The notes under the pieces were generated by a model, which did not search any database, was not told the DNA's origin, and saw only the letters and a list, made by a program, of their open reading frames with translations. Positions 1-64,000 of a stretch of DNA of 64,000 bases are shown one piece after another. Location: positions 1-64,000 of the IMG/VR virus record IMGVR_UViG_3300042292_000800, one strand, 5' to 3'. This stretch comes from a virus. The translations under genes were made by a program, and so were the position numbers. The first letter of the stretch is position 1; every line of letters begins with the position of its first letter.

Positions 1-1
1 G

Positions 2-256
2 TTGTCACCTCAACAACGAAGGCAAGTGAGGTTACAGTACATTGCAGAACAAGACAATAAATGCATGTACTGCGGAGAGAGTCTGGATGAACCAGCTCCA
101 GAAAAAATAACGAGTAAACCAATTATTTGGAAACTGTTTCCTCCTAACTTTTTACAATACCCAATTCATCTTCAGCATTGTCACAAAACAGGTATGACTG
201 AAGGTGCTGTACATAATTACTGTAATGCAGTACTATGGCAATACGAAGGAAGATAA
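2..256 (+). CDS. HNH/endonuclease VII-like nuclease, 5'-truncated by window edge
   Basis: The reading frame is open to the left edge, so this is probably the C-terminal part of a longer gene; the first in-window start would be a TTG. An N-terminal CMYCG pair and a C-terminal HCHKTG...HNYCN block resemble the zinc-binding core of endonuclease VII/HNH proteins, in which two CxxC pairs hold zinc and the H(C/D)H motif is catalytic. Such proteins cut branched DNA or act as free-standing nucleases in phages. Only about 84 residues are visible, so the exact family is uncertain. The stop lies 15 bases before the next start, consistent with one + strand operon. Confidence 0.55.
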   Translation: MSPQQRRQVRLQYIAEQDNKCMYCGESLDEPAPEKITSKPIIWKLFPPNFLQYPIHLQHCHKTGMTEGAVHNYCNAVLWQYEGR

Positions 257-271
257 TCTAACAAAAACACA

Positions 272-460
272 ATGGCAAAAAGTAAAAAAGCAGAAAGCAG
301 TGAATCAGAGTACAACATTGGTGATATGATTACGCATGCCAAGTTTGGCAAAGGCGAGGTAATCAATGTAATACCTGGAGAAGCAATCAAAGTAAAATTT
401 GGCAAACAAGAAAAGATATTATTACTAAAATATAATAGTACAACTTTAACTAAAGACTAA
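272..460 (+). CDS. Small Tudor-like protein resembling the UvrD C-terminal domain
   Basis: This is a 62-residue protein. After a Lys/Ser-rich start, its core (GDMITHAKFGKGEV... then VKFG...ILLLKY) follows the pattern of the Tudor-like domain at the C-terminus of UvrD/PcrA helicases (GD.V.H.KFG.G.V ... F...G.K.L), which binds RNA polymerase or nucleic acid. Here the domain stands alone. A role in contacting host RNA polymerase or DNA is an inference from the family. It sits 1 base upstream of the next gene. Confidence 0.55.
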   Translation: MAKSKKAESSESEYNIGDMITHAKFGKGEVINVIPGEAIKVKFGKQEKILLLKYNSTTLTKD

Positions 461-461
461 T

Positions 462-971
462 ATGGAATGTACTGGATGTAGTAAAGGAATAAGCATGTGT
501 CATAACAGACCATGCTTTGGTTCCCCAGAAGAATTTGACAAAATTATTGATGCAGGATTTGCAGACAAACTACGTATTGATTATTGGACAGGTGCACCAC
601 CAGAAACGAGAATTAAACTTGAAGATACTATTGGCGATGGTCCTTTTGTAGATTTACAAAAGATGCTGTATGATTATCAGCAAAAAAATCCTAATCCTCA
701 TGAAGAAGATGTAGAGATGTTGTCCGGTGGTACTGATAATGATAATAATTATCATGCACCATGGATGCCAACAGGAACTTGCAAACTTCTTACTGAAGAT
801 GAGAAATGCATGCTACATGATTCAGGATTAAAACCTCATCAAGGTGCTAATTCATGTTGCAATAAAGAAATCAATGCTGCAGAAGACAATTTGTATTATG
901 CAAACTTATGGGCAACACCAAAAGGTAAAGAAGTGATCGAAAAGTTTAAAAAAACTGTAAACATATCATAA
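462..971 (+). CDS. Cys-rich, YkgJ-like metal-binding protein
   Basis: This 169-residue protein has two cysteine clusters. The N-terminal one (CTGCSKGISMCHNRPC) and the C-terminal one (GTCKLL...KCMLHDSGL..., then CC) recall the YkgJ/UPF0153 family of putative zinc- or iron-sulfur-binding proteins, whose second half usually reads G.C.(F/L)L...C.I.......C. The middle is acidic and probably flexible. The biochemical role of the family is unknown. Its stop is followed after 1 base by the next start. Confidence 0.45.
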   Translation: MECTGCSKGISMCHNRPCFGSPEEFDKIIDAGFADKLRIDYWTGAPPETRIKLEDTIGDGPFVDLQKMLYDYQQKNPNPHEEDVEMLSGGTDNDNNYHAPWMPTGTCKLLTEDEKCMLHDSGLKPHQGANSCCNKEINAAEDNLYYANLWATPKGKEVIEKFKKTVNIS

Positions 972-972
972 T

Positions 973-1119
973 ATGGATTCATTTGAAATTTGGTGGAAAC
1001 AAAACGAACCATTGTATCGTATTGTAGGTGTTAAAAAAGAAATTGCAAAAGCAATTTGGATTGATGCTACTAATTCTGTTAGCAAAAATATTTTACAAAT
1101 AATAGAAGAACATTCGTAA
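973..1119 (+). CDS. Hypothetical 48-aa protein
   Basis: This short frame runs from ATG 973 to TAA 1117-1119, starting 1 base after the preceding stop. Its last A is the first base of the next ATG (TAATG). Filling the gap exactly, with stop-start coupling on the right, argues that it is translated. The protein starts MDSFEIWWKQ and has no recognisable domain. Confidence 0.6.
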   Translation: MDSFEIWWKQNEPLYRIVGVKKEIAKAIWIDATNSVSKNILQIIEEHS

Positions 1120-1679
1120 TGAAAGAAGAATCAGTATATTTCGAATATGAGGAGTTACCTACGATACCACAAGACGTAACACCTACAGATACACATCTTG
1201 ACAAACAATTAGAATACATTAAAGAAAAAGGCATTCTTGTAGAAGAAGATCAGTTACATAGAATGGTAAATAACAAAATTTACACCAAAGCACAACAAGA
1301 AGCTGAAGAAGAAACATTTTATTTTGTTGATACCAGTTATAATGATGGATTTGTTGTAAATGAGTCAACTGTTTCTTGGCGTTCTAAAGACTTAATTATT
1401 AAAGGTAAGACCAAAGCGACCATGGTTGTAAATAAGTTAAACCTGTATCGCGACATGTTGTTAAGAGCTTACGAGCTTGGTTACGATCCTAATAAAATAA
1501 ATAACGAAAACGGTGTATACGGTATTCGTTATGATTTTGACACGGATCCAAGAGGATTTCTTTATGCAACAAGTCATCACAAATTGCAAGTATTTGTATT
1601 TGGTATATTTTTTACCAATAAAGACAGTTGTAATCGACTTCTTGATGAATTTGGAGAAAGAATAAAATTGTATTATTAA
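1119..1679 (+). CDS. Hypothetical protein, 186 aa
   Basis: I do not recognise this protein. It is mixed alpha/beta in appearance, with an acidic N-terminal third (about residues 1-65, rich in Glu) and a more aromatic C-terminal half (VYGIRYDFDTDPRGF, then FVFGIFF). It is translationally coupled to the 48-aa gene by a TAATG overlap and is the last gene before the tRNA-like intergenic region. Confidence 0.6.
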   Translation: MKEESVYFEYEELPTIPQDVTPTDTHLDKQLEYIKEKGILVEEDQLHRMVNNKIYTKAQQEAEEETFYFVDTSYNDGFVVNESTVSWRSKDLIIKGKTKATMVVNKLNLYRDMLLRAYELGYDPNKINNENGVYGIRYDFDTDPRGFLYATSHHKLQVFVFGIFFTNKDSCNRLLDEFGERIKLYY

Positions 1680-1689
1680 TTCAAAAAAA

Positions 1690-1844
1690 CAGTGTTTTAG
1701 TAGTTTAAGAGGTAAAACAACATTCTATCATTGCCACAGATCAAGTGAGACGCAGAAGTATGAGTATTCAGAAAATGACAATCAGCGACAGAGAGCACGA
1801 TTTACATGTATAGATATCAGGTTCAATTCCTGATCTAAACACTG
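1690..1844 (+). ncRNA. tRNA-like structure with a large insert replacing the anticodon arm
   Basis: The gap between genes holds several tRNA hallmarks. A long closing stem pairs CAGTGTTTTAG (1690-1700) with CTAAACACTG (1835-1844) with one bulged T. A D-arm-like hairpin pairs GTTT (1703-1706) with AAAC (1715-1718) around an AAGAGGTA loop carrying the usual GG. A perfect T-arm reads TCAGG, TTCAATT, CCTGA (1817-1833). ACAT (1720-1723) can pair with ATGT (1806-1809) as the base of an anticodon stem, but about 80 bases lie where a 7-base anticodon loop is expected, so there may be an intron or a non-tRNA function. No CCA is encoded, and the acceptor stem is longer than 7 bp. A degenerate tRNA or regulatory tRNA mimic is also possible. 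Confidence 0.4.
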
Positions 1845-1899
1845 TTTTATATCACAAAGGGAAATATCACCCATATGTTGGACACTTTAAAAATAATTT

Positions 1900-2262
1900 A
1901 TGATTAAATACTCAACAAGATTAGTAATTGTACTTAAAAATGTTGTCATCAAGATTCCTGTAAGCAGAAAAGGATATTTGCAAGGAGTCAATGAAAAATA
2001 CATTTGGGATAAGTATAAAAATGTTACATCGTTAGCAGAGTTAAAATGGATGCGCTTTGGTATTGTATGTCAAAAAAGATATGATACAGAATTATTAACA
2101 ATTCCTAATATAGTTGTAAGACGTATTAAAGCAAAAGTTCCTGAATTTAATTTTGCTGACTGTGATTTACATAACTCTGAAAACTGGGGAATTGAAGGTA
2201 AAAATTACATCTTACTTGATTACGGTGTTAATGAATACATAGCAAGCTTGTACAAATATTAA
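1900..2262 (+). CDS. Miniature protein-kinase-like fold protein, 120 aa
   Basis: In 120 residues the order of kinase landmarks can be followed. A beta-strand lysine (VVIKIP, K18) is followed by a glutamate in a helix (VNEKYIW, E32), a catalytic-loop-like DLHNSENWG (D89-G97) and LLDYG (D107-G109) in place of DFG. Phosphotransferases with DLHxxN...DYG are common in kinase and aminoglycoside phosphotransferase families. Here the spacing between D89 and N95 is one residue longer than usual and the lobes are far shorter than the normal 250 or more residues. It may be a degenerate ATP-binding protein or pseudokinase. The start follows the tRNA-like region. Confidence 0.45.
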   Translation: MIKYSTRLVIVLKNVVIKIPVSRKGYLQGVNEKYIWDKYKNVTSLAELKWMRFGIVCQKRYDTELLTIPNIVVRRIKAKVPEFNFADCDLHNSENWGIEGKNYILLDYGVNEYIASLYKY

Positions 2263-2272
2263 AAGAAAAAAG

Positions 2273-2512
2273 ATGACTAAAGAAGAAGAAATCAAGTCTA
2301 TAGAGTTTAGACTTAAAGCAATTTTCTCACAAGATGTAATAAAAGCAATTCATGTTATTGAGTCAAGAGAGTTATTTAGTAAATGGAAAGTTTTAACAGA
2401 GTACGTTTCTGATAAAACACCAGTACTTCAATACACACCAGATTTTATTGAACCAATTTTAGAAACAAAACCATTATGCAACAGCATTATTCGTATACAG
2501 AACATGAATTAG
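2273..2512 (+). CDS. Hypothetical protein, 79 aa
   Basis: I do not recognise this protein. It is mostly helical in appearance with a charged N-terminus (MTKEEEIKS). It starts 10 bases after the kinase-like gene and ends 37 bases before the phosphoesterase. Confidence 0.5.
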   Translation: MTKEEEIKSIEFRLKAIFSQDVIKAIHVIESRELFSKWKVLTEYVSDKTPVLQYTPDFIEPILETKPLCNSIIRIQNMN

Positions 2513-2549
2513 GAGACCCTCCTAAAGTTAATTTAAAAAAAGATAATAT

Positions 2550-3029
2550 ATGTCAGCATTTGTATTTAGTGATCCGCATTTTCATCATGAAAATATGGCA
2601 AAAAGGCGTGGTTTTTCTTGTGCAGAAGAAATGAATGAGCACATTGTAAAGAACTGGAATAACACCGTATCAAAAAGAGATGCAGTGTATTTGTTAGGTG
2701 ACATTACAATGGAAAAGAATAACTACGCTATTCTTAGTAGACTAAACGGGGTCATAAACGTAGTTCTGGGAAACCATGATGAACGTCAGCATACAAAGTA
2801 TATGGCGCATTATGTTAACTCAGTAGCTGGAATGATAGATTATAAGAACACTTATATTCTTACTCATTGTCCAATACATCCTTCTCAACTTGAATTCAGA
2901 TATTCTTATAATATTCACGGTCATGTACACTATAATAGTTTAGATGATCCGCGATATATAAACGTGTGTGCTGAAGTTATAGACTACAAACCAATATTGA
3001 TAACAGAATGCGTAAAAGAATTCCGTTAA
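2550..3029 (+). CDS. Calcineurin-like metallophosphoesterase
   Basis: All metal-binding blocks of the calcineurin-like phosphoesterase superfamily are visible in order: SDPHFHHEN (D8, H10), LLGDIT, VVLGNHDE, LTHCPIH and IHGHVH. At 159 residues it is the short, single-domain type common in phages and bacteria, which hydrolyses phosphomono- or diesters with two divalent metals. The substrate cannot be read from the sequence. It overlaps the next gene by 22 bases. A second phosphatase of the protein-phosphatase type lies at 24608-25336. Confidence 0.85.
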   Translation: MSAFVFSDPHFHHENMAKRRGFSCAEEMNEHIVKNWNNTVSKRDAVYLLGDITMEKNNYAILSRLNGVINVVLGNHDERQHTKYMAHYVNSVAGMIDYKNTYILTHCPIHPSQLEFRYSYNIHGHVHYNSLDDPRYINVCAEVIDYKPILITECVKEFR

Positions 3030-3265
3030 GAAGAAGAACCAGAAAAGAAAAATCAGTTGTCCAAAAGTACTTTGAACATGCATTGCGTGCTGATGTAACA
3101 TTTGGATTATTAAAACCTGAAAAGAAACTGGTTGAATACACTAAAGAATATGGCAAAATCCTCATCAAAGAAAATGATGTAGAAGATGTGAAAAAACATC
3201 TAACACCTGAGTTTTTTAATTCGAAAATTGAAATTAAAAATTTTATTAGTTATGAACTACGCTGA
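3008..3265 (+). CDS. Hypothetical basic protein, 85 aa
   Basis: The N-terminus is strongly basic (RKRIPLRRRTRKEKS), suggesting nucleic-acid binding, and the rest is a mix of Lys and Glu. No domain is recognised. It overlaps both neighbours (22 bases on the left, 14 on the right), a normal arrangement in this block, although such overlaps leave the start uncertain. Confidence 0.5.
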   Translation: MRKRIPLRRRTRKEKSVVQKYFEHALRADVTFGLLKPEKKLVEYTKEYGKILIKENDVEDVKKHLTPEFFNSKIEIKNFISYELR

Positions 3266-3818
3266 ACACGTTAAAGAATTTAAAATTGCAAATGTGCAAA
3301 TGATGCAATATTTGCTAAGCAAACAAGGAGGACTTCAACCTATGATAGTAGTTCTTGTCAAAGAAAGCAATGATGAAATGAATATTATTGCAATACCTGT
3401 CCCAGGTGAATTTTTAGATAATGACAATACAAAAGATGCATTAGCAGCAGCTATTCCGTCATTATTGGCAATGTTGACAAAACAAGGAAAGGAACCAGTG
3501 TGTTTTTCTTTTTCTTCAGAAGCATGGTTACGTAAGTCACCAGAAGGTGTAACAGAAGTTCCAGATAACTGGAAAGATTTACCTAAAACAGAATGTATGA
3601 TTTCTACATATGAATCTGCAGATGAATCAGATATGGAAGTATTTGAAATCATTAGAGAAGGTAAGATGGCAAATGAAAATGGCGACTTAATTGATGCAAT
3701 TGTATTAAGACCATATTCTATTAGTGAAAATGGTGAAAAACCAAAAGCATTAAAAGGTAGATTCCACGGAGCATTTCAGGAAATGTATAAAATGAGACAA
3801 GATGAAAAAGCAAATTAG
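3252..3818 (+). CDS. Hypothetical protein, 188 aa
   Basis: The ATG at 3252 (MNYAEHVKEF) is preferred over the TTG at 3228 because it avoids a longer overlap with the basic gene and follows an AT-rich leader. Predicted alpha/beta with an acidic patch (ESADESDMEVFEII). I do not recognise the family. It overlaps the next gene by 17 bases. Confidence 0.55.
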   Translation: MNYAEHVKEFKIANVQMMQYLLSKQGGLQPMIVVLVKESNDEMNIIAIPVPGEFLDNDNTKDALAAAIPSLLAMLTKQGKEPVCFSFSSEAWLRKSPEGVTEVPDNWKDLPKTECMISTYESADESDMEVFEIIREGKMANENGDLIDAIVLRPYSISENGEKPKALKGRFHGAFQEMYKMRQDEKAN

Positions 3819-4086
3819 TTTTGACGATCAAGTACATATGATCATTATTCATGCTGGTAATTATCTTAGAGATGATGGTAACGAAGATGAATATGTAGAA
3901 GGAAATTATCCTTTTGAACTTCTTTTGTCTGGTGATATGGAAATTGCAACCGGTGATGAAGTTTCAGATCAAGACATTACTATAAAATGGATTGATAGAA
4001 AGCCATTTAGAAATACAATTGAACAAGAAACAATTGAGAAAAAAATCATTAAAAAGTTTAAAAATAAATTTTTAAAAGATGAATAA
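3802..4086 (+). CDS. Hypothetical acidic protein, 94 aa
   Basis: A small protein starting MKKQISFDDQ, with an acidic middle (DDGNEDEYVEGN) and a Lys-rich C-terminus. No family recognised. It overlaps both neighbours by a few bases, consistent with coupled translation in a tightly packed operon. Confidence 0.5.
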   Translation: MKKQISFDDQVHMIIIHAGNYLRDDGNEDEYVEGNYPFELLLSGDMEIATGDEVSDQDITIKWIDRKPFRNTIEQETIEKKIIKKFKNKFLKDE

Positions 4087-4369
4087 AGAAATTGTAAACG
4101 TAGATTTTGACTTTACTGAACCATACACAGATGGTCAAGGAAGAGAGTTAGAAGCAAAAATCAGATTAAGTGTTGATGTAAGAAGCAAAACTTTTAATAT
4201 CATGCCAAGTGCTATGAAAAAAGATTTTGTGTTTATGAATACTTCACAAGCAAATTGGCAATTATGGATTGCAACAGCAAAAGCAATTCAATCAGCAACT
4301 GAGTTTGCTGTACAGTACATTGAAGAAAACACACCAGCAGTACCGGAAACAGATGGAACAGTACAATAA
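4079..4369 (+). CDS. Hypothetical protein, 96 aa
   Basis: A small acidic protein beginning MNKEIVNVDFDF with alternating hydrophobic residues suggesting beta strands, then a helix (ATAKAIQSATEFAVQYI). No family recognised. It starts inside the last codons of the previous gene. Confidence 0.5.
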   Translation: MNKEIVNVDFDFTEPYTDGQGRELEAKIRLSVDVRSKTFNIMPSAMKKDFVFMNTSQANWQLWIATAKAIQSATEFAVQYIEENTPAVPETDGTVQ

Positions 4370-4841
4370 AGTATTAATAGGACACGTAGGAGTTGACTCA
4401 GGTCAGCTTCTACTTTGTGATCCTTGTTACATTGAATCAGAATGGGAACAAGAAGATTTCACAGACGTTAGAGTTTATCAGCATAAAACAACTGGTGATA
4501 AACTGCAGTATATGGTCGATTTTCCAAACTATGGAACAGTAATTCCAAAGTATGGTAAAACTATGAACGAGTTAAATGAAACTGGTGAATGGAATCAAAT
4601 TGAAGATTTGACAACAGAACATAATTTTAGTTACAATGCTTGTAGTAAAGCAACATTGTCTAAAAAAGGTGCTGGACAGTTAAAATATCAAATGGGACAC
4701 GACGGTGTTGGCGTTGCATTTAGTACAGCATTCGGTGATGGTTTTTATCCAGTTTTTCAGAACTTTGATGAAGAAGGTAATCTTATGTCTGTAGAAGTAG
4801 TGTTTCAATTTCCAGAAGACGATGAAGATGAGGAAGCATAG
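4353..4841 (+). CDS. DUF4241-like protein, 162 aa
   Basis: The start at ATG 4353 is chosen over an upstream in-frame start at 4269 because the latter would overlap the previous gene by 100 bases. The N-terminal block VGVDSGQLLLCDPCYI and the later FSTAFGDGFYPVFQ resemble the DUF4241 pattern (a beta-rich domain with D-S-G-Q...C-D-P followed by a GDG.Y.V strand), common in phages and bacterial accessory islands. The tail is acidic (EDDEDEE). Function is unknown. Confidence 0.5.
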   Translation: MEQYNKVLIGHVGVDSGQLLLCDPCYIESEWEQEDFTDVRVYQHKTTGDKLQYMVDFPNYGTVIPKYGKTMNELNETGEWNQIEDLTTEHNFSYNACSKATLSKKGAGQLKYQMGHDGVGVAFSTAFGDGFYPVFQNFDEEGNLMSVEVVFQFPEDDEDEEA

Positions 4842-5019
4842 TCAAGAATTAGTAGGCAAACGTGTACAGTTAATTTACATGAATGACAAACAGTCACCGG
4901 CACCTGGTACAAAAGGAACCGTAAGATTAGTAGATGATCAAGGAACAATTCATGTTGAATGGGACAGTGGTTCACATCTTGGTTTAATACCAGATGAAGA
5001 TAAATACAAAATACTTTAA
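4822..5019 (+). CDS. DUF4314-like small protein
   Basis: The core (GKRVQLIYMND, then APGTKGTVRLVDDQGTIHV and W..GS.LGLIP) matches what I know of DUF4314, a small beta-barrel-like domain found in phages and mobile elements; its function is unknown. ATG 4822 or ATG 4828 could both serve as start, and both overlap the previous gene. Confidence 0.6.
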   Translation: MKMRKHSQELVGKRVQLIYMNDKQSPAPGTKGTVRLVDDQGTIHVEWDSGSHLGLIPDEDKYKIL

Positions 5020-5020
5020 T

Positions 5021-5200
5021 ATGAAAGTAACTAAAAAATTAGTAGTACTTGATCATGGTGAAAAAACTGTTACAGTTTATCCTTATGATGAAAATGTATG
5101 GGAATCTCCAGAAGATTTTACAGACGAAGATGGCAATTATGTTTTAGATAGTAATTGCGAATGGATGGTTGTTGACGACCTTAACATAAAAATACTTTAA
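5021..5200 (+). CDS. Hypothetical protein, 59 aa
   Basis: The ATG at 5021, right after the preceding TAA with the sequence TAATATG, is favoured over an ATG at 4994 that lies inside the DUF4314-like gene. The product is small, acidic and apparently beta-rich (MKVTKKLVVLDHGEKTVTVY). No family recognised. Confidence 0.5.
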   Translation: MKVTKKLVVLDHGEKTVTVYPYDENVWESPEDFTDEDGNYVLDSNCEWMVVDDLNIKIL

Positions 5201-5202
5201 TT

Positions 5203-5604
5203 ATGTCACATCCTTTGCATCACAGTATTAGTAGTAAAAAGAAGTGGGGTGGTCACGTTGATGACTACCTCGCTATCCACAATTGGTTTGACGAAACAAA
5301 AATGCACTATCCGGACATGCGCCATAGAGCATTAAGACATCACGCAGAAGGTATATTCTGGTGTGAAGAAAAGTTTGGCACTTATATTATCAATTCTGAT
5401 AGTAAAATGGTTCCTGTAAGAGCAATTGCAGAGCAGCATGTAATGGAAGATATAGGATTTATTCCTACTATCAAAGATTACCTTGACAACATGACACAAC
5501 AAAACTGGATGTATAAGCCAGGTGAAGGTCGTAAAGTATTGAAAGAAATACAAGAAGAAAAATCAGATTACGTATTTAGTAAAAATAAAATTGTAAAATC
5601 ATGA
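5203..5604 (+). CDS. DUF6915-like protein, 133 aa
   Basis: The N-terminal half carries a histidine-rich signature (MSHPLHHSISSKKKWGG; IHNWFDETKMHYPDMRHRA; RHHAEGIFWCEEKFG) and the second half VPVRAIAEQHVMEDIGFIPT. I recall this pattern from the DUF6915 family seen in phages and bacteria; its biochemical function is not known. The several conserved His and Glu residues suggest metal binding, which is an inference. It ends in TGA overlapping the next ATG. Confidence 0.6.
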   Translation: MSHPLHHSISSKKKWGGHVDDYLAIHNWFDETKMHYPDMRHRALRHHAEGIFWCEEKFGTYIINSDSKMVPVRAIAEQHVMEDIGFIPTIKDYLDNMTQQNWMYKPGEGRKVLKEIQEEKSDYVFSKNKIVKS

Positions 5605-6284
5605 GTAAAGTAATTAGTATACAAGAAATTATTGATTGGTGTGACAAACAAACAGCTGAAGGTAAAGAAATCACTCTTTGCTGGGAAGGTGGAGGAGATT
5701 CAGGATGGGTTTACTTCGAAATTGATGGTACACAAGCTGAAGGTGAAGAAATTGAGGCACTTGTAGACATGATGTACAACGAACTTGATTATGGTTCTTG
5801 GGCAGGTGAATTTTCTGCAAATGGTACAGCAACATATGATCCTGCAACAAAGTGTTTTGAAGGTATTGACTATTATTCAGAAGATGATTGGACAAATACA
5901 ACTTTTGAAGAACCATTTGCATTTTATATTCCAGGTACTCATGGTTTTGACAGCATTGAGTATAATATTGAAGGTAACTATGAAGATGACTTTAGAATAG
6001 AAGTTACATTTAATATTATAAATGGTTTTATTACACCAGAACTACGTGAACTTGAAAGTGAAATGTCTGAAGCAATAAAAGAAAAGTTAACTGAAGAACT
6101 TAAAGACAAAGATGTGAACTATTTTGGTACACACAAGTTAGCAGAAAGACACGAGATGAATACTGAAAAAAGTAGTGTTATATTTCAATTTGACACTATT
6201 GAATATTCAGTTTATCAAACTGAAGAAAAAGGTATAACAATTGATTTAAAAGAACGATTAGAAAACGAAACAAATGACAAATAA
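5601..6284 (+). CDS. Hypothetical acidic protein, 227 aa
   Basis: The protein is very acidic and carries LCWEGGGDSGWVYFEIDG near the N-terminus. That GGGDSG block recurs in phage and bacterial DUF6878-type proteins, but I am not sure of the family. There is no transmembrane segment. It overlaps its neighbours by 4 and 11 bases. Confidence 0.5.
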   Translation: MSKVISIQEIIDWCDKQTAEGKEITLCWEGGGDSGWVYFEIDGTQAEGEEIEALVDMMYNELDYGSWAGEFSANGTATYDPATKCFEGIDYYSEDDWTNTTFEEPFAFYIPGTHGFDSIEYNIEGNYEDDFRIEVTFNIINGFITPELRELESEMSEAIKEKLTEELKDKDVNYFGTHKLAERHEMNTEKSSVIFQFDTIEYSVYQTEEKGITIDLKERLENETNDK

Positions 6285-6975
6285 ATTTGAAAATTACACT
6301 TTTACTGTTAGAAATGTAAGAGGTGTCGAGCTTAATGAAGCATTACGAGTATGGAAAACTGCATATTCTTCTTTTGACGAATTTCTCAAAAATGTGATTA
6401 TCTATGAATCACTTGAAGAATTTGGAGATTATGTTTCTACAGTGTGGTCTGACATTAAACCTCTTGAAATATCAGAGGCGTTTGAACAAAACAATACAGA
6501 AAAAAGAAGATTATATTTTGACACTATTGGTGTAGAAAAAATCTTTGAATCTGTAGAACCAGATTTATTGGACATGAAAGATGTTGTATTAAACAACAGA
6601 AGATGGGATGCTGATGGAAAAGAGTATCTTCAAACAGGTCTTGACAGGTACACACTTTACAAAATTGACGGATACAAACTTTTTGGCAGTACTATTAGCG
6701 AATGGCAACGTAAAAACAGTTCTGTTTATGCTGTTAAATGTACTTGTACATCTACCGGTAGAAATTATTGGTTGTATGTGCCACGTGAAGTTGGTGAAAA
6801 AGAATCTGCATTAGAAGCAATTGCTTGGACATGCAGAATTGGAATTACAAATCCAAAAGCTATTTACAGACAAGGTGATATCTTTGTTGTAGCTGCAAAT
6901 CATGACTCAAAAGTATGTGAACCATATCATTTAGATTATGCAACATACAGTTCATTAATCCAATCTCAAACATAA
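6274..6975 (+). CDS. Hypothetical protein, 233 aa, with a CTSTGR motif
   Basis: I do not recognise the N-terminal half. The C-terminal third (VKCTCTSTGRNYWLYVP followed by ALEAIAWTC) is reminiscent of the C-terminal block of DUF6745-type proteins (C(P/T)STGR.Y...VP...A..A.AWT). Role unknown. The stop TAA shares its last base with the next ATG. Confidence 0.5.
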   Translation: MTNKFENYTFTVRNVRGVELNEALRVWKTAYSSFDEFLKNVIIYESLEEFGDYVSTVWSDIKPLEISEAFEQNNTEKRRLYFDTIGVEKIFESVEPDLLDMKDVVLNNRRWDADGKEYLQTGLDRYTLYKIDGYKLFGSTISEWQRKNSSVYAVKCTCTSTGRNYWLYVPREVGEKESALEAIAWTCRIGITNPKAIYRQGDIFVVAANHDSKVCEPYHLDYATYSSLIQSQT

Positions 6976-7229
6976 TGGCAAAAGAATTAAAATCCAATCG
7001 AATTGTGTTAGCATCAGGTGATTTTGCTAATACTCATGCTGTTGTTTCTGACAAACAATTGCAGTATGAACACTTAGAAAACAGTGTTATTAAATTTAAT
7101 GTTACAAAAGACGCAACAATTACACACGAGGAACATGACATAATCAAACTTTCTCCAGATGTGTATTATAAATTCAACCAAGTTGAGTTTAATCCTTTTA
7201 ACAACACAGTATCATTTGTGTTTGATTAA
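6975..7229 (+). CDS. Hypothetical protein, 84 aa
   Basis: A small protein starting MAKELKSNRIV, with a His/Glu-rich centre (ITHEEHDIIKL) and a C-terminal strand (VSFVFD). No family recognised. It is the last gene of the first + strand unit and is followed immediately by a strong terminator. Confidence 0.5.
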   Translation: MAKELKSNRIVLASGDFANTHAVVSDKQLQYEHLENSVIKFNVTKDATITHEEHDIIKLSPDVYYKFNQVEFNPFNNTVSFVFD

Positions 7230-7236
7230 CAAGTAG

Positions 7237-7279
7237 TTACGAACCAGGACCTGAAAATCTTGGTTCGTAATATTTTTTT
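7237..7279 (+). terminator. Rho-independent terminator
   Basis: A perfect 10-bp stem (TTACGAACCA paired with TGGTTCGTAA) closes a 14-base loop and is followed by TATTTTTTTG. It separates the accessory block from the dUTPase block. Confidence 0.85.
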
Positions 7280-7302
7280 GTTTAATATTGTAAAAAAAAG
7301 AT

Positions 7303-7746
7303 ATGCAAGTTAAAATTAAAAAACTACACGAATTAGTAGAAATACCTACTTACGCTAAACCAGGAGATGCAGGAATGGATCTTACTGCAGTAAAAATTGA
7401 AAAAGATGCTTACGGTAATGCTGTAATCTATACAGGATTAGCTGTAGAAATTCCAGAAGGATACGTTGGATTAATATTTCCAAGAAGTAGCATCTCTAAA
7501 TATGACATGCATTTAAGAAACAGTGTTGGCGTTATCGATTCTGGATACAGAGGAGAAATCATGCTAAAGTTTAGTTTCTTAGAAGATGGTAACTTGTACC
7601 AAATGGGCGACAAGGTTGCTCAATTAATAATCTTACCTTACCCACAAATTACATTTGAAGAAGTTGATGAGTTGTCAGAAACTGAACGAGGTGATGGAGG
7701 GTTTGGTTCTACAACGGTAGGTCATGACGGTCCGACGAATTTGTAA
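7303..7746 (+). CDS. dut: dUTP diphosphatase (dUTPase)
   Basis: Hydrolyses dUTP to dUMP and diphosphate, lowering uracil incorporation and feeding dTMP synthesis. All five motifs of the trimeric dUTPase family are present: PGDAGMDL, PRSSISKY, GVIDSGYRGEI, GDKVAQLIILP and the C-terminal RGDGGFGSTTV that closes over the active site. At 147 residues it has the normal length. It starts 24 bases after the terminator tail, so it probably opens a new transcription unit. Together with the uracil-DNA glycosylase at 13039 it guards against uracil in DNA. Confidence 0.95.
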   Translation: MQVKIKKLHELVEIPTYAKPGDAGMDLTAVKIEKDAYGNAVIYTGLAVEIPEGYVGLIFPRSSISKYDMHLRNSVGVIDSGYRGEIMLKFSFLEDGNLYQMGDKVAQLIILPYPQITFEEVDELSETERGDGGFGSTTVGHDGPTNL

Positions 7747-7873
7747 AATAAATGGTAGTGAGTTTGGTGTAGGTTTGTTTATTGAAAAACAACCTACACT
7801 TGCTTACTTTGACCATTCGGTGTATGTCAAAATACTTTGGTTTCAACTTGGAATTAATATTTTATGGAGATAA
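7724..7873 (+). CDS. Hypothetical 49-aa overlapping gene
   Basis: An ATG frame fills the gap after the dUTPase gene: it overlaps that gene's last 23 bases and the first 10 bases of the next gene. The product begins MTVRRICKING and ends in a hydrophobic stretch (YVKILWFQLGINILW). The neat fit with both neighbours matches the overlap habit of this genome. The same DNA also has an inverted repeat (GTGTAGGTT.. and ..AACCTACAC), so a noncoding explanation remains open. Confidence 0.45.
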   Translation: MTVRRICKINGSEFGVGLFIEKQPTLAYFDHSVYVKILWFQLGINILWR

Positions 7874-8238
7874 ATTTTAACACTGGACAAATAGAAATAG
7901 TTGGTCCTTATGGTAGAGTTTACTTGTACTCACACAACACTGCTAATGAGTTAGTTAGTGTTGTTAGTGATGTACTTTCCAGACAAGTGCGATGGGATGA
8001 TCCAGATTATCTTTCAAGAATGATTTTTTGCAGAATGATACCAAAAAACAAATGGGATGACGAATTAGGATTTGGCATTGGCACTCAACTTTATAAGGAT
8101 GTAAACATGTTAATTACTTTAGACACTGTTCATCAGACAATTAAAATTTCATCAGCATTTGAGACTTACATTACAAATAGCATTACGATGTCTTTTGATG
8201 ATTTTTTAAACAAATATGCAGACAGTGCAGAATTGTAA
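7864..8238 (+). CDS. Hypothetical protein, 124 aa
   Basis: No family recognised. The N-terminus is strand-rich (MEINFNTGQIEIVGPYGRVYLY) and the remainder alpha/beta. It is the last gene before a 127-base gap. Confidence 0.5.
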   Translation: MEINFNTGQIEIVGPYGRVYLYSHNTANELVSVVSDVLSRQVRWDDPDYLSRMIFCRMIPKNKWDDELGFGIGTQLYKDVNMLITLDTVHQTIKISSAFETYITNSITMSFDDFLNKYADSAEL

Positions 8239-8365
8239 AATTTTACTGGAAAAAAATGACGCAATCATAGCGTTATAGTGGAAAATATTTTCTCAGAACA
8301 GTCAATTTAAACATTTTACTGGAAATTAATTAGTAGCTTGGTACTTTATTTAAGATGCAGCTACA
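8239..8365 (+). promoter_or_regulatory. Intergenic region with repeated TTTTACTGGAAA and an inverted repeat
   Basis: No gene fits here. The element TTTTACTGGAAA occurs twice, near both ends of the first 90 bases, with a related TAGTGGAAAA between them. Nearer the next start, GTAGCT and AGCTAC form a 6-bp inverted repeat about 20 bases apart. This would suit an operator or a leader controlling the gene at 8366, but no canonical promoter or terminator is clear. Confidence 0.3.
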
Positions 8366-8653
8366 ATGATATACCAATTGCCCAATGGTAAAAGTATCGA
8401 GATGTCGATAGAACAGTACTTAAGAATGACCGATGAGGAGCTTAAAGGACTGGTTGCATATAACTTTGGTGAAGAATTTAATGATCCGTTTATATTTAGT
8501 GTTTTAAAACATGGACCATCTGGTCCTGAAGAAACTGAAGAGATGGATGAAGAAGATTTTACTGAGGAAGAATTAGAAGACCTAACTACAATTCTTCCTG
8601 AAGAAAAGTTATATGATGACGATTACATTGACTACGATAACTTAGAACAATAA
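8366..8653 (+). CDS. Hypothetical acidic protein, 95 aa
   Basis: The second half is almost wholly acidic (EETEEMDEEDFTEEELEDL), like DNA-mimic or flexible proteins, but no family is recognised. The stop TAATG is coupled to the methyltransferase gene. Confidence 0.5.
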   Translation: MIYQLPNGKSIEMSIEQYLRMTDEELKGLVAYNFGEEFNDPFIFSVLKHGPSGPEETEEMDEEDFTEEELEDLTTILPEEKLYDDDYIDYDNLEQ

Positions 8654-9261
8654 TGGACCCAGTTTCACAAAAAATATGGGATGACTTTGTGTCTAAATCA
8701 GTTCATGAAACAGGATACTGGTTTTCTACATTTACAGCTGATGGACATGCTCATATACATTGTCATGATTTAGCCAAATGGTTAATAGAGTTCTTATCAG
8801 AACATAAAGACAAAGTCATCTATGATTTTGGTTGTGGAGATGGTTTTTATTTAGAACAATTGTACTTAAAAGGTATAAAAAATGTAATAGGTATAGAACC
8901 TGAGACTCCTTCAAAAAAACATTCTTTTAAAATTTTACCACACAATCTTGCTTTTGAATTACCTTTAACAGAAAAAGGAATTGTAATGTCTTTTGAAGTA
9001 GGAGAGCACATTCCAAAAAAATATCAAGATGCTTTTATTGACAATATAACAAAACTTTGTGATAGTTATTTAATACTATCATGGGCAATTGTTGATCAAC
9101 CAGGTATTGGACATGTAAATTGTAAAAACAATCCAGATGTAATAAAACTTCTTGAAGAAAAAGGATTTACTTACTTACCAGAGTTAACAGAAATAGCAAG
9201 ATCATATCCTGAAGGAATGTGTGGATATTACAAACAAACATTGATGATATTTAAAAAATGA
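8653..9261 (+). CDS. SAM-dependent methyltransferase-like protein
   Basis: Class I methyltransferase fold. Motif I is YDFGCGDGFYL, followed by an acidic residue ending strand beta-2 (NVIGIEPE), and later VMSFEVGEHIP and YLILSWA resemble the E.HI and beta-5 regions of small-molecule or glycan methyltransferases. There is no DPPY/NPPY motif, so it is unlikely to be a standard DNA N6-adenine or N4-cytosine enzyme. The substrate is unknown. It overlaps the glycosyltransferase gene by 4 bases, which suggests the two act on the same target. Confidence 0.75.
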   Translation: MDPVSQKIWDDFVSKSVHETGYWFSTFTADGHAHIHCHDLAKWLIEFLSEHKDKVIYDFGCGDGFYLEQLYLKGIKNVIGIEPETPSKKHSFKILPHNLAFELPLTEKGIVMSFEVGEHIPKKYQDAFIDNITKLCDSYLILSWAIVDQPGIGHVNCKNNPDVIKLLEEKGFTYLPELTEIARSYPEGMCGYYKQTLMIFKK

Positions 9262-9935
9262 AAGTAGAAATATTTAGCATAATGAAAAATGAGGAAGCAA
9301 TGCTTCCTTTTTATTTGAAACATTATCAAGATAGATTTAAAGATTGTGTCATCAACGTATATGACAACGGATCAACTGACAATAGTATTCAGATTTGTAA
9401 AGATGCAGGATGCAATGTTGGAGAGTTTCCGGTGTATACTGAAGAAATTCTTAAAAATTGGAAAAATTCAATATGGAAAAACTCAACTGCAGATTGGATA
9501 ATTGTATGTGATATTGATGAATTATTGCACATTACTGATTTTGGTTTAGAATCATTGCCAGAACATGTCAATGTAATTTCAACAAAAGGTTACACAATGA
9601 TGGATGTCACAGATGATAATTTACCTATTGAAAAGTTAGATCATGGTGTTTATGCGCCACCGTATTGCAAAAACATAATGTTTAAGAATAATTACATTAC
9701 TGATATGAATTATGAAATGGGTGCTCATCAATGTAACCCTGTTCCAACTCCGGTTTATTCTCAAGATGTTTATACATTATTGCATTACAACAAATACAGT
9801 TTTACATTAGAAACATTTCATAAAAAATTTCAATTTGCAAAAGATACTATGAATAATGATCAGTTAAAAGTATTAAATGAATCATTAAATGTACTGTTTG
9901 AATCAAGTAAAATATTAGCAGTTAAACTATTATGA
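9258..9935 (+). CDS. Family 2-like glycosyltransferase
   Basis: GT-A fold signatures are clear: an N-terminal MKNEEAMLPFYLKHY, then VYDNGSTDNSIQI (nucleotide-binding) and VCDIDELL as the DxD metal-sugar site. This matches the GT2/GT92-like proteins that begin NE(E/A).(M/L)L..(F/W)L.(H/Y)Y. The acceptor could be phage DNA, a virion protein or a host surface glycan. The location among replication-side genes, coupled to a methyltransferase, makes DNA or nucleotide modification a reasonable guess but no more. Confidence 0.75.
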   Translation: MKVEIFSIMKNEEAMLPFYLKHYQDRFKDCVINVYDNGSTDNSIQICKDAGCNVGEFPVYTEEILKNWKNSIWKNSTADWIIVCDIDELLHITDFGLESLPEHVNVISTKGYTMMDVTDDNLPIEKLDHGVYAPPYCKNIMFKNNYITDMNYEMGAHQCNPVPTPVYSQDVYTLLHYNKYSFTLETFHKKFQFAKDTMNNDQLKVLNESLNVLFESSKILAVKLL

Positions 9936-10345
9936 TACAACCTAAAAAGAAAATTTGTGATTGTTGTGAAACAGAACAGTTTATATGGAAAAATCATGAT
10001 GGAAACAAGTATTGCAAACAATGCTGGTTAAAAGAACATTCCACTCCACTTCCAAAAAAAGCACCAAAACCTATAAAACCTAAAGCAGATAAACAAGATC
10101 CTCTTGATAAATTATATTCTATTATGAGAAAAGATTTCTTATCTTTACATCCTGGATGTCAAGCAAGGTTGCAAGGTTGTAGTCTTCAAAGTACTGATGT
10201 GCATCACAAAAAAGGAAGAGGATTACATTATCTTGACAAAACAACATGGTTATCAGTATGTAGATCATGTCACACCTGGATTGAGTTACATCCAAAAGAA
10301 GCAAAAGAATTAAATTTTTCACTTAACAGATTAGAAAATGGATAA
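9932..10345 (+). CDS. HNH endonuclease-like zinc protein
   Basis: The N-terminus has a CDCC...KYCKQC zinc knuckle. The C-terminal half carries LQSTDVHHKKGRG, then WLSVCRSCHTWIELHPKEAKEL, the pattern of small phage HNH proteins in which the HH pair and a following CxxCH/W.E element form the nuclease core. It may be a DNA-nicking enzyme or a NinG-like recombination factor. It overlaps the previous gene by 4 bases and the next by 8. Confidence 0.7.
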   Translation: MIQPKKKICDCCETEQFIWKNHDGNKYCKQCWLKEHSTPLPKKAPKPIKPKADKQDPLDKLYSIMRKDFLSLHPGCQARLQGCSLQSTDVHHKKGRGLHYLDKTTWLSVCRSCHTWIELHPKEAKELNFSLNRLENG

Positions 10346-10601
10346 CAAAAAATTCGTTGGTTATTTTATTATTGGCGCTGCCAATAGAGAAGAAGCTCAA
10401 AAAGGAGCTGGATTAGTATTATGGTCACAAAGTAAACCTGCTTTTATGACAAGATTGTTTAACAAAGGATTGTTAAATATCTACTGGGTCGATAAAGAAG
10501 ACTACAGTCCTGTTGCAAAAGAAATGCAAGAAGAAAAAACTAAATTAGAATTTCCTAAACACAGAACTTACAGAAAGAAAAAAGTAGATGAAACAAGATA
10601 A
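10338..10601 (+). CDS. Hypothetical protein, 87 aa
   Basis: Starts MDNKKFVGYFIIGAANREEAQ and ends Lys/Arg-rich. No family recognised. It is coupled by overlap to both the HNH gene and the helicase gene, so it may serve the same process. Confidence 0.5.
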   Translation: MDNKKFVGYFIIGAANREEAQKGAGLVLWSQSKPAFMTRLFNKGLLNIYWVDKEDYSPVAKEMQEEKTKLEFPKHRTYRKKKVDETR

Positions 10602-11691
10602 ACGTGAAGAAATCCAACGTGAAGCATTATTTGCCACGGAAGGAGTTCATCGTTGTACGTTAGGTGTTTCAATGGGTGTTGGTAAGACTTATATAGGTCT
10701 TCGACATATGGATGATCAATACAATAATCATGGTGCAACTAAATTTTTAGTAGTTGCACCTAAACTTTCTATATTTACTTCATGGAAAGATGATGCTGTA
10801 AAGTTTGGTTTAGAACATTTACTACCTCACATTAAGTTTACTACATATTTATCCTTGACAAAACAAAATGTTGAGTATGATTGTATTTACTTAGATGAGT
10901 GTCATAACTTATTGTATACCCATGAATCATATCTTTTGTTTTACCATGGTAAAATAGTAGGATTATCCGGAACACCTCCGCGTCACGCCACTTCAGAAAA
11001 AGGAATAATGGTTAGCAGATATTGTCCAATTGTGTATTCATACATAACAGACGATGCAGTTGATGATAACATACTTAATGATTATCGTATTGTTGTACAT
11101 TTATTACCATTATCTACTCAAAAAACATACAAAGTCACCAAGAAAAATGGTGGATTTTTTATGACTTCTGAACGTGATCATTACAATTATTGGACAAACA
11201 CCATAGATAAAGAATTTTCTATTGGTTCAAAACAAAAATTACGCATATTGCGTATGCAAGGATTGATGCAATATCCTACCAAAGAAAGATATGCAAAGCA
11301 TTTATTGGAGCATGTTGATGACAAATGCATAGTATTTTGCAATAACACTGACCAAGCTGATAGAGTTTGTGAGAACAGTTATCATAGTAAAAATGTTAAC
11401 AGTGAGGATAACTTGGAAGCATTTAAACAAGGATTGTTTAACTGTTTATCATGTGTTCAACAATTAAACGAAGGTGTAAATATTCCAAATTTAAAGTATG
11501 GAATTATCATGCACTCGTATAGTAATGAACGTAAAAGTAATCAACGTATTGGTAGATTATTAAGACTTAATCCGGATCAACAATCTGTTATACATATTCT
11601 TGCTTACAAAGATACTGTTGATACAGAATGGATAATCAGTGCGTTAAGTGATTTAGACCAATCAAAAATTACATGGAAAAATATTGAATAA
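10588..11691 (+). CDS. Superfamily 2 helicase
   Basis: ATP-dependent nucleic-acid translocase. Walker A is MGVGKTY (K33); motif Ia VVAPKLS; Walker B is LDECHNL (D103-H106); motif III LSGTP; motif V LNEGVNIPN; motif VI NQRIGRLLR (Q319-R323). At 367 residues it is a minimal two-RecA-domain enzyme with no obvious accessory domain, resembling phage UvsW/SNF2-type helicases that remodel recombination or replication forks. It is followed by a CxCG protein, which may be its zinc-binding partner. Confidence 0.9.
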   Translation: MKQDKREEIQREALFATEGVHRCTLGVSMGVGKTYIGLRHMDDQYNNHGATKFLVVAPKLSIFTSWKDDAVKFGLEHLLPHIKFTTYLSLTKQNVEYDCIYLDECHNLLYTHESYLLFYHGKIVGLSGTPPRHATSEKGIMVSRYCPIVYSYITDDAVDDNILNDYRIVVHLLPLSTQKTYKVTKKNGGFFMTSERDHYNYWTNTIDKEFSIGSKQKLRILRMQGLMQYPTKERYAKHLLEHVDDKCIVFCNNTDQADRVCENSYHSKNVNSEDNLEAFKQGLFNCLSCVQQLNEGVNIPNLKYGIIMHSYSNERKSNQRIGRLLRLNPDQQSVIHILAYKDTVDTEWIISALSDLDQSKITWKNIE

Positions 11692-11692
11692 A

Positions 11693-12262
11693 ATGAGAGA
11701 AACTTCTAATTTTAACAGATTAAAAGAAACACTTTTAGAAAATTCAAATGCAGACACATGGGAAAAAGCAAAAAAAGAATGGGAATTAAAATACTGTTAT
11801 GTAAGTAATGACCATTGTAGTTGCGGACATGAAATAATGAATGTGTTTCTTATAGAAAACAAATTAAATAGTGAACAACTTAAAATTGGTTCATCCTGTA
11901 TTGATCACTTTAAAGATCGTGACATGTCAAGTTCTGCAAAGAATTTGCTTAAACGTCAAAAGTATTTAAAAAGTCAAAATGACAACTTAAACACAACTCT
12001 TGAAAAACAAATGTTTGATGATTGTTTGTTAAAAATTGTTGAAAAAAGTTTAAAAGCAGGTGTAATAAATCAATGGGAATTTGATTTCTACTCTAAAGTA
12101 CAAAAATACCGTTCACATACTGAAAAACAACAAGTAGTGCTTAAACGTGTAAAAAACAAACTTAATAGTTTTGTTGTAAAAAATCCATCTGATGACGATG
12201 TAAAAAAAGTAAAAGTGTTGCTAAAATGTTTAAAAGAAAAAAATGCAGAACATAACAGTTAA
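11693..12262 (+). CDS. Zinc-binding CxCG protein linked to the helicase
   Basis: ATG 11693 is chosen over a TTG at 11684. The block HCSCGHEI...FLIENKL followed by LKIGSSCIDHF fits the motif C.CG..I..........I.N......(I/V)G..C(I/V)..F seen in phage proteins that accompany SF2 helicases. Two CxC/C pairs would hold one zinc. The C-terminal two thirds is Lys-rich and helical. Its position 1 base after the helicase stop suggests a shared function in DNA processing. Confidence 0.6.
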   Translation: MRETSNFNRLKETLLENSNADTWEKAKKEWELKYCYVSNDHCSCGHEIMNVFLIENKLNSEQLKIGSSCIDHFKDRDMSSSAKNLLKRQKYLKSQNDNLNTTLEKQMFDDCLLKIVEKSLKAGVINQWEFDFYSKVQKYRSHTEKQQVVLKRVKNKLNSFVVKNPSDDDVKKVKVLLKCLKEKNAEHNS

Positions 12263-12620
12263 ATTTGGAAAACATAATGGTGAACTAAAACCATTGACAA
12301 TTACAGATGCAACATTGTACAATCAGTTTAAAAATGATCTTGCAGATGGTGAAATGATAGAATTATATATCACTAAACTATCAGATGAAGATGATAAAAC
12401 TATTGGACAATTAGCAAAAGTACACGCGTCTATTAGAGATTTGGCAAGATTTACAGGTCACACATTTGAAGAAATGAAAGATGCTGTAAAAGAAAAAGCA
12501 GGACTTTATGATCCTGCTTCTAAAGAGTATAAGAGTTTTGCTGAATGTAGTAAAACTGAATTATCAGACGCTATACAAATCTGTATAGAGATTGGTAATA
12601 CTGTTGGATTTTACTTTTGA
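12243..12620 (+). CDS. Hypothetical protein, possibly NinB/recombination-related
   Basis: A 125-residue protein: an N-terminal beta-rich part (MQNITVKFGKHNGELKPL), then a helical block (KTIGQLAKVHASIRDLARF, FEEMKDAVKEKAGLY) and a last helix with FAECSKTELSDAIQICIEIG. The helical block, with the conserved Ser-Lys-x-Glu and the closing helix, recalls phage recombination accessory proteins such as NinB, but the match is only by pattern. It overlaps the previous gene by 20 bases and ends convergently, 19 bases from a reverse-strand gene. Confidence 0.4.
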   Translation: MQNITVKFGKHNGELKPLTITDATLYNQFKNDLADGEMIELYITKLSDEDDKTIGQLAKVHASIRDLARFTGHTFEEMKDAVKEKAGLYDPASKEYKSFAECSKTELSDAIQICIEIGNTVGFYF

Positions 12621-12639
12621 TTATTAATGGTAAATAGTA

Positions 12640-12996
12640 TTACTTTTCTTCTTGTACAGCTTGATCTTGTTGTTCTTGAATTTTTTTCTTAAGATCTTCT
12701 TGAGTAATAAAATTTGTCTGTCCTTCTGCTTTAGCATTTTTCTGAAATTCAGATAAAAGAATAAGCATTGTTTCAAGATGAAAATCACTTTCTTCAGAGA
12801 TTGTTTGAGATTTTACTTTTTCAAGAAATGTTTGGATTTCTTCATTAGATTTACCTTTTAACATTGATAAATAAAGTCCTTGCAATCTTTGAAAAAATGA
12901 TGTACTCATTTTAATGTTTACAATTGCTTTTTCATCAATAACTTCAACAAGATCTTCTGCTTGTTTTGTAGAAGGTTTTTTAGTTTGCTTTGCCAT
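12640..12996 (-). CDS. Isolated reverse-strand small protein, 118 aa
   Basis: I do not recognise this protein. It starts MAKQTKKPSTKQ, is highly charged and helical throughout (FFQRLQGLYLSMLK; QEDLKKKIQEQQDQ) and has no cysteine or membrane segment. It is the only - strand gene between 1 and 26.2 kb, lies back to back with the uracil-DNA glycosylase gene and has its own candidate promoter. Independent timing of expression is therefore likely. It could be a late virion component or a regulator. Confidence 0.65.
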   Translation of the reverse strand: MAKQTKKPSTKQAEDLVEVIDEKAIVNIKMSTSFFQRLQGLYLSMLKGKSNEEIQTFLEKVKSQTISEESDFHLETMLILLSEFQKNAKAEGQTNFITQEDLKKKIQEQQDQAVQEEK

Positions 12997-13022
12997 GGTT
13001 TTATAATTAATTAATTAACGCA

Positions 13023-13030
13023 CAAATATA
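13023..13030 (-). promoter_or_regulatory. Candidate Bacteroidota -7 promoter element
   Basis: Read on the - strand the bases are TATATTTG, a perfect match to the Bacteroidota primary sigma -7 consensus TAnnTTTG, about 27 bases upstream of the 118-aa gene. A TTTG lies upstream with a 21-base spacer, close to the usual 19. It overlaps the start of the divergent glycosylase transcript. Confidence 0.45.
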
Positions 13031-13038
13031 TACAATAA

Positions 13039-13776
13039 ATGTCAAATATACCAAATAAATTAACACCACAAGAATATGCATCAAAAATGTATGAAATGCT
13101 TAAACCATCCGGGTGGCATAATGTTTTAAAAGGTTTTCTATTGTCAGAAGACTTTGTACACATTATAAAAGTACTCGAAAATTGTGTTGCTGAAGATCTA
13201 CGTTTTACTCCACCATTGAAACAAGTATTTAGAGCATTTATGGAATGTCCATATGATACAACCAATGTGATTATAGTAGGACAAGATCCGTATCCTCAAT
13301 TAGGTGTTGCTGATGGTATTGCTTTTTCGTGTGGTAACACCAAAAAACCAGAGGCATCATTACGTTACATATTCAAAGAAGTAAACAAAATTGTTTACAA
13401 TAATGAAAAAGATGTAGCTACGTTTGATCCAGATTTATCACGATGGTCAAAGCAAGGTATTCTTATGTTGAATACTTCTCTTACTACAGAAATTGGTAAG
13501 ATTGGTAAACACATTCCTATATGGGATCCGTTTAACAAATATCTTATCGACATGCTTAATGCAAATGACAAAGAATACATCTGGGTTCTTATGGGTAAAC
13601 AAGCGCAACAGAACGAAGATTTGATTGATAACATTCTGAATAACACACAGATACTAAAATGTTCACATCCAGCATCAGCAGCATATCAAAAGTCTGCTGA
13701 ATGGAATAGTAACAACATTTTTAATCAGGTAAATGATGCTTTAAAAGCAGCAAATAAACCAAAAATAGTGTGGTAA
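13039..13776 (+). CDS. ung: Uracil-DNA glycosylase
   Basis: Excises uracil from DNA as the first step of base-excision repair. The family 1 catalytic water-activating loop is present as GQDPYP (G81-P86, D83 the general base), followed by VADGIAFSCG. The ASLRYIFKEV and ILMLNTSLT strands are typical, and SHPASA (H210) stands where HPSPLS is usual. The length of 245 residues is normal. The gene starts a new + strand run, divergent from the small reverse gene. Combined with dUTPase it points to strict uracil exclusion. Confidence 0.93.
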   Translation: MSNIPNKLTPQEYASKMYEMLKPSGWHNVLKGFLLSEDFVHIIKVLENCVAEDLRFTPPLKQVFRAFMECPYDTTNVIIVGQDPYPQLGVADGIAFSCGNTKKPEASLRYIFKEVNKIVYNNEKDVATFDPDLSRWSKQGILMLNTSLTTEIGKIGKHIPIWDPFNKYLIDMLNANDKEYIWVLMGKQAQQNEDLIDNILNNTQILKCSHPASAAYQKSAEWNSNNIFNQVNDALKAANKPKIVW

Positions 13777-13779
13777 TTA

Positions 13780-13810
13780 TTTGTTTAACTCTCAAAAGTT
13801 TATTATCTTC
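13780..13810 (+). promoter_or_regulatory. Candidate promoter upstream of the DnaB-like helicase gene
   Basis: TTTG (13780-13783) and TATCTTC (13804-13810) are spaced 20 bases apart, near the Bacteroidota arrangement TTTG-N19-TAnnTTTG. The -7 match is imperfect. The 67-base gap has no gene. Confidence 0.28.
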
Positions 13811-13843
13811 GTAGTCTAATTTAAACTTTATATATTTAGTTCC

Positions 13844-14830
13844 ATGGTTGATGAACCAAAAAAAATAGAATGGAAACAGTATGGTGAAGTGATGAACGAG
13901 GGTATCAAATACATTCACTCAAGAGCCAGTGGAAGTATTAAATCTTTAAAAACTCAATGGAAACAATTCAACAAGATTGGATTAAACGGTATTGAGTGGC
14001 AATCACTATATGTTATCGCTGCAAGACCAGGAGTTGGTAAAACTCTTATTGCAGCATCTTTAACACGAGAATTACAGCGTTTGAATCCTGAACAGGATTT
14101 TGCTGTACTGCATTTTCAATTTGAGATGCTTGGTAGAAACATGGCGTTGCGTGAATTATCAGCAACCAGTGGATTAAATATCAGATATTTACAGTCTGCA
14201 CAAGATGACGGTATGCCACCGTTAACCAGTGCAGATTTTAACAAGTTAAAAGAATATGCAAGTAAACAAGGTATTAGAAAGGAGTACATTATTGACAAAG
14301 CATTGACTGTAAATGAAATGCGTAGTGCTATTTTTAGTTTCTACAATACAATGAAAAAACCTTTTGTTATTACTTTGGATCATACTCTTTTAGTAAAACA
14401 ATCCGGTAGTGAGAATAATAAGCAATCAACTTTACAAAATCTTGCTATCATGATGACAGAAATGAAAAATATGTTGCCAGTGACTTTCATTGTACTGACG
14501 CAATTGAACAGAGAAATTGACGATCCAGAACGTCAGAAACCGACAGGGAGAGGTGAAGGACACTATCCCACTGAGTCTGATGTTTATGGTAGTGATTTTT
14601 TACTTCAATGTGCAGATGTTATGATTGCTTTTAACCGCCCAGCAAAGTATAATTTAGGACTTTATGGACCAAATAAGTATGTCATAGATGATAAGTTCCT
14701 GCTGGCAATGCATATTTTGAAGAATCGATTTGGTGATGTTGGTATTCAATGGTACAGAGCAGAATATGCTAAAATGACCATTGTGGAAGCTGCCACGCCA
14801 TCAACTCGAATAATTAGTAGTTCAAGTTAA
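13844..14830 (+). CDS. DnaB-like (superfamily 4) replicative helicase
   Basis: This is the RecA-like motor domain of a hexameric replicative helicase. Walker A is ARPGVGKTL (K66), followed by LHFQFEM (the DnaB H1a S/F-EM strand), then Walker B FVITLDH and the FIVLTQLNREI motif H3 with its sensor glutamine. The closing arginine-finger region includes KNRFGDVGI, like DnaB KNR.GP.G. At 328 residues it lacks the N-terminal DnaB domain that binds primase, so the 69 N-terminal residues are only a linker. It would unwind phage DNA together with the primase at 17107. Confidence 0.88.
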   Translation: MVDEPKKIEWKQYGEVMNEGIKYIHSRASGSIKSLKTQWKQFNKIGLNGIEWQSLYVIAARPGVGKTLIAASLTRELQRLNPEQDFAVLHFQFEMLGRNMALRELSATSGLNIRYLQSAQDDGMPPLTSADFNKLKEYASKQGIRKEYIIDKALTVNEMRSAIFSFYNTMKKPFVITLDHTLLVKQSGSENNKQSTLQNLAIMMTEMKNMLPVTFIVLTQLNREIDDPERQKPTGRGEGHYPTESDVYGSDFLLQCADVMIAFNRPAKYNLGLYGPNKYVIDDKFLLAMHILKNRFGDVGIQWYRAEYAKMTIVEAATPSTRIISSSS

Positions 14831-14863
14831 ATGTAAAAATGTAAAATGTAAATTAAAATGTAA
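14831..14863 (+). repeat. Tandem ATGTAA start-stop repeats
   Basis: The gap between the helicase gene and the next gene is made of four near-tandem ATGTAA units (starting at 14831, 14839, 14846 and 14858). Each is an ATG immediately followed by TAA, and the real ATG follows at 14869. They could act as minimal upstream start-stop elements or simply be slippage-derived AT-rich repeat. Confidence 0.4.
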
Positions 14864-14868
14864 TTATT

Positions 14869-15507
14869 ATGTCAACAACAACAAAGAAAAAACACATTAA
14901 TGAACTCACTGAAGAGTTTAGACCTTTTTGGGAACCTTTGTTTGAAGAAATGGGTATTGAAAACCCTTTGTTTTTTGCAAAATTGTGTTACAACGGTAAC
15001 GAATTTGGAGTATTGCCAGTAGAAACTATTAGATTTTATGCTGAACAAATTTCCAAAAACCAAGATGTATTCATAGAACTCTTCGATTGGTTTGATAAAC
15101 CTTATCATGATGGAGAACGTGTGCTTTACAGATTTAAAAATAATCCTGACTGGAGAGAAAACCCAGCAGATTATAGAGAGATAACAAAAAAGAAAGATGG
15201 TACAATGCTTCCGACTCCATCTTATGCTTTTAAATTATCTTCTTGCGAAGTGGTAAATAGAACAAACATAAAGTTCAGTGTACCAGAACCTCAGACAAAA
15301 ACATCAGACGAACCAGAACTTACGCTTCCTAAGTATGGTGAAATTGATAATGAGATATTTGATGACAACTATCTCGAAAAAGATGATAATCATTATGCTC
15401 AAATGACAATTAGAGACATTTACTGTATTGTGCAGAATGTTCCAATGTCAAACAAAAAGTGGTTAAACAATTTAATAAAAGACGGTAAACAATGGCAACA
15501 GAAGTAA
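14869..15507 (+). CDS. Hypothetical replication-block protein, 212 aa
   Basis: Starts MSTTTKKKHINELTEE. The first 100 residues are helical with a FYAEQISKNQDVFIELFDW segment, and the last part (IYCIVQNVPMSNKKWLNNLI) is well defined. No known domain. It sits between the DnaB-like helicase and the Sak4-like ATPase and overlaps the latter by 16 bases, so a helicase-loading or recombination role is plausible but unsupported by motifs. Confidence 0.55.
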   Translation: MSTTTKKKHINELTEEFRPFWEPLFEEMGIENPLFFAKLCYNGNEFGVLPVETIRFYAEQISKNQDVFIELFDWFDKPYHDGERVLYRFKNNPDWRENPADYREITKKKDGTMLPTPSYAFKLSSCEVVNRTNIKFSVPEPQTKTSDEPELTLPKYGEIDNEIFDDNYLEKDDNHYAQMTIRDIYCIVQNVPMSNKKWLNNLIKDGKQWQQK

Positions 15508-16250
15508 AAGGTATAGAATTACCAACTGCTACAATTAAATCAGTAGTAAAGAGTCCAAAAAACTTAATCATATTTAGTAAACCAAAAACAGGTAAGACAA
15601 CATTGTTGTCACAACTGCCTAATTGTTTACTTATAGATTTAGAAAGTGGTTCCGACTATGTTGATGCAATGAAAATCAAAGCAAGTAACATCAAAGAACT
15701 TATGGACATTGAGGCTGCAATTATTAAAGCAGGTAAGCCATACAAGTATATCGCTTTAGACACTATTACTGCATTAGAAGACATGTGTATACCATACGCA
15801 GAACATTTGTATTCGTTATCACCAATGGGTGCTAATTGGAAAACAACCGGTAAAGCAAAGTACGGTAACATATTGAATCTTGCAAATGGTGCAGGTTATC
15901 CATGGTTACGTCAAGCATTTAATGATATTACGTCAAGAATCAAAAATCTTGCACCTAATGTTATTTTTTGTGGTCACGTAAAAGACACATTATTGTCTAA
16001 AAATGGTAATGATTTTAGTTCGTTGGATCTTAATCTAACAGGTAAACTGAAAGACATTACAACATCTAAATCAGACGCAATTGGATACTTGGTGCGTAAA
16101 GGAGACAAAAATATCTTGAGTTTTAAAACACAAGATGATATTTCATGTGGTGCAAGACCAGAACATTTAAGAAATAAAGAGATTGTTATCTCTGAAACTC
16201 TTGAAGATGGTACTATTGTAACACACTGGGATGAAGTATTTATTGATTAA
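15492..16250 (+). CDS. RecA-like ATPase, Sak4-type recombinase
   Basis: Walker A is FSKPKTGKTTL (K35, T36); Walker B is YIALDTITAL; FCGHVKD supplies the sensor His/Gln-like strand. This order and the 252-residue length fit the Sak4/phage AAA_24 ATPases, single-domain RecA relatives that promote single-strand annealing together with a phage ssDNA-binding protein. The next gene encodes a probable ssDNA-binding protein, which is the expected Sak4 partner. A spacer of short TTAAAAATTA repeats (16251-16286) separates the two. Confidence 0.8.
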   Translation: MATEVKGIELPTATIKSVVKSPKNLIIFSKPKTGKTTLLSQLPNCLLIDLESGSDYVDAMKIKASNIKELMDIEAAIIKAGKPYKYIALDTITALEDMCIPYAEHLYSLSPMGANWKTTGKAKYGNILNLANGAGYPWLRQAFNDITSRIKNLAPNVIFCGHVKDTLLSKNGNDFSSLDLNLTGKLKDITTSKSDAIGYLVRKGDKNILSFKTQDDISCGARPEHLRNKEIVISETLEDGTIVTHWDEVFID

Positions 16251-16286
16251 TTAAAAATTATTATTAAAAATTAAAAATTAGAAAAA

Positions 16287-17033
16287 ATGGGAACATTTAG
16301 CTTAAACGATTACAATCCATCAGAAGGAAACTATGTATCTAAAATTTTATTACCAGGTACGCATAAATGCAGAATCTTAGATTTGAAATTAGAAAGACCT
16401 CCGTATGACAGAGAACAATATAATTTGATTTTTGTATTGGAAGGTCCAGAAATTGGTGATGGATTCGAAGGTATTCAAATTAACAGATTAGATCCTTCTA
16501 AAGGAAACTATAAAGGACAGATTGCTTCTGTTAGAAGTGGTCAATTTGGATTTAAAGACTGGGTTTACAAAGGTAAAACTATTGGAAGAGACGAGTCTAT
16601 TCAAAATTTCTTAGGTAGTTTCTTAAAACAACTTGGATTGTTAGAAAAGTTCCAATCTCTTAATATTCAGTGTGATACAATTGAAGACTTGGTTGTTGCA
16701 ATCAAAAACTTTATTTGTAAAGCAGACTTCTGGTTGCATTTTACAATTGGTGGACAAAAATATTACAAAGATGGTTCAGACTATGCAAACTATTCTTTAT
16801 TTTTACCAAAAAGAACCGAGGGTAAATATGCTTACGCGTTAACTGCAGAAGATCCAAACTTCTTACCATTTAACGAAGCTGTTCATATCTATGAGAAAAA
16901 GGTTGCCGAAGACACTTCTGAAACAGTAAGTGAATTTTCTGCAGCTCCTGCAGCTCAAGATATTTTCAATGACGCACCAGCTGCAAGTGCTCCAATCTTT
17001 GAAGACAACGTAAATGATTTGCAACTACCATAA
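16287..17033 (+). CDS. Probable single-stranded DNA-binding protein
   Basis: A 248-residue protein beginning MGTFSLNDYNPSEGNY. Alternating beta strands (THKCRILDLKLER, YNLIFVLEG) suit an OB-fold, and the C-terminal 50 residues are Ala/Pro-rich and acidic, ending EDNVNDLQLP. A flexible acidic tail is the usual protein-interaction end of ssDNA-binding proteins. The position between a Sak4 ATPase and primase supports the call. No catalytic motif is seen. A terminator follows. Confidence 0.6.
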   Translation: MGTFSLNDYNPSEGNYVSKILLPGTHKCRILDLKLERPPYDREQYNLIFVLEGPEIGDGFEGIQINRLDPSKGNYKGQIASVRSGQFGFKDWVYKGKTIGRDESIQNFLGSFLKQLGLLEKFQSLNIQCDTIEDLVVAIKNFICKADFWLHFTIGGQKYYKDGSDYANYSLFLPKRTEGKYAYALTAEDPNFLPFNEAVHIYEKKVAEDTSETVSEFSAAPAAQDIFNDAPAASAPIFEDNVNDLQLP

Positions 17034-17057
17034 TTAAAATGTTTTATTTTTAAGATG

Positions 17058-17090
17058 AGGGTAGATGTAATGTCTACCCTTTTCATTTTA
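17058..17090 (+). terminator. Rho-independent terminator
   Basis: AGGGTAGA and TCTACCCT form an 8-bp stem with a 7-base loop, followed by TTTCATTTTA. It ends the helicase-Sak4-ssDNA-binding unit. Confidence 0.8.
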
Positions 17091-17106
17091 ATGTAAAATA
17101 CTGATT

Positions 17107-18114
17107 ATGTTTAGTTTAAATAATTTTGTCGCATCAATAGATGATGTACCATCGGATTGGATATTTGAAAACTATTTGGATCTTGCTGAAAAGTTATCAG
17201 GTCAAAATGTACGAATGAATAGTTTATTTAATCCACATGATAGAGATCCATCAATGTATCTGTATTATGTAAAAGCAATTGGTAAATACCGGTATAAATG
17301 TTTTTCAACAGGTAAATCTGGTAATGCAGTTGACTTAATGGCAAAATTGTGGAATGTAGATTATGGCACTGCAGTCTATAAAATCTTGGAAGATTACCAG
17401 TCATTTTTGAAGACAGGTAAAACAACTCCAAAGAAAGAATTTGTAGAAACCAAATGGATTGTCTCTGAATATTTTATCAGAAGTTGGACCAAAGATGATG
17501 CAGATTTCTGGTTACAGTTTAATATTGGTAGTAAATTGTTAAATGAGTACAATGTAATTCCATTACGTAGTTACACTATGGCAAAGCAAGTTGGTGATAT
17601 AATCACCGATGAAGAGTTCCATGTACAAAAAAAGTATACTTATTTGTACACTACAAAGTACAACGAGATGTACAAAATTTACCAACCAAAAAATGGAGCC
17701 AAGAAATTTTTAAAGTTAATGGACTATACTCAAGGTATAGATCAGTTAGAAGGAGCCAGGTTTTTAGTTATCACATCTTCTCTAAAAGATTGCATGGCAA
17801 TTAGAAGTATCCCAGGTCTTGACGTTGACGTTATAGCACCAGATAGTGAGAATACAAAATTGTCTTCAGAACTAATTGAATCCATGAAAAGTAATTACGA
17901 AGCTGTTGTTACTTATATGGATAGTGATGCTGCAGGTATTGCGAGTATGAAATATTATTTGGAAACTTATAATTTACCGTTTTGTTATATACCGCTTGAA
18001 AAAGACTTTAGTGACATTGTCAAAGTTCACGGTATCAAAAAAGCAGCATACACTTTTATACCAGTTTTAGACAGAGCAGTTGCAAAATATAAAGAATTAA
18101 ATGTAGATTTGTAA
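17107..18114 (+). CDS. DnaG-like primase with Toprim domain
   Basis: Makes RNA primers. The N-terminal region (FNPHDRDPSMYLYY ... KCFSTGKSGNAVDLM) aligns in pattern with the CHC2 zinc ribbon but keeps only one cysteine, so zinc is probably not bound. The Toprim domain shows VTYMDSDAAGIASM (D272, D274). The usual Toprim Glu-Gly (xEGxxD) is replaced by ITSSLKDCMAI, i.e. the metal-binding Glu is Ser. I recall similar ITKSLKD forms in primases of Bacteroidota mobile elements, so this may be a subfamily trait rather than a defect. Length is 335 residues, without a C-terminal helicase-binding domain. Confidence 0.75.
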   Translation: MFSLNNFVASIDDVPSDWIFENYLDLAEKLSGQNVRMNSLFNPHDRDPSMYLYYVKAIGKYRYKCFSTGKSGNAVDLMAKLWNVDYGTAVYKILEDYQSFLKTGKTTPKKEFVETKWIVSEYFIRSWTKDDADFWLQFNIGSKLLNEYNVIPLRSYTMAKQVGDIITDEEFHVQKKYTYLYTTKYNEMYKIYQPKNGAKKFLKLMDYTQGIDQLEGARFLVITSSLKDCMAIRSIPGLDVDVIAPDSENTKLSSELIESMKSNYEAVVTYMDSDAAGIASMKYYLETYNLPFCYIPLEKDFSDIVKVHGIKKAAYTFIPVLDRAVAKYKELNVDL

Positions 18115-18126
18115 AAAATCAACATT

Positions 18127-18582
18127 ATGAGCAATTGGATCTTAACTGAAAGTAATAACAAAGTAATTACTAAATTAGAGGATATACCTAACAATGAGCA
18201 TGTTATAGGTTTTGTTTACAAAATTACACACATTGGAACTGGTAAATTCTACATTGGCAAAAAAAGTCTATTCGCATCAAGAAAGACTGCAATCAGTAAA
18301 AAAGAAAAAGCAACTACTGGTACAAGAAAGCGTACTAAAACAGTTGTAAAAGAATCAAACTGGTTGTCATATTTTGGTAGTTGTAAAGAACTATCTGAAG
18401 AAGTGCTAAGAAATGGAGCACATAGTTATAAACGCGAGATTCTTGAATTGTGTTGTACTAAAAAATACCTGAACTATTGCGAATTAAGTTATCAAGTAAA
18501 ACTTGACGTCTTATCATCAAATAGTTATAATGGTAATATATTAGGCAGATACTTTGCAAGAGATATGCAAAATTGTAAATAA
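18127..18582 (+). CDS. GIY-YIG endonuclease
   Basis: The catalytic GIY-YIG core is visible as GFVYKITHIGTGKFYIGKKS (starting near residue 29), followed by WLSYFGSCKEL, KREILELC and the catalytic glutamate in YCELSYQ. It resembles Seg-type free-standing phage nucleases or T4 endonuclease II relatives, which nick or cut DNA. There is no separate DNA-binding domain in the 151 residues. The stop overlaps the next ATG by 1 base. Confidence 0.82.
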   Translation: MSNWILTESNNKVITKLEDIPNNEHVIGFVYKITHIGTGKFYIGKKSLFASRKTAISKKEKATTGTRKRTKTVVKESNWLSYFGSCKELSEEVLRNGAHSYKREILELCCTKKYLNYCELSYQVKLDVLSSNSYNGNILGRYFARDMQNCK

Positions 18583-19625
18583 TGAAAGTACAAAATTTGA
18601 TGCCCACAGTAGCAGATCGTCTACAAAAAGAAGAAGAGTTCTTTGACAAAAATTTTATGATGTCTTATTCTGGTTTGAATAAGTTATTATACAGTCCAAG
18701 ATTGTTTTATTTACATTATATCTTGGGACAACGCGATGACGCAACTGACAAATTTGCAATAGAAGGGAAGTTAATTCACTGTCTATTCTTAAAACCGGAT
18801 GATTTTGACAAAGAATTTGCATTAAGTATTGCTGATGTACCAAGCGATAATCCAAAAACATTATTGGATAGATTGTTTGTACATTACAAAGAACTTAATG
18901 CTGCAGGTGATCCAAGAGAAAATCTGGAACATTTCGAACATGCAATACTGGATATTCTGAAAGACATGAATTTGTATCAGACTTTGAAGACTGATGCTCA
19001 ACGTGTTGAAAAAATTATCACAGAACGACATGTTGCTTACTGGGACCACTTAAAAAATGGTGAAGGTAAAATACTTGTGGATCCTGATACATTTGCTCAA
19101 TGCAATGCAATTGTTGAAGAGATTAAATCCAAAGACAATGTAATGTCTATTATGGGTTATAGACCTGATTTTGGACAAGACATTAAGTTGCAAAATGAAA
19201 TTGAACTTGCTGCATTTGATGATAAGTATCCATTGTTTGGATTAAGAGGATTCATTGACAACTTGGTAATTGATCATACTAACAAAGTAATACGTGTTAA
19301 TGATTTAAAGAAATCAAGTAAAGACATATCTTCTTTTCCAGAGTCAATTGAATACTATAAATATTGGATGCAAGCAGCTATGTATTACATGTTGATATGT
19401 AATGTGTATTTGTTCAAACCAGAGTATTCAGACTACAAATTTGAATTTAGATTCATTGTAGTTGATAACTATCTGCAGATTGCACCAATTAGAGTTTCAA
19501 ATGAAACTTTAAAAGAATGGGTAAAGAAAACCCAAGCATTATTGGATCAAGCTCATTATCATTTTGATAACAAGAACTTTGATCTACCATATGAATTTTT
19601 AATAAATGATGAAATTGTGTTATGA
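18582..19625 (+). CDS. PD-(D/E)XK exonuclease (RecE/exonuclease VIII-like)
   Basis: The N-terminal MMSYSGLNKLLYSPRLFYL and EGKLIHCLFLKPDDF, then GLRGFIDNLVI and VIRVNDLKKS, follow the S.L......P...(Y/F)...(G)...H....P..F ... G..D ... D.K layout of RecE/Cas4-like nucleases, with the Asp of FIDN and the D-x-K of DLKK as catalytic residues. Such enzymes resect double-stranded DNA ends for annealing by Sak4-type proteins. The length of 347 residues is normal for the group. It overlaps its neighbours by 1 and 4 bases. Confidence 0.82.
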   Translation: MKVQNLMPTVADRLQKEEEFFDKNFMMSYSGLNKLLYSPRLFYLHYILGQRDDATDKFAIEGKLIHCLFLKPDDFDKEFALSIADVPSDNPKTLLDRLFVHYKELNAAGDPRENLEHFEHAILDILKDMNLYQTLKTDAQRVEKIITERHVAYWDHLKNGEGKILVDPDTFAQCNAIVEEIKSKDNVMSIMGYRPDFGQDIKLQNEIELAAFDDKYPLFGLRGFIDNLVIDHTNKVIRVNDLKKSSKDISSFPESIEYYKYWMQAAMYYMLICNVYLFKPEYSDYKFEFRFIVVDNYLQIAPIRVSNETLKEWVKKTQALLDQAHYHFDNKNFDLPYEFLINDEIVL

Positions 19626-20185
19626 TAACTGATATTTATAGAAAATATTTTCAGAAATCTTACAACTTCTTGTATCCTTTATTAGGATTAAAGAAACACA
19701 AAACCCACAAACCTTCCCAAACTTATATAGAATGGGAAGACGTTTGTGACTTTACATCAAGAAAACTAATATGTGTTTTTAAAAGACAAGACACTCCGGA
19801 ATGGAAACATTTTGAGATGAATTATCTAATTGCACATAGTATGCTTGATCACTGTGTTCCAATTGACGAGAACACAATTGCATATGTATTTGATTTGAAC
19901 TCTAAAGCAGAGGACTTCGATGCATTTTGCAATGGTCAATACTCACGATTTTCTTCTGATGCAAAAAAGATGCTAAGTAACTATTATGGAGTTCATACTC
20001 CAGAGTGGGTATTTATGGAGTCTTACGTGTATCCAGAAAAATATTTTAAGAAATATGCAGAAATTTTATTAATTGATGTTGATATTCTTAAAAAAGTTGG
20101 CGAACTTTGTGAAAAATACGACCAGGTAAAAGAAGTGTATACTACACCTCATCCTGAAATCTCCACGTATAATATAAACCAATAA
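19622..20185 (+). CDS. Hypothetical replication-block protein, 187 aa
   Basis: No known domain. The protein begins MITDIYRKYFQKSYNFLYPLLGL, is aromatic-rich and contains IEWEDVCDFTSRKLICVFKR. Its fixed position directly after the PD-(D/E)XK nuclease (4-base overlap) and just ahead of the DNA polymerase suggests a DNA-metabolism role, not shown by motifs. Confidence 0.55.
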   Translation: MITDIYRKYFQKSYNFLYPLLGLKKHKTHKPSQTYIEWEDVCDFTSRKLICVFKRQDTPEWKHFEMNYLIAHSMLDHCVPIDENTIAYVFDLNSKAEDFDAFCNGQYSRFSSDAKKMLSNYYGVHTPEWVFMESYVYPEKYFKKYAEILLIDVDILKKVGELCEKYDQVKEVYTTPHPEISTYNINQ

Positions 20186-20188
20186 ATA

Positions 20189-20557
20189 ATGACAGCACAA
20201 AGTATGCTTATATATTCTACTGACTGGTACGGTAGAAGAACTTTTAGAATGTTACCAGCAACAGAAGAATGTCCTTATAACGAAGTAATCTTTGATCCAA
20301 GTACAAAGGTTCTTGCTGTTATCAGTAAAGAATTTAAAGAGAAACCACACATGTTTCCAAAGCTAAATGTAACAGGTAAACCGTTACACACAACTGCTGC
20401 TGGACATGATTATGTGGAAGAACGTATTGTAATGGACACATATTACGAATACTATCTTGATAACATTGATGATATTAGAGTTTTTGTAAATCATTTTGCA
20501 ATTAACAGTGATCATTCTGCAATGAAAATTCTTGATGAAGTTCTAACTGAAGAATAA
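20189..20557 (+). CDS. Hypothetical protein, 122 aa
   Basis: Beta-rich N-terminus (MTAQSMLIYSTDWYGRRTF) and an acidic C-terminus. No family recognised. It sits 3 bases after the previous gene and 14 bases before the DNA polymerase. Confidence 0.55.
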   Translation: MTAQSMLIYSTDWYGRRTFRMLPATEECPYNEVIFDPSTKVLAVISKEFKEKPHMFPKLNVTGKPLHTTAAGHDYVEERIVMDTYYEYYLDNIDDIRVFVNHFAINSDHSAMKILDEVLTEE

Positions 20558-20571
20558 TCCTAACAATTAAA

Positions 20572-22554
20572 ATGTCAATGATGTCACGTAATAAGAAATT
20601 TTGGATAATGGATTACGAAACAATTGTAAATTGTTTTGTAGCTGTGTTTACTGGATATTCTTCTGGTGAAACCCGGATCTTTGTTGTAAACAGAGATAGA
20701 AATGACCTGCCTGAGTTTCTTGATTTTTTAGATGAAAACATTGAACATAAAGATTGGCATTTTGGATATAATAATCTTGCATTTGACTCTCAAATAACTG
20801 AATTCATACTTGAAAACAGAAATGAGTTGTCGTATTTGTCTTCTAATGATTTTACAGCAACAATTGCACAATATGCAGGTTCTGTTATTGCAAAATCTAA
20901 TAGAGGAGAATGGTTAGATTATCCAGAGTTTAAGTTGTCTATTCCGTGTGTTGATATATTCAAACTCAACCACTGGGATGGTACAGCAAAAAGATGTTCT
21001 TTAAAATGGATACAGTTTTCTATGGATTGGTTTAATGTTGAAGAGATGCCTCATCATCATACAGAACCGGTTCTTACTGATCAAGTATTAGATTCTATTG
21101 TAAGATATTGTATTAATGACGTAAGGTCAACTAAACAAATATTTGTTCTTCGAAATCCTAAAGGAGAGCAAGTAATGGCAAGTCAAATAAATTTACGTGC
21201 TCAATTGAGTGCAGATTATAGATTAAATCTGTATTCTGCAAGTGAGCCGCGTATAAGTAAAGAGATGTTTCTTCACTTCTTATCTGAAAAATTAGGAAAA
21301 GATAAGAAGGAAATCAGAGTAATGAAGACAGAACGTGATAACGTAGTTGTCAGAAACATTATCTTACCAAGTATCAAGTTTGAAACGCCAGAATTTAATG
21401 GCGTGTTCAACTGGTTCAAAAGTCAAATAGTAAATACTATGATTGACATTGAACAAGCAGAAACAAAAGGTCCTAAATACAGGATGATGTTCAAAGGAGT
21501 TCCTACTGACTATGGTTTAGGTGGTTTGCACGGATGTATCAGATCTGGTATATACAGTGCAGGTAATGGTAAAAAGATTTTGTCTGCTGACGTGACGTCT
21601 TTTTATCCTAATCTTGCTATTAAAAATGAATGGTCTCCAGCGCATATTCCTAAAAGAGACTTTTGTGAACTGTATGAATGGTTCTTTGAAGAGAGAAAGA
21701 AGTATCCAAAAACTTCTCCTTTGAATTATCTATTCAAAATTATATTGAATTCTACTTATGGATTAAGTAAAAATAAGTATTCGTTTTTGTATGATCCTGA
21801 ATTTACTTTCAGAATTACCATCAATGGACAATTACAACTATCAATGTTGTATGAGATGATAGCAACCAGAATCCCTGGTGCTCAACCACTTATGCAAAAT
21901 ACTGATGGTTTGGAGTTTCTTGTAGATGAACAAGATGAAAAGTTATTTTATGAAATCTGTAAAGAGTGGGAAGAGTTGACATCTTTACAACTTGAAACAG
22001 TAGAATATGACAAGATGATTATTGGCGATGTGAATAACTACATTGCTGTATACACAGATGGAAAAACAAAATGCAAAGGTCGTTTTGAATTTGAAGAGCT
22101 GGCACTTCATAAAAACAAATCTCATCTAATAATACCAAAAGCGTTGTATGCATATTTCATATTTGGAAAAGATCCAAAAGATTTTTTACAAGAAAATAGA
22201 AATATATTTGACTATTGCGCAGGAGCAAAACTAAAAGGAAATTGGTTCTTTGAAAAAAGAGGTGTAGTAAATGGTGAGTATCAAGTAGAAAAACTGCAAA
22301 GACTTGTTAGATATTATATTTCCAATACAGGAGTCAAGCTAATTAAGTGTAATCCGGATGGTCGCGAAATACAATTGGAAAGTGGTAAGCACATGCAGAC
22401 AATATTTAATCTGCATGAAGAAAAACCATGGGACCAATATGATATAAACGAAAAGTATTATTTAGATAAGATTTATGATGAGATTCAAAAGATAGAGAAG
22501 TCATCTATCATATTACCTCAAGATAAAGTAAATCAACAATTAAGTCTCTTTTAA
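20572..22554 (+). CDS. Family B DNA polymerase with 3'-5' exonuclease domain
   Basis: Replicates the genome. The N-terminal exonuclease shows IMDYETI (ExoI, D14/E16), FGYNNLAFDSQ (ExoII) and YCINDVRSTK (ExoIII). The polymerase motif A is DVTSFYPNL (D340), motif B is KIILNSTYGL (K389-L398), and motif C is NTDGLEF (N443-F449) where DTDS is usual; the catalytically essential second Asp is kept as D445. At 660 residues it is compact: only about 50 residues separate motifs A and B, so the fingers are short. No protein-priming insertion is obvious. Confidence 0.92.
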   Translation: MSMMSRNKKFWIMDYETIVNCFVAVFTGYSSGETRIFVVNRDRNDLPEFLDFLDENIEHKDWHFGYNNLAFDSQITEFILENRNELSYLSSNDFTATIAQYAGSVIAKSNRGEWLDYPEFKLSIPCVDIFKLNHWDGTAKRCSLKWIQFSMDWFNVEEMPHHHTEPVLTDQVLDSIVRYCINDVRSTKQIFVLRNPKGEQVMASQINLRAQLSADYRLNLYSASEPRISKEMFLHFLSEKLGKDKKEIRVMKTERDNVVVRNIILPSIKFETPEFNGVFNWFKSQIVNTMIDIEQAETKGPKYRMMFKGVPTDYGLGGLHGCIRSGIYSAGNGKKILSADVTSFYPNLAIKNEWSPAHIPKRDFCELYEWFFEERKKYPKTSPLNYLFKIILNSTYGLSKNKYSFLYDPEFTFRITINGQLQLSMLYEMIATRIPGAQPLMQNTDGLEFLVDEQDEKLFYEICKEWEELTSLQLETVEYDKMIIGDVNNYIAVYTDGKTKCKGRFEFEELALHKNKSHLIIPKALYAYFIFGKDPKDFLQENRNIFDYCAGAKLKGNWFFEKRGVVNGEYQVEKLQRLVRYYISNTGVKLIKCNPDGREIQLESGKHMQTIFNLHEEKPWDQYDINEKYYLDKIYDEIQKIEKSSIILPQDKVNQQLSLF

Positions 22555-22556
22555 AA

Positions 22557-23372
22557 ATGAAAAGAACAGTAAATGGCATGATTGCCTATGGTAAAATGTT
22601 AAGCACACCATTACCAGCAAGAACAAAAACATATACTCCTATCTCTCACAAAGACGTTGTCAGTCGTGTGAGAGCAGAAATAGCTGCAGCAGGATATATA
22701 ATTACTGGCGAAGATTACAAGTGCACACAAGATGGCACTGTAGCAATTGGAAATTTTAAATTGAATTATAAAGCGGATCCAGATGTTGAGTTATCTGCAA
22801 ACTTTATGAATTCATATAATAAACAATATGCATTTAGATTCTCACTTGGAGGATTGGTAAAAGTATGTATGAACGGTATGATGTTATCAAACAGTAAGTT
22901 TGGGGCATACAAACGCGTTCACAAAGGTGCTGCAGATATACTTGCAGCTGGTAAAATCTCTGAGTTTATAAAAGATTCAGAAGAGTATTGGACAACATTG
23001 ATACAGCATAAAGATGCTTTAAAAGATCGAATTGTAACAAAACCAATTGCATTTATTATTCTTGGTAAATTATTCTTTGAACATGAATTACTGACAACTA
23101 TGCAGTTAAACATGATTAAGAAAGAAATGGAAAAACCAAGTTTTGAATACAATGCAGATCCTGATAGTGCTTGGGTATTGTATAATCACATTACTCTCGC
23201 ATTAAAAGAAGCACATCCTTCTACCTGGATGGATGATCAAGTAAAAATGCATCAAGTATTTTGTGACACTTTTGGTATAGACATTGATTCTGATACAGAA
23301 CCTGAAGAAGACAGTGCCGGTTATACAGTTGCTGATCGAGAAGAGGAAATAGAAGAACTATTACCATTTTAA
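22557..23372 (+). CDS. DUF932-like protein
   Basis: The middle (ANFMNSYNKQYAFRFSLGG, VKVCMNGMMLSNSKFG, YKRVHKGA) matches the pattern of DUF932 proteins (N S.D...A......RVVC.NG......) found in phages and plasmids beside replication genes. They are suspected to help DNA replication or anti-restriction but have no proven activity. The tail is acidic (EPEEDS, EEEIEELL). The gene starts 2 bases after the polymerase stop, and a terminator follows. Confidence 0.65.
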   Translation: MKRTVNGMIAYGKMLSTPLPARTKTYTPISHKDVVSRVRAEIAAAGYIITGEDYKCTQDGTVAIGNFKLNYKADPDVELSANFMNSYNKQYAFRFSLGGLVKVCMNGMMLSNSKFGAYKRVHKGAADILAAGKISEFIKDSEEYWTTLIQHKDALKDRIVTKPIAFIILGKLFFEHELLTTMQLNMIKKEMEKPSFEYNADPDSAWVLYNHITLALKEAHPSTWMDDQVKMHQVFCDTFGIDIDSDTEPEEDSAGYTVADREEEIEELLPF

Positions 23373-23377
23373 TAATT

Positions 23378-23405
23378 GGGGAGTGTAAAAGCTCCCCTAA
23401 TTTTA
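23378..23405 (+). terminator. Rho-independent terminator
   Basis: GGGGAG and CTCCCC form a 6-bp GC stem with an 8-base loop, followed by TAATTTTAG. It ends the polymerase-DUF932 unit. Confidence 0.7.
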
Positions 23406-23411
23406 GTTATT

Positions 23412-23669
23412 ATGAAAATAAATGAGCAATTGCAAGACATGATAGATCTTAAAACAAGATTACAAAAAGTACAAGAAAAAATAGAACTTTTAAATTCAGA
23501 ACCAATGGTTGATGTTATATTACAAGCAATTATCAAAGTGAGTAAAAAAGATACATCTCACAATGTAGTTCAGTTTACAAAGCGATATCTACGTAGATAT
23601 TACAATATCGATATAGATTCAAAATCGGTAAGAGACAGAATAAAATCAATAACAAAACAATTAAAGTAA
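23412..23669 (+). CDS. Hypothetical basic helical protein, 85 aa
   Basis: ATG 23412 is taken as start because upstream in-frame codons fall in the terminator hairpin. The first 40 residues look like a coiled coil (DLKTRLQKVQEKIELL) and the C-terminal half is basic (TKRYLRRYYNIDID, RDRIKSITKQLK), suggesting DNA binding. The last base is shared with the next ATG. Confidence 0.55.
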   Translation: MKINEQLQDMIDLKTRLQKVQEKIELLNSEPMVDVILQAIIKVSKKDTSHNVVQFTKRYLRRYYNIDIDSKSVRDRIKSITKQLK

Positions 23670-23887
23670 TGACAAAAAATTTAAAACTTGACCAAGCATT
23701 ATCACTTTTGCAAACTGGTAATACTGTAACCAGAAATGAATGGAAAACAAGAGGTGAATTTCTTTATAGTGCAGATGAAGGTAAAACTATTGAGTTAAAA
23801 AATGCAGAAGGAACAATTGATCCAAATTGGCAACCTGACGAAATTGATACAATCGCTGAAGATTGGGAAATGATTAATTCTTTATAA
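23669..23887 (+). CDS. DUF2829/Tad2-like anti-Thoeris candidate
   Basis: A 72-residue protein whose landmarks match DUF2829: L..AL.LLQTGNTVTRNEW near the start, a short GEFLY strand, then NWQPDEIDTIAEDWEMI at the end (family pattern: F.EAL..L..GK.V.R..W ... W.PS..D..AEDW..V). The family includes Tad2, which sequesters the cyclic ADP-ribose signal of Thoeris immunity. Identity here is by motif only, and many DUF2829 members are untested. Length is typical. It lies 1 base ahead of the kinase gene and is coupled to the previous one. Confidence 0.6.
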   Translation: MTKNLKLDQALSLLQTGNTVTRNEWKTRGEFLYSADEGKTIELKNAEGTIDPNWQPDEIDTIAEDWEMINSL

Positions 23888-23888
23888 G

Positions 23889-24611
23889 ATGATTATAGGT
23901 ATAAATGGTAAAATAGGATCTGGTAAAGACACTATTGGAGAAATTATACGAGGTCTTTGTTTAACAAATAAAGATCAAGTATTTGAAATCAAAAAGTTTG
24001 CTGGTAAACTAAAACAAATTGGCAGTATACTATCAGGTATTCCTGTAGAGAAATTTGAAGACCAAGAGTTTAAACAAAAACATATGGGTCTTGAGTGGGA
24101 AATGACATACAGAGAGTTTCTTCAAAAACTTGGTACAGAAGCAATGCGTGATGGATTACATACAAATGTATGGGTAAATGCTTTGTTTGCTGATTATAGA
24201 CTATGGAGTGATGGAAGTAAAGATTGGTATCCAAACTGGATTATAACAGACATGAGATTTCCTAATGAGATGGAAGCTATTGTAGAGAAAGGTGGACTCA
24301 CTATTAGAGTGGTTAGAAACAATAATGCTAAATACTCAGATAAGAAAGTTAAATCCATACTTAAAGATATGGGTTATGTTGACTTATCAGATGGTGTTTG
24401 GGAAGAATTGGCTATCAATGAAGGATTCACCTGGTTTGAAACATTTAAGTTATGGACATGGGATGAAGATGATAACAATAATGAAGCTTTGCATCCTTCA
24501 GAAACAGCATTAGATGATGCTGAGTTTGATTATGAAATTATCAATGATGGTTCTATTGAAGATCTTGTAACAAAAGTTAGAGAAATACTAACAAAAGAAA
24601 ATATAATATGA
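23889..24611 (+). CDS. Deoxynucleoside monophosphate kinase
   Basis: Phosphorylates dNMPs to dNDPs. The N-terminal P-loop is INGKIGSGKDTIGE (K13, D14), and the later body (FAGKLKQIG, RELEFLQKLGTEAMR-type block near residues 75-90, and IITDMRFPNE) is the arrangement of the T4 gene 1 kinase and its phage relatives. Length 240 residues is in the family range. It overlaps the downstream phosphatase gene by 4 bases. Confidence 0.8.
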   Translation: MIIGINGKIGSGKDTIGEIIRGLCLTNKDQVFEIKKFAGKLKQIGSILSGIPVEKFEDQEFKQKHMGLEWEMTYREFLQKLGTEAMRDGLHTNVWVNALFADYRLWSDGSKDWYPNWIITDMRFPNEMEAIVEKGGLTIRVVRNNNAKYSDKKVKSILKDMGYVDLSDGVWEELAINEGFTWFETFKLWTWDEDDNNNEALHPSETALDDAEFDYEIINDGSIEDLVTKVREILTKENII

Positions 24612-25336
24612 AAACATTTGTAATAGGAGATGTGCACGGTAATCATCGTGCACTTCTACAATGTCTTGAGAAATCAGGATTCGATAAAGAAAATGACAAA
24701 TTAATATCGCTTGGCGATATTGCAGACGGTTGGAGCGAGGTTTCTGAGTGTGTTGACACTCTGTTATCAATTAAAAATTTGATTGCCATACGAGGCAATC
24801 ATGACGTTTGGTGTTATGATTGGTTTGAATACGGAAGAACACCTCTTATTTGGTCAGCGCAAGGTGGTGCTGCGACTATGGAAGGTTATGTTCGCACTGG
24901 TAAACTTGTTGAACAGTCTCATAAAGATTTTTGGAAAAACCAAATAGACTATTACATTGATGATGAAAACAGATTGTTTATTCATGGCGGATGGGATTAC
25001 ATGGAAGGATTTCCACGTGGTGCAATGTTGTCAGTAAATGCAGGAAGTCTTGCTAAAGAATGTCATTGGGACAGAAGTTTATTAATGGGTGCTAAATCTG
25101 CATTTGGTAACAAGATGTCAAGAAATGGTAAGTTCAAAGCACTTGAAGAATTTAAAGAAATCTACATTGGACACACTGCAGAAAATGATGGACCTAATCA
25201 GTATGGAAATCTATGGAACCTGGACACAGGTGCTGGATGGAATGGTAAACTTACAATCATGGATGTTGACAGTAAAGAGTTTTGGCAATCTGACTTTGCT
25301 ACTTTATTGTATCCTGAAGAACGCGGAAGAGGATAA
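24608..25336 (+). CDS. Serine/threonine protein phosphatase-like metallophosphatase
   Basis: The protein-phosphatase blocks appear in order: FVIGDVHGNHR (D8, H10), ISLGDIADGW, IRGNHDVWC, then FIHGGW and YIGHTAEN as the later metal-ligand histidines. This is the pattern of phage lambda-type phosphatases, which remove phosphate from proteins or small molecules with two metals. It is 242 residues long and overlaps both the dNMP kinase (4 bases) and the radical SAM gene (1 base). Confidence 0.87.
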   Translation: MKTFVIGDVHGNHRALLQCLEKSGFDKENDKLISLGDIADGWSEVSECVDTLLSIKNLIAIRGNHDVWCYDWFEYGRTPLIWSAQGGAATMEGYVRTGKLVEQSHKDFWKNQIDYYIDDENRLFIHGGWDYMEGFPRGAMLSVNAGSLAKECHWDRSLLMGAKSAFGNKMSRNGKFKALEEFKEIYIGHTAENDGPNQYGNLWNLDTGAGWNGKLTIMDVDSKEFWQSDFATLLYPEERGRG

Positions 25337-26187
25337 TGGAAATAAAAAAACAGAAAACAAAAACTTTAGTTACCAGAGATAATGGGAGGAGTAGCGATGC
25401 TATTTCTCCCAATTTTATTTATGGATGTTTAGGTGGATGCATGAAATCGTATTGTTATGTAGGTAGATTTAACAACAACAAGTTATTTCTAAATGAAAAC
25501 ACAGAACAAATATTAGCATCTATAAACAAATGGGCAGAACCACAGCCAATGCCTAAGATACCTAATCAAATTGATGACAAGTATTACTGTATTGATATTG
25601 GATGCAGTACGGATGTAGCATTACATGGTAAATATTACCAGTGGCAACAAGTGTTTGAGTTTTTTAACACGCATCCAAAATTAAAAAGCACTTTTGCTAC
25701 AAAGTATCCTACTAAATTTAGATTAGATGATTATACTCTGGTTCCTGGTAAACACAGGATCAGAGTAAGTTTGATGCCTCAGAAATATGCAGATGTACTG
25801 GAACCAAATACAGATAGTATTGCTGATAGAATTGCAATGATTCCTAAGCTGCAAGAGAAGATGGAAGTACATATTAATTTTAGTCCTATCATATATGAAG
25901 AAGGATGGTTAGACGAGTATATAAATCTTTTTGAGTTACTAAAAACTGCAGGTATTAATGTACCATGCGAATGTATCTTCTTGACGTATAATGATACATC
26001 TTATCAGAACGCAGATGACGCTGTAAACGCCTTGTGCTGGAAACCAGAAATACAAGAAAAGAAAGATTCGCAATATGCTGCAGATAACATTAGATACAAA
26101 TATCAGTTAAAAGCAAAAATGATTGATGATTTTAAAAAACTGTATGCTGAGTATTTTGATCCTAAAAACATTAGGTATATATTTTAA
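25336..26187 (+). CDS. Radical SAM protein, spore-photoproduct-lyase-like
   Basis: The iron-sulfur site reads YGCLGGCMKSYCYVGR (C31, C35, C40) and the following (D)IGCSTDVALHG and later HINFSPI and CECIFLTYND follow SPL-like radical SAM proteins. The cysteine spacing is CX3CX4C rather than the usual CX3CX2C, an insertion of two residues. Members of this group repair thymine spore photoproducts or have unknown DNA or nucleotide substrates. It closes a three-gene coupled set with the kinase and phosphatase, and a bidirectional terminator follows. Confidence 0.65.
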   Translation: MEIKKQKTKTLVTRDNGRSSDAISPNFIYGCLGGCMKSYCYVGRFNNNKLFLNENTEQILASINKWAEPQPMPKIPNQIDDKYYCIDIGCSTDVALHGKYYQWQQVFEFFNTHPKLKSTFATKYPTKFRLDDYTLVPGKHRIRVSLMPQKYADVLEPNTDSIADRIAMIPKLQEKMEVHINFSPIIYEEGWLDEYINLFELLKTAGINVPCECIFLTYNDTSYQNADDAVNALCWKPEIQEKKDSQYAADNIRYKYQLKAKMIDDFKKLYAEYFDPKNIRYIF

Positions 26188-26190
26188 TAG

Positions 26191-26216
26191 AAAAACCCCC
26201 AGGAATGGGGGTCTTT
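26191..26216. terminator. Bidirectional terminator between convergent genes
   Basis: ACCCCC and GGGGGT make a 6-bp GC stem with a 6-base loop, with A-rich sequence on one side and TCTTT on the other, so that either strand ends in U residues. It separates the + replication block from the - lysis cassette. Confidence 0.8.
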
Positions 26217-26263
26217 CAACAGAAGAGAGAAGAAATCAACTAACTATAAAGAACAGTTGTTTA

Positions 26264-26680
26264 CTAAATCTTCGCAAGTTGGAAATGCATTCCATCCTTA
26301 CGTGTCCACGTACCTCCCCAATCAAATCCTGCATCTGTAAAACATTTTACAAATCCTGCAGATAACACTGGTGTTTTACCAAGACCATTCCATGCAGCAT
26401 TAACATCAATAGCAATTGCCCATGAGTGTAATGACATGCTTGTTAAACCTCTTTTCTTTCTGATATTAAAACATCCATCCCATGTTTTTAGTTCTTTTAC
26501 AAAACCTGTTGCAATAAGATTTTTAAATGCTTGCGTGAGAGGCGCAACTAAATCTTTGTTACAATACAATCTTTTAGGTATAACACCTATTTCTAATTCT
26601 GTTGGTACATCCCATAGAATCATGTTGCGTTCTAATGTAGGATCACCATATTTTTTTAAACATTGTGCACTTGTTACCAT
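26264..26680 (-). CDS. M15-family peptidase, probable endolysin
   Basis: Cuts peptidoglycan peptides for host lysis. The zinc site is read as SLHSWAIAIDVN (the S.H..G.A.D motif, with Trp-Ala in place of the usual Tyr-Gly) and DGMHFQL near the C-terminus. This is the VanY/M15C-type D-Ala-D-Ala peptidase core, and at 138 residues there is no cell-wall-binding domain. No signal peptide is seen, so it would need the neighbouring holin to reach the wall. It is the last gene of the lysis cassette. Confidence 0.85.
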   Translation of the reverse strand: MVTSAQCLKKYGDPTLERNMILWDVPTELEIGVIPKRLYCNKDLVAPLTQAFKNLIATGFVKELKTWDGCFNIRKKRGLTSMSLHSWAIAIDVNAAWNGLGKTPVLSAGFVKCFTDAGFDWGGTWTRKDGMHFQLAKI

Positions 26681-26686
26681 TGGTTA

Positions 26687-27310
26687 TTATTTTTTAAATG
26701 AAATTTTCCAGTATGCTCCAACACCATAAGTAAATGTACCGTCAAAGTTTATTCCAATATTTGCTTGGTATATTTGGTCTTTTTTGGTTTTGTATAATAC
26801 GCCTGGAGTTAATAATTGAACAGCATTTTTATCACCAAAGATATTTCCTCCTATGTATAATTGACGTACAGGTTCTTTTTCTTTAGTTATAGTTACCGTT
26901 TTTGTCACAAAAGGTATTTTGTAATCGTATATTTTGGTTCTTTTACCAAGTTTGTTTAACCAAACAGTATCAATTACAACAATAGTTCCAAGACTGTCAA
27001 GTTTTAAAGTATCTTGATAAACTCTTCGAGCAATGTGTTGTTTAAGTAAATAGTTAAATCTTGCTCTGCAGGTGTCTATATGCTCACCTGAAGTGTATTC
27101 TGGCGCATCTGGTTTTACAGTATCATGTATTGTATGATATACAGTATTTTGTACAGTATCATGCACATGCTTGTAAACTGTATCGTATTTTATCTCTACT
27201 TTAGGATCAGCAACAACTACTTTATCTCCTGAACAAGATCTTTGTAGAAAAATTATTAGGACAAGAAGTCCTATTAATATATAATTAAAGTATGGTTTTA
27301 TATTTTTCAT
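26687..27310 (-). CDS. Membrane-anchored spanin-like protein with repeat stalk
   Basis: An N-terminal membrane segment (YILIGLLVLIIFLQ) is followed by a periplasmic stalk with repeated DTV units (YDTVYKHVHDTVQNTVYHTIHDTVK region) and a C-terminal stretch that looks like the closing strands of an outer-membrane beta-barrel, ending TYGVGAYWKISFK. This layout, between holin and endolysin, suggests a spanin-like envelope-spanning role, but no family match was made. Its start overlaps the holin stop by 4 bases. Confidence 0.5.
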   Translation of the reverse strand: MKNIKPYFNYILIGLLVLIIFLQRSCSGDKVVVADPKVEIKYDTVYKHVHDTVQNTVYHTIHDTVKPDAPEYTSGEHIDTCRARFNYLLKQHIARRVYQDTLKLDSLGTIVVIDTVWLNKLGKRTKIYDYKIPFVTKTVTITKEKEPVRQLYIGGNIFGDKNAVQLLTPGVLYKTKKDQIYQANIGINFDGTFTYGVGAYWKISFKK

Positions 27311-27750
27311 TCTTGCGGGTTTGTTATATCAACGTCTTCTTTTACTTCTCTTGCTCTTCGTATGGCGTTTTTAATAATCTTCCATATTTTTATATTAAGA
27401 GCCTCTTCTATATTTTCTTTAATTGAAGTTCCTTCAATAAGAATTATTACAATGCAAACAAGTTTAGTAGCAAAATATTGCACTGAAATAAGACGAATAA
27501 GTAAATCATTTAACAAAAACTCATCTATTGGAAAAAGTAAGACAATACATATCTCATACAACAACATTTTACTAATAATGTTAGACAATATTCTACTTCT
27601 AATAGAACTCCAACCTCTTAATTTTACTGATCTAAATATTCCTGTGAATGTGTCTAATAAAACAATTAACCCAACAGTAATAACCAATCCTGTGATTGGT
27701 GAAAAGAAAAGTAACAGTCCTGCTAATGCATTTAATAGGTACGTTTTCAT
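27307..27750 (-). CDS. Phage holin (Phage_holin_4_1-like)
   Basis: Several hydrophobic segments are evident: LLFFSPITGLVITVGLIVLL near the N-terminus, then LLYEICIVLLFPIDEFLL and KLVCIVIILIEG. The pattern LLDTFTGIFRSVK...SSIRSRILSNIISKMLLY is characteristic of the toxin-secretion/lysis holin 4 family, which opens the inner membrane to release endolysin. At 147 residues it has normal length. It is the first gene of the - strand lysis cassette and is divergent from nrdJ. Confidence 0.85.
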   Translation of the reverse strand: MKTYLLNALAGLLLFFSPITGLVITVGLIVLLDTFTGIFRSVKLRGWSSIRSRILSNIISKMLLYEICIVLLFPIDEFLLNDLLIRLISVQYFATKLVCIVIILIEGTSIKENIEEALNIKIWKIIKNAIRRAREVKEDVDITNPQE

Positions 27751-27872
27751 GAAAAATTTAATATATAATAATACTTGGTATGTGTCGTCATTATTAATAT
27801 ACTAAAAACTTTAAAAATATCCATATAATTCATTTACTATTTGATTTTTTATTTTGATATTTGCATTCTCGC

Positions 27873-27902
27873 TTTGAAAAGCTGTTTTTTATCCTTATCT
27901 TG
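27873..27902 (+). promoter_or_regulatory. Candidate Bacteroidota promoter upstream of nrdJ
   Basis: TTTG (27873-27876) and TATCTTG (27896-27902) are separated by exactly 19 bases, matching the TTTG-N19-TAnnTTTG architecture. The leader to the nrdJ start would be about 100 bases. The whole 256-base divergent gap (27751-28006) holds no clear gene and no visible cobalamin riboswitch. Confidence 0.35.
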
Positions 27903-28006
27903 AAGTAGTGAGACTGAAAAAATTAGAAAAATCAGCTATTTTCTGCAAAAAATGAAAATCTTAACACAATTCACTTAATAAATAACACTTTAAACCCAAT
28001 CTCATT

Positions 28007-29866
28007 ATGCAATTAGACAAGCAAATTTTGAGCGAAATAACTGTGCATACAAAGTATGCTAAGTTTTTACCAGAACAGGAACGTAGAGAATCCTGGCAAG
28101 AGCTGGTAACACGCAATCGTGACATGCATCTTCGTAAATTTCCTGAACTGGCTGTGGAAATTAAAAACGTATACGATGAATTCGTATACACCAAAAAGAT
28201 TTTACCATCAATGCGTTCGTTGCAGTTTGGTGGTAGAGCAATTGAGTTAAACAATGCTCGTATATACAACTGTGCATTTTTACCTGTTGACAGCATTCAT
28301 AGTTTTTCTGAGACTATGTTTTTATTACTTGGTGGAACCGGAGTAGGATACTCTGTACAAGGACATCATATTGAAAAACTTCCTGAAATTAGAAAACCTA
28401 ATTACAATAGAAAGAAAAGATATGTTGTTCAAGATAGTATTATTGGATGGGGTGATGCTGTTAAAACTTTGTTCAAATCATATACAGGAGGAGTTACATC
28501 TCATATTGAATTTGATTTGTCAGACATTAGACCAAAAGGTGCTTTATTAATTACTGCAGGTGGTAAAGCTCCAGGACCAGAACCATTACGTATCGCGTTA
28601 GTAAAAATTGAAGCAATACTTCGTGAAAAAGAAGATGGTTCAAAACTTACAGACATCGAGTGTCACGATATTCAGTGTCATATTGCAGATGCTGTACTTG
28701 CAGGTGGTATCCGTAGAGCTGCAATGATCAGTTTGTTTGATTTACATAGTATGCAAATGCTAAATTGTAAAGCTGGTAACTGGTGGGAAAATAATCCACA
28801 GCGTGGTAGAGCAAATAACTCAGTTGTATTGCAACGTCACATGATTGATAAGAAGACATTTGATATGGTATGGGAAAGAATCGAGGCATCTGGATCCGGG
28901 GAACCTGGAATATATCTTACTAATGATAAAGACTGGGGTACTAATCCATGTTGTGAGATTGCACTACGACCATATCAGTTCTGTAACCTTGTAGAAATAA
29001 ATATGGGTGAAATTACTAATCAAGATGATTTGAATAGTCGCGCACGTGCTGCATCATTTCTTGCAACCTTGCAAGCATCTTACACAGATTTTCATTATTT
29101 ACGTGATATCTGGAGAAAAAACACTGAAAAAGATGCATTACTTGGTGTATCAATGACAGGAATTGCTTCCAAATCTAATATGGAATTGAACTATGTTGAA
29201 GCTACAACACATGTAGTTGCAATGAATAAGACAATTGCTGAAAAAATTGGAATCAATGTTGCTGCAAGAACCACTGCAGTTAAACCTGCTGGTACTACTT
29301 CTCTTGTATTAGGTACGTCTTCTGGTATTCATGCATGGCACAATGATTATTATATTCGTCGCATGCGTTTAGGTAAAAACGAAGCTATCTACACCTATCT
29401 TGCAATTAATCATCCTGAACTTCTTGAGGATGAATATTTTAATCCTAATTCACAATCTGTTATTTCTGTTCCACAAAAAGCACCTGAAGGAGCAATTACA
29501 CGTCACGAGTCTACATTAGATTTACTTGAAAGAGTAAAAACAATTTCCAAAGACTGGGTAAAACCTGGACACTTTAAAGGACAAAATACACACAATGTAT
29601 CTTGTACAGTTTCTGTTAGACCTGGAGAATGGAAAATTGTTGGTGAATGGATGTGGGCAAACAAAGAATACTACAATGGATTGTCTGTACTTCCTTATGA
29701 TGGTGGTACATATAAGCAAACTCCATTTGAAGATTGTACCAAGGAACAATACGAACAAATGATGCTTACTCTAAAAGACGTTGATTTATCTAAAGTAATT
29801 GAAGTAGCTGATACTACAAACTTTGGAGAATCAGTTGCTTGTGGAGGAGCAGGATGCGAAGTATAA
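28007..29866 (+). CDS. nrdJ: Class II (adenosylcobalamin-dependent) ribonucleoside-triphosphate reductase
   Basis: Converts NTPs to dNTPs using a B12-derived radical, so it needs no oxygen. The N-terminal MRSLQFGG and NCAFLPVDS (C89), the NPCCEIALRPYQFC block (C315, C326) and the C-terminal CGGAGC (C612, C617) match, spacing for spacing (C315 and C326 are 11 apart, C612 and C617 are 5 apart), the five functional cysteines of Lactobacillus leichmannii RTPR (C119, C408, C419, C731, C736). The monomeric 619-residue form lacks an ATP-cone. A single protein suffices, without a small radical subunit. Cobalamin must come from the host. Confidence 0.9.
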   Translation: MQLDKQILSEITVHTKYAKFLPEQERRESWQELVTRNRDMHLRKFPELAVEIKNVYDEFVYTKKILPSMRSLQFGGRAIELNNARIYNCAFLPVDSIHSFSETMFLLLGGTGVGYSVQGHHIEKLPEIRKPNYNRKKRYVVQDSIIGWGDAVKTLFKSYTGGVTSHIEFDLSDIRPKGALLITAGGKAPGPEPLRIALVKIEAILREKEDGSKLTDIECHDIQCHIADAVLAGGIRRAAMISLFDLHSMQMLNCKAGNWWENNPQRGRANNSVVLQRHMIDKKTFDMVWERIEASGSGEPGIYLTNDKDWGTNPCCEIALRPYQFCNLVEINMGEITNQDDLNSRARAASFLATLQASYTDFHYLRDIWRKNTEKDALLGVSMTGIASKSNMELNYVEATTHVVAMNKTIAEKIGINVAARTTAVKPAGTTSLVLGTSSGIHAWHNDYYIRRMRLGKNEAIYTYLAINHPELLEDEYFNPNSQSVISVPQKAPEGAITRHESTLDLLERVKTISKDWVKPGHFKGQNTHNVSCTVSVRPGEWKIVGEWMWANKEYYNGLSVLPYDGGTYKQTPFEDCTKEQYEQMMLTLKDVDLSKVIEVADTTNFGESVACGGAGCEV

Positions 29867-29881
29867 TGCATACATATTTAG

Positions 29882-29910
29882 GAAGAGAGTGTTGGGTATA
29901 CACTCTCTTC
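29882..29910 (+). terminator. Hairpin after nrdJ
   Basis: GAAGAGAGTGT and ACACTCTCTTC form an 11-bp perfect stem with a 7-base loop, 15 bases after the nrdJ stop. No U-run follows, so it may be an attenuator or RNA stabiliser rather than a full terminator. Confidence 0.5.
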
Positions 29911-29932
29911 ATCACAAGTAAATTATTTAAAC

Positions 29933-30553
29933 ATGAAAGACTTTTATGATCATCTCGTAAAAAATGAAACAACTCCAAATGGGTTGTTTGTGCTACACTG
30001 TTTACATAAGAGTTATAGTTACCAAAATTATGTGAATACTTTAACAGAACTATACAGATTAGAAATGCATGGTTTTGTTGCTAAAAAGGAAAACGAGTTT
30101 GGTTCATCTTATGTAATTACAACTAAAGGTCTTCACTTGTTAAAAGAGTCTGAAGATATTTTGATTCGAAACAAAAGAATTAAAAAGAATGAAGTTCCAT
30201 TTGAAGACTGGCAGGAAAAAATTATTGCATATAATAATTTGTTTCCTAAAGGTAAAAAAGAAGGATCATCAGTAAGTTTTAGAACTAATCCAAAAGAACT
30301 ATATGATAAATTCAAATGGTTCTTTGGTGAGTATCCTGATTATGATTGGGATATGGTGTTTAAAGCAACTGCAGAATATGTGAAACCGTTTGATGAAACG
30401 TCAGATTATCAGTATATGCAGACTTCAAAGTATTTTATCCGGAAAGATGACAAGAATAAAAATACAACTTCTACACTTGGGACCATGTGTTACAATATAG
30501 TAGAAGGTAATCTTGATCAGGTTTCTGACAATTACAAATACTTTGGTGATTAA
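29933..30553 (+). CDS. Hypothetical protein with winged-helix-like N-terminus
   Basis: A 206-residue protein. The first 80 residues (LFVLHCLHK, LTELYRLEMHGFVAKKE, SYVITTKGLHLL) have the helix-turn-helix plus wing pattern of winged-helix DNA-binding proteins, the wing ending at VITTKG. The C-terminal half is aromatic and acidic (FKWFFGEYPDYDWDM) and unknown. It may be a regulator or a replication-initiation factor. A terminator and convergent genes follow. Confidence 0.5.
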   Translation: MKDFYDHLVKNETTPNGLFVLHCLHKSYSYQNYVNTLTELYRLEMHGFVAKKENEFGSSYVITTKGLHLLKESEDILIRNKRIKKNEVPFEDWQEKIIAYNNLFPKGKKEGSSVSFRTNPKELYDKFKWFFGEYPDYDWDMVFKATAEYVKPFDETSDYQYMQTSKYFIRKDDKNKNTTSTLGTMCYNIVEGNLDQVSDNYKYFGD

Positions 30554-30560
30554 AAAGATA

Positions 30561-30590
30561 AGGGGGTTTAAACACCCCCTTTATTCTTTT
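30561..30590. terminator. Terminator between convergent + and - strand genes
   Basis: AGGGGGT and ACCCCCT make a 7-bp stem with a 6-base loop and a TTATTCTTTT tail. It closes the nrdJ unit and faces the end of the late operon. Confidence 0.75.
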
Positions 30591-30732
30591 ACTTTCCTTG
30601 TCCTCTGTACAATTTCTTGTAATTCTTTGAGGATTTTAAAACAGATGTTTTAGTTTTACTATGAACACCTGGTCTTTTTACTTTTGGTCGCGCTTGAAAC
30701 GTACCTGTTTGTGTTGTTTTTGCTTTTGCCAT
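30589..30732 (-). CDS. Small basic protein, 47 aa
   Basis: Runs from ATG at 30732 to TAA at 30589. The product (starting MAKAKTTQTGTFQARPKV, with a long Lys/Ser/Thr middle and ending YRGQGK) is extremely basic, suggesting nucleic-acid binding; I recall similar tiny proteins in Bacteroidota phages. Its ATG shares a base with the preceding gene's stop. Too short for most gene finders. Confidence 0.65.
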   Translation of the reverse strand: MAKAKTTQTGTFQARPKVKRPGVHSKTKTSVLKSSKNYKKLYRGQGK

Positions 30733-30872
30733 TATTCTTCAATTATTTGTTCGTTATTTTCAATTATTTCTTCAGTGATAATGACGTAGTCACCATGAGC
30801 TTCTGCTTCTAAAAGATCAAGAGTTTCTACATACCCTTCTCCTACTATCATTCTGTATTTTGTAAGTATCAT
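30732..30872 (-). CDS. Hypothetical acidic protein, 46 aa
   Basis: ATG at 30872 and TAA ending at 30732, overlapping the basic gene by 1 base. It starts MILTKYRMIVGEGYVET and ends with repeated Glu/Ile. It sits 12 bases downstream of the fibre stop. Acidic and basic neighbours of equal size could form a pair, which is only a guess. Confidence 0.55.
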   Translation of the reverse strand: MILTKYRMIVGEGYVETLDLLEAEAHGDYVIITEEIIENNEQIIEE

Positions 30873-30884
30873 AATATTTAATTT

Positions 30885-33671
30885 TTAATTTAACGCACCT
30901 CTTGTCGATGCTATTATGGTAAATCCAAGATAATCAACAGTTATCATTTCTGTTGGTACAGTTATTGATACTGATGAAAAAGCTAACGCACTACCAGTTA
31001 AAAGTGCTGTTGGTATATTTGTTGTTAATGTGTCACTCCATAACAATGCACCAGCCATGTTGTATAAACTGTATTCTATTAAATTTGTCGCCTTATACAA
31101 AACTCTCATGTGAAACCATATTCCACCATTTGATATAGGAAAAAAAGTTCCTGTTTGACTTCTTACTGATGCATTTGCTGTTTTTCCATATAATTGATTA
31201 TCAACAATTTCCATATAAAAACCTTGTGAGGCATCTGTAACAGTATTTGTAGCAACCATAAAACCTGCTCTAATTGTAGAACCTATTCCAATTATAGTAT
31301 TTGGTGTTCTAAAAACTAAATCCATTTGCATTCCAATTGTTGGAAATATATTACCAATTGATAGCGAGTTTGTAGTAAAAAAACCACCACTGCTTGCTGT
31401 TGCTGATGATGAAATTCTCAACATCCCCGGATTTGTTCCATTAAAATAAGGCGCTACTGTAATTGATCCTGAAAGATACGTACCAGATGAAAAAGGTTGA
31501 ATAGCTTGAGTTGCCAAACCAATAAAATCTGAACTAAGAACTCTTGATACTTGTCGTAGTCTAAATTCTTCTGATCTATTTTCCCAAAGTGTAGTAGTTT
31601 TATTGTACAATAATGAATCACCATTATTTGGAGTATTACTTATCAAGTCCACATTATGAAGCTCTTGTAACTCATACCCATTTTGCACCCTTACATACAT
31701 TCTACCCGCACTTCCATTTGAAGCTGTTGTTACAACACCTAAATAAACTAAATGATTAGGTGCATAAGGTTTAACATTTGTAATTGTTCCTGCTGTTGCA
31801 CCAAGATATACAGGATCCCCATCATTCCAAGTTGATGTAGGTAAAATACTTAATCCATCCAACAATCCTTGCATCATTATCAACCCCTTTTGATTAACAC
31901 CAATAGATGTAGACAATACTAATCCAACTGTTTGAGCAGATGTCGCATCACTTGTATTATTTGCTCTTTTTACAGTCATTCTGTCTCCTGTTCCGCTAAA
32001 AGCATAAACAGGCATTCCTTTAGTTAGAGTAACGGAATCATCATTCGTAACATAAGACAATAAACTATTTGGAGCAGTTCCAATAACTTGAAACCTACTT
32101 GTTGTTGAATTATACACACAAAGCATTTCGCCTCCATTAATAATATCACCACCGATTAAAACACCATCATTATTTCTATATAAAGGTATTGCGCCAAGTG
32201 AATTTATATTTAGTGTTGCACTCGTAGTATTTCCATTTGTAAATCTAATCAAGTAGGCATCAGCATCATTATAAGCAGTAACTCCTGTAATTGTAGCAGT
32301 ATATGTGTCAGTTCCGGATGCTGTTGCGTGAGGTATTCCGCCACCTGTTGCACTTGCATTTAATGTTCCTCCTGATAAAGTTAATCCTGTGCCAATAGTT
32401 ATTTCTTCCATTACACCTGTACCTGCTGTGCTTCTACCAATAAGTTTATTAGTAGCCATAGATGTAGATATAACAGGCGTTGTTCCTCCTGAAGATGTTA
32501 TAGGACTTGTAGCACTTACTGATGTTACACCAGAAGTAATCCAAGCAGTACCAGTTAAAGTTGAAGATAAAATTTGACCTGCTGTACCTGGTGAATTTGC
32601 TGAATCATATACTGCACCAGTAATTCTTGCATTACCACTGACATGTAATTTTTGAGAAGGACTATTTGTTCCCATCCCAACATCACCTGCTTGAGTAATA
32701 CGCATTCGCTCAGCACCATTAATTGTAAAAAGATATGCTGTTAAAGATTGTCCAAATAATGGGTTAAATTCTAATTGATTAGAAGTATTTATTTTAAAAA
32801 CTGATAATGGTAAACCATCCGGTCTATAACTTATGAAATGTCTATTATTATCTATTGCAATATTTCCATTTGTTATGGCAGCTTTTATAGAAAGTCCTGG
32901 ATCAATTGCAGTTCCAACAAGTATTTTATTAGTTATAGTATCTCCTGTATTATTAACACGAAATACACTATTTCCAATAACACCTGTGTACTTGATAAAA
33001 TTTATAAAATCACCAGTATGCAGTGGTCTACTATTTAATCTTATACCATCTGAAAGTGCAGAGGTGTCATCAAAGTCACCATAAAAACCAATATTTTCTG
33101 GACCAGAAACAGCAACATTGTATCCAGTCATTATACCATTTGCAGGTGCTGCTTTACCATTTATTCTTACAATTACTGCATCTGGAGTTCCTCCAGGTAA
33201 ATTATAAAATGGCATATTGACATATAAGGTAGAAGGTACATTTGCAACATTACTTGCACCATAGTCACAATAAATTGTACCGTTTACGTCAAATCTAAAA
33301 GGTGTTGCAAAACTGATCGGTCTATTAACTATTACCGAAGTACCATTGTCTTCTATAAGTGAATCGCCAATAGTTGTTGGTGTAAAAAATTTAGATACAC
33401 GATTTGGTGTACCAGAACCTGTAATACCACCAAAAGAAGAAATTGCATTTTGTAATTTTTCTAATGCTGTAAGCACTGAATCTGCAGCAGTAATTGTACC
33501 AGGAATTGGTACAAATCCATCAAGAGGTCTATCAAGTACTACATCGTTTTCATTTGCACCATCATATAACTTAAAATATCCATTTTTAAGATAGAATTTT
33601 TTGAATCCTGGTTGCACAGAACCTGGGGATCCAACGTAATTCGCTACATGTATTGGTACAAGATGCTTCAT
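30885..33671 (-). CDS. Tail fibre / receptor-binding protein
   Basis: A 928-residue protein made of beta-rich, Thr/Ser/Gly-rich repeats. The N-terminal part has NRVSKFFTPTTIGDSLIED and, further on, GDVGMGTNSPSQKLHVSG with SANSPGTAGQILSSTLTGTAW. Both motifs are typical of fibre proteins in Bacteroidota phages and prophages (G.VGIGTTSPS.KL.V.G; GTAGQ.L.S.G). The final 180 residues (from about DFIGLATQAI) are a beta-sandwich-like region that may bind the host surface. There is no coiled coil and no enzymatic motif. It lies immediately after the giant polymerase operon. Confidence 0.8.
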   Translation of the reverse strand: MKHLVPIHVANYVGSPGSVQPGFKKFYLKNGYFKLYDGANENDVVLDRPLDGFVPIPGTITAADSVLTALEKLQNAISSFGGITGSGTPNRVSKFFTPTTIGDSLIEDNGTSVIVNRPISFATPFRFDVNGTIYCDYGASNVANVPSTLYVNMPFYNLPGGTPDAVIVRINGKAAPANGIMTGYNVAVSGPENIGFYGDFDDTSALSDGIRLNSRPLHTGDFINFIKYTGVIGNSVFRVNNTGDTITNKILVGTAIDPGLSIKAAITNGNIAIDNNRHFISYRPDGLPLSVFKINTSNQLEFNPLFGQSLTAYLFTINGAERMRITQAGDVGMGTNSPSQKLHVSGNARITGAVYDSANSPGTAGQILSSTLTGTAWITSGVTSVSATSPITSSGGTTPVISTSMATNKLIGRSTAGTGVMEEITIGTGLTLSGGTLNASATGGGIPHATASGTDTYTATITGVTAYNDADAYLIRFTNGNTTSATLNINSLGAIPLYRNNDGVLIGGDIINGGEMLCVYNSTTSRFQVIGTAPNSLLSYVTNDDSVTLTKGMPVYAFSGTGDRMTVKRANNTSDATSAQTVGLVLSTSIGVNQKGLIMMQGLLDGLSILPTSTWNDGDPVYLGATAGTITNVKPYAPNHLVYLGVVTTASNGSAGRMYVRVQNGYELQELHNVDLISNTPNNGDSLLYNKTTTLWENRSEEFRLRQVSRVLSSDFIGLATQAIQPFSSGTYLSGSITVAPYFNGTNPGMLRISSSATASSGGFFTTNSLSIGNIFPTIGMQMDLVFRTPNTIIGIGSTIRAGFMVATNTVTDASQGFYMEIVDNQLYGKTANASVRSQTGTFFPISNGGIWFHMRVLYKATNLIEYSLYNMAGALLWSDTLTTNIPTALLTGSALAFSSVSITVPTEMITVDYLGFTIIASTRGALN

Positions 33672-33705
33672 AATATAAATAGTAAGTTATACTATAATAT
33701 ACGAA

Positions 33706-36700
33706 TTATTGGTTACGTTTCATAATATCAATACGCCAATTTGGATCTGCAATATCTCTAAAGTTTTTAATACCAGTTAGATCGAAGAAATCTTTCATCA
33801 ATTTTGCATCACCTTTCTCATAACCACCAGCTTTTCTCATATAGTGAGAATCTTTCCAGATTTCATGTTTCCATTGACTATCATCTTCATTAGGTTCTTC
33901 ACCACCATTAAAAATATATGATAGTAAAAGATTAAATCCATGACTACTTGTTGCCATCAGCGCGTTAAATTCACGTGTGTATGCAGTAAATGTTGTAAAA
34001 TTCTTAACGTATTCTTTAGAACCACCTCCAATTGGAAACATCGAGTTGGTTTCACCATGTACACCCCAAAGAACTCTAATTGCGTTACCTTCCAAGAATG
34101 ATAATTCTTCATCATCATCGTCTTTTTTCCTAACGTATGAAAGAGCCATCATACTTAAAACTGTAAAGAGAGCCATTGTCAACGCATCTCTTTTTGCATG
34201 CTGAATTTTAGACGCATAAAAACCATTTACTTTTGTTTTATTATCTCTCAAAAGATTTTTGCTACCAAACAATACATGTTTAGCAATTTCTTTTGGTCCA
34301 TAATAGCGATATGCTGTTACAAATGCTCTCCAGTATCCAACAGCAACTTCTCCAGATTCATAGTTTGGTCTAAGATATCCAAATCTATTTAACATCTGAG
34401 GTATTACATATTTTCTAAAGAAGAATACAAGTTTACCTACTACATTTTCTTCAAAAGCAGTTTGATCTGCTTTAGCATAGTTACCTTGTGCTCTACGCAT
34501 TTCAGAATAAATAGTATTTCTTAATCTGTTTTCATCTTGTTGTGTATATTCTACATCATTGCGTTTTGATATGGAACCATCAGCATCTTTAAAATAGACC
34601 TCGTGAGCTGGTATAACTACATCATTACCTTCAGCATCTTTTCTGTACACTTTATCTCCTGTAACCGGATCAATGTCAAAAGTTTTAAATTTGTAACGAT
34701 TTAAAATTGCGTACATTACTGTAACACCAATTTCTGTATCACCTTTATCTTGAAATAAATATCCAAGTTCTTGAACATTCATTGCTTTAGATAAAATTCT
34801 TCTACCTCTTGAACCAGTTACTTCATCGACATATTTTATATAATCCTTTTGCATTGGGTTAAATAGTCTGTACAACATAGTAGATTTACTAATGTCACTA
34901 ACTCTACCCCAGTCACCAAAATAGTTTTTGATAAAACCGTTTTCACCAAGACCATACACTTGACCTTTTGCCCACATATAGTCTTCTCTACTATAGTGAT
35001 CACTTTCTAATCCTCCTGCTGCAATAAATGCTTGTACATTACCAGACACGTAGTTTTTAGTTTGGTTGACAACATCAAATCCAATTCTAATAAAACTGGT
35101 GTATGACATTACGTTATTTACAATCTTTGTAAGTTTTTTGTTAAGATATGTAAGTGATTGATCTTGTGCATTAATAAACTTTCTTCTTTCAAATTTAAGA
35201 ATTGAAATTACATTTTCAAGTTCTGCAAGACGTTTATTCATATCAATTGGTCTACCTTCATCATCTTTAAGAACTGCTTTGTTTTGAGTTTGTTTTTTCA
35301 AATCCTCAGAAAGTAATTCAATACCAGAAATAAAAATATCAGCAACCGGTGCAACTTCTTGCATTGCAATATTATAGTTTGCTTCTGTTGTCCATTTCAT
35401 TAAACAACCAACTGCATCTTTTGATTGCATGTTTTCAGGAAGTTGATCGTTAAATCTTAAACGAATTCTACCTCCATTATCACCAAAAGTATTTGACACT
35501 GTGTCTTGTACACTACGTGTTTTCCATGCTTTATCAATGTATTGTTCCCATCTGTTTTTTGAACCTTCAATAATTCCTTCTCTTGAGAAGTTTTGCATTG
35601 TGGTTGAAGCAAATCCAGGAACTTGGTATCCAATTTTTTTACCATCAGTTTTTACTTGTAAATCAAAAAACATGGTAGTTAATTTTTTGTAAAAATTAAA
35701 TAGTTCAGGATCATTCATCATGTTCAAGTATTTTGAATTGATGTTTTCTACTTTATATGTAGACCTGTCTACTTGATAAGATTTGTCAGAATCTTGATAA
35801 ATACCTTTTGGCATTGGAATTCCATCTGGTGATTTTAAAAAGTCTGGATTATACGACGACTCTTTTAATTTTTTGATTTTATACTTAGGATGTGGTACAG
35901 TTTCAGTATATTCTGCAGCAACGCCTGGAGCAGGAAGTCTTTGGTAATTAAAAGATTTTGCTATTGTTCGTTTGTAAATATCTTCTTCACTGTCTAATAT
36001 ACTTTGATATGGTTGTTGGTGAAATTGATTGTACCATTTTTCAAATTTCTTTTCTTCAATGTCAAATTGACCTTCATAAAATATAACATCTTTTGTAGCA
36101 TTATCAATTGCAGCTGCGTCTTTACTTGCCTCTGCTTTTTCTAAATCAAGTTGTGCTTTAATTAATAGTTTTTTTGAACTATTTAATGCTTTGATTTTAG
36201 CATCACGACTGTTTATGTAAGATTTACTTAACTGCAGTGAAGCAATTCTGTTTATTTGTTCTTTAATTTGAGTAGATCTTTGTTTTTCTTCAGGAGTAAA
36301 TTTACTCATATCAAGTGTCTTGCCTTCAAATATAGACTCAAGTTGTGCTTCTATATCAGCAATTTGATCTGCTTCTTCTTCAGTAACAAACTGTGACTGA
36401 AGTATACCAGCAACCTTGTGTGGTTTTAGTATCTCAGAACGCTGTTTAATCAAATCAGATACTGCAGGATCAGAACCAAATATTTCTGCACGAGCTTCAT
36501 ATAATGCAGAAAGCTCATCATACCATTGTGATGTCGGTCTTGTTACTGTGTTATCAGCATACCATTTTTTAAGTAATTCAGGATGTTCTTGATACTTTGC
36601 AATTGCATTTGCTTTTCTTCTTTCGTAGAATGCAAAGTTTGTATCAAACTCAAATAAATTATTAAACTCTTCCATGTACGCAGCATAATCAGGATTCATC

Positions 36701-39591
36701 TTCTTTGCCTTTTCTCTCAGAACTCTGATGTCATCTTCAAGTTCTTTCAATCTATCAAAGTCATAATCCTCAAGTAACACTTCGTTTCCTTCACCTACCT
36801 GAAATGTTATTTGCTGTATCTCAAAATATTTTTCCTGAAGTTCATTTCTGATTTCTTCAGGCATTAATGCTTGTAATTTGTAGAATGATTCATTAAATGG
36901 TAATGATGTATTATCAATTAACCATTTAATTCTTTCAGTATTAAAATTTTCTTTTTCTTTCTTTTTTTCAAACAATGCTGTTTTAGCATCTTCATATTCT
37001 TGAGTACCATTCTGTTTAGAATTAACTTCACTTGTCAAGTTTCGAATTTCTTGATTAAATTCTTTTAGTTTTGAGTTGTATTCTTTGAATGTGTTTTCGT
37101 ATTCTTGACTATATGGTTTTACAAAATTTAAACTTCTTGCAGTTTCATACTCACCTTTATCCTTATTAAATACTTTGTATTCTCTCCATTCAGACATTTC
37201 ATCATTTAATTGTTCAACAGTAAATCGTTTTAATAAATTATCTCTGTCTCTGTCAAACTGCATTATTGCAAAATCATTTTGCATATTGTATACAGCTTTT
37301 GCTTGTCCATTTTTATACATTTGAGTCATTGCTGATATTGCAAGATCACTATTAGATGCAGAAGCGATACCTTTATCTAATAACAATCCGGAAAACAATG
37401 ATGTACTATTAAAAGTATCTTGTGCTCCAATATAAACTTGAGAGTTTGGATCTGTAACAGCATTGATGTATTTTTTTAACGCCTCAATATCATATTCAAC
37501 TCCTGTAGTAACGTATGCGCGTAAACGTAATAACTCAAGTTCTTTACGTTGTACATTGTCCAAAATATCTTTAGCATCAGGAGAACTATTAGCAACTTTT
37601 TTTCTAAACTCAACAGATACTAAAGATATTAAACTTCCTTGCAGTTGTTTAAAAAGATTTGCTGCTTTACCAGCTTTCATGTCTTCAATTTCTTTTTCTA
37701 ATTTAGCAATCTTTGGTTCAAGTGCCTGACGTGTTTGAGCATTAATAGAAGAAAACACTGCTTCACCAGGTGTCATTAATATTTTAACACCGTTTAGTAA
37801 AAATGCTTCTCTAAAATTTGCTTCAATTGTCATGTTATGTTGACGTAATTGATTTAATTTTTGCATTACAGGACTGCTTGGAGAAATATTATTATTAGGA
37901 TCTTCTGCAGCTTTGTTTACAATAGACTCAAGAGTTTCAATAATATCGTTTAGTCCTTTTGAACGTATAAATGCTTGATGAATTTGTGTTGTATCTGAAC
38001 TAAAAAAATCAAGTGTTCCAGTTCTAAAAGACTTGATTGCTTCTTTTGACAAATCAGATAACTTTTTAAGATCGTCTTCTGTAGCAGCAAGAATATTAAA
38101 AAAGTTAATTTCATATGCAGCATCTGTTGCATCTACCTTTTCAGTATAAGTATTAAATGTTGCTAAGGTGGCTCTTCTAACTGCAAGTAGTTCACGCAAT
38201 GGAGTCGAGTTTTTACCTTGAGCGTCTAATTCATTTATTCTATCAAAGATTTCTTCACTCTGTTGTTTATATGCCTCTTTTAATGCTTTCATTACTCTTT
38301 TGTTTTCTGCTTCAGTTGGAGTAAACTCTAATGTTTGAAAGTTCTTTTCAAGTTCATCCTCAATAGCTTTGTTACCAACAGGGATTTCTGCATCTATTGC
38401 ATCACGATATTCTTTTAATCTTTGTGCAGTTCGTAGTGGATCTTTTATCCAATCACCATACTCATTGATTGTTTGAGCGTATGTTGCATAATCAAAGTAG
38501 TTATTACCTTGAAATATATGTAATGCATCACCTAAGAATTTATTGTTTGCATCTGTTTGATATAGTAAAGCAACAATCTTACTTTCTTCAGTAACAAGAC
38601 CAATTTGACCAAGCATATTTTCATATGCTTTTAATTGCAGTGTCCAGTTGTCGTATGCTGTTCTAAGTAAGTTTGCTTGTTTTAATTTATCAGCCATACC
38701 TGGTTTGTCATTAACCTGATATGAAGTTGTGGCAAGATTGACAAATGCTCTGTCTTTGTCAATTTCAACACCAAACGGACCAGTAGTAACCATGTTATGA
38801 ACCTTTTTTGTCTTAAAGTCAAACACTTTTACTTTACCGGTATTGCTAATCAAAAGTAAATCCAGACGACCAACAATATAGTTACCTGCAATATCTTTAC
38901 CAGCAAGAGTAATCTCTGGTAAGATAAGATATCCTTCATCTTTGTTAACAGCGACATGTTTTGCAACACGATCTGCCATGTCAAATATTTTTTCTTTTGT
39001 AAGTTCTTCTATGTAAAATGGATTCTTTTCTAAATACTTTTCATACACCTTGTCAAAAAATTCTGGAGTCAAGACTTGGTCAATAACCTTGTTTGTTTTT
39101 AACGCTTCAATCTGTGCTTTTTCTAACACGTCGTGCATAAATGTACCAAACAGTTTGAATGCTTCATACTTAGCAGGATCTCCTGCAAAATCTGAAGATC
39201 CAATAAATGAAGTAACAGAGTAAGAAGGTAAAGTGTTTCTACCATCTTTTCTTAGCTCAATGTTTTTTTCAAGAAATTCTTGATACTCTCTATTGTTTTG
39301 TAACAGTTTTGAAATTGCTTCTCTTTGAGCATTGTTTGCAAATAAACTAAGATTTGTAAGTGTAACTGCTTGATCTTTAGTTCTTTCTAATTTGAATTCA
39401 TCAGAGTGACGAACATGTCGTTCATCATTTTCTTCCACTTTCATACCTGCAATTAAACTTTTTGCTTCATCAACAGAAGGAATAATATCTTTATTTAATG
39501 CAACAGCGGTTCTTGCTAATGCCTCATTGCCTCCAAATGCTGCAACAAGTTCTTTAAACAATGGATCATTTATGTTAATACAATTTGTCAT
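33706..39591 (-). CDS. Giant 1961-aa protein with N-terminal PD-(D/E)XK nuclease domain
   Basis: The N-terminal 270 residues contain a RecB/Cas4-type nuclease core: H153 in FGTFMHDVLE, D244 in GRLDLLLI and D258-x-K260 in VFDFKTKK. The middle 1200 residues are long helical and coiled-coil-like segments rich in Lys/Glu. The C-terminal part has a hydrophobic segment (TMALFTVLSMMALSY), aromatic FFFRKYVIPQMLNR and a glycine-rich PIGGGSKEY. The protein is next to the RNA polymerase polyprotein (3-base gap) and probably virion-carried and injected with it. The nuclease could act on host or phage DNA at entry. No family name is assigned. Confidence 0.65.
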   Translation of the reverse strand: MTNCININDPLFKELVAAFGGNEALARTAVALNKDIIPSVDEAKSLIAGMKVEENDERHVRHSDEFKLERTKDQAVTLTNLSLFANNAQREAISKLLQNNREYQEFLEKNIELRKDGRNTLPSYSVTSFIGSSDFAGDPAKYEAFKLFGTFMHDVLEKAQIEALKTNKVIDQVLTPEFFDKVYEKYLEKNPFYIEELTKEKIFDMADRVAKHVAVNKDEGYLILPEITLAGKDIAGNYIVGRLDLLLISNTGKVKVFDFKTKKVHNMVTTGPFGVEIDKDRAFVNLATTSYQVNDKPGMADKLKQANLLRTAYDNWTLQLKAYENMLGQIGLVTEESKIVALLYQTDANNKFLGDALHIFQGNNYFDYATYAQTINEYGDWIKDPLRTAQRLKEYRDAIDAEIPVGNKAIEDELEKNFQTLEFTPTEAENKRVMKALKEAYKQQSEEIFDRINELDAQGKNSTPLRELLAVRRATLATFNTYTEKVDATDAAYEINFFNILAATEDDLKKLSDLSKEAIKSFRTGTLDFFSSDTTQIHQAFIRSKGLNDIIETLESIVNKAAEDPNNNISPSSPVMQKLNQLRQHNMTIEANFREAFLLNGVKILMTPGEAVFSSINAQTRQALEPKIAKLEKEIEDMKAGKAANLFKQLQGSLISLVSVEFRKKVANSSPDAKDILDNVQRKELELLRLRAYVTTGVEYDIEALKKYINAVTDPNSQVYIGAQDTFNSTSLFSGLLLDKGIASASNSDLAISAMTQMYKNGQAKAVYNMQNDFAIMQFDRDRDNLLKRFTVEQLNDEMSEWREYKVFNKDKGEYETARSLNFVKPYSQEYENTFKEYNSKLKEFNQEIRNLTSEVNSKQNGTQEYEDAKTALFEKKKEKENFNTERIKWLIDNTSLPFNESFYKLQALMPEEIRNELQEKYFEIQQITFQVGEGNEVLLEDYDFDRLKELEDDIRVLREKAKKMNPDYAAYMEEFNNLFEFDTNFAFYERRKANAIAKYQEHPELLKKWYADNTVTRPTSQWYDELSALYEARAEIFGSDPAVSDLIKQRSEILKPHKVAGILQSQFVTEEEADQIADIEAQLESIFEGKTLDMSKFTPEEKQRSTQIKEQINRIASLQLSKSYINSRDAKIKALNSSKKLLIKAQLDLEKAEASKDAAAIDNATKDVIFYEGQFDIEEKKFEKWYNQFHQQPYQSILDSEEDIYKRTIAKSFNYQRLPAPGVAAEYTETVPHPKYKIKKLKESSYNPDFLKSPDGIPMPKGIYQDSDKSYQVDRSTYKVENINSKYLNMMNDPELFNFYKKLTTMFFDLQVKTDGKKIGYQVPGFASTTMQNFSREGIIEGSKNRWEQYIDKAWKTRSVQDTVSNTFGDNGGRIRLRFNDQLPENMQSKDAVGCLMKWTTEANYNIAMQEVAPVADIFISGIELLSEDLKKQTQNKAVLKDDEGRPIDMNKRLAELENVISILKFERRKFINAQDQSLTYLNKKLTKIVNNVMSYTSFIRIGFDVVNQTKNYVSGNVQAFIAAGGLESDHYSREDYMWAKGQVYGLGENGFIKNYFGDWGRVSDISKSTMLYRLFNPMQKDYIKYVDEVTGSRGRRILSKAMNVQELGYLFQDKGDTEIGVTVMYAILNRYKFKTFDIDPVTGDKVYRKDAEGNDVVIPAHEVYFKDADGSISKRNDVEYTQQDENRLRNTIYSEMRRAQGNYAKADQTAFEENVVGKLVFFFRKYVIPQMLNRFGYLRPNYESGEVAVGYWRAFVTAYRYYGPKEIAKHVLFGSKNLLRDNKTKVNGFYASKIQHAKRDALTMALFTVLSMMALSYVRKKDDDDEELSFLEGNAIRVLWGVHGETNSMFPIGGGSKEYVKNFTTFTAYTREFNALMATSSHGFNLLLSYIFNGGEEPNEDDSQWKHEIWKDSHYMRKAGGYEKGDAKLMKDFFDLTGIKNFRDIADPNWRIDIMKRNQ

Positions 39592-39594
39592 GTC

Positions 39595-42500
39595 TTATAA
39601 ACATTTAAGTTTTTCAATAATTTCTTGGTTAGATAATCCTGTAGATTTTAACTGTACAGCCATGTCTGCAAAAGTTTTAGAATACGCTTCTAAAGATTGA
39701 CGTTTACCGCTTTGCTCGTAGAAGTGCTTTACTACATCAAAGGTAACATTAATATTTTGAATATCAAGTTCTAATTGAGTAAGTGGTGCAGATGTTTCCG
39801 GTTTAATAGAATAGTCTTCAAACATGTCTGCAGTTAAACCTTCAGACATTGCTTCTGCAAGATCAAATTCTGACATGTCAACTTTTGCTTTTTTATTTAT
39901 AAGACTCATGTATCGTTTAGATTGTTCAATACTAAATCCAATTGGACTAAGTGTATTAGTTGTAAGTTCCATTGGTAATGCAACATATTTTGCAGCGTTA
40001 CCTGTAGTTCTATATTCACCTACACCTGCAATAGAATTGATAATAGATTTACCAAAACTCTTATTACCTATTTCTTCATCAACACCTTGTAACAAATAAG
40101 TAGTGGATCCAAGTTTTAACATAACTGGAAACTTAAACTTATTTTTATCATCTTTATCTTTGAAGATGTTTAACTTTTCACCTACAGCCATTACTGCTTG
40201 AGAAGTTGCTTCAGGAATGCTATCAGCACCTTTCATGTTAATAACAATTTCTTCAAGTTTACCAGAAGTAAGTCTATCAGTAAGTAAAAATCCTTTTTTA
40301 TCTGCAGTAACAACTAATCCTAAAATATTTCCAACAATTTTATTTGCAATGTCAATTCTTTCTTTTGCATCTGTTGTTTGGAAATTAATGTTTTTCATAA
40401 ATTTAGATGCATAATCTGCAGACTCATTGTATGAAATATTTTTAACACCTTTGATTTTCTTATTACTAACTTCTTTTGATGCACCATGCGCCATTAAAAC
40501 AAACAAATCATCAAATAACTTGTACACTTGTTCTTGAGTAGTTGTTGACTCATCGCCAATAAATGATTTAATTGCATCAATTAATTCTTTTTTATTACCT
40601 TGAGTACTCTCAATTGCTTTAATAAAGTCTTCTATGTTTTTAGACAATGGTATCTGTAATTCAGCAGGTAGATATTGTAAAAAAGATCCAGATTTATATT
40701 GCAACCCTGTTCTTGCAAGTTCATGATAAAATAGTTTTTTCATAAACAAGTTTTCTTTTTTATACAATACATACGCATCATTCGAAATACTATCAGCTAA
40801 TTCACCAGCAATTTTTGCTTTATTTACCATTTCCAAAGTCTTTTCTTGAACAGGTTGATTGGTTGTAGTAAATACTGTTGCTGTATTGTTGGATACTTTT
40901 AAGTATTGTAAGAACTTATTATCAGGATACAGATCCTTCATTGCATCAAGTTCTTTATCTAAAGAATTTTTAAACCAGTAATCTGCAGTAAATGTTTCAA
41001 TCAAGTTTCTGTCATCTGCGTCAAAGTTTGCTTGCATCGAGGCGTTAGTACTTTTTCTGCTTCCAGGAAGACTTAGTTGATATTTACGCAAAGCAACAAA
41101 ACTTGTCATAATTTTGGCAATGTTAGATGGATCTGTAAACACAGTATCAAACAAGTTTTTAATTGGTTGGAAGAAAGACGTTCTTTCTAAGAATATTTTA
41201 GAAGATTGCTCTTTTAAATCATCCATTGATTCAGTAAGTGGAACCCACACTTGTTTTCCATTAAATAATTTATCGCTGGATTCTACTGTAAATATAGATT
41301 CACCATCACGTAACTGATTAATGTTTTTATACAATTTGTCAAAAGATACAAAAGTCGGATTAAGTTTTTTATACAAATCAACTATTGCACCTGCATTTCG
41401 TATCTTCCATGCTTGTTGTGATTGTTCTTTGTATAATTGTAACAAAATCAATTTTTGTGCTTCATTTGATAGTGCTGTTTTAACACCTCCAACATAAGCT
41501 GATACTTCATATCCAATGTCTTCAGTAGTAAGAACATTGTTCTCTAATCTGTATTCATCAAGTGGAGTTTGTTTAAAATCAATCATTAAGTTGTCTTTGT
41601 TAATTTTAACATTAACAGCATATGAATCTGGTGCAATTAGACCTGCATCAATTAGTTCATTTAACAATTTTCTATCACCATTGGTTTTTACAAATTTTTC
41701 AATTTGTTTTCCAATCCTGTCATTTAAAAACAAATACTCTGTCGAAATTGATTCACTAATTGCAAAACGAGATGCTTGAACTTCATTTATAGCATTTCTT
41801 ATTTCAGGAATAAAGTTAAATCCAAATGCAAATGCAGGATCTAATCCGATTCCAATCATCGCAAGAGTAACACCAGTATTTATTTCATTCATTTCTAATG
41901 CAGCAGGAATAGGTTTTTTCATACCGTCTGCAGCAATACCTAATACAATACCATTAAGTTCAATTACACGCTGACCATTTTTGTTTATTGCACCAAATTT
42001 AAAAAGATTGTTTTCAGTTATTTTAGTAGTACCATCTGCTTGCAAATCGTTGCTAAAAAATTTCCAAACAACATTGTTAGAATTTAGTTCTAATTCATAT
42101 TGACTTGCAAGTGCTAAGAATTTTTGTAATGACGCTGCAATACCAATCATATCTTTATAAGCAGAACCTAAATATTTAGACTCAATAATAGATGTAATAG
42201 TATTTGGATCAGACTTAGGTCCAAAATTTTCAAGATCCCTACCGTAGCCTTCTACAATACTTTCGAAGTATTCTGTAGAAGATTTAGCGTGTATGTACAA
42301 GTTTTTAAACACTGCCTCATTAGAAAGAATATTAATCTTTGCATCCAAGTTATTATTTTGGTGTATAGGTAATACAGACAAATGATTCACAATGTTACTA
42401 TCAAAGTTTGCTTGATCAACTGGTAAACCATATTTTTCAAAAACTTGTAATGCTGCTTCAATTCTTACAGCTCCATCTACAAGTGTTAACAATCTTCGTT

Positions 42501-45500
42501 TTTCTGCACGTACTTTATTACGTTCCTGATATGTTTCGTCAAGTTCATTTTTCAAATCAAAATGTTCTTTACCAAATTTTCTACGATTTGCTTTTGCAAC
42601 ATAGTCATTAGAATCATTTTCAGTATCACGTTTTGCTTGAACAAATGCTTGTCTACTTACTTCTTTTTCTGATTTAATGTCTACAATATCTTCTTCTAAA
42701 TCTGATTCGTAACTTTCAAGATCATCAATTACACCTGCAGTTAACGCTTTGATATAATCTTCCTGAGTATAACCCATTCCGTACATTACCTCAAGTGCAT
42801 TTGCAGTTATAACAAGCTCTTTAGATTCTAAAATTTCTTTTCTTTTTGCTTTGATTAATTTTTTAAAGTTTTCATCATTAGCCATGTAATGAATGTACTC
42901 TATAAATTTACCTTGTGCAGGAGATTTGTAAACATCATAATTACCATATTTTGCATAATCACCTGCCGCATTTATATAATGCGCATATGTTTGACCATAT
43001 AACGAGTCAACGTCAAAGTCAGATCCTGCAAGTAAGTGTATAAATTGTGGTACGACAATAGTGTTCATGTTAGAACTATCCACGTAGTCTACTACTTTAA
43101 GTACAATCATTGAACGCTTATCTTCAGTTGGAATACGAAGAGCAAACATTTCTCTAAGATTTTCCATAAAGAAATCTTCTTGCTGCTGACTTCTAAAAAA
43201 CTGCTTTGGTAAAATACATTCAACAAAGTATTTTTTACTAATTAATTCTCCATTAGAATCATATTTAGCTTCAATACGTACACCTAATGGTCTACTTTTT
43301 ACATTAGGATATCTTTCTGGATTGTTTTTGTAATCTTCAGTTGTAACAACTTCTCCATCTTCATTTTCTAATACGTCAAGTCCAAATGAAGAAACGTGAA
43401 TATTTTTAAATCCAGAACCTTTTTCATCAGTTACATGTTTACTGTAAAGCGAAAAGAAATAGTATTCTAACATAGATCTAATACCTGGAAGGTTAGGACT
43501 ATGAACAGGTTTACCAGAAGCATCTACATCAAATAGTTTTAATACTGATGCCGGTGCATTCTGTGTTTCAAGATTTTCTCTAATCAAATCAAATACTTTT
43601 CCTAAATCAAAGTCTTCACCTTTACGCATAAAGTGTTTTAATGACTGCAGATTAGAATCAGCAATATCATAAAGTGACTCTTGATATTTAAGAAGAACAT
43701 CACCTAATTGGTTCATTGCTTTTCTTTCAGAAGAAGACATTACCGTTCCGTCTTCAGCGTGACGCTTTTCTGCAAGTTGTTCAATGTATTTTAAATCTGC
43801 AGGTAATAATATTTTACCTTGTACAGAAAAACGTGCTGTGTCGTGTACGCCAGAAGTTTCAACCTGAAGATATTTATCTTCATTGTTTACTCTTAATGAT
43901 GACAAATTTAATGGAAGATATTCTTCAGCTTCATGTCCAAAGAAATCAACAGGAAGTTTTGTAGCATTTTTAGATGCTTCAGTATCCATTAACTGATCTA
44001 TATTGTGATACTCCATAGAGTTTAAAATCTTGTGAAGTTTTACTCTATTAGGAAGTGGCACATAATATGCATGAATTTTTACATATGTGTCTTGAATACT
44101 TTTTTCTAAATCTTCAATAGTAGTATCAAATTCTCCTGTATCATTAATTTTGTGTGACTCTTGTATTTGATTACGTAAACTATATATGTACATGTATTTA
44201 GAATGTAAATCGTCATACACTTGATCACGAGTTTTACCTTCCGGCACAATCAATCTACTCACGTCATTTCTATCAATATACGCTTCTGATTGTTTATGAT
44301 ATACATTACGAGAAGCAGTAACAGTTTTCTTAGGATTATTTACTACTTTGTTTTTCTCCATGTTTCGAACTTCTTCTTCAGTTAGTTCGCGATATTGTTT
44401 TGCAATAAGAGAACTTAATATTTCAGGAGTAAGTCTTCCTAAAGCATCATGCATATCTGCTTGATGAAACAATGTAGAAATACTTTGACCATCAAATACT
44501 TTTTGATTAAGTTTAAAGTTTCTATAAATGTAATCACGCACAGCATCATCAGTAATTTGAATATCATTTAATACTTCTTGAGGATTATAAAATGGTCCAT
44601 ATTCTGGATATTTATCATTTATGTATCCTTCAATAGTATTAAGATAAGTAACAGTATGTTTACCTGCTTTCATTGTACTACCAGACGCAAGTAATTTTTT
44701 ATTACGTTTTGTAGAATCAATACCGTCTTTAACATTCATTGCCTTATCACCTAAGAATAATTCATTAACCATTAACGAGTTATACCATTGATTAAAGAAA
44801 TAATCAGCAAGTAATCCGTTCAAGTCACTGCGAGATTGTAATTCAGCTCTTACATCATAATTTGGTTTTGTACCAGCATATACTGTAGTAGTACTTTGAT
44901 CAGGTCTACTGTCAATTTTTAATTTGTCTGCAATTAAACTTGAAGTTAAATATCTAAGGGGTGGCTGTTTTGTTTCAAACACAATAGGATTTCCTTCAAC
45001 ATCAGTAATAGTTTTTCCAGTTGCTGGATCTTTTTTAAGAGCTTTTACTGTTTCTTCATTTTCTTTTACAACACCTAAATTTTTTAATGTATTTATATAC
45101 GTGTTTAATTCTTGTAAAGCATAGTTGTTTAGTCCTTCACGTAAATCTGCTAAAGTACTTTCATCAATGTCTTCAAAATTTATATTTTTATCTTTTGCTA
45201 AACCTATTAATGTTTGTGTTAAAGTATCATTTTCAGGAGCTGCAAAAAAGTATGGTAAGTAATTAAAGTTATATGCTCTTAAGTTTTCAGATTCAGTGTC
45301 TGCTTCTGTCACATTTTCTTTACTTAATACACCATTGTACTTGTTAATTATTCTATTTGATTTACCAGAATCAAAGTTTGATTTGTTATCAACTCTACTG
45401 TTCCATTCTTTTTTAATTCTGTTAAATTCTTGTTTTACTTTGCCTTCAAGATCTGCAACAATTTTTAAATGTTTTCCTTCTTTTAAAAGACCTGTTTTAT

Positions 45501-48500
45501 CTGCATAAGGTTTGTAGATAGAAGTAATTAAAAAGTTTGTCTGAGATGCCTCAAGTGTGTCAAAAGTACGCAAGAATGTCTGGAATGATGTACTAACATC
45601 TTCTGGGTTCCCATCTTCATCTAATTTTGTTTCAGTGGATGATACAGTTGTTCTTTGCAAAAATGATAAAATACTCATTACATGGAATGATTGTTTATCA
45701 AGTTTACCAAATGTTTTACCATCTTTGTATGTCTGATTATTAAACTGAGCCACTCCTCCAAATAAAGACACTCTCATGTTGTCCATTAAAAGCTGTGCTT
45801 TTTTTGCATCAGCTGTGTCTTTACCGGCAAGCAAGTCTGCAAACAATGGATTATCTTTATAAAAATCTTTTAAGAAATCATTATAATAAGGATCTTTTCT
45901 TAATGTGTTTTCTAAACCTGTTCTTCTAAAAGCTTGAGCAGTTGAAATCAGCGGTGTGTATTTTGTATAACGATATACTGGTTTACCAGCAGCATTTCTT
46001 ACAACACTTGGTCTATCAGTAGCGTCATATTTTAATATATATTTTTGAAATTTGTAAGCAATACTAAAAAAACGCTTGAAGTTATCATTGTTTTCGTCAA
46101 GCATTTTACCAAATGCATTTGAAGTAATAGAATCATTTTTAACAGTATTGTATATTGCTCTTATGTCATAGAACAAATCTTTTTGTAAAAACGCTTTATC
46201 AGCAATAAGAGAAGCATTAGCATCATAATGTAAAAGTGTTTTTTTATCTATTTGAGATAATCCATTATTATTATTGTCTATTTTATCAATTGCTAAAATT
46301 GACATTCTTATTAATGATTTTGGTAATTCAATACCGACACCTTTGAAGGCATTGTATAAATCAAAAGTAAGAGTTTCTAAATCATTATTTGCTTTTGCAG
46401 CACTACCAAGAATTATCTTTTTATTAATAATTGTGTTTGATAATTCAATCAATCTGTTTACAGATGCTAAGTATTCAGGATCATTTCTTTTTTTAGCATG
46501 AGTGGTAATCATTGAAGCAATCATATTACTTCTTTTATTTTTTGAATCCATTTTTACAATAGTATCTCCTAATGTATAGTTTTCAATATTATTACCTTCT
46601 TCTTCAAATACTCCTGTTTTTAATCTGGCAATCATCATAAAATATTCTGTTTCAGTACCGTGAAGTACGTCAACAAACATGTTATATAATTGTCTGTTAG
46701 AAGATGGATTACCATTTTCATCCATCCCGGTATAATCTTTTAACTGATTATATACAGCTTGTAAATCTGCAGCATCGTTAAATTTACCATCTTCTCTGTA
46801 AACATCAGCAGTAACTTGTATCTGATTAATAATGTTGTCTACAGATACATCAGATGTGATTTTTAATAAAGTACCATAAATACTTTCTCCATCAATTACA
46901 CGTGGAAAAGTTATACCTAAATCTTCTTCTTTTTCATAATTGATAATAGCAAGAAATCTTCTGATTTGTCTTGGCGCTGAATCAAGTCTGTTGTGTTCAC
47001 CAAATCCTTCATCGATGTTTACGTCATCAGATATTTCTTGACCATCTTCGTAGTCTTGATCTACTTGAGATTTTTTCTCATTTTCTCCAGCAAGTTCTTT
47101 TAATAAAAGTCCTTTATCAAGAGTTTCACCAGTTCCGTCTAATATAGAATATAACTCTTGTGATTTTTTCTTAACAAGTTTTTTTAATTTTTCAAGAGAT
47201 ACTTGTCCAAGATCGTTGTTTAACGGATCGGATTCATACTGCAGTATTTTATTTGGTAATATTCTTTTGTCATATGCAGCATTACCAGAGTTGTTTAAAT
47301 CATAAATTGTTTCTCCAGTTGCTCTGGCTCCTAACATAAATCGATATTGTGAAATAAGATTACCTTTTGTTTTAATAAGTTCTTGTACTCTGTTTGGATA
47401 CTGTTCTGTATTTGGATTTTTTTCAATTAATCTATCAAGGTTGTATACTTTATCAAGAATTAATCTTTGTGCTGTTTTAAACTTTTCTTCAAATGTTTGT
47501 GCTGATGTGTTTTCAATAACATATTTTGTCACCATGTTTACTAACTGACTTTGATCAGATGCACTTAATGGCATTGCTTGTTGACTAACTCCAGTTGCAG
47601 ATGTTTTATCTTTTACAATTACTTTTAAACCATCAATTACTTCATAAGCAACTTGACCATCATATAAATTTGACTGAATTTGCTTGCTACTATAGTAACC
47701 TCTTTGAATGTCTTTGTATGTACTATCAACAAGTTTACCTCTTTGAGTAAACATATCAATTAGTCTTTTAAGCATTTCGAATAGCTGTGCTACAAGACCT
47801 TGAGGTTTTGTATTTTTATTCATGTAGTTTTGGAAACCATCTGCAAGAATTTCTTCAGCTTTTAACTGAAACATTTTCTCATAATCATATACATAGTTTC
47901 TTTCACTTGCAAATTTTTTCAATGCTGCAGGTGTAAATGCTTTTTTGTATTTTTTGTTTGATGATACTGCATCAATAAGTTTTGCTCTTTGTTCTGGAGA
48001 CATTAGATATCTAAACACACCATGAAATGCCTCATGGTATACTACACCTTTTGACAATATAGAATTATTCAAATAGATAACTCTATCTTTAAACATACCA
48101 AGTACAGTTCCATCAATTGCTGCTAAATCAACAATGCTTGCAATATCTTCTGTTGATATACCAAACTGTGGTAAATTTTCTTGCAACCACTGAACAGAGT
48201 TTTGTCTTTCTGCTTCTGTTTCAGTTTGCACCTCAGTGTCAGAAATAGAAAACACATCAATTTCTGGAATATCATCGTTTACGTCAATTTGTTCTGTAGT
48301 AGTTCCTTCTGCGTATTCTGCAGATGGTAATGGTTGACTTACTGGTATATTTTCAATCGGATGATTTGTAACTTCTAATGGTTCTACGTTTGCAACAGGC
48401 ATGTTAGTTGCAGATGGAGATTTAGAAGTAATAACAAGTTTTTTTACAGGTATAGTTTTAATATCTAAACTACTTAGGCTTTTATCGTAGTTTTGTCTTG

Positions 48501-51126
48501 CTTGTGTTTTATTATTATTTGCAAATTCAATACGCGGAATGTATGCTCCTTCTTCATTAACATCTACAACTAAATGTTTAGGATCTGGAAAATCATTCAT
48601 AAAGTTTTCAGTAAACCCTTCATATTTTTTACCAACTACTAATAGCTTATCAATTACTCTTTCAATAATTATTTCAGAAAACTTTTGTTGTTGTTTTTTA
48701 ATTTCGTCTACAAGAGCAACTATATTTTCAGATGGATTTTCTTCTTTAGATAATTGATTTACTAATGAATAGAATTTTGCAAGATCTTTTTGTTTTGTAA
48801 GATCCAATTCTGAAAATATAATGTTTTCATTAATTACTTTTGTAACTAACGGACCTCCTCTTAAAGCAGCTGCTAAAGTTTTTATGTCTTTTTCAGGTGA
48901 TAAAATAGTTGTACCATCTGCTGCAAACATTGGTCTAAAAGAAAAATTAAAATCTGATTTAAGTTCTTTATCTCCCATGAAACCGTATTTGCCTGTACTA
49001 CTTACAGGTCTGACTTCAACTTGTAAAAATCCTTCAGCGTCACTTGCAAAATTTACATATAATTCCAAGTTATCATTTTTAGATGCAAACTTTTTAAAAG
49101 CGTAAACATTTCTATTAAAATCTTGCAACAGAGCTTTTTTATTTGGAGAATTTAATACATCAGCCAAAGTTGTCATAAATGTAGCAAACCCTTCTTCTTG
49201 TGATAATACATATACAGGTCGTACAACTCTAAAACCATATGTACGGTTGTTGTTAAAACGAATAATTATGTTTGTAGTTGTTTCAACATATTGATTTTTA
49301 AGTATATTGTTTTTAATATACTCATCAGTAAGTTTTATATTAGGATCGAAATAAGAAGTCAAATATGCATCTTGTGTAACTTTATCAATAACTCCACCGT
49401 TTTCATCTTTTATAATAATACGCTCATTAGCACCTAAAGTATTGATTAAAGTAAACTTGTTTAATTTATCTTTATCAGGAAATTTTCCAGTTTTTTTATC
49501 AAACTTGTCTTTGATTTTGCTAAATGCAAATACAACATTGCGCTCTTCTTCTTTGATTATATTACCAGCATTATCAATTGTTCCAATTGTCAACTTGCGA
49601 GAAAGATTAGGTTCAGACTCAATTACTTCAGATAAGTTTTGTCTTGTCTCTTTACCAAAAGTTTGTGTGCCAATGTTATATTGTGAAAAAAATTCTTTAG
49701 TAACATCTATAGAAGTTACATCATCTGAGAATTGATCTTCAATACTGTTTGTTAATTGCTCTTTAAATGTTTTATATACTTCATGAGCATTTTTTATTGT
49801 AAGTAAATCATCTTCAGTTAATTCATCTTGACTTTTATCTGATAATCTTTTAATAGATAATTCTTTAACTTTTGCAAGATGCACAGGATTTGAAAAGTCT
49901 ATTTTTTCTGTAGTGTTATCACTATTTAAGAAAACATAGTTGTCAAGTGGATACAAGTAAAATTTTTCACCGGTTCCAATTATTTCACCCATCAACGCAA
50001 ATTTACTATCTGCTTTCTGTGGTCTTGCAACAGTAATAACTGTTCCTTTAGAAGTAGATTTTAAATAATTAATTTGAGTCTCATTCTCAAATGTTTCATA
50101 TGTTCTATTACCAAGACCTTTGTATTGTGGATTTGCAGCAAGTCCCTGTATTCTCTTTAGACGTTCATCACCAACAGTACTTAATTGTACAGCAATTATC
50201 CGTACACCAGCTTCTGGGTTGTCCATTTTTTTAAGCTTATCTTCAATTTTATCTTTAAGATAAACAGTATTTTCTACAGGTTGGATCTTAAAATTAGATG
50301 TAATAGTGTCTTCAAAAAATTCTTGTTTACCAGTGTTACTATTAGAGTAATCATCGTTACGTGCATTTTTTGTAGAAAGTATATCAATTTCATCAAGTTG
50401 AAATTCGTTACCATCTTCTGTCATAATAAACAAACCTTCTGGTTTAGCTATTGCCTCAAGCATTTGACCATTTTTCAAAGTAACAAGTACATTGTTTAAT
50501 TCTGCAAGAGATGCAATATCACGCAATGATATGAAATCAGATTTTTTATCTAATGATTCTATAACAGAATCAATTCTTGCTAATAAAAATTCTTTCTGAG
50601 AATCAGTAGTATTTAATTCACGAATAACATCTTTTAATTCTGAAGTTATACTTTTTAATACTTCAGCTCTTTCTTCAAGACTTGCAAACTCATGAGTGTT
50701 AAAATAATTTTTTATGGCAGTAAGCACACCATTTGATCCTGTTAAATCATTACCGGTGATTGTATTCTTTTTAGAAAGTGCCTCTATCTTTTTTTCAATA
50801 ACTTCTGCTTTTAATGAAGGTGCTTTTTTAATAGTGTAAAGATTGCTTACAGCTGATAGAAACGCATCCGGTTCAGAAAGTAACACTTTTGCTTCTGCAA
50901 TTTTTACAGCATTACCAACTTGATAAAATGATTTATCAAGATCATTTAAACCAATGTATATCTCTGATATTGAAAATAAAGAAAGTGATTTCTCATTGTT
51001 TGAGAGACCACTCTTTAAAATAAACTCCGCTGTTTTATCAAAGTTTCTATATATCTCAGGATTTAATTTAATAAGGTTCTTTACAATTGATACATATTGA
51101 CCAGTTGTTATTTCACACTGTTTCAT
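39595..51126 (-). CDS. Giant virion RNA-polymerase polyprotein with zinc metallopeptidase (3843 aa)
   Basis: One continuous reading frame. Residues 1-890 are uncharacterised; about 895-985 is a Pro/Glu/Thr-rich linker. A zincin-like metallopeptidase follows: VYHEAFHGVF (H1031, E1032, H1035) and KAEEILADGF (E1091/E1092), the third ligand position. Further on, ALRIPTEDKRSM, VPQFIHLLAGS and then DFDVD (D2703, D2705, D2707) reproduce the beta-prime-like catalytic motif (R.PT ... ADFDGD) of RNA polymerase; crAss-like phage polymerases carry DFDID there. The last 1100 residues are unknown. Probably packaged, processed (perhaps by the zincin) and injected to transcribe early genes. Size far exceeds the about 2200 residues of the characterised crAss-like enzyme. 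Confidence 0.8.
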   Translation of the reverse strand: MKQCEITTGQYVSIVKNLIKLNPEIYRNFDKTAEFILKSGLSNNEKSLSLFSISEIYIGLNDLDKSFYQVGNAVKIAEAKVLLSEPDAFLSAVSNLYTIKKAPSLKAEVIEKKIEALSKKNTITGNDLTGSNGVLTAIKNYFNTHEFASLEERAEVLKSITSELKDVIRELNTTDSQKEFLLARIDSVIESLDKKSDFISLRDIASLAELNNVLVTLKNGQMLEAIAKPEGLFIMTEDGNEFQLDEIDILSTKNARNDDYSNSNTGKQEFFEDTITSNFKIQPVENTVYLKDKIEDKLKKMDNPEAGVRIIAVQLSTVGDERLKRIQGLAANPQYKGLGNRTYETFENETQINYLKSTSKGTVITVARPQKADSKFALMGEIIGTGEKFYLYPLDNYVFLNSDNTTEKIDFSNPVHLAKVKELSIKRLSDKSQDELTEDDLLTIKNAHEVYKTFKEQLTNSIEDQFSDDVTSIDVTKEFFSQYNIGTQTFGKETRQNLSEVIESEPNLSRKLTIGTIDNAGNIIKEEERNVVFAFSKIKDKFDKKTGKFPDKDKLNKFTLINTLGANERIIIKDENGGVIDKVTQDAYLTSYFDPNIKLTDEYIKNNILKNQYVETTTNIIIRFNNNRTYGFRVVRPVYVLSQEEGFATFMTTLADVLNSPNKKALLQDFNRNVYAFKKFASKNDNLELYVNFASDAEGFLQVEVRPVSSTGKYGFMGDKELKSDFNFSFRPMFAADGTTILSPEKDIKTLAAALRGGPLVTKVINENIIFSELDLTKQKDLAKFYSLVNQLSKEENPSENIVALVDEIKKQQQKFSEIIIERVIDKLLVVGKKYEGFTENFMNDFPDPKHLVVDVNEEGAYIPRIEFANNNKTQARQNYDKSLSSLDIKTIPVKKLVITSKSPSATNMPVANVEPLEVTNHPIENIPVSQPLPSAEYAEGTTTEQIDVNDDIPEIDVFSISDTEVQTETEAERQNSVQWLQENLPQFGISTEDIASIVDLAAIDGTVLGMFKDRVIYLNNSILSKGVVYHEAFHGVFRYLMSPEQRAKLIDAVSSNKKYKKAFTPAALKKFASERNYVYDYEKMFQLKAEEILADGFQNYMNKNTKPQGLVAQLFEMLKRLIDMFTQRGKLVDSTYKDIQRGYYSSKQIQSNLYDGQVAYEVIDGLKVIVKDKTSATGVSQQAMPLSASDQSQLVNMVTKYVIENTSAQTFEEKFKTAQRLILDKVYNLDRLIEKNPNTEQYPNRVQELIKTKGNLISQYRFMLGARATGETIYDLNNSGNAAYDKRILPNKILQYESDPLNNDLGQVSLEKLKKLVKKKSQELYSILDGTGETLDKGLLLKELAGENEKKSQVDQDYEDGQEISDDVNIDEGFGEHNRLDSAPRQIRRFLAIINYEKEEDLGITFPRVIDGESIYGTLLKITSDVSVDNIINQIQVTADVYREDGKFNDAADLQAVYNQLKDYTGMDENGNPSSNRQLYNMFVDVLHGTETEYFMMIARLKTGVFEEEGNNIENYTLGDTIVKMDSKNKRSNMIASMITTHAKKRNDPEYLASVNRLIELSNTIINKKIILGSAAKANNDLETLTFDLYNAFKGVGIELPKSLIRMSILAIDKIDNNNNGLSQIDKKTLLHYDANASLIADKAFLQKDLFYDIRAIYNTVKNDSITSNAFGKMLDENNDNFKRFFSIAYKFQKYILKYDATDRPSVVRNAAGKPVYRYTKYTPLISTAQAFRRTGLENTLRKDPYYNDFLKDFYKDNPLFADLLAGKDTADAKKAQLLMDNMRVSLFGGVAQFNNQTYKDGKTFGKLDKQSFHVMSILSFLQRTTVSSTETKLDEDGNPEDVSTSFQTFLRTFDTLEASQTNFLITSIYKPYADKTGLLKEGKHLKIVADLEGKVKQEFNRIKKEWNSRVDNKSNFDSGKSNRIINKYNGVLSKENVTEADTESENLRAYNFNYLPYFFAAPENDTLTQTLIGLAKDKNINFEDIDESTLADLREGLNNYALQELNTYINTLKNLGVVKENEETVKALKKDPATGKTITDVEGNPIVFETKQPPLRYLTSSLIADKLKIDSRPDQSTTTVYAGTKPNYDVRAELQSRSDLNGLLADYFFNQWYNSLMVNELFLGDKAMNVKDGIDSTKRNKKLLASGSTMKAGKHTVTYLNTIEGYINDKYPEYGPFYNPQEVLNDIQITDDAVRDYIYRNFKLNQKVFDGQSISTLFHQADMHDALGRLTPEILSSLIAKQYRELTEEEVRNMEKNKVVNNPKKTVTASRNVYHKQSEAYIDRNDVSRLIVPEGKTRDQVYDDLHSKYMYIYSLRNQIQESHKINDTGEFDTTIEDLEKSIQDTYVKIHAYYVPLPNRVKLHKILNSMEYHNIDQLMDTEASKNATKLPVDFFGHEAEEYLPLNLSSLRVNNEDKYLQVETSGVHDTARFSVQGKILLPADLKYIEQLAEKRHAEDGTVMSSSERKAMNQLGDVLLKYQESLYDIADSNLQSLKHFMRKGEDFDLGKVFDLIRENLETQNAPASVLKLFDVDASGKPVHSPNLPGIRSMLEYYFFSLYSKHVTDEKGSGFKNIHVSSFGLDVLENEDGEVVTTEDYKNNPERYPNVKSRPLGVRIEAKYDSNGELISKKYFVECILPKQFFRSQQQEDFFMENLREMFALRIPTEDKRSMIVLKVVDYVDSSNMNTIVVPQFIHLLAGSDFDVDSLYGQTYAHYINAAGDYAKYGNYDVYKSPAQGKFIEYIHYMANDENFKKLIKAKRKEILESKELVITANALEVMYGMGYTQEDYIKALTAGVIDDLESYESDLEEDIVDIKSEKEVSRQAFVQAKRDTENDSNDYVAKANRRKFGKEHFDLKNELDETYQERNKVRAEKRRLLTLVDGAVRIEAALQVFEKYGLPVDQANFDSNIVNHLSVLPIHQNNNLDAKINILSNEAVFKNLYIHAKSSTEYFESIVEGYGRDLENFGPKSDPNTITSIIESKYLGSAYKDMIGIAASLQKFLALASQYELELNSNNVVWKFFSNDLQADGTTKITENNLFKFGAINKNGQRVIELNGIVLGIAADGMKKPIPAALEMNEINTGVTLAMIGIGLDPAFAFGFNFIPEIRNAINEVQASRFAISESISTEYLFLNDRIGKQIEKFVKTNGDRKLLNELIDAGLIAPDSYAVNVKINKDNLMIDFKQTPLDEYRLENNVLTTEDIGYEVSAYVGGVKTALSNEAQKLILLQLYKEQSQQAWKIRNAGAIVDLYKKLNPTFVSFDKLYKNINQLRDGESIFTVESSDKLFNGKQVWVPLTESMDDLKEQSSKIFLERTSFFQPIKNLFDTVFTDPSNIAKIMTSFVALRKYQLSLPGSRKSTNASMQANFDADDRNLIETFTADYWFKNSLDKELDAMKDLYPDNKFLQYLKVSNNTATVFTTTNQPVQEKTLEMVNKAKIAGELADSISNDAYVLYKKENLFMKKLFYHELARTGLQYKSGSFLQYLPAELQIPLSKNIEDFIKAIESTQGNKKELIDAIKSFIGDESTTTQEQVYKLFDDLFVLMAHGASKEVSNKKIKGVKNISYNESADYASKFMKNINFQTTDAKERIDIANKIVGNILGLVVTADKKGFLLTDRLTSGKLEEIVINMKGADSIPEATSQAVMAVGEKLNIFKDKDDKNKFKFPVMLKLGSTTYLLQGVDEEIGNKSFGKSIINSIAGVGEYRTTGNAAKYVALPMELTTNTLSPIGFSIEQSKRYMSLINKKAKVDMSEFDLAEAMSEGLTADMFEDYSIKPETSAPLTQLELDIQNINVTFDVVKHFYEQSGKRQSLEAYSKTFADMAVQLKSTGLSNQEIIEKLKCL

Positions 51127-51145
51127 AAAAAGTGATTTTTTTAAA

Positions 51146-54100
51146 TTACTTAAAGCACTCTGCTGCTTTCTTTAATTGTTCAAGTATTGAGGATTCAGAA
51201 ATAGGTTCCTCACTTACAAATTTACTAATTTCTTTTGAATTTTCTTGTACAATTGATTTAAAATCTGCAAGTTCATTGTTCAAACTTTCTAAAATATTAC
51301 GACCAGTAGACAACACGTTAGGTGTTTCAACTGTGTCAAATAAACTTGTTTGAACTTCTTCAGTAGGTTTAGCAACAGTAACTTTTTTTGAAGTGTATTT
51401 AATTCTTTTACCTGTTATAACAGATTCTCTAATGCCTTCAAGACTTTTTCTACCTTCTTTTGTAGCAGCGTATTCTTCTAATGTTTTAAACTCAGTACCG
51501 TTTTTCTTATTGTACAACTTCATTGCTTTCTCACCACGCGATTGCATGCTGGTATACTTTACAGTATCCATTTTGTCTTCAATGTTTGTCAATACTTCAT
51601 CCATAAATTTCTTTACAAAATCAATGTCTTTTCTTGTGTTGTTTGCAGAAGTTGCAATCTCATCAGCTTTTGTTTCAGTATCAACAGTTTGTAGTACATT
51701 GTTACTTGTGTCTTTAACATCGTATGTTTGAGCATCATTTGTTGTAACCGTAAAAGGTTCTGCTGCAGATTCAACTGGAGTTTCTCCAAGTAATGAACTT
51801 AAGAAATTAACTTCTGCAGCACTTACAAAACCTTCTTCATTACTTTCAGTTAATTGCGTAACATTAGGAGTAGGAGCCGGTGCAGGAGTTACAGGAGCAA
51901 CAGTCGCAACAGGTGTTACAGGCAATTCTATTGGCTGAGATATTTCATCAGGAATTCCTTGTGTAGTAGTAACAGCTGCTTCAGGTATTTCTGGTTCAGG
52001 AGCATTTGATGCTGGAGTTTCTTTTAATTTTTTATTTAATGCAGCAAGTACATAATTTCTTTCTTGTAATAAATCATCTATTTCTTGTTGTGTACCTTGA
52101 ATACTTAATTCATCATACGCCTCATTAATGCTATTAAGATTATCTTGTAACTCAACTACAGACATGTCCATGTACTGTTGACCCGGAGTTGTCTCAGGTA
52201 TTTCACTAACAGGAGTTTCAGAAGTATTTGTCATTGCTTCAGATGCTGCAATAGCTTCTGCTTCAGTATCATAACCTTCAGTAATAATCTCATCATTAGT
52301 TGTTGCTACACCCCATTTACCATCAGGATCCTTAAATGTTTTTGTACCTGTTTTTTCTTCAGATATTTTTTGTTTTGCTATTGCAACTTGAGCATCAATA
52401 GACTCTTTAAACTGTTCTGAGTTTACAAGTTTTTGTTCATTTTCTCCAAGCGCAATTTCACCACGAGCAATTTTGTCTACAAGTAATTGTTCTTTAATAG
52501 GTTCAATTTTACCAGTAGCAATCATTTGATCATAGTCTTCGTCAGTAATGTCTTGAGTATATTCACTTGGTGCATACTTTTTAACTATGTCTGCAAATTT
52601 TGCTGTAACATTGTCTTTAAGAGAACCAAGTAATTTGTCTACATACTCACCATTTTGTATACCAAGATTTGGATCAAGAGCAACCGTTAATAAGTTTTTA
52701 TAATTCTCATCTTGATACATCATCTCCATGATCTCAAAACCAATTGCAAGTTTATCTGATTCATTAAATGAACTATTAACTTCTTCTAAACTGTCAAGCA
52801 ATCCTCCTTTACCATAAACATGTTGTATAATTGTAACATTATATCTGTCTAAAAATGATATTACATTAAACTTCATTTTACCATCAGTCATTTTACTAAT
52901 AGCATGTTTAAAGTTTTTAGGATTCATAAGAGTATCAACAGCATTCATGTAGTCTTTTGTATCCTTGTCAAGTTTCATGTAATCTACTAACTTGCTGTGA
53001 ACATCGCGCATTTCTGTTTCAGAAATTTGTGTATCTACTCCAGCTTGTCGATTTTTAACATTTAATAATTGTCTAAATACTTCAATGACCTCATCATCAT
53101 TTGTATCAAATGTTGTTTCAATTGTGTCTAAAGGTTCTCCGTATCCGTCAAGTAATGTTTGTTTTTTGTCAATACGTTTACCAACAAAAGTATCTAATAC
53201 TATATTTTCTACCGGTACTATTTCACCTTGTTCATTTAATGAAATACTTGCATCAACTCTATTACTGAAAAATGATTGCCATTTTTCTAAGTTTGCAAGT
53301 TCTTCTTCCTTGTCTTTAATTTGTTTTTCAATCTTAGGTTTCAAACTCTCGTCTGTATTCTCTTTAAGATTGTTTCTATAAATTCTTAATTCAGACATTA
53401 TGTTTCCCTTTTCATCATTAAGAATCTTAGGATCTGTCAGAACTCGGATAACATAATCAGAACTGTTTGCAATACTCTGATTACTTAATAATTCTTGTGC
53501 GATTTGTTGTGCACGTTTTGCAGTCATGTCTCCTTTAACTGCATTCATAGCAATTGTATGAACAGCATCTTCTTCTGCAGAACGAGCAATCATTGCAGTA
53601 AAATATTCTTTACTACCTTGAGTGTATAAAGTTGGTTCAGTAAAAGTCTTAACCTTGTTTCTTATACTGTCAGTTACATCAGAATATTTTTTAATATCTT
53701 TTGCAAGACTTTTTGAAAATTCTAATGGAGTTGTGTATTTAGTATCTTCAAGTTTTACACCAAATGATTTTTCAAAATCTTCATTTGACATATCAACTCC
53801 CATTTCTTTTACCACTCTTTGTAATACGTCAATCGATTCTGTGCGTTTTGCGGCACTAATTGCAGAAACTAATGCGTTATCTCTACTGTTTTCGAATTCG
53901 TATCTTAAACCTTTCGCAGCAGCTTCAGCTTGGTTCTGTCCTTCTTGTGTTTGATTGACAAAATTTACAATCTTATGTTTAAATGTTCTTTCTTCTGTTT
54001 GTTTAAAGAAAGTATTTAAAGTTTCAATGTCTTTGTCAAATTGTTTTCTAACTCTTTCAACAGGATTTTCACCAGGATTTTTTGCGTACTGTCTTTCGTT

Positions 54101-55972
54101 AATTTTGTTAGATGCAGCTTCTAATCCTTTGGTTGTCATATGAACAGGAAGTCTAACTAATGTTCCTGTTAATGCTCCCATTAAAAATGTTTTTATACCT
54201 TGTTTACTTAGTTCATCTTCAAACGCCTGACCAAATGATTCGCTTAATATTGAATTAGATTTCTGGTATTGACCAACATAGTAATCTTTCCAACCATTTG
54301 AAGAAATGCTTTGTAAGTTTTCTTGCAAACCTTCAACAAGTTCAAATCTTGCCATGTCTTTAAAGAACGCTTTACCTACTTGGAAAGTTGCTTCTTTTTT
54401 ACCAAAGTCTGTTGCAATTTGTCCTGTAAGACCATACGCTCCAGCAAATCCTTTTTTATAAAATTTCTTTAAGCCATTTTTTTCTACAAGTAACAAGTTA
54501 TCTTTAGTTGCCTCAATCAATTCTCGCATTGTTTTATTGGCAGGTAAAAACTTATTAAACATGTTTCCAAATTGTAACTTGTTAGTTGCCAATAAGATTG
54601 CCATGTTTGTTTTATAATTTGCACCACTTGATTCCATTGATAACTTACGCATTTCTTCAAACTGCGTTTCATTTGGATTCTCACCATTATTACTATTACG
54701 ATGATTGTCAATAAGTTTATTCAATGTATCACCATAAGAAGACACAGCTTCAAAAGATGCTTCTGTTGCAGACATATTTAACTCTTGTGCTACACGTCTT
54801 AATCCTTGTGCACCCATACCAACAAGTTTACCTGTTGATAATCCTGCATCTACACCAGCTTTAATTCTTTCACCATATCTTATACCTGTACCAACTAATG
54901 GTAATCCTCTTGCGACATTACCTGTCATTTCAAGTACAGATTTTGATTTTAATATTGCTGGCAAGTTACCATTGAAAACTGTAAATGTATCATTTATAGC
55001 ATCTCGTGCAATACTACCGGTTGTGTTAGATACAGCAGCCGCTTCATCTATTTTAGTCAATAATCTAATTTCTTCTGCAGACTTATTACCTAATGTAAAA
55101 CCTTGTGCTGCTTCTCTAAAGAAATTTGTTTTCTTTGCAAGTGCTTCTGCAGATTCTCTGGCTCCTACTTCAACAGCTTCTCTACCAAGTAATCTTCCGA
55201 AACCTGCTCCAATTTTTGCAAAGGTAGGTGCAAATAATGCAGCACCTTCACCACCACCAGGAGCTGTAGCCGCTGTTATTAAAATATCTGCAGCAATCTC
55301 TAACGACAGTGCTGCAAATGTTCCAAGCATAAATCCACTACTTCCAATAAACTCAGACACACTTCCTTTTGAAAAAATACTATCTTGATCTTCAGGTTTT
55401 TGAAATACAAAGTTTTTTTGTGCATCCTTTTGATCTTTATAATATTGCTGCATCATTTCATCTTCAGTAGGCATAAGCAAAGACATATCCATGTTTGCAA
55501 TAGCAGAACCCATTCTACCATAACCAACAAAGTTTTCTTTGAATGCTGCACCAAATTTGCTTGACATAGAATCAAATCCTTTTGCAAGAGCTGTTCCCCA
55601 TGTTTCCATTGCAGCAAATCTTGCATAGTTAGTAGGATCCTTTGGATTAAATCCATCTGGATTATATGATTCTTGTTGTGTAAAATTTGCTATACTATCA
55701 GCATCCAAGTATCTTATACCAGGTGACTTTTGGTAAGTCATTGAATCAATAAGAGATGTAGGAGGATCTATTTTGTTTTGCAACTGTTGTCTACCAACAT
55801 ACTGAGAATAACGCATAGCATCTCCAAGTGGATCACCAGCTGGACCATCAGAAGAAGTTTCAACATTATTTGTTGCCTGATTATTTGATGACATTAATGA
55901 CGCAAAATCCTGTTGTTGATTTGCATCAGTAGCAGTTAATGCTGATGCGTCTAATTCTGTGTTTTCAGCCAT
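51146..55972 (-). CDS. Large 1608-aa virion-associated protein
   Basis: I do not recognise the family. A predicted membrane-interacting Ala/Leu/Gly segment lies near residues 213-240 (GFMLGTFAALSLEIAADILI), preceded and followed by helical regions; the C-terminal third is Thr/Pro/Val/Ala-rich (repeated EIPETTP and PVAPVTPAP types), a flexible linker before a helical end. Such a layout, with early hydrophobic helices, fits an ejection (internal core) protein. It lies 19 bases upstream of the polymerase polyprotein and in the same operon. Confidence 0.5.
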   Translation of the reverse strand: MAENTELDASALTATDANQQQDFASLMSSNNQATNNVETSSDGPAGDPLGDAMRYSQYVGRQQLQNKIDPPTSLIDSMTYQKSPGIRYLDADSIANFTQQESYNPDGFNPKDPTNYARFAAMETWGTALAKGFDSMSSKFGAAFKENFVGYGRMGSAIANMDMSLLMPTEDEMMQQYYKDQKDAQKNFVFQKPEDQDSIFSKGSVSEFIGSSGFMLGTFAALSLEIAADILITAATAPGGGEGAALFAPTFAKIGAGFGRLLGREAVEVGARESAEALAKKTNFFREAAQGFTLGNKSAEEIRLLTKIDEAAAVSNTTGSIARDAINDTFTVFNGNLPAILKSKSVLEMTGNVARGLPLVGTGIRYGERIKAGVDAGLSTGKLVGMGAQGLRRVAQELNMSATEASFEAVSSYGDTLNKLIDNHRNSNNGENPNETQFEEMRKLSMESSGANYKTNMAILLATNKLQFGNMFNKFLPANKTMRELIEATKDNLLLVEKNGLKKFYKKGFAGAYGLTGQIATDFGKKEATFQVGKAFFKDMARFELVEGLQENLQSISSNGWKDYYVGQYQKSNSILSESFGQAFEDELSKQGIKTFLMGALTGTLVRLPVHMTTKGLEAASNKINERQYAKNPGENPVERVRKQFDKDIETLNTFFKQTEERTFKHKIVNFVNQTQEGQNQAEAAAKGLRYEFENSRDNALVSAISAAKRTESIDVLQRVVKEMGVDMSNEDFEKSFGVKLEDTKYTTPLEFSKSLAKDIKKYSDVTDSIRNKVKTFTEPTLYTQGSKEYFTAMIARSAEEDAVHTIAMNAVKGDMTAKRAQQIAQELLSNQSIANSSDYVIRVLTDPKILNDEKGNIMSELRIYRNNLKENTDESLKPKIEKQIKDKEEELANLEKWQSFFSNRVDASISLNEQGEIVPVENIVLDTFVGKRIDKKQTLLDGYGEPLDTIETTFDTNDDEVIEVFRQLLNVKNRQAGVDTQISETEMRDVHSKLVDYMKLDKDTKDYMNAVDTLMNPKNFKHAISKMTDGKMKFNVISFLDRYNVTIIQHVYGKGGLLDSLEEVNSSFNESDKLAIGFEIMEMMYQDENYKNLLTVALDPNLGIQNGEYVDKLLGSLKDNVTAKFADIVKKYAPSEYTQDITDEDYDQMIATGKIEPIKEQLLVDKIARGEIALGENEQKLVNSEQFKESIDAQVAIAKQKISEEKTGTKTFKDPDGKWGVATTNDEIITEGYDTEAEAIAASEAMTNTSETPVSEIPETTPGQQYMDMSVVELQDNLNSINEAYDELSIQGTQQEIDDLLQERNYVLAALNKKLKETPASNAPEPEIPEAAVTTTQGIPDEISQPIELPVTPVATVAPVTPAPAPTPNVTQLTESNEEGFVSAAEVNFLSSLLGETPVESAAEPFTVTTNDAQTYDVKDTSNNVLQTVDTETKADEIATSANNTRKDIDFVKKFMDEVLTNIEDKMDTVKYTSMQSRGEKAMKLYNKKNGTEFKTLEEYAATKEGRKSLEGIRESVITGKRIKYTSKKVTVAKPTEEVQTSLFDTVETPNVLSTGRNILESLNNELADFKSIVQENSKEISKFVSEEPISESSILEQLKKAAECFK

Positions 55973-55978
55973 GACTTA

Positions 55979-58594
55979 TTATTTCTTTTTGCTATTAATT
56001 GTTTGTAACGCAGTCATATAAGTTTCATATTGCGTTTTGATGTGTTCATCAAGTGCCATGATTCCTTCTATATCATCTGGTCCACTCATTGGAATAAAAT
56101 CAACTCCTGAACTAACCCATTTGTCTTGTATTGGATCTTTGTATTTAGTACTGTATGAAACTGAATAGTTACCATATCTGTCATAATTACCAGTAGCAGT
56201 AAAATCAAATCCTGAGTTTTTAATATTTGTTTTAGCATTTATAGTACCTGTTGGATTTTGGAACAACAAATTAAAATCACCAAGAGATGTTTGATTCATT
56301 GTAGATTCTTTTACAAATTTCTTAAACCTTGATAATGAAGGATTTGTATTTATTGTTTCAAATGGCAATGTCACAACTAAAGGTGCTGTTGCAGTTTTTG
56401 GATTATCATTTTTATTTCTTACAGTTATTTTTACAGTTTTCTTAACCGGATCACTGCTTACTTCATACTCGTCACCTAATGCTTCAGCTCTTGCTTTAGT
56501 GTTCATGTTAGCAAATTTAGTAAATACTTCAGGATCATTTGCAGATGATGCCGCAACAGAACCAAATATATTACCCCATTCGTCTGCAGTAACACCTGTG
56601 TTTAATCTTGTTATAGTTGTACCGGTTGTTCTTTTTGTAAATTCTGGAGATACTTTTAAACTTAAACCATTTTTTTCTGCTTCTGACAACTTAGATAAAT
56701 CAAATATTGGATACCCTGATTGTGTACGCCCTGTGATTTTTACTTTGTCTTTGTATGTCTCTTTTATGTTCCCTTCAGCATCAGTTATACTTTTAGCAAT
56801 GTTTTCATAATTTTTATCAAGTTGTTCTCTTTGTGTAAATACTTGATCAAACTTACCCATTAAATTATTCAATACATACAATTGTTGTTTGTACTCTTGA
56901 ACACTTCCTTGTTTTGCAAGAATAGGAATAAGTTTTTTTGCTTTAGTATAAACACCAAGTGCAAATGATTCAAGCATTGATTGTGCAAGTTGTGGAGTTT
57001 TTGGATCATATGCGTGATCAAGACCAAGTTTTTTTGCAAGTGAACCATACAATTTTCCTTCTTGTTCTGTTAATTTTTCATTACTACCACCAGCAATTCT
57101 TTTTAATTTATCCATTACTGTATAATACTTACCAGAATTATCACCACCAACAACAATGTTTAAAGCACCTTCTTTTGGATCAAATGCGTCTGAAAATAAT
57201 TCGTTACGTGTAGTTGTCAATGATTCAGCAAGAACATCAACAGCTGGTAAAGAAGAAGTTGTCTGAGAAGTACCAGTGATAGTACTTGTTGGCAACTCAC
57301 CTTTTCCTCCGGCAATTCTTATTTTCAATGCCATCTCACTATCAAACTGTTTTTGGTCTTGATCCATCTCCATTAACTTAAGATCTCTATCTTGATTCAT
57401 TTTTGCAATAGCAAGACTTCTGGCATTATTTTCTTTCCACACATTCATTGCTACATCATCCTGATCTATTTCAACTTTAGATGTTACATTTGCATAATTT
57501 TTACCCCAATCTAATGCAGTTTTAATCATTGCATTATTTTTGTAAAGATTGTGCAAGTTTTGTGCAATATATTCAAAACCACCAGTAGTTAAATCATTTA
57601 GATCTTTCTCTGCATTTCCTGCAGTTTTTTCAAGTTCTTGTTTTTGTGCTTGTAAACTATTATAATATGCCTGTTGTAAAACAGGTACTCCATCCGGATG
57701 TTCTCTATCAAATAGTTCTATTTTTTCAAGTACATCAGATAATCCTAATTTAGTTTGAATTTCTGTTTTCTTGGCTTCTTCAACTGCAGGTTGTTCAAGT
57801 TTTTTTGCAAGGTTTTGTAATGCTTGATCTCTGGAAACTTTACTTGTTTCCATTTCTTCTTTAATGTCATTTTCAGCATTAACAAACCCCATTACTCGCA
57901 ATTGTTCATTAAATCTACCATCTGCTTTCATTTCTGAAATTGCCCATTGTGCAAATGATGGTGCAACCTCTGGTCCATTAGTTTTTTTAATTTTATAAAA
58001 ACCATGCACCTCATCTCTGACAATTTCTAATTTTAAATCTTTTACACGTTGTTCAAGAAATCCAGTTACATCTTCAAATGGTACAAAGTTTTTTGGTTGT
58101 GCTTTTAATATACTACCGTCACCACGTTTGGCATTTTTTAATTCACTAATACCATAGTTCATATAAGCCATACTATAATCACTTGCAAGCGCTCTTTGCT
58201 TTGGATCGTCACTTGCTTTTAGTGCATTATATTTACCTATTTCATTACTATAATATTTTGTCAACGCCATGTCACGACCAAGTTCTTTGTCTTGCGTAAT
58301 TGGATCTACAATAGAATTTGCAATACTAATGTTTGCAGGATTTGATAAATCTAAGTTTGAAATGTCTTTTAAAGAGCTTTGTACTTTTTTAAACACTTCT
58401 TTGCGAAATTGTTCGTTTGATTCAGAAGTTAATGGATCATTTAATGCAGAGTTGATTATGCTTTTTACATAATTAAATCCACGATCATACTCACCTTGTT
58501 TAGTTCCCAACACTTGTGTAAGAAAAGCATAATCAGGTTTATATAAATTTAATTGTGGAAACTCGTCAGTAACTCCTTTTAAAAATGTTGCCAT
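55979..58594 (-). CDS. Large 871-aa virion-associated protein
   Basis: No family recognised. It is helical with a likely coiled coil around residues 395-420 (QDRDLKLMEMDQDQKQF), a second helical half and a beta-rich end (TATGNYDRYGNYSVSYS). No cysteine clusters or membrane segments. Position between the 1196-aa and 1608-aa proteins, with gaps of 22 and 6 bases, implies co-expression as a virion or ejection component. Confidence 0.5.
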   Translation of the reverse strand: MATFLKGVTDEFPQLNLYKPDYAFLTQVLGTKQGEYDRGFNYVKSIINSALNDPLTSESNEQFRKEVFKKVQSSLKDISNLDLSNPANISIANSIVDPITQDKELGRDMALTKYYSNEIGKYNALKASDDPKQRALASDYSMAYMNYGISELKNAKRGDGSILKAQPKNFVPFEDVTGFLEQRVKDLKLEIVRDEVHGFYKIKKTNGPEVAPSFAQWAISEMKADGRFNEQLRVMGFVNAENDIKEEMETSKVSRDQALQNLAKKLEQPAVEEAKKTEIQTKLGLSDVLEKIELFDREHPDGVPVLQQAYYNSLQAQKQELEKTAGNAEKDLNDLTTGGFEYIAQNLHNLYKNNAMIKTALDWGKNYANVTSKVEIDQDDVAMNVWKENNARSLAIAKMNQDRDLKLMEMDQDQKQFDSEMALKIRIAGGKGELPTSTITGTSQTTSSLPAVDVLAESLTTTRNELFSDAFDPKEGALNIVVGGDNSGKYYTVMDKLKRIAGGSNEKLTEQEGKLYGSLAKKLGLDHAYDPKTPQLAQSMLESFALGVYTKAKKLIPILAKQGSVQEYKQQLYVLNNLMGKFDQVFTQREQLDKNYENIAKSITDAEGNIKETYKDKVKITGRTQSGYPIFDLSKLSEAEKNGLSLKVSPEFTKRTTGTTITRLNTGVTADEWGNIFGSVAASSANDPEVFTKFANMNTKARAEALGDEYEVSSDPVKKTVKITVRNKNDNPKTATAPLVVTLPFETINTNPSLSRFKKFVKESTMNQTSLGDFNLLFQNPTGTINAKTNIKNSGFDFTATGNYDRYGNYSVSYSTKYKDPIQDKWVSSGVDFIPMSGPDDIEGIMALDEHIKTQYETYMTALQTINSKKK

Positions 58595-58616
58595 GTTTAT
58601 TTATTGTATAAAAATA

Positions 58617-61600
58617 TTAATCTTCAAAAAAGTATAAAGGTAATGCACCAAAATCAAATACTACACCACCATATTGTTTTTTTACTTTTCCACCATATTT
58701 TGATTGTCTTGGCGCAGGTAATGCTTGTCCAGATAGAATAGCATTACGACCAGCAGTTTTATTATCAGCTACAGCAGCTTTACCATTTACTTCTGCATTT
58801 GCAGCATCTATCGCGTCTGACGCACTAAAACCTTGACTTTTCCAATATTTTACTCGATCTTCAAATATATATCCTGATTTACTATTTTTACCAGTTGGGT
58901 CTGCAGGATTAATATACGGATCATACACAGGTCTACCTTGTGCATCAAACATTTGTCTGCCATCTTTAAAAGTTACATCACCTGTATTACGATCAATATC
59001 GTAATTAAACATGTCAGATAACTGATTAGTTCTTTGCCAGTTTGTAGTACCATTATTCCAAGCATCAAGCTGTCTCCATTTTAATGCACGTCTGGCATTA
59101 TCATATTGTTGTCTTGCTGTTACTGATTGACCAATGTAATTTTGTAATGAGTTTGCATTTAAAATCTTTTCTTGATTATTAATTCCAGCAATGTTACCAG
59201 AAAATCGATTAAAAATATTTGAATTTTGATTTTCAACATCACCAATAATATTTGCAGCTTGACCAAGTCTTTGATTTGATGGCGCAACTTGAGATGCACC
59301 AGCAACATTACCTGCTGTTGTATTGTATGCAGCTTCTCTATCAGCAGCAGCAGCTTCTTGCATCGCAGCAATTCTTCTATCAGGATCAAGCAATGCGTAA
59401 CGAGGAGTTTCTAAATCAACTTGAGTTAATGCAGGAGGATAATAACCAACATTGTCAGTAAGTGTACCAGCAAAGTTTACTGCATCTTGTATCCACCAAG
59501 GTCTTCTTGGTTTTGGTTTTTCTTCAACTACTTCTTGTTTACCATTACATCCTGCTTCAGCTTCTTCACGTGTATTGTAAGAACCTGCAGGCATCTCTCC
59601 TTCATATTCAAATTGATATATTTCTTTTACACCGGTTACAGGATCTTGTCTACATGACCATGCTCTTTTTTTCTCTGGTATTGGTTCAGGTTTGTCTTCT
59701 GGTTTCTTAGCAGTCATTGCTTCTAAGAAAGCATTGTGAAATGGACCTGGATCACCATCTGTAGCAAGTTCTAATATCTTATCATAACGTGCTTGACCTG
59801 TTAAACCTTGTAATTGATAAAGTATGTTTGGACCATATTTACCTTTAGCTGCAACATTGGTTAAATAATCATCAATTGCTTTAGCACTTTCTGAATTTAA
59901 CATTGCTTGTTGAGCTTTTGGTTTCCACACTTTGTCATAATTTTGTGGCTTCCAGTCTTCATATGTTGCTTTTTCTTTTGAAGTACTTGGTAATCTTTTT
60001 ACACTGGATGGTTGAAATTCATAGTTTGGATCATTATTTGCAATTACTTGCTTATTAGGATCTCCTGTGGAAACTGCTGCTACAGAACCATTTTGAATTC
60101 CTTGTGCTGTAGTTGCCATAAAGGGTTGAGATGCAGCAGTTGGTGCAGCATCTGCAGGAAATAAACTTGCAAGTTCAGCTGGTAATTCAGGATTGGCAAC
60201 ATTTGTATTTGTAGCAACAGGTGGAATATTAACAGATGTACTTGCAGATGTTGCTGCAGGATTAGCAACAGCATCCATTGCTTGTTGATCAAGAGATGGA
60301 GTTGCGGAAGTTGAAGTTGCAGAATCACTTTTTGATTTATCTTCACCACTAAACAGGTCACTAAAAAAGTCACCTATACCACCAAAAAATCCGTTTGATG
60401 AACCATCATCCATCATTGAAGATCCAGAAGCATCGCCAACTGTGCTTGGACCAGTATCACCTTGATGTTTTGGTAAATATCCACCATGTCTATAACCTGG
60501 AAGCGGTTTACCATTAATAAAAGCTTCATGCGTTCCGTCTGGATAAAAAATTCTTATTGTATCACCCATTTTAACAGCAGAACCTTCTTGACCTTTAAAC
60601 TTTCCACTTGGTATAATAAACTTTGGAAATGTTTGCATTTTACCAGAAACTCTTTTAGCAGGTTGCTGTGTTACCTTTGTGTTTGGTGTTACTACAGTTT
60701 TTGCTGCAGGTTTGCTGTTATCTTCTTTTACAACAACTTTTGTTGTTAGAGTATCTTCTTCAACTACTTCTTCTTCAGCAGTATCTACCCAATCTTTTGC
60801 ACCAGCAGTTTCAGCATCTGCTTGTGTAGTACCGGCAGCTGCTTCAGGAACTACGGTTGGAGCTATACCAACAATTTTGTTAAACTCGTCAATAGGAATT
60901 AACTTCTTGCCAAATTTAGTATCAAAGAAAGAACCAATGTTTTGATCTGGATCATCAATTTGTTCTACACTTACAGCTTGTCTATTACCAGCTGCTGAAC
61001 CATAAGGACTGTATACATCAGAAGCAACAACTTTATATTTTTTGTTACCTTGTGTAAATGTATATCCAGGTTTCATTTGTGGTTTAACTGCAGGTTTTGC
61101 AGTAGCAACAGGAGCTGTAGGAGAATAATTAATTGTATTATATTTCACACCTCTACCAATATCAAATATAGATCTATCTTGATTCCACCAAGTAAGATTG
61201 CTAATATCTGTATAGTTATTTGGTTGAATTAAATTATCTGTCAATCCCATTTTAAGAGACTTTTTTGCAGTTAATTTTTTCCAATCAGAAAGTGTCATTT
61301 CAGTCATTGTATCAGGATTACCATCCTCATCAATTACTTGAATAGGTTTTTCAAATTGAACCCACATATCGTTTGCATCATCTCCATCACTATCATTATC
61401 AACATCAAAGAACCCTTCATAAGTTTTTACAATTCTATTCGGTTTACCATTTATATAAAACGTACCAGGAGCAGGTGCTGCAGGTTTAGGTTTTGCTTTT
61501 GGTTTTGGTTTAACTGTACCTGCTTTTTGGTACATAGCCATTCCACCATAACGCATTTGACCTTCTTCTCCAGCAGCTTCTCTACCTTCCATTGCTTCTT

Positions 61601-62207
61601 CAGGCATACCCTCACCTTGTCCTTGCAATCCTGCCATAACAGATTGTGCAATTGCAGGTACTCCATCAGGAAATCCTTTCATTGATTCTTGCACCAATGC
61701 TAACATGCCAAGTTTCTCAAGATTATTTTTTAACATCTGAGAAGCAGTACGCTTTGATACAGGATCTGTTGCATCATCCTTTAGAATATTCATGTAGTTA
61801 TTCATAGGATATTTTTGTGCAATCTTTGCTGGTGTAACACCACCTTTGTCAAATTTGGTAATACCAAAAATAGAAAGTACTTCAGGATCTTTAATCTTTA
61901 ACTTTTTTGTGTCAGAGAATATAAATGAACCAGGTGCAACATTAAGAGGCACACCGCCTTCAGTATGTCTTTTACCAACAATTTTACTATGTTCTAAAAA
62001 ACCATCATTGTTGATATCACCGATTACAGTTTCTCCACCTTCAGCTTCTATATTAGCTTCTTCACGTGGAACTGCACTGATAGTGTTTTTGACATTACTG
62101 TCTTGGTTAATTGGATTTACTTTGATATATAAATCATTTCTATCAACTAAACTGTAGTTACGTTGATCACCATTTTTTGGAAGTTGTTTTATTCTAATGT
62201 TGTACAT
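58617..62207 (-). CDS. Large 1196-aa structural-type protein with LPKHQG motif
   Basis: The N-terminal 160 residues (ETVIGDINNDGFLEH, GKRHTEGGVPLNV, GSFIFSDTKKL) follow a pattern I know from Bacteroidota phage virion proteins of unknown role. The centre is Pro/Ala/Lys-rich and repeated, including a lone YLPKHQGDTGPSTVG (Y577-G591) that recurs in the 508-aa protein, and a Ser/Asp-rich stretch. The C-terminal 300 residues are Asn/Ala/Gln-rich, and RYGG/KYGG motifs occur near both ends. A candidate promoter lies just upstream. It is probably virion-associated. Confidence 0.5.
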   Translation of the reverse strand: MYNIRIKQLPKNGDQRNYSLVDRNDLYIKVNPINQDSNVKNTISAVPREEANIEAEGGETVIGDINNDGFLEHSKIVGKRHTEGGVPLNVAPGSFIFSDTKKLKIKDPEVLSIFGITKFDKGGVTPAKIAQKYPMNNYMNILKDDATDPVSKRTASQMLKNNLEKLGMLALVQESMKGFPDGVPAIAQSVMAGLQGQGEGMPEEAMEGREAAGEEGQMRYGGMAMYQKAGTVKPKPKAKPKPAAPAPGTFYINGKPNRIVKTYEGFFDVDNDSDGDDANDMWVQFEKPIQVIDEDGNPDTMTEMTLSDWKKLTAKKSLKMGLTDNLIQPNNYTDISNLTWWNQDRSIFDIGRGVKYNTINYSPTAPVATAKPAVKPQMKPGYTFTQGNKKYKVVASDVYSPYGSAAGNRQAVSVEQIDDPDQNIGSFFDTKFGKKLIPIDEFNKIVGIAPTVVPEAAAGTTQADAETAGAKDWVDTAEEEVVEEDTLTTKVVVKEDNSKPAAKTVVTPNTKVTQQPAKRVSGKMQTFPKFIIPSGKFKGQEGSAVKMGDTIRIFYPDGTHEAFINGKPLPGYRHGGYLPKHQGDTGPSTVGDASGSSMMDDGSSNGFFGGIGDFFSDLFSGEDKSKSDSATSTSATPSLDQQAMDAVANPAATSASTSVNIPPVATNTNVANPELPAELASLFPADAAPTAASQPFMATTAQGIQNGSVAAVSTGDPNKQVIANNDPNYEFQPSSVKRLPSTSKEKATYEDWKPQNYDKVWKPKAQQAMLNSESAKAIDDYLTNVAAKGKYGPNILYQLQGLTGQARYDKILELATDGDPGPFHNAFLEAMTAKKPEDKPEPIPEKKRAWSCRQDPVTGVKEIYQFEYEGEMPAGSYNTREEAEAGCNGKQEVVEEKPKPRRPWWIQDAVNFAGTLTDNVGYYPPALTQVDLETPRYALLDPDRRIAAMQEAAAADREAAYNTTAGNVAGASQVAPSNQRLGQAANIIGDVENQNSNIFNRFSGNIAGINNQEKILNANSLQNYIGQSVTARQQYDNARRALKWRQLDAWNNGTTNWQRTNQLSDMFNYDIDRNTGDVTFKDGRQMFDAQGRPVYDPYINPADPTGKNSKSGYIFEDRVKYWKSQGFSASDAIDAANAEVNGKAAVADNKTAGRNAILSGQALPAPRQSKYGGKVKKQYGGVVFDFGALPLYFFED

Positions 62208-62260
62208 AAACTTTTAAAGTTTAAAGTTAAAAATGATAAATCTCTCACATTTAGAATTTA

Positions 62261-62268
62261 CAAATATA
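62261..62268 (-). promoter_or_regulatory. Candidate Bacteroidota promoter for the late operon
   Basis: On the - strand this reads TATATTTG, a perfect TAnnTTTG -7 element, about 54 bases upstream of the 1196-aa gene and inside the 93-base gap after the 508-aa gene. No clear TTTG lies 19 bases further upstream. Near the start the AT-rich leader contains the palindrome-like AAACTTTAAAAGTTT. Confidence 0.4.
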
Positions 62269-62300
62269 ATTTGTTTTTTCCTATTTTGTTAGGGATTTTG

Positions 62301-63827
62301 TTATTTATTAATGAATTCTATTTCTGCACCATTCTGCATAAGTTGTAATAACTCGTCTTCTGATACTTGATATTCACCACCTTCTTTATATGATTGACCA
62401 CCATATTTGAATGAACCACCGTATCTTCCATAAGTACCACTATCTTGTACAGGAGTGGTCATGCCTAATTGGAAATTATTTGCAGGACCAACATTTAATG
62501 TATAATCACCAAATGGATTAGGACTGTTTGAAGCAAGTCTAAAATCAGTATTACCAACACGTTCTAACATCTTTTCATATTCGTCTCTTTCTTTTTGGTC
62601 ATTTTGCCATGTTTTGTAATCTCTAAATGCACCAAGTCCCATGAGTCCTTTTTGTGCATATTCCATTCCATTAAAAGGTTTTTCACCTTCACCAGCACCA
62701 GCATTTGGGTTAGCTTTTTTCTTCGCAGGTTGTTGCGGTTGTTGTTGTTGTTTTTTTGCTTTATCACATTCGCTTCCTGGTGGACATTGATTAGGATCTG
62801 CATTATAAGCATTGTTGTCTTGTTTATATGCTTGAAAGTATCCTTCATTGTAATCAGTAGATCCATCATTCATCATCATTCCTGCTTCTCCACTGCCCAT
62901 ACCACCGTCACCACCACCAACAGTACTTGAACCAGTGGTTCCTTGATGTTTAGGAAGATATCTACCATATTTATTAATCAAATCAGGTTTGTAACCTTCA
63001 TCTTCTGGATTAATTGGTATTTTAGTAGAGTCTGCTTTTTGTACAGCTGCACCTTTAACTACAGGATTTTGAGTAGGAAAAGTAACAGGTTGTTTTCTAT
63101 TAGCAGCTGCTTGTCTATTAGCAGAATTTTGACCATTAGTAGAAATACCACCAGCAGTTACACCAAAATCAACAATACCTTTAAAAGTATTATTTGCAGT
63201 ATCCATTACACCATTAAAACCATCTTTTAACCCACCATCTGGCAATACTTTGTTACCTAACCATTGTGCAGATTTACCCCACCCTAATGCAGATGCACCA
63301 AGACCTGCCGCAAGTCCCATGTAACCAGTAACAGCTTTCAGTGGACCAAGAAATTTTGAATCTCCAATTGATGTTTGTAGAGCAGGTGCAATATATGGAA
63401 CGCCACCAACACCACCTGCAGCACCTCTATAACCAGCACCACCTGTTTGACTATAACTGTTTGTACCACCTGGTGCAAACTGTGGCATGCTTTCCATTTC
63501 ACTAAACTCATCATTAGCTGCGTAAGATGTTGGAGCTGACTGTTGTTGTCCAGCACCACCTTGTTGTAATTCTGCAACCATATATTGTAATGCTTGTTGC
63601 TGTTGTGACTCATCAAGTTGTTGCAGTTTCTGAATAATCATTTCAGGTTGAGCATTGTGCAATTTTGCATACATTGCAATTATTTGCATAATTTGTTTTT
63701 GCTGTTCTCCACCCTGCTGTGCTTGATATAAATCACCACCATATTCTAAAACAGTTAATGGATTTGCAAAATATTCGTATGGTAATACAAATTTATTTTT
63801 TTCGCATTCGTGACAAGTTTTACTCAT
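62301..63827 (-). CDS. 508-aa Gln/Gly-rich structural-type protein with LPKHQG motif
   Basis: Starts MSKTCHECEKNKF (CxxC), then a Gln-rich helical part (QQKQIMQIIAMYAKLHNAQ, QQLDESQQQQALQYM) and Gly/Ala-rich hydrophobic stretches (GYMGLAAGLGASALGWG). YLPKHQGTTGSSTVG (Y290-G304) is shared with the 1196-aa protein. The C-terminus repeats YGGSFKYGGQSYKEGG. This composition suits an assembly or injection-associated virion protein. Identity unknown. Confidence 0.5.
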   Translation of the reverse strand: MSKTCHECEKNKFVLPYEYFANPLTVLEYGGDLYQAQQGGEQQKQIMQIIAMYAKLHNAQPEMIIQKLQQLDESQQQQALQYMVAELQQGGAGQQQSAPTSYAANDEFSEMESMPQFAPGGTNSYSQTGGAGYRGAAGGVGGVPYIAPALQTSIGDSKFLGPLKAVTGYMGLAAGLGASALGWGKSAQWLGNKVLPDGGLKDGFNGVMDTANNTFKGIVDFGVTAGGISTNGQNSANRQAAANRKQPVTFPTQNPVVKGAAVQKADSTKIPINPEDEGYKPDLINKYGRYLPKHQGTTGSSTVGGGDGGMGSGEAGMMMNDGSTDYNEGYFQAYKQDNNAYNADPNQCPPGSECDKAKKQQQQPQQPAKKKANPNAGAGEGEKPFNGMEYAQKGLMGLGAFRDYKTWQNDQKERDEYEKMLERVGNTDFRLASNSPNPFGDYTLNVGPANNFQLGMTTPVQDSGTYGRYGGSFKYGGQSYKEGGEYQVSEDELLQLMQNGAEIEFINK

Positions 63828-63844
63828 GATAAAAATTTTTAGTT

Positions 63845-63867
63845 ACATGTTTATTATCACATGTTTA
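63845..63867. repeat. Repeated ACATGT half-sites upstream of the 508-aa gene
   Basis: ACATGTTTA occurs twice, 14 bases apart (63845-63853 and 63859-63867); each ACATGT is itself palindromic. This could be a regulator-binding site in the 50-base gap (63828-63877) between the two - strand genes. Confidence 0.3.
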
Positions 63868-63877
63868 CATTACTAAT

Positions 63878-64000
63878 TTACGATTTATTTCTTGGATTTA
63901 TTATGTTTTCTCTATAATATTCATCAAACGGTACAGGACCACCAACAACTTTTACACGTTTCATAAAATCTAAAAGATTATTTTGTGCACTTAAATATTT
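63878..64000 (-). CDS. C-terminal end of an upstream late gene (truncated by window edge)
   Basis: An open frame enters from the right edge and stops at TAA (63878-63880). The visible 40 residues include DFMKRVKVVGGPVPFDEYY and end NPRNKS. It has the same strand and spacing as the late operon, so the operon continues beyond the window. Family not recognised. Confidence 0.6.
   Translation of the reverse strand, partial: KYLSAQNNLLDFMKRVKVVGGPVPFDEYYRENIINPRNKS

Follow-up and report, generated by a model that had tools for sequence, protein, structure and literature searches.

The purpose of tRNA genes in large phages is debated, and odd phage tRNA genes are easily dropped because they score below the cut-offs of tRNA finders. 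Known RNAs that combine a tRNA-like part with other sequence include tmRNA (Rfam RF00023, about 370 nt), in which a tRNA-like end domain is joined to a long, poorly structured stretch in the place of the anticodon, and the tRNA-microRNA transcripts of murid herpesvirus 4, in which a virus-encoded tRNA-like part is joined to non-tRNA cargo. The phage element that we describe here resembles both in outline. Unlike tmRNA, it has a D stem, is 163 nt long, carries no conserved tag frame and has no match to RF00023; in the herpesvirus transcripts, which belong to a different virus world, the cargo lies downstream of the tRNA-like part, whereas in the phage element it replaces the anticodon arm. Within the accessible text of the literature surveyed, which is largely non-subscription and includes PMC7886860 and PMC10136315, we found no description of an element of this kind.

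The window, by which we mean the whole analysed stretch of 64,000 nucleotides, is positions 1 to 64,000 of IMG/VR virus record IMGVR_UViG_3300042292_000800 (72,002 bases). We call its phage crAss-like because a 2,801-residue part of its giant protein (39595-51126) has 86 matches among 50,697 phage records, and the matches listed are crAss-like, several of them annotated as RNA polymerase. The element occupies positions 1686-1848 of the plus strand, between plus-strand ORFs 1119-1679 and 1900-2262, and no ORF of 50 codons overlaps it. Its extent is set by a terminal helix, or clamp, in which 1686-1700 pairs with 1835-1848, with changes on both sides in the homologues. A preliminary description, made from this one sequence, had seen here an acceptor-like stem of about 10 bp with a bulge; the bulge stands (one U), but the helix is 14 bp long. 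The inner seven bases of its 5' arm correspond to the 5' strand of the tRNA acceptor, and the two bases that follow (1701-1702; UA in the window, UG in the homologous copies L004 and G037) to U8 and N9. The D arm at 1703-1718 (stem GTTT/AAAC, loop AAGAGGTA with its GG) and the T arm at 1817-1833 (TCAGG-TTCAATT-CCTGA) are both present in the sequence as first described, and the D loop carries the equivalents of A14, A15, G18, G19 and A21. A sixth T-stem pair is possible (A1816-T1834), a single U separates the T arm from the 3' clamp strand in the window, and CCA is, as reported, not encoded. Between the two arms, the anticodon arm and variable loop are replaced by an insert at 1719-1816 with invariant ends, AAC and AGATA, and a variable, poorly structured middle. 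The anticodon region is indeed expanded; its insert, put earlier at about 80 bases, measures 98 nt, about 75 above a normal tRNA, and the span from D arm to T arm is 98, 109 and 98 nt in the three copies where about 23 is normal.

Taken alone, a single copy is weak evidence, barely above chance. Searching the window against Rfam at the cut-off gave no match, and a permissive search with the tRNA model (RF00005) gives it 24.4 bits against a cut-off of 29; the E of 0.0037, which applies to 211 bases, scales to about 1 over the whole window. With the same model the L004 copy scores 15.3 bits, and an Rfam scan up to E 10 matched the element neither to RF00023 nor to intron families. ARAGORN makes no call here, whether or not introns are allowed, the strand fold of the whole element has z = -0.94, and minimum-free-energy folds of all three copies form the D arm only when it is imposed. 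No match to a sigma-70-type promoter or to a terminator was found at the locus, which is weak as evidence because Bacteroidetes promoters differ. The single sequence fails a chance test; the case rests on relatives, and once homologues are counted the element is clearly real.

An exact search for the 3' pattern brought up no phage but this one (L001, with no difference in 3,344 compared bases). The neighbouring ORF 1119-1679 leads to L004, where a copy lies right after that gene's homologue and is 84% identical over 159 of the 163 query bases (E 3.2e-48). A covariance model built from the window and L004 (R1) had a single strong hit among 49 records of DNA-polymerase relatives, G037/L148 (63.2 bits, E 5.8e-12), and within the window a second model, built from three sequences (R2), finds the element only (161.2 bits; next best E 1.2). 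Across 107 distinct relative records, most of them fragments and the other tested ones lacking the ORF 462-971 gene, neither model found a strong copy beyond G037 (1 of 107). The 16-mer of the D arm is present in 27 stretches of the viral collection. Four of these belong to the element, in L001, L034 (one contig with L004), L148 and L166 (both with the G037 form); the remaining 23 have no T arm. There are thus only three distinct copies, and of these the window and L004 are close.

Several other candidates were rejected. R2 has weak matches in 7 records of one set of 43 and, leaving G037 aside, in 6 of a set of 49; among five alignments inspected, from four of these loci, the L314/G047 pair are tRNA-like genes of another family, and the arms are not seen in the remaining three. 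A gapped pattern gave 129 matches, the best-ranked 40 of which are mostly two adjoining ordinary tRNA genes. Candidate L035 is without a T arm and looks like coding sequence, and the short matches in G016 (14 bases, within what we take to be an HNH endonuclease-like stretch) and in G005, G009 and G010 (15 bases) lie in other contexts and have no arms.

The locus is the same in all copies, while the genes on its 3' side differ. It is marked by a conserved neighbour gene of 169 aa (462-971, plus strand; partial match to PHROG 19147). Of 93 additional records tested, three (G001, G037 and G110) contain a homologue of this gene. All four records with this gene, the window included, have the element; as G037 and G110 share one form, they represent three distinct phages, and the other records, which lack the gene and many of which are fragments, are not counted as absences. 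In G037 the element comes directly after the 462-971 homologue and before a gene for a 232-aa phosphoesterase-like protein, and in L004 it comes after the 1119-1679 homologue and is followed by genes absent from that place in the window. The window's own gene at 1900-2262 shows 74.6% identity to 62 Flavobacterium 'elemo' phage records and is found in 29 viral-contig loci. An inverted repeat with 14-nt arms (86% complementary, 4-nt gap) lies at 1501-1532, inside ORF 1119-1679.

How strongly the parts of the element are held can be judged from neutral divergence: fourfold-degenerate sites are identical at 180 of 317 positions (57%) between the window and G037 and at 62 of 85 (73%) between the window and L004. 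The D arm is identical at 16 of 16 bases in all three copies, and a 23-base T block (AGATATCAGGTTCAATTCCTGAT) is identical but for one L004 base, which leaves a U.U mismatch in the T stem; the T arm proper is unchanged in G037. A D arm with GG and a T arm with a TTCRANT loop are thus found in every copy, as are all the bases that we take, in tRNA numbering, to make the tertiary contacts U8-A14, A15-U48 (given a 6-bp T stem), G18-U55, G19-C56 and U54-A58. Because the D and T stems hardly vary, they give no covariation signal of their own. In the inner clamp, both sides have changed in 5 of 8 pairs, and 96.2% of cells pair; when the clamp partner is slid, 38-62% of cells are paired. Pairing fails in a T-stem cell of L004 and in a clamp cell of G037. 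With three sequences, 4 of 500 shuffles covary as well. The window and L004 by themselves, with changes on both sides in 3 of 15 clamp pairs, are matched by 63 of 500 shuffles, so two sequences alone are insufficient. The outer helix of G037 has a different sequence and still pairs at 15 of 16 positions. The preliminary description had named, as an outcome that would count against it, arms that are neither conserved nor covarying among related phages; that check has been run and did not refute it, and the structural half of its suggestion of a tRNA mimic is borne out. Read from these alignments, the pattern of conservation shows selection on what would be a tRNA-like, non-decoding shape. We are confident that the locus holds a selected RNA with a tRNA core and a replaced anticodon arm; it gives the impression of a specialised mimic, not of a broken tRNA.

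Now we consider the insert. Between the window and L004, 79 of 90 aligned columns are identical; between the window and G037, 272 of 500 shuffles align as well as the real pair, and the sequence has been replaced outright. All three inserts fold worse than their dinucleotide shuffles (z of +1.59, +1.33 and +1.72, with 288, 278 and 294 of 300 shuffles folding as well or better); in a control, 2 of 60 random window segments reach a z of at least 1.25. Poor folding together with replacement in G037 makes the insert appear to be an exchangeable module that is kept open. A coding role was rejected: the one frame that stays open across the window's insert is interrupted in L004 by indels (10 and 1), which leaves no conserved reading frame, and G037 has an unrelated insert. 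As antisense to the start regions of its own phage, the insert forms a best duplex no better than shuffled sequence in all three phages (shuffles as good in 32 of 60 for the window, 25 of 60 for L004 and 14 of 60 for G037).

We propose that this crAss-like phage encodes the element as a small noncoding RNA, with a tRNA as its origin or its model. Upon expression, its D and T arms would fold in three dimensions into an elbow of the tRNA type, a helix of 14-16 bp would clamp both ends, and a single-stranded loop of about 100 nt would stand in place of the anticodon arm. Elbow and clamp would likely yield a stable RNA recognisable to tRNA-binding host proteins. The exposed loop, which would be exchanged between phage lineages, is likely the working part, binding a host RNA or protein as its partner and acting on the host through it. 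For this mechanism, a scaffold that displays a working loop, we consider the odds to be roughly even.

A competing account, contained in the earlier suggestion that the mimic decoys host tRNA enzymes, places the function in the elbow: the RNA would titrate a host enzyme that grips it, the proposed targets being RNase P, an enzyme that modifies the T or D loop, or a defence or toxin protein that cuts tRNAs, and the loop would only bar use in translation. That the D and T arms are frozen in sequence beyond pairing needs agrees with such a decoy, and the long clamp may be expected to hinder normal end processing. However, a pure decoy leaves unexplained why the loop is kept between the window and L004, at 79 of 90 columns against a fourfold identity of 73%, and to an anticodon nuclease the element would offer no anticodon stem-loop. 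We regard this account as possible but improbable.

We think it considerably less probable that the element is an intron-containing tRNA, from which removal of the insert would leave a working tRNA, as the preliminary description had also entertained. Other phages and a few bacteria do have tRNA genes with inserts of 25-100 nt that ARAGORN accepts when an intron is allowed, and by eye each of the three copies allows an anticodon stem with four of its five pairs to be drawn. But exons that form a normal tRNA were not found: under default settings ARAGORN called none of 260 artificial splices a tRNA, and the 249 of 260 that it accepted at a relaxed 60% threshold are uninformative. A 7-bp acceptor stacked on a 5-bp T stem is absent from all three copies, since the acceptor pairs only with a bulge or an extra unpaired U (or with a 6-bp T stem) and the helix then runs on to 14-16 bp. 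The full 5-bp anticodon stem is missing, and in G037 the segment 27-31 pairs better locally. The insert itself is unstructured, matches no Rfam intron and is too short for a group I intron.

Decay of a former tRNA gene, the other origin first considered, would account for the score below the Rfam cut-off, the missing CCA and the expanded anticodon region. Yet three phages share an unchanged D arm and, apart from a single base in one of them, the T block, despite a fourfold identity between the window and G037 of 57% only, the helix changes in compensation, and synteny is kept while neighbouring genes are exchanged; we therefore hold decay to be very unlikely. A miniature mobile element with terminal inverted repeats, to which the 12-nt perfect inverted repeats at 1686-1697/1837-1848 might point, is scarcely credible, given that the repeats change from phage to phage around fixed interior arms, where a transposase site would lead one to expect the reverse, and that the element has one copy in the record and the same locus in each phage.

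Many other tRNA-like genes with expanded anticodon regions were met, both in relatives and in unrelated large phages, some candidate rows being merely two adjoining tRNAs. Phage tRNA genes in L202 (5585-5740, plus) and L233 (2737-2890, minus) both carry about 80 extra nt in the anticodon loop. The two inserts have the motifs AAATGGGAGAA and GTCCGAAGCG in common, with closing stems of different sequence, and may be a short intron or ribozyme. Minus-strand tRNA genes above the Rfam cut-off in L281 (286-417), L278 (594-742) and L230 (3064-3195), from a Clostridia MAG, Peptoniphilus ovalis and a viral contig, have anticodon inserts of 40-65 nt, and in the relative L139 (177-287, minus) ARAGORN reports a tRNA-Phe(GAA) with a 35-nt anticodon-loop insert. 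A tmRNA gene (RF00023, 71.3 bits; ARAGORN tag DEKGFIVVAN), adjoined by a tRNA-Met, lies at 8096-8535 on the minus strand of L296 (G073), a relative with a 90% identical DNA polymerase. Among the loci examined, a group of the form AGTCAGG...CCTGACT has 13 distinct members of 95-139 nt; its acceptor and T arm are fixed by the search pattern, the D arm also recurs, and the middles, of 46-89 nt, differ in length and sequence. The group is found in L184, L245 (the richest contig, with up to seven), L224, L197, L213, L248, L142, L138/L325 and L314/L321. One AGTCAGG sequence and one other insert-bearing tRNA had no match in the 50,697 phage records.

The element shares with tRNA (RF00005) its D arm, T arm, U8/N9 spacing and tertiary-contact bases. 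Unlike tRNA, with its 5-bp anticodon stem and 7-base loop, it has no full anticodon stem or anticodon loop (at most four of five pairs can be drawn by eye), it falls below the family cut-off, and its terminal helix has 14-16 bp where the tRNA acceptor has 7. Since other large phages also have tRNA-like genes with expanded anticodon regions, it may belong to a wider group. If such RNAs are common, phages could have a class of regulators or counter-defence molecules that has been overlooked, and host proteins that bind the tRNA elbow would be directly testable as targets. The AGTCAGG genes of other large phages resemble the element in that the tRNA arms are kept and the middle, variable in length, is swapped; they differ in having an ordinary 7-bp acceptor, in often occurring as several copies in tRNA arrays, and in a middle that is mostly structured (z < 0 in 11 of 13). 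It is a tentative and rather doubtful thought that the two families are independent cases of one host-aimed strategy, in which phages would repeatedly have made tRNAs into carriers, with the frozen elbow as a handle and the anticodon arm as a slot for exchangeable RNA cargo.

Follow-up and report, generated by a model that had tools for sequence, protein, structure and literature searches.

The gene described here, a tad2-like gene of the PF11195 family, lies at positions 23669-23887 (+ strand) of the window, the 64,000-nucleotide stretch of viral DNA that was analysed. It encodes a protein of 72 residues from an ATG start codon, exactly as given in the initial annotation, and it is the only PF11195 match found by profile search in the whole 72,002-base virus record. 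The genes around it are those of a replication block, as had been proposed. They comprise a DNA polymerase (20572-22554, + strand; phrog_1252, E 5e-134), a DUF932 protein (22557-23372, + strand; PF06067, E 6e-7), a winged-helix-like ORF, a deoxynucleoside monophosphate kinase (dNMP kinase; 23889-24611, + strand; phrog_139, E 2e-46; PF21448, E 8e-12) and a metallophosphatase. The winged-helix-like ORF (23412-23669, + strand), which the DUF932 gene separates from the polymerase, starts at ATG 23412 or at the alternative TTG 23376, and its match to Rep3_N (E 0.007) is below the cut-off. The stop codon of this ORF overlaps the start of the tad2-like gene in the sequence TAATG, and a gap of 1 bp separates the tad2-like gene from the kinase. 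Prediction of RNA structure around the tad2-like start codon gave nothing of note.

The best named matches of the polymerase, at about 33%, are in Sasha-like, Vibrio and other phages. An early assignment of the virus to the crAss-like phages, based on a match of the metallophosphatase to Cellulophaga phages, was dropped on the results for the polymerase and the structural arm. This arm (30885-63827, - strand) contains very large ORFs of 3843, 1961, 1608 and 1196 residues, and the two of its ORFs that were compared with named phages (58617-62207 and 62301-63827) gave no match. The early region is poorly matched except for a 133-residue protein at 5203-5604 (DUF6915, E 6e-44). Both a dUTPase and a protein of the uracil-DNA-glycosylase superfamily are encoded by the phage (7303-7746 and 13039-13776). 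The gene at 18127-18582, found between the primase and an exonuclease-VIII-like gene in nearly all relatives, matches phrog_447 'NAD synthetase' (E 2e-30), but in Pfam it matches a SegE-type GIY-YIG endonuclease (E 1.4e-26), and the phrog_447 label looks wrong. A 283-residue protein of the spore photoproduct lyase family (25336-26187; PF20903, E 3.5e-10) is also present in this phage; it is 79-89% conserved in several relatives, in which its neighbours are much more diverged.

Sequence searches located the tad2-like gene on four contigs; three are near-identical to the window and the fourth is L004. The L004 orthologue has about 90% DNA identity to the window, with 79% identity of the Tad2-like protein. 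The two genes differ at 36 nucleotides, 17 of them at third codon positions, and these differences change 15 amino acids and introduce no stop codon. When the 36 changes were placed at random 5000 times, they caused 25 amino acid changes on average, created a stop codon in 4440 of the placements, and never resulted in 15 or fewer amino acid changes. The small number of amino acid changes and the absence of stops, compared with the random placements, establish the ORF as a real gene. It is under purifying selection, yet evolves faster than the core genes, with a dN/dS of 0.29 against 0.04 for the polymerase and 0.08 for the phosphatase. There is no sign of positive selection in this value.

The polymerase was used as the anchor to fetch 80 related loci. 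The order polymerase, DUF932 protein, winged-helix-like ORF and dNMP kinase recurs in many of them, and the family profile detected a Tad2-like gene only in three contigs that were already known. Among the relatives compared, the gene is confined to the window and three near relatives. In L130, whose polymerase and DUF932 protein are 97% and 99% identical to those of the window, the slot is empty: the frames of the winged-helix-like ORF and the kinase overlap by ATGA with nothing between them. Aligned to this empty site, the left flank of the window ends at 23663 and the right flank starts at 23889, and the gene is carried by a 225-bp insertion (23664-23888, + strand). The slot of L131 is empty as well. 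Other loci have different genes in this position, namely a 35-residue ORF with CxxC pairs in L134 and L136, an HNH-type ORF of 177 residues in L197 (9103-9636) and a GIY-YIG-type ORF of 193 residues in L200 (9127-9708), the latter two types being judged by sequence motifs and not by profile. The contents of the slot in L197 and L200 suggest that turnover at this junction is driven by homing endonucleases. The dNMP kinase is itself a mosaic. Its DNA alignment between the window and L004 is interrupted between 24317 and 24513; the two kinases have 58% protein identity with 67 gap positions, while the flanking genes are 79-99% identical. Because the site is empty in close relatives, is occupied by other genes elsewhere and has mosaic surroundings, the tad2-like gene counts as accessory: it is a recent, clean insertion into a variable slot and has left the translation of both neighbours coupled. 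Its patchy presence and absence is typical of counter-defence cargo.

The protein had been assigned to DUF2829 from motifs at its start and end. Both motifs, 'LDQALSLLQTGNTVTRNEW' and 'NWQPDEIDTIAEDWE', are present, and membership in the family is borne out by the profile search as well as by the modelled fold. PF11195, formerly DUF2829 and now called 'Thoeris anti-defense 2-like domain', scores 45.5 bits (E 1.1e-11) against the protein, where the curated cut-off is 25, and the match spans residues 7-68 of the protein and positions 3-72 of the 73 in the profile. The PHROGs collection gave only weaker matches, to families with no assigned function and to one bearing the label 'transcriptional regulator' (phrog_643, weak), and no match was found in NCBIfam. 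A phmmer search of the PDB with the window protein retrieved SPO1 Tad2 (8sme), ModTad2 (8v3e, 9eib), HgmTad2/AcrIIA7 (8kbi) and SptTad2, all weakly; with the L004 orthologue, the E-values of these Tad2 structures ranged from 3e-7 to 3e-5. The phmmer list for the window protein was headed by designed WRAP/WD40 proteins, which were discarded as repeat artefacts composed of many pieces of 3-5 bits. Homologues in named phages are at most 33% identical, and SPO1 gp34.65, which is Tad2 itself, is one of them. PF11195 is rare in Bacteroidota genomes (2 of 395), with nothing close to the window protein among them.

The AlphaFold2 monomer model of the window protein, calculated with an alignment of 75 sequences taken from IMG/VR loci, has a mean pLDDT of 92.1 and a pTM of 0.80. 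It is comprised of a helix (residues 7-15), three strands (19-22, 31-35 and 40-44), a second helix (58-62) and a final strand (66-70). A Foldseek search of the PDB retrieved 24 chains, all of them Tad2, SptTad2, ModTad2 or HgmTad2/AcrIIA7, with a probability of 1.00 and E-values of 1.6e-4 to 7e-3; the next chain is unrelated and has an E-value of 1.3. TM-scores to the Tad2/AcrIIA7 structures, normalised to the query, are 0.72-0.81. The matches in BFVD are again Tad2-like proteins, including short ones of 60-75 residues. Since only Tad2/AcrIIA7 structures match significantly in the PDB and the BFVD matches are also Tad2-like, the assignment of the modelled 72-residue protein to the Tad2 fold is firm.

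According to a review (PMC12043709), different protomers contribute to the ligand pocket of SPO1 Tad2: one lines it with its beta1-beta2 and beta3-beta4 loops and with beta4, another with its beta1-beta2 and beta4-alpha3 loops and with helix alpha3. Helix alpha2 helps to form the V-shaped dimer of SPO1 Tad2, and other Tad2 proteins bind cyclic dinucleotides at a site within the insertion between beta2 and beta5 (PMC12043709). The pocket residues of the window protein were judged by conservation and by the list of pocket-lining loops in that review, not by ligand contacts, and the conservation columns were derived from 72 relatives with the window's own clade left out. On these grounds, the GWNGKGM and PSQTD turns of the family would correspond to the pocket-lining loops of SPO1 Tad2.

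As to the Tad2 pocket residues, whose absence would count against the initial annotation, the outcome is mixed. The core residues R22, W25, W54, D60, D65 and W66, invariant or near-invariant in the relatives, are kept, but each of the two turns has had its signature residues replaced. The beta1-beta2 turn (codons 23-30, NEWKTRGE; 23735-23758, + strand), which is GWNGKGM in canonical Tad2, retains none of G24, N26 and G27 (each conserved in 95% of the 72 relatives), K28 (90%) and M30 (80%). The turn before the last helix (codons 55-60, QPDEID; 23831-23848, + strand), which is [LV][AP]SQTD in canonical Tad2, retains neither S57 (91%) nor Q58 (72%), and T59 is replaced too. In the window protein, G24, N26, G27, K28, S57 and Q58 are replaced by E, K, T, R, D and E, respectively. 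The GWNGK turn is common to all solved members and WNG is found in 101 of 112 aligned relatives; the corresponding segment is RNEWKTRGE in the window protein and RNDWKKRGM in L004. At the tight turn of codons 36-39 (23774-23785, + strand), canonical Tad2, including every Tad2 sponge with a solved structure, has about 20 extra residues, which represent helix alpha2 or the cyclic-dinucleotide site. The model joins strands 31-35 and 40-44 directly, with no alpha2 insertion, and the beta2-beta5 insertion that contains the cyclic-dinucleotide site of the HgmTad2/SptTad2 type is absent. The spacing from F31 to W54 is 24 residues in the window protein, 43 in both SPO1 Tad2 and ModTad2, and most commonly 45. 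The window protein has kept the scaffold of the family, with its two most conserved turns rewritten and the alpha2 insertion lacking. The initial proposal holds as far as family and fold are concerned; a sponge for cyclic ADP-ribose signals would be a further step, and the sequence gives no support for gcADPR specificity.

The ligands of those members of the fold family that have been solved are signals derived from ADPR or cyclic dinucleotides (PDB entry titles; PMC12043709; PMC13299392). SPO1 Tad2 (gp34.65; PDB 8SME/8SMF/8SMG), a gcADPR sponge directed against type I Thoeris, has the PF11195 domain, as does the window protein, and its apo chains have TM-scores of 0.78-0.80 normalised to the latter. 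The two proteins have the same order of elements except in the alpha2 region and a common core, R-x-x-W...W...D...AEDW. They differ in length (89 and 72 residues), in an insertion of about 19 residues found only in SPO1 Tad2, and in both turns, where GWNGKNM and PSQTD of SPO1 Tad2 are replaced by EWKTRGE and PDEID. ModTad2 (PDB 8V3E/9EIB), from a prophage of the Bacteroidota member Myroides odoratus, binds His-ADPR against type II Thoeris (PMC13299392). Its fold matches the window protein with E 5e-4, but it has GWNGKGM and the insertion, and the tree groups it with SPO1 Tad2. HgmTad2/AcrIIA7 (PDB 8KBI-8KBM) and SptTad2 (8WJD), which bind cADPR isomers and/or cyclic GG, match the window protein in fold; their cyclic-dinucleotide site is in the beta2-beta5 insertion, which the window protein does not have. 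The family itself is known, and Tad2-like genes turn up routinely in new phages (for example PMC13299392); more unusual here are the loss of the signature turn and of the insertion in a gene under selection, and the documented empty site.

The short members of the family were compared in an alignment of 112 members, a biased sample of related rows gathered with motif patterns. A spacing of 25 residues or less is found in the window clade, csAssE-Sib, Staphylococcus phage 47, Delraymugoa and L045. All of these are without the WNG turn, and D or E precedes the tryptophan wherever the turn is readable in the alignment. The turn of Staphylococcus phage 47 is gapped there; its own sequence reads RKDWKES. 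WNG is lost only rarely in members with a spacing of 27 or more (Mann-Whitney p ~1e-6 for the 112 related rows); the p-value overstates the case because of the motif-pattern sampling and the relatedness of the rows. Loop length alone was rejected as a diagnostic, as forms of 74-81 residues keep WNGK (JSF38, N1M2, MR4, Yubaba, L089 and L094). A wider alignment for the pattern search was abandoned because the sequences were too diverse. In the poorly resolved tree, the window clade forms a long branch that falls outside the group of SPO1 Tad2 and ModTad2.

The other short forms with a degenerate turn, Staphylococcus phage 47 ORF052 and those of csAssE-Sib, Escherichia phage Delraymugoa and L045, resemble the window protein in spacing, in the absence of WNG and in the acidic residue before the tryptophan. 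They are, however, only about 25-32% identical to it and possibly represent independent lineages. In csAssE-Sib, from the human gut (L019:4446-5201), a 252-residue protein ends in a short Tad2-like domain whose turn is degenerate in the same way, so that fusions of the short form to another domain exist too. To our knowledge, no short PF11195 form with a degenerate turn has been characterised; experiments have covered only a minority of PF11195 proteins. A tentative and rather unlikely proposal is that PF11195 proteins of the shortest type, which have R-x-[DE]-W and are devoid of the alpha2 insertion, constitute a separate functional class and hold an immune signal, or a kind of target, that differs from those of the known Tad2 sponges; the window gene would then be the first of them seen as swappable cargo.

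The window protein is probably a divergent, short Tad2-fold counter-defence protein that binds a nucleotide-type signal. Counter-defence is the best explanation because the gene is small and accessory, has a fold that in its characterised members serves to hold immune signals, is patchily distributed in close relatives and is under purifying selection. A sub-lineage of the phage would have gained a minimal Tad2-fold gene as an accessory between the winged-helix-like and dNMP kinase genes. Two or more subunits may assemble via helix 1, with the pocket formed by the beta1-beta2 turn and by the C-terminal turn and helix. This pocket would bind and hold a nucleotide-derived alarm molecule of the host, and the benefit to the phage would be counter-defence. 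The chances are about even that the role is of this type, sponge-like or otherwise ligand-binding, with a possibly altered ligand. Because both turns are rewritten and the alpha2 insertion is missing, the ligand is probably not bound in the way that SPO1 Tad2 binds 1''-3' gcADPR, and the subunits probably form a dimer or a tetramer of another kind. The loss of the GWNGK turn, of S57/Q58 and of the alpha2 insertion, and the long branch of the clade, count against this explanation.

A classical Tad2, in which an SPO1-like tetramer sequesters 1''-3' gcADPR, or His-ADPR as in ModTad2, and blocks Thoeris, would agree with the fold, the family and the conserved core, and with the L004 orthologue, which still has RGMFLYL after the tryptophan. 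It is nevertheless quite unlikely for a protein in which G24, N26, G27, K28, S57, Q58 and T59 are all replaced and the insertion involved in SPO1 Tad2 dimerisation is missing. Reuse of the Tad2 fold for a purpose other than holding a small molecule, for instance binding of a host or phage protein or a role as a small regulator, is a possible, if unlikely, alternative. The shortest forms of the PF11195 family, with R-x-[DE]-W rather than R-x-G-W, would be such a class, and the consistent absence of WNG from the short members, when nearly all others keep it, is in line with this; so are the Staphylococcus phage homologues annotated as 'transcriptional regulator', the label also carried by phrog_643. 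That label, however, is an annotation for which we know of no experiment, the retrieval by motif patterns biases the sample, and a ligand pocket could still depend on the conserved R/W/D/DW core.

The co-directional arrangement and the translational coupling on both sides could point to a function in DNA replication or nucleotide metabolism together with the polymerase, the DUF932 protein and the dNMP kinase. Such a function is very improbable, as the slot is without the gene in nearly all relatives that keep those three genes, including L130 with its closely related polymerase. The recent insertion in a variable slot independently favours an accessory role of the counter-defence type over one in replication. 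It is scarcely credible that the gene is only the decaying, functionless relic of a Tad2 sponge: the family's signature turn and insertion have indeed been lost, but the gene is under purifying selection and intact in four contigs, and the random placements never gave as few amino acid changes.

Phage proteins of PF11195 are now routinely labelled 'Thoeris anti-defense 2-like'. The label may mislead for the short forms, because the window protein is a member that keeps the fold although the conserved turns and the insertion, which are associated with ligand binding and assembly, are gone. Should the short form turn out to bind a signal, the Tad2-like family would have in it its smallest sponge, and a signal not yet covered would be indicated.
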